Source of the DNA: Candidatus Odyssella thessalonicensis L13 | GTDB lineage: Bacteria > Pseudomonadota > Alphaproteobacteria > Paracaedibacterales > Paracaedibacteraceae | Direction: 5' to 3' | Assembly: GCF_000190415.1 (NCBI RefSeq) | Contig: NZ_AEWF01000001.1 | Span: forward strand, 310,001 to 374,000 | DNA length: 64,000 bases | Part shown: positions 1 to 64,000 of the stretch, piece by piece | How positions within the stretch are numbered: position 1 is the stretch's first letter | How the letters are laid out: every line of letters starts with the position of its first letter | Notes under the pieces: generated by a model | Database searches by the model: none | What the model was told of the DNA's origin: nothing | The model's input: the letters and a program-made list of their open reading frames with translations, nothing else | Translations under genes and position numbers: made by a program

Positions 1-636
1 AGCAACAGCCCCCCACAGGTAACAGGTATGAGTATAGCGACTGGGCAACTTCCACAGCATTATGGGAATAATTAAAGATGGCAACAGTTGTACTAATCCA
101 TAAAACCGTAAATCGCCGTGCTGATTCATCTCCGTATATTGCCAATAGATAACGCTTGCTGCCCCCAGAAGCATCAAAGGCACCAGCATTCTGTGGCCGA
201 GCTGCGTGGTAACATGATCACCAATAATTGCGGCTTGAAATATCATTAATGCTATCGCTACCGGCAGTCTGTCCCAGAATAAAGTAAGATTATTAGGATT
301 CCAATGGTAATAGGCGGAACCATATGCCCCCAGAATAAGCGCTAAGAAAAACAGCTTATGCATCCTTTTTTCTTTAGCATCCTTAAAGCCATGCATTGAG
401 GACACATTCAGAAAAATAAGTCCCATAACGCCTACAATAAGAAATCCTAAATTCGAGAGAACATTATAAAAATAAGGAATATTGTAATAGGTTCTTTGAT
501 CAGCAAAGTTATGGTAATCAAGGGGTTGAGAAATGGCTGGGCAAAAACAAAAAATCATAAGAGGAATTGCAATAACTAAAAGCATTATAAAGTAGTAAAC
601 TTTCTTATAAGGGGAGATAATAAATCTTTCTTGCAT
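1..636 (-). CDS. Ceramidase-like multipass membrane protein, 3' end outside window
   Basis: A minus-strand frame opens at an ATG at 634-636 and stays open for 212 codons to the window edge, so the C-terminus is missing. A good Shine-Dalgarno (AAGGA) precedes the ATG. The product begins MQERFIISPYKKVYYF and is strongly hydrophobic, with several membrane segments. Two stretches resemble the alkaline phytoceramidase/ceramidase family (PF05875): FADQRTYYNIPYFYNVLSNL, and GSAYYHWNPNN followed by LFWDRLPVA, where the family carries its Ser/His/Asp metal-site residues. Family members hydrolyse ceramide-type amides in membranes. The bacterial substrate is not known and activity here is inference. It is divergent from the gene at 972. 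Confidence 0.72.
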   Translation of the reverse strand, partial: MQERFIISPYKKVYYFIMLLVIAIPLMIFCFCPAISQPLDYHNFADQRTYYNIPYFYNVLSNLGFLIVGVMGLIFLNVSSMHGFKDAKEKRMHKLFFLALILGAYGSAYYHWNPNNLTLFWDRLPVAIALMIFQAAIIGDHVTTQLGHRMLVPLMLLGAASVIYWQYTEMNQHGDLRFYGLVQLLPSLIIPIMLWKLPSRYTHTCYLWGAVA

Positions 637-971
637 GATTCTTTCCTTTTTGAAAGATAGGTTTATAGGGTTAACCAGAGGAGAACACGCGCTATTCTGA
701 TTGTTTTTCACTGATATGAGCGTGTTTGGGTTATTCCCCTCACATATTCCATGTTTCTTTGCTAAAAGCAGCTAGAATATGAGAGCAATTTTCTACAATT
801 TAAAATGCCCGGCATTTATTTAAAAAATATAACTTTTACTTTTCGAGAAAAAATACGTACTTTTATCAATATACGCTTGTAAATAATCCACGCTTATATG
901 TGTTTAACTATATTACGCTTTGAGACCCTAACCTATTTATAAAGGATTTTAATCTACATAAGGAAACTAGA
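637..971. promoter_or_regulatory. Divergent intergenic region with an inverted repeat
   Basis: This 335-bp AT-rich gap separates two divergent genes and must hold both promoters. The one structure I see is a 7-bp inverted repeat, AACACGC at 684-690 and GCGTGTT at 720-726, separated by 29 bases and flanked by partly matching purine and pyrimidine runs. It could be an operator or a leader hairpin. I see no clear -35/-10 pair and no small gene. Confidence 0.3.
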
Positions 972-3269
972 ATGAAGAGTCTTTTTTGCTCGCTGCTCAG
1001 ACCCTGCTCTCTTTTCTTGCTGTCCCTTACAGGGTTAGCCATGGATAGTAGCCCAGAACATCTTCAGGTTCAAACTTGTAGGCAGGTTACTCCCTTCCCT
1101 GCTCCAGAACTATTCCAGTTTCCTTTTTTAAAAGGCTTAAGCGAGTGCTCTGTATCAGAACTTGACCCTAAATTAGAATACCTAGACGGCAGAGCAAAGC
1201 CTAAAACCCAAGCGGGGATCGCTGCAAAGATTGGTGGTAACTTACTCCAAGCTCAACGTGATTTTCTTGACGCGAGCACTCTTGGATCTGAAATAGCTAT
1301 GGTTCAGCTGGGTCATATGGCTGTTGCCCGAGAAGATTATAGTCAAGCATTCCATTGGTATAATCTTGCTCAGTACACCGCCTTCCTCAAGAGAGGAATT
1401 TGGTCTGAAGGTCCTGCTGCAATAGGAGGGTTTGAGGCAGTTAGCCATGACGATTCCTTATCAAATATATCTTACTTAAATTTAATGATGGCTTTCCAAA
1501 AATATAACTTTTCTAATTCTCCTCTTTCTGTTCCTATTTCTGTGAGAGCATTCTTTATACTCACTCCCTTTTTAACACAGAAAATTTTTTACCCGTCTCC
1601 TGAGATAAATGAAAGCTTTCTTAAGGGGTTGGCCCACCTTGCCGGACAGCCTCCTATTTGGGATAAATTGGGGAGGTTCTATGAAGAAAAAAGCTTAGGA
1701 GATAGATTGACGGATGAGGAGCGTTATCAAAGAGCTGCCAATTGTTTCTGGAATGCCAAAACTCCTGAAGCATGGCATGAGCTAGGCAATCTAATTAATG
1801 AGCACAAGATTCACTACACTGATGCTGGTGAACCTATTCTTGGGTTACAAAGAGTTATGCTTGCTGCTGACTGCTACCGAAGAGCTGGACTTCGTGAATC
1901 TTTTTTTAAATTAGCGATAAGAATTCATGACAAACAAATTCATCAAGATGAAAATAACCAACCCTTTATAGAGAAGGACCGCAATAAAGTCGAGGCGCGA
2001 TGCCTATTAAAGGCTGCGTTGCCCATTGCTTATGAACTCCTAGCTGAACAGATCAGAGAAAAGAAAGTTAAATGTGATACCCAAGGTCAATTTATTGATA
2101 GCCAAGTTCCTGAAAGCTTTTATTATGAGACTGCAGCTTACTATTTACGAAAAGCTAATACGCCTTTTGCGCGCTTGTCTTTAGCGGAGTTAATTTCAGT
2201 ATCTAAAATTGATACCGATGAGAAGGGACGAAAAATAACGACTGCCCGTGAACGCCGCCAAGCAATAGTAAGAATTTGTGAAAGCCTTAGACTAGAAGAT
2301 TTCTCAAGACCAAGGGAGCGCCAATTATTTTTGACAAATTTTGGATCTTACATTAATGGGGGGATTCTCTATTACGATGCGCTGGGAAAAAGGTTAAAGT
2401 CGCATGCACAACGCGCTGAAATTGCGGCACAATATTACAGAGAAGCAGGGTCTAGGCTTGCCTTGGCCAACCTTGCAGGTTTAATTCTGCATCAATTAAC
2501 CGATCTAGATGCGCAGGGAAATAAGATTAATAGCGAAGAAGAGCGCTTTCAAATCGCTGAGAGATATAGCTCTCATTACTCCTTTGCTCACTATAACTTG
2601 GCTTTGATTACACTGCATAAATATCATCATCTTTCGGACTATCGGCAAAGAGCTCTCAATTATGCGATTCAAGCTATAGCCCTAGGACATGAGAGTGCTA
2701 TTGATCTATATCTCCAAATTAAAAAAGAGATAGATAAAGAAGGGCCCCTTTTAGAAAAAGAATTTAACCGGGTAGCACCTGAACTAGAAGCTTTGCCAGA
2801 GCAAGTTAATGAGGTTTCAGCGGAAAATCTTACTCTCTTTGAAGAGCCTACGGTTGGAACTATGGAAGCAGAGATGACGCCAGAAGCCCATAAGGAAATG
2901 AAAGAGATCGCTAAAAAGCTAAAAAATCATAGAGCTCAATATAAAAAACTCTTAAGGAAGCAGCTCTCAACAAATGAGGTGAAAGATATGGTGGATAATC
3001 AGCTGCAAACTACTCCTACCCAGTTCAATATTGCTTGGTCTAAGAATGCAGTAAAACAATTTCGTAAGTTGCCTTATTATGAAGCCAAAAAGGTCCTCCA
3101 TCTAATTCAGTTAATTAGAGAAGGTGAAATGCATCGGGGCCGTCCTGAGATGCTTAAAGGTGAAGATAAAATTATTACGCGGCGCATTGATAAAGGTGAT
3201 CGTTTAGCCTACTCTTTAATAGAGGATGGCATCCATATCCTCTCCACTAAGGAACATTTTAAGAAATAG
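972..3269 (+). CDS. Secreted helical-repeat protein with C-terminal YoeB/RelE-type toxin domain
   Basis: A 765-residue protein. Residues 1-23 form a Sec signal peptide ending GLA before MDSS. Residues about 85-590 are Sel1/TPR-like helical hairpins. Six loops of the form D-x-x-G-x-x-I recur with Asp at 284, 326, 369, 416, 469 and 513, a period of 42-53 residues. A charged linker (about 590-680) precedes residues 686-765, which match the Txe/YoeB RNase toxin fold. Counterparts of YoeB Glu46, Arg65 and His83 are present as Glu726, Arg744 and His762; the final Tyr84 is Phe763. YoeB cleaves mRNA on the ribosome. No antitoxin gene lies beside it. A signal peptide on such a toxin suggests an exported effector or polymorphic toxin, which is inference. 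Confidence 0.75.
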   Translation: MKSLFCSLLRPCSLFLLSLTGLAMDSSPEHLQVQTCRQVTPFPAPELFQFPFLKGLSECSVSELDPKLEYLDGRAKPKTQAGIAAKIGGNLLQAQRDFLDASTLGSEIAMVQLGHMAVAREDYSQAFHWYNLAQYTAFLKRGIWSEGPAAIGGFEAVSHDDSLSNISYLNLMMAFQKYNFSNSPLSVPISVRAFFILTPFLTQKIFYPSPEINESFLKGLAHLAGQPPIWDKLGRFYEEKSLGDRLTDEERYQRAANCFWNAKTPEAWHELGNLINEHKIHYTDAGEPILGLQRVMLAADCYRRAGLRESFFKLAIRIHDKQIHQDENNQPFIEKDRNKVEARCLLKAALPIAYELLAEQIREKKVKCDTQGQFIDSQVPESFYYETAAYYLRKANTPFARLSLAELISVSKIDTDEKGRKITTARERRQAIVRICESLRLEDFSRPRERQLFLTNFGSYINGGILYYDALGKRLKSHAQRAEIAAQYYREAGSRLALANLAGLILHQLTDLDAQGNKINSEEERFQIAERYSSHYSFAHYNLALITLHKYHHLSDYRQRALNYAIQAIALGHESAIDLYLQIKKEIDKEGPLLEKEFNRVAPELEALPEQVNEVSAENLTLFEEPTVGTMEAEMTPEAHKEMKEIAKKLKNHRAQYKKLLRKQLSTNEVKDMVDNQLQTTPTQFNIAWSKNAVKQFRKLPYYEAKKVLHLIQLIREGEMHRGRPEMLKGEDKIITRRIDKGDRLAYSLIEDGIHILSTKEHFKK

Positions 3270-3355
3270 TATCTAAGCTAGCATGGTGCACCGTGCAGGA
3301 GAAGCTTTGTTAAGAGGCATACCGAAAAGCGTTATTCAGCTTATGCGTATTTTCT

Positions 3356-4432
3356 CTAGAAGTATTGTTTTTTCAAATTCATGACGAATTTAATCACCTC
3401 GGCGACTGCTTGATAATGTTCTGGTGGAATTTCTTGTTCCAAGTCCACACTGGCATATAAGGCGCGCGCAAGAGGCGGATTTTCATATATGGGAACGTTT
3501 TGTTCATTCGCAAGCTCGCGAATTTTTAGAGCTATATTATCGATACCCTTTGCCACCACGATAGGGGCATTCATGGTATCTTGCTCATAATGAATGGCTA
3601 CCGCATAGTGAGTGGGGTTAGTAATAATAGCTGTTGCTTTACTAACGGATTCCTTTAAATTCCTTTTGATACGCTCTTGCGCGAGTTGGCGGCGTTTTTG
3701 CTTAATTTGCGGATCACCATCCAAATTCTTATGTTCACGCTTTACTTCGTCCTTGGTCATCCGTAAAGCCTTGAATAATTCAAATTTTTGGAACAAATAG
3801 TCGACGATAGAAATGATGGCCATAGCTGAGATTACAATCACAATAGCGTTAATTACATAGCCCTTTAACACTGAGAAAATGCGATCAGCAGGCACAAACA
3901 TCATTCCTTCAATCTGATTGAGCTTAGAGCGGAAAAAGATATAAAGAGCAAGGCCCACAACACAGATTTTAAATAGCCCCTTCACAAACTCTACCAATGA
4001 CTTTTTAGAAAAAATCCTTTTAAATCCTTGGGTGATTGATAAGCGTTCAATTTTAAGCTGTAACGCTTCAAAAGAAATAGCAAAACGGGTTTGAACAAAG
4101 CCTCCTGCTAAAGCAGCTGCCATATAAAAGCAAAGTAGTGGCAAGGTAAGTAAAAAGAAGTCAAGAATAACCCGCCATAATAAGGCAGACGTTGTGTGAG
4201 AGTCGATGTAGAACTGTTCAGGTTGACTTAGATATATGGAAAATTTTTTTCTAAAATTATGTCCAACATACCAAGAAAACATCATTATAGTGAGCCCGCC
4301 TGCCCCCAACATTATCCAATGAAGGACTTCTTTCGAGTAGGCAATTTGTCCGCTCTTAAAGGCTTCTTCAAGACGATGTTGGGTAGGTTCTTCGGTCTTA
4401 GATTCTTGATCCTGCTCGTTATTGTCAGCCAT
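3356..4432 (-). CDS. flhB: Flagellar export switch protein FlhB
   Basis: A 358-residue inner-membrane protein of the flagellar type III export gate. Four hydrophobic segments (about 35-60, 88-112, 148-170, 190-212) are followed by a charged cytoplasmic domain. The self-cleavage motif NPTH is at residues 272-275; cleavage between Asn and Pro switches export from rod/hook to filament substrates. The start overlaps the end of fliR by 8 bp, so the two are translationally coupled in a fliQ-fliR-flhB operon read leftwards. Length and motif agree with an intact protein. Confidence 0.95.
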   Translation of the reverse strand: MADNNEQDQESKTEEPTQHRLEEAFKSGQIAYSKEVLHWIMLGAGGLTIMMFSWYVGHNFRKKFSIYLSQPEQFYIDSHTTSALLWRVILDFFLLTLPLLCFYMAAALAGGFVQTRFAISFEALQLKIERLSITQGFKRIFSKKSLVEFVKGLFKICVVGLALYIFFRSKLNQIEGMMFVPADRIFSVLKGYVINAIVIVISAMAIISIVDYLFQKFELFKALRMTKDEVKREHKNLDGDPQIKQKRRQLAQERIKRNLKESVSKATAIITNPTHYAVAIHYEQDTMNAPIVVAKGIDNIALKIRELANEQNVPIYENPPLARALYASVDLEQEIPPEHYQAVAEVIKFVMNLKKQYF

Positions 4433-5186
4433 TAGCTACTCCCGTTAAGAAATCTCGAAAGGAATCAATAAACACGTTTACAATAGAGCTGATTATGATT
4501 GCCAACAACATAAAGCCCAGAAACATTTGAACAGGGGCAAACATGAAATAGACCTGCATCTGTGGCATGAGGCGATTAACTAAACCAATACAAATGCTCA
4601 ATAATAATCCCACAATAATCACAGGCAGGGAGAGTTTTATGCCTAACCAGAAACTTTGAGCAATTATCTCGGTGATTGCTTGGCTAAAATCTCCGATCAA
4701 GACTGGACCTGTGGGCGGGAAAATTTCATAAGAGCTAATCAAGGCAGCAATTAATAAATAATGGCAATCAGTTGCAAACATCATCGTAATAACGGCAAAC
4801 ATTAATAATGTACCTATCGCTGTATCTTGCATTCCTAAAGTGGGATTTAAAATCGCGGCTCCCGAAAGGGAAGTTTGCAGTCCAATTATTGTTCCTGCAA
4901 TCTGTAAAGAACTTAGCAAAATTCTTGCCAGCAGCCCTAAGAAAGTCCCAAAAAGGATCTCCTTTAATATATACATTAAAGTTTCAGAAGCCATTAATTC
5001 TGTGCTGGGCAACCCCGCATCAATGACGGGCGTAATTACTAAAGTCAGCACAAAGGATAAAATAAGGCGCACTCGTACGGGAACAAATGCCTCGCCAATG
5101 CCAGGAAAAAGCATGAACAAGGCGCTTAAGCGCAGGAAGACAAAGAAATAATCATAAATATCATCAAAATAAAAGGTATGGATCAT
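4425..5186 (-). CDS. fliR: Flagellar export gate protein FliR
   Basis: A 253-residue multipass membrane protein of the flagellar type III export gate, where it forms the core pore with FliP and FliQ. The sequence is dominated by hydrophobic helices and has the usual family length. The ATG overlaps the fliQ stop by 4 bp (ATGA) and its own stop overlaps flhB, so the three genes form a coupled operon. The order fliQ-fliR-flhB is typical of alphaproteobacteria. Confidence 0.94.
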   Translation of the reverse strand: MIHTFYFDDIYDYFFVFLRLSALFMLFPGIGEAFVPVRVRLILSFVLTLVITPVIDAGLPSTELMASETLMYILKEILFGTFLGLLARILLSSLQIAGTIIGLQTSLSGAAILNPTLGMQDTAIGTLLMFAVITMMFATDCHYLLIAALISSYEIFPPTGPVLIGDFSQAITEIIAQSFWLGIKLSLPVIIVGLLLSICIGLVNRLMPQMQVYFMFAPVQMFLGFMLLAIIISSIVNVFIDSFRDFLTGVANG

Positions 5187-5449
5187 TGCCTGTCAACTAT
5201 ATGTCCATAAAGTTCCATGGATAAGGTCGATAAAGTGGCACCAATAAACGGCATACAGAAAGCCAGAACAATAAATAAAACAATCATTTTGGGCACAAAT
5301 GTTAATGTGGTTTCTTGAATTTGAGTTAGGGCTTGGAAGACAGAGACAATAATACCGACCACAAGGCTGGCAAGAAGTAAGGGAAATGAGATCTTAACAA
5401 TTGCGATCATTGTATGGTTGAGAATTTCAAGCACAAGTTCTGGCGTCAT
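5183..5449 (-). CDS. fliQ: Flagellar export gate protein FliQ
   Basis: An 88-residue protein with two membrane helices (about 15-40 and 52-75), matching the length and topology of FliQ, which packs around the FliP-FliR core of the export gate. It starts the fliQ-fliR-flhB operon. The upstream gap to rplU is short and divergent, so its promoter must lie in 5450-5587 on the minus strand. Confidence 0.93.
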   Translation of the reverse strand: MTPELVLEILNHTMIAIVKISFPLLLASLVVGIIVSVFQALTQIQETTLTFVPKMIVLFIVLAFCMPFIGATLSTLSMELYGHIVDRQ

Positions 5450-5486
5450 AGGGTCTACCTACTGCTGTTCAGTTAACATTAAAATC

Positions 5487-5516
5487 TTGACATATCTGGG
5501 AGAAAAGCGATAGATA
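5487..5516 (+). promoter_or_regulatory. Probable sigma-70-type promoter for rplU-rpmA
   Basis: A perfect -35 hexamer TTGACA at 5487-5492 is followed after 18 bases by TAGATA at 5511-5516, a weak -10 match. It points at rplU, 72 bases further on. The -35 is convincing; the -10 assignment is uncertain. Confidence 0.45.
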
Positions 5517-5530
5517 TAGAAAGATAATTA

Positions 5531-5555
5531 ACACGGATTAATCCGTGTCCTTTTT
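5531..5555 (+). promoter_or_regulatory. Palindromic hairpin plus T-run in the rplU leader
   Basis: ACACGGATTAATCCGTGT at 5531-5548 is a perfect 18-bp palindrome. As RNA it folds into a 7-bp stem with a TTAA loop. Two bases later comes TTTTT at 5551-5555. It sits between the probable promoter and the rplU start, so it has the form of a leader attenuator or regulatory hairpin. It faces the wrong way to terminate the divergent fliQ operon. Confidence 0.5.
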
Positions 5556-5587
5556 GTGTTTTCTTTTTAACCAGAGAGTTAGAAAAT

Positions 5588-5905
5588 ATGTTTGCAATAA
5601 TTAAGACCGGTGGTAAGCAATATAGGGTCGCTGAGGGAGATGTCGTTCGCATCGAAAAGCTCGAAGCCCAAGCCGGCAGCACAGTTGAATTAACCGATGT
5701 TATCCTTGTCAATGATGGCAAGAAAGATCATATTGGTGGATCAGCCGTCGCTGGCGCCACAATAACCGCAACTGTAGTTGAACAGATGCGCGATCGTAAA
5801 GTGATTATTTTCAAGAAGACGCGTCGCCATAATTATCGACGCAAGAATGGTCATCGCCAACACCTGACCGTGTTGAAGATTACCAAGATTGCTCTTGGTA
5901 AATAA
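5588..5905 (+). CDS. rplU: 50S ribosomal protein L21
   Basis: A 105-residue protein with the bL21 hallmarks: an N-terminal [14 protein letters not shown] and a basic C-terminal region with [16 protein letters not shown]. It binds 23S rRNA in the large subunit. rpmA follows after 23 bp, the usual rplU-rpmA pair, and both share the terminator at 6220. Start at 5588 fits the family N-terminus. Confidence 0.97.
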
Positions 5906-5928
5906 TCAACAGTTGAAGGAGTAATTCA

Positions 5929-6186
5929 ATGGCACAAAAAAAAGCTGGTGGTAGTTCTCGTAACGGGCGCGATTCGATTGGTCGCCGCCTTGGTGTAAAA
6001 AAGTTTGGTAACGAGCTTGCAGTCGCTGGAAACATTCTTGTCCGTCAACGCGGGACAAAGTTCCATCCTGGCAAGAACGTGGGCATGGGTAAAGACCATA
6101 CCTTATTTGCCCTGGTAGATGGAACAGTAACTTTCCATTCAGGCCTCAAAAATCGTTCCTATGTTTCGGTTGTTCCAACCGTATAA
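5929..6186 (+). CDS. rpmA: 50S ribosomal protein L27
   Basis: An 85-residue bL27 starting [16 protein letters not shown], with the flexible N-terminal tail that reaches the peptidyl-transferase centre and the conserved [15 protein letters not shown] block. A GAAGGAG ribosome site precedes the ATG. Second gene of the rplU operon. Confidence 0.97.
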
Positions 6187-6219
6187 GTAATTTTAGAAAA
6201 CACAAAAAGCAACTCTATG

Positions 6220-6245
6220 CCGTCTCCTTTGAGACGGTTTTTTTT
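6220..6245 (+). terminator. Rho-independent terminator of rplU-rpmA
   Basis: A perfect 7-bp stem CCGTCTC (6220-6226) and GAGACGG (6231-6237) with a CTTT loop, followed by eight T residues (6238-6245). Textbook intrinsic terminator 34 bp after the rpmA stop. Confidence 0.95.
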
Positions 6246-6258
6246 GTGAGTGGGTTGT

Positions 6259-6519
6259 TTATGATTTGTTAGCTGGATTAAAGGCAGCGCCGTTACATGA
6301 ATATCGGACGGTAGACCGCAAGCCATTGTTGCTTTCCTCCGTTATCGGCCTCCTAGGGGAAGAATTAGGAATAGCGGAAGAATCATCTTTTATATTTTTA
6401 GCTGCCCTTTTGGGGGGATGAGTACTATAATCAGGATTATCCTCCATTGAAAAGGCTAGAAACTGTCCAAAGACAAGGGTAAGACCTAACATTAACTTAC
6501 ATAGCTGAGTTTGCATCAT
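6259..6519 (-). CDS. Small secreted hypothetical protein
   Basis: An 86-residue protein, not recognised. Residues 1-24 form a clear signal peptide (basic start, then MLGLTLVFGQFLAFS) followed by MEDN. The mature part of about 60 residues is polar, rich in Ser, Pro, Asn and Lys, and probably disordered. Two ATG codons stand in tandem at 6517-6519 and 6514-6516; an AAGGGG ribosome site fits the second slightly better. The signal-peptide end followed by M-E resembles other secreted proteins in this window. Confidence 0.55.
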   Translation of the reverse strand: MMQTQLCKLMLGLTLVFGQFLAFSMEDNPDYSTHPPKRAAKNIKDDSSAIPNSSPRRPITEESNNGLRSTVRYSCNGAAFNPANKS

Positions 6520-6703
6520 GGGCCCCTTAGAAACTGCTTTGAAATAGTAATAAAATATTTTATTTACAGAAAGATGAGACTATTTTCTTGACCTTTCTCT
6601 TCAAAGATTTCGATTAAACTATCTATAGATCCAGATTATTTGGGGGAGTGTTAGAGAAGCTGTCATTTGCCGCCACTTTAAGCTTGGGGCATAAAATCTC
6701 TTA

Positions 6704-6973
6704 CTATCGTTTTACCTTTTCTTTAAACCCAGCCTTTTTCAGTATCGAAGAGACAAAATCACATTTAACATCCGTATAAGCTTCTCTATCAAGAGTATGC
6801 TCTTTCATAAGCTTAAGTTTTAATTGAGCGTACCTGTTTGCGTCTTCAGGATGGGTGCGTAAGTAATCTCTAAGTAGGATTCTTCCTTGCCAATAGTTAC
6901 TTTTATGTTCAACGATGTGGATATGATGGGTTCGTTGCTTTCCGAAAGGGGGCATCCCCTTAACAAAGAACAT
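6704..6973 (-). pseudogene. Truncated GrpB/UPF0157 family gene, C-terminal half only
   Basis: Residues 1-85 match the C-terminal half of the GrpB family (PF04229), which has a nucleotidyltransferase-like fold: a pattern like FFVKGMPPFGKQRTHHIHIV, then DYLRTHPEDANRYAQLK and DREAYTDVK. Normal members have about 170-180 residues; the N-terminal half with the catalytic Asp motif is absent. The same frame continues upstream without an ATG to a TAA at 7046-7048, coding unrelated basic residues. A 5' deletion or replacement has therefore occurred. The remaining 89 codons are intact, so a short product is possible but unlikely to be active. Confidence 0.6.
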
Positions 6974-7167
6974 TTTTTCCTTATAGGTGTTTTTCGCCCA
7001 TCGCCGCGAAATTTCCTGAGACCTCCCTGAAAGCCTTGCTATGCCTTAGGTTGAAAGGAAAAATTGATTTTGGGAGAGTTTAAAAGTTCTTGAGTAGAGG
7101 GCCTGCTGGACTTATATCTATGGCCGCAGTAGCGGGCTAAAAACCCTTAAGGGGTCTGGTACACCAT

Positions 7168-7252
7168 TCCTCTGTGAGCCGCAGAGAATAAGGTGTTTCC
7201 AGAGTCTTTAGAATCCTTATGATAATTCTACATGCAAATCCTGGCACAATAC
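7168..7252 (+). repeat. Diverged direct repeat, copy A
   Basis: About 85 bp that match 8731-8816 at roughly 80 percent by eye with one single-base indel. Shared blocks include TTCCTCTGTGAGCCGC, AATAAGGTGTTTCCAG and AATCCTTATGATAA. Read in one frame both copies encode N-P-Y-D-x-S-T-x-K-S-W-x-N-T; in copy A a stop precedes it. They may be remains of a duplicated short gene. Confidence 0.7.
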
Positions 7253-7722
7253 TAAGTACGGAGAATATGCTTTCCTTAAAGAATACATTGATATGAGGAA
7301 ATCTTATGAATCTACTAATCTCTTGGATGAAAAATACCCTGATTTAAGCTAATTCTAACTGCCTGAGAAAAATGGATGGTTTGGGCTTGGAAGGGCCTAT
7401 TGGTAATAAGTGAATAGTTCATACAATAAAGTATAATGTATCACGACAGAACCGCAAGAAAGCATGTTGGGAAAAATGAGAAATCTTGGGAATTTTCGGT
7501 TGAGAAGCTCTAGGAGAAATTAGGCAGTGAAAGGGAGTCCAGGAGTTTCAAAAGTGGCTTAAAAACCGCCGTTCTAGAAAATGACCTACCTTAATATGAC
7601 CTAAGATGGGTCGAGAGAGATAGAAACGCTTTTGTGAGTTTTAAGAAGAGGAACGAGATACTTCTTTTGGAAGAGTCGAACCAGTCTATTTTATAGGGGA
7701 GGACATGAAGGGTTACATTATA

Positions 7723-7825
7723 ATGAGCAAGCGAGAATTATTCCGCCTCGAACTTACTCAAAAAGTCACGTTAAACTCTTAGCGGACAAGAGAGGTGGCC
7801 CTCCTTGTCAATAGCAACAAAGCCC
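7723..7825 (+). pseudogene. Transposase N-terminal remnant, probably ISNCY-like
   Basis: The frame at 7723-7782 encodes MSKRELFRLELTQKV and stops after 19 codons. This resembles the first residues of ISNCY-family transposases, which open with a short helical segment ahead of the helix-turn-helix domain. Immediately downstream a KRGGPPC-like stretch recalls the later K-R-x-G-x-P segment of the same proteins, out of order and with a stop. An internal deletion is the simplest reading. The match is short, so family assignment is tentative. Confidence 0.4.
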
Positions 7826-7834
7826 AGGACTGGG

Positions 7835-61474: not shown

Positions 61475-61993
61475 TTAGCTTTTATAAAACGTATAAGATA
61501 ATGTAATGGTTTGGACGTCATCCATAAAGGGATCATCTGCAAAGGCAGGATCAATATAAAACATTACTGGCATATCCACCCGTTGCCGCGGCATTAGTTG
61601 CTGCTCGTCAAAGCAAAAACAAGCAATTTTAGAAAAATATTTTCCCGCTTTATCAGGGGTAACATTGTAGATAGCTATGCCCGTAAGAGGTTGAGGAGAA
61701 TAATTATAGGCCTCATAAAATGCCATAGAGTTTTCGCCGACATGGACTTTTATTTGGGTCTGTTTAGGTCTAAATTGCCATGATAATTTTGAGTCTATAT
61801 TCGCATTAAATCGCACGGTGATGATCCTATCCCGGATGCCGGCAGAAGGAGATATCGCCCGTTTCGTGGTTCCCCCAAAGCCAGTTGCTTGGCAAAACAT
61901 GCGGTACAAGGGAACTGAGGCAAAAGCTAATCCTAACATTCCCAAGGCAAGAAACCCTAGGATAATGGCCAGGTTATTACGCCGCGCTGCCAT
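61475..61993 (-). CDS. ctaG: Cytochrome c oxidase assembly protein CtaG (Cox11)
   Basis: A 172-residue copper chaperone. One membrane helix (about 8-26) is followed by the periplasmic domain with the copper-binding C-F-C motif in IACFCFDEQQL and the N-terminal YRMFCQATGFGG stretch. It delivers copper to the CuB site of subunit I. It follows the 35-residue gene after 3 bp. Confidence 0.95.
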   Translation of the reverse strand: MAARRNNLAIILGFLALGMLGLAFASVPLYRMFCQATGFGGTTKRAISPSAGIRDRIITVRFNANIDSKLSWQFRPKQTQIKVHVGENSMAFYEAYNYSPQPLTGIAIYNVTPDKAGKYFSKIACFCFDEQQLMPRQRVDMPVMFYIDPAFADDPFMDDVQTITLSYTFYKS

Positions 61994-61996
61994 ATT

Positions 61997-62104
61997 TTAA
62001 TAGAAACCCGGATAACGAATTAATGCTACTGCATACAGAGTTATGGCTGTGATCAGCAGAACCACTAACAAGGCTTTATTTCTTTGCTTGAGATTTTGAT
62101 CCAT
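61997..62104 (-). CDS. CoxF-like 35-residue membrane protein
   Basis: A small gene missed by length filters. It begins at ATG 62104, two bases after the ctaB stop, with GAGGTAAG as ribosome site overlapping the ctaB end, and encodes MDQNLKQRNKALLVVLLITA followed by ITLYAVALIR. It has one membrane helix (about 10-28) after a basic N-terminus. Alphaproteobacteria commonly have a short membrane protein, often called CoxF, between ctaB and ctaG, and position, length and topology fit. Function in oxidase assembly is assumed from context. Confidence 0.75.
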   Translation of the reverse strand: MDQNLKQRNKALLVVLLITAITLYAVALIRYPGFY

Positions 62105-62106
62105 AC

Positions 62107-63006
62107 TTACCTCACTAACGAATCCAGCATTAGGCTTAAGAATATGAGAAACAGGTACAAGATGGAATAGCCAAAAAGCCGCATGGCAATAACTGTAGTA
62201 TTTGATAAGCGCAATTGGATGGCCATCCCAACAAAAATTAATCCCAAAGCCCCAGCAAACCAACCATATATAAATGATGACATATCAACGTATAAGGGCA
62301 GCATCGTAGAAATAACGGTTAAGACAGCATAAACGATAATCTGATTCTTAGTGGACTTTTCGCCTGCGACAACTGGCATCATAGGAACCTTTGCTGCCAC
62401 ATAATCCTGATTGCGATGTAAAGACAAAGCCCAAAAGTGAGCTGGTGTCCACATAAAAATAATCAGAAATAAAATCCACGCCTCAAGAGGCGTTGTTCCT
62501 GTAACCGCGGCCCAGCCGACGACAGGAGGTAAAGCCCCGGCTGCTCCGCCAATAACAATATTTTGGGGTGTTCGCCGCTTGAGCCAAAAAGTATAAATGA
62601 ACACATAAAAAAATATGGTAAAGGCTAACCATGCAGCTGCAATCCAATTTACTGCTACACCCATAATTAAAACTGATAATAGGGATAAAATGGTGCCAAA
62701 GGCTAAGGCATTATCGGGATTAATCTTATTTTGGGGTAACGGCCGATTCTGGGTGCGCTGCATAATGAGGTCTATATCCCGATCGTACCACATGTTAAGC
62801 GCTCCTGATGCGCCGGCACCCACAGCTATGCATATGACAGCAATTAGTGCTAATAAAGGATGGAGCTTGCCAGGCGCCATAAGCAGACCACACAGCCCTG
62901 TAAAAACTACAAGCGACATAACTCGGGGTTTTAACAATATAATATAATCTTCTAATCGTTCAGAGTGATGGTATGAAGTATCTATTTGAGAACTAGCAGT
63001 GATCAT
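62107..63006 (-). CDS. ctaB: Protoheme IX farnesyltransferase (haem O synthase)
   Basis: A 299-residue UbiA-family prenyltransferase started at ATG 63006; a longer frame to 63081 adds residues unlike the family. It has eight or so membrane helices and the Asp-rich [21 protein letters not shown] motif for the prenyl diphosphate, with [15 protein letters not shown] earlier. It makes haem O for cytochrome oxidases. It leads the ctaB-coxF-ctaG operon. Confidence 0.94.
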
Positions 63007-63345
63007 GTCTGTGTACACTAATGAGGTATATAGCCTATCTTTAACAGAATAAATAAAAATGACAAGCTTGCATCTGCACAAAATTGAAGAAATTATTTAA
63101 AATTTATCTCTTATAGAACTAGTTTCAGCCCCTAAAGGATAACAGGTAGAGTTAAGCTTGCCGTTTTCTCTCTCTTATTAAATGGATCCGTTCAGGGGGT
63201 CAATAATATTATTCTGATCTAATCGCGCAATTTGAGAACACTCTGCCTTAACACCCTCAATTATTTAGGGGCATAGCTTCCGTTTACTCCTAGCGCGCTA
63301 ATTTTCGGCTTTTACAATTCCCTTATTTAAGGATATATCATAATT

Positions 63346-63370
63346 AAAAAGCCCCTCTTTTAGAGGGGCC
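63346..63370 (-). terminator. Rho-independent terminator after secF
   Basis: GCCCCTCT (63351-63358) pairs with AGAGGGGC (63362-63369) around a 3-base loop. On the minus strand five U residues follow (63350-63346), 6 bp after the secF stop. Confidence 0.92.
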
Positions 63371-63375
63371 TCATT

Positions 63376-64000
63376 TTAAGCTTTTTTTACTGCCACTTCT
63401 GGAGCTGGGGTGTCTTCCCCTCGCTTAAGATTTAAATAAAGCAGCAAGGGCGAGGCAAGAAAGATCGAGGAGAATGAGCCGATCATAATACCAATAATAA
63501 TTGGCAAGCTAAAACTTGAAATCACGCTTCCCCCGAAAAAATACAAGGCAAGTAAGGAGGTCAGCGTCGTAGTGGCCGTCAATACAGTTCTTGACAATGT
63601 CTCATTAAGACTTTTATTGATCAAGGCCCCTAGCTCCATTTTTTTATACTTGCGAAGGTTTTCACGAATCCTATCAAAGATCACAATGGTGTCATTGATC
63701 GAATAGCCTGCAGTAATCAAAATTGCGATAATTGCGGTCTCATTGAATTCCAAGGGAAAAATAGAGAATAGTGCTAAGATCCCGATGGTATCGTGAACAA
63801 GGGCAATGATACCGCATACGGCAAACTGCCACTCAAATCGGGCCGCAATATAAATAAGCATAGCTGCTAAAGCAAAAAGTACTGCCTTCATACTGTTTCG
63901 GACAAGTTCTTCACCTACTTTGGGTCCAATTGTTTCAACACGACGGTAATCTTGATCAGCTCCTAAAAGTCCTTTAACTGCATCAATTACCTTTTGTTGC
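63376..64000 (-). CDS. secF: Protein translocase subunit SecF, 5' end outside window
   Basis: The frame is open to the right edge, so only the last 207 residues are seen. It contains VETIGPKVGEEL before an internal Met that is not the true start, then membrane helices, the DTIGILALFSIF and TAGYSINDTIVIFDRIRENL motifs, and a short charged tail. SecF with SecD uses proton motive force to pull exported proteins through SecYEG. The upstream gene is probably secD, outside this window. Confidence 0.95.
   Translation of the reverse strand, partial: QQKVIDAVKGLLGADQDYRRVETIGPKVGEELVRNSMKAVLFALAAMLIYIAARFEWQFAVCGIIALVHDTIGILALFSIFPLEFNETAIIAILITAGYSINDTIVIFDRIRENLRKYKKMELGALINKSLNETLSRTVLTATTTLTSLLALYFFGGSVISSFSLPIIIGIMIGSFSSIFLASPLLLYLNLKRGEDTPAPEVAVKKA

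What the first reader, a model, noticed from the sequence alone, without database searches (positions are those of the whole stretch)
972..3269. Secreted repeat protein fused to a YoeB-type toxin domain
YoeB/RelE toxins are normally about 85-residue cytoplasmic partners of an antitoxin. Here a YoeB-like domain is the last 80 residues of a 765-residue protein with a Sec signal peptide and Sel1/TPR-like repeats, and no antitoxin gene is next to it. Counterparts of YoeB Glu46, Arg65 and His83 are kept, with Tyr84 changed to Phe. This layout would turn a housekeeping-type RNase toxin into an exported effector or a polymorphic toxin.
Basis: partly seen in the sequence, partly recalled or inferred. 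Interest (0 to 1): 0.72.

Follow-up and report, generated by a model that had tools for sequence, protein, structure and literature searches.

The report
Exported solenoid proteins carrying YoeB-like domain
In protist-dwelling bacteria, a domain related to the bacterial mRNA-cutting toxin YoeB has become the tail of a family of large exported proteins that lack any antitoxin partner, which makes them good candidates for proteins aimed at the host cell.

Summary
The ORF at 972-3269 (765 aa) has a Sec-type signal peptide, a Sel1-like helical solenoid made of 43-residue units, a charged linker and a C-terminal YoeB-fold domain (residues 681-765). The domain scores 30.0 bits against Pfam YoeB (cut-off 27); its AlphaFold model matches E. 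coli YoeB at Z 12.9, rmsd 1.4 Å. Glu46, Arg59, Arg65 and His83 are kept; Tyr84 is Phe. No antitoxin is adjacent, and the genome's only YefM-type antitoxin sits beside its single stand-alone YoeB.

The layout is not unique. The same genome holds three intact paralogs, and I found 18 intact members in small-genome, symbiont-like Alphaproteobacteria of several families and orders. Every intact member starts with a signal-like N-terminus. The YoeB part is the best-conserved part. Arg65 and His83 are invariant among the 22 domains I compared. Bodies vary while the tail stays, and none of the 14 loci tested has an immunity gene or conserved neighbour, so it is not a classical polymorphic toxin. One member sits among secreted F-box/LRR proteins, which points to the eukaryotic host.

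Most likely an antitoxin-free exported effector with YoeB-type chemistry. Activity, delivery beyond the inner membrane and target are untested.

The parts
960..965 (+). Shine-Dalgarno-like AAGGAA, 6 bases before the ATG
   Evidence: read from sequence
972..3269 (+). whole gene, 765 aa
   Evidence: ortholog and paralogs
972..1040 (+). Sec-type signal peptide, residues 1-23 (GLA|MD)
   Evidence: rule-based score; hydrophobic core retained in the ortholog although only 40% identical there
1041..1697 (+). N-terminal helical region, residues 24-242; low-confidence model
   Evidence: pLDDT about 30
1698..2771 (+). Sel1-like alpha-solenoid, residues 243-600, degenerate 43-residue units (two helices joined by a DExGxPI loop)
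   Evidence: repeat profile matches; model with pLDDT 67-94 over residues 261-530; fold like Sel1 proteins LpnE, LceB, HcpC
2772..2879 (+). acidic low-confidence linker, residues 601-636
2880..3008 (+). long basic helix, residues 637-679, preceding the YoeB-like domain
3012..3266 (+). YoeB-like (BECR-fold) domain, residues 681-765; E726, R738, R744, H762 correspond to YoeB Glu46, Arg59, Arg65, His83; F763 replaces Tyr84

Best explanation
The gene encodes one member of a family of antitoxin-free exported proteins of protist-associated Alphaproteobacteria. Steps: (1) the signal peptide sends the unfolded chain through Sec, so the domain does not fold in the producer's cytoplasm and no antitoxin is needed (export inferred from sequence; self-protection inferred). 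(2) The Sel1-like solenoid, linked by an acidic spacer, binds a partner or guides the protein (inferred from what Sel1 repeats do elsewhere). (3) The C-terminal domain keeps the YoeB fold and the Glu46/Arg59/Arg65/His83 set (shown) and probably cleaves mRNA in the ribosomal A site as YoeB does (inferred). (4) The most likely target is the translation machinery of the eukaryotic host cell, cytosolic or organellar, rather than rival bacteria (inferred from symbiont-type genomes, lack of immunity genes and one locus beside secreted F-box/LRR proteins). The export step after the periplasm is unknown.
For: Fold and profile. Catalytic residues: Arg65 and His83 counterparts present in 22 of 22 fused or related domains compared; invariant columns of 13 fused domains are L48, R57, R64, Y67, H82 (domain numbering), two of them these catalytic residues. 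Purifying selection: in the tandem paralogs dN/dS is 0.076 in the YoeB part against 0.30 overall (Fisher p 0.024); window versus ortholog 66% identity in the YoeB part against 52% elsewhere (p 0.011). Signal-like N-terminus in all intact members. No antitoxin: no adjacent candidate at 14 loci, and only one PhdYefM gene in the genome, beside the stand-alone YoeB. Host setting: the G284 copy lies among secreted F-box+LRR, LRR and Sel1+Smr proteins. Fused long forms seen only in genomes of at most 2.85 Mb; in 398 genomes drawn from the phylum the listed YoeB hits other than the window genome's own lie in frames of at most 220 aa. Residue roles: Feng 2013, PMC3814384.
Against: Tyr84 is Phe here, Ile in the ortholog and Asp in three others; Glu46 is Lys or His in 8 of 22, so some or all domains may have lost or changed catalysis. 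Only Sec export is supported; no route across the outer membrane or into the host was shown. The domain scores below the NCBIfam Txe/YoeB equivalog cut-off. The host target rests mainly on lifestyle and one neighbourhood. Selection contrasts are modest (p 0.01-0.02), and the lower dS in the YoeB part of the tandem pair could reflect gene conversion.
Confidence: 0.48

Rival explanations
1. The YoeB fold has been repurposed: an exported Sel1 protein whose C-terminal domain binds RNA or protein but no longer cleaves mRNA.
For: Tyr84 changed in 5 of 22 and Glu46 in 8 of 22; ParE toxins show the fold can change target; no antitoxin is needed anywhere.
Against: Arg65 and His83 are invariant across deeply divergent members and the domain is the best-conserved part. 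Loss of Glu46 compromises YoeB activity but A1493 may stand in as base, according to Feng 2013.
Confidence: 0.27
2. An antibacterial or polymorphic toxin used against rival or sibling bacteria inside the shared host cell.
For: N-terminal export signal plus C-terminal nuclease domain is the polymorphic-toxin layout; Odyssella is reported to have true polymorphic toxins with immunity genes (Zhang 2012, PMC3482391); YoeB naturally acts on bacterial ribosomes.
Against: No immunity gene or conserved neighbour at 14 loci; no shared body with alternative toxin tails; bodies vary and the tail stays; no orphan toxin cassettes seen next to the genes.
Confidence: 0.17
3. A periplasmic or surface Sel1 scaffold of the bacterium itself, with the YoeB-like domain a decayed passenger.
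For: Sel1 proteins can be periplasmic scaffolds; AlgK structures appear among the fold matches; several relatives are broken genes (G033, G029, G181).
Against: A passenger should decay first, yet the YoeB part is the best conserved and is joined to different bodies.
Confidence: 0.08

Closest known systems
YoeB/Txe toxin of yefM-yoeB addiction modules (PF06769; E. coli YoeB)
   Same: Fold (Z 12.9 to 2a6r, rmsd 1.4 Å, 27% identity) and Glu46/Arg59/Arg65/His83 counterparts.
   Different: Tail of a 765-aa signal-bearing protein, no YefM, Tyr84 to Phe, below the NCBIfam equivalog cut-off; in the domain tree 20 of 21 stand-alone sequences group together (87/83) apart from the fused ones.
Polymorphic toxins with BECR-fold RNase tails (Zhang 2012, PMC3482391)
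   Same: N-terminal export signal, repeat body (Sel1/TPR is listed there), C-terminal RNase-fold domain; Odyssella is discussed there.
   Different: No immunity gene, no tail swapping; that survey reports classical RelE as a polymorphic toxin only once (Paenibacillus elgii).
Multidomain RelE/ParE-superfamily proteins (PMC11980606)
   Same: YoeB domain inside a longer protein (YefM-YoeB and RHH-YoeB fusions).
   Different: Those contain or adjoin an antitoxin; the authors left out multidomain proteins without one, which is this class.
YoeB-annotated toxins associated with extracellular contractile injection systems (PMC11297309)
   Same: YoeB domain inferred to be delivered out of the cell.
   Different: Different export route.
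Legionella Sel1 proteins LpnE and LceB; Helicobacter HcpC
   Same: Sel1 solenoid fold (Z 13.0-14.5 over 246-287 residues, but rmsd 8-15 Å, so only a general match); LpnE is titled an effector in its PDB entry.
   Different: No RNase domain named in the PDB titles; 43- rather than 36-residue units here.

Membership tests
YoeB/Txe toxins (PF06769) | profile match above Pfam's gathering score | tested here: met
   30.0 bits against 27 for residues 681-765; 24.7 for the whole chain
YoeB/Txe toxins (PF06769) | YoeB fold | tested here: met
   predicted model, Z 12-13 to several solved YoeB chains
YoeB/Txe toxins (PF06769) | Glu46, Arg59, Arg65 and His83 | tested here: met
   E726, R738, R744, H762
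YoeB/Txe toxins (PF06769) | Tyr84 at the C-terminus | tested here: not met
   Phe763, followed by Lys-Lys
Txe/YoeB addiction-module toxin (NCBIfam TIGR02116 equivalog) | score over the equivalog cut-off of 51.8 | tested here: not met
   25.5 bits
Type II toxin-antitoxin module yefM-yoeB | adjacent YefM-type antitoxin gene | tested here: not met
   the only PhdYefM gene of the genome lies at C16 beside the stand-alone YoeB
YoeB/Txe toxins (PF06769) | ribosome-dependent mRNA cleavage | not testable with these tools
   needs a biochemical assay
Polymorphic toxin system | N-terminal export signal and C-terminal toxin domain | tested here: met
Polymorphic toxin system | immunity gene directly downstream | tested here: not met
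   no candidate or conserved neighbour at 14 loci
Polymorphic toxin system | same body with exchangeable toxin tails or orphan cassettes | tested here: not met
   in all 8 of 42 order genomes with the 43-aa repeat, the repeat protein has a YoeB-like tail; no cassettes seen
Sel1 repeat proteins (PF08238) | Pfam Sel1 score over cut-off | tested here: not met
   none for the window protein; met in relatives G017, G284 and G033
Sel1 repeat proteins (PF08238) | Sel1-type alpha-solenoid fold | tested here: inconclusive
   best structural neighbours are Sel1 proteins, Z 13-15, but with large rmsd on a shallow-alignment model

The most novel reading that the evidence does not exclude
Holosporales-type symbionts have turned a toxin-antitoxin RNase into a lineage-wide family of antitoxin-free effectors, sent through Sec with varied helical bodies into protist hosts, where they cleave mRNA on host cytosolic or mitochondrial ribosomes.
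Probability: 0.3. Interest if true: 0.75.

Novelty: new variant of a known kind. Interest (0 to 1): 0.52.

Why it matters
It would show how a housekeeping-type toxin can lose its antitoxin by moving to the secretory pathway, and would give protist symbionts of the Holosporales group, whose effectors are almost unknown (PMC11909080), a concrete testable family. It also fills a class that the RelE/ParE surveys left out.

Tried and rejected
Chance or assembly fusion: rejected, since the layout recurs in 18 intact proteins. Type II TA with hidden antitoxin: no candidate small ORF conserved between loci. Anti-phage defence: no PADLOC match. Plasmid carriage: no tblastn match among 72,556 plasmids. 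Viral relatives: none by two viral-contig scans. Shared neighbour as partner: the 301-aa neighbour of C15a is reduced to a 62-aa remnant beside C15b, so not required. One origin of the fused domain: the tree needs 2 label changes only because of L103, a 133-aa copy; strict one-clade grouping gave p-AU 0.023, so one fusion event plus a later solo copy fits, but long branches make this uncertain. The named-genome scan gave only two family members with titles, so organism names rest on inference. Weak clostridial-neurotoxin translocation-domain hit (E 0.018, below cut-off, helical stretch): judged spurious coiled-coil similarity. Whole-protein model is poor over residues 1-256 (pLDDT about 30), so that part is undescribed.

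Full report
WHAT IS THERE. The ORF at 972-3269 encodes 765 residues and has a good ribosome-binding site. It starts with a Sec-type signal peptide, continues into a helical solenoid of degenerate 43-residue units, an acidic linker and a long basic helix, and ends in an 85-residue domain. That domain matches Pfam YoeB_toxin above its cut-off (30.0 against 27 bits), but not the NCBIfam equivalog for addiction-module toxins. Its AlphaFold2 model (mean pLDDT 78) matches solved YoeB chains best (2a6r: Z 12.9, 1.4 Å over 78 residues, 27% identity). Glu46, Arg59, Arg65 and His83, the residues that act in the YoeB-70S structure (Feng 2013, PMC3814384), are E726, R738, R744 and H762; Tyr84 is F763.

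A FAMILY, NOT ONE FUSION. The window lies in a 2.85-Mb genome of 20 contigs. The same genome holds three more intact proteins of this layout: a 1144-aa protein on C14 and two tandem proteins of 933 and 927 aa on C15. It also holds one ordinary 86-aa YoeB beside a YefM antitoxin. A 54%-identical ortholog sits in another species of the genus, in a different place (between glyS-like and trkA-like genes). Searches of the order, the class and two further orders raised the total to 18 intact members (G000 x4, G003, G040, G015, G017, G001, G034, G007, G020, G284, G399, G785, G322 x2, G787), plus one cut by a contig end (G186) and several broken or short copies. Every intact member begins with a signal-like N-terminus. 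G284 and G040 need a start downstream of the listed one for the signal to lie at the N-terminus. In 398 genomes drawn from the phylum, the listed YoeB hits outside the window genome lie in frames of at most 220 aa (the list is cut at its weak end). The long fused forms come only from genomes of at most 2.85 Mb.

BODY VARIES, TAIL STAYS. The 43-residue repeat profile hits 8 of 42 genomes of the order, and in each the repeat protein ends in a YoeB-like domain, weak by Pfam in some. Other members carry ordinary Sel1 repeats (G017, G284, G033), TPR-like repeats (G399, G785) or a body without recognised repeats (G001, G787). This is the reverse of a classical polymorphic toxin, where one body takes many tails. 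In a tree of the domain, 20 of 21 stand-alone YoeB sequences fall on one side of a branch (87/83) and all fused domains on the other with one short copy; support is limited and long branches are present.

SELECTION AND ACTIVE SITE. Arg65 and His83 counterparts are present in all 22 domains I compared. Glu46 is kept in 14, and Tyr84 is changed in 5 (read partly by eye from the sequences). In the tandem pair, dN/dS is 0.076 in the YoeB part against 0.30 overall; between window and ortholog, identity is 66% in the YoeB part and 52% elsewhere (Fisher p 0.024 and 0.011). The domain is thus under constraint, which speaks against a decayed passenger. The changes at Glu46 and Tyr84 leave room for altered or lost catalysis. 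Feng 2013 suggests that A1493 of the ribosome may stand in for Glu46 and that His can replace it in YafQ.

NO PARTNER. None of 14 loci has a conserved neighbour or antitoxin-like small ORF. The genome has one PhdYefM gene only, next to the stand-alone YoeB. A protein that folds only after export needs no cytoplasmic antitoxin; this is inference.

HOST SETTING. The G284 member lies in a row of secreted proteins: an F-box+LRR protein, an LRR protein and a Sel1+Smr protein. F-box domains have meaning only in eukaryotic cells (established knowledge). One secretin gene exists in the genome, but whether it serves this export is unknown. The review names a type VI system as the likeliest effector route of the group, which would not normally use Sec.

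WHAT IS KNOWN. The polymorphic-toxin survey lists Sel1 and TPR bodies, treats Odyssella, and found classical RelE used as a toxin tail once only (PMC3482391). The 2025 survey of multidomain RelE/ParE proteins left out those without an antitoxin (PMC11980606). YoeB-annotated toxins are reported among contractile-injection-system cargo (PMC11297309). A full-text search for YoeB with Sel1 returned two papers, which by title and abstract do not concern such a fusion and were not read, and one for YoeB with signal peptide, effector and symbiont found no paper. The family appears undescribed in the open library searched, which lacks most subscription journals.

VERDICT. A real, recurrent and conserved exported YoeB-like protein family; new variant of a known kind. 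Shown: architecture, fold, residues, recurrence, constraint, lack of antitoxin. Inferred: export beyond the inner membrane, RNase activity, host target.

Noticed in passing
L107:4124-13143: In genome G284 four secreted genes in a row: LRR protein, F-box+LRR protein, Sel1-YoeB protein, Sel1+Smr protein; looks like an effector island of a protist symbiont.
   Followed up: partly
L027:4976-12507: Tandem block: a 301-aa secreted protein next to C15a is present as a 62-aa C-terminal remnant (84% identical over 57 aa) next to C15b, so a two-gene block was duplicated and one partner decayed.
   Followed up: partly
window 3356-5449 (-): By sequence these look like flagellar export genes flhB, fliR and fliQ, directly downstream of and convergent with the finding.
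   Followed up: no
window 24590-26854 (-) and 42264-44009 (+): Two large proteins (754 and 581 aa) with signal-like N-termini and no Pfam match at E 0.05; the second narrowly misses the rule-based score.
   Followed up: no
L028:4816-8182: The genome's one YefM-YoeB pair lies about 1.3 kb upstream of a 521-aa ORF that looks like a group II intron reverse transcriptase.
   Followed up: no
L095, L097, L098 C-termini: A subgroup of fused domains (G034, G007, G020) ends in GHDDT plus about 13-18 further residues instead of GHY, so Tyr84 is Asp and the tail is extended.
   Followed up: partly
L109:7083-9212: Beside the G399 member lies what looks like a frameshifted second copy, whose 296-aa frame ends in a YoeB-like domain.
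   Followed up: partly
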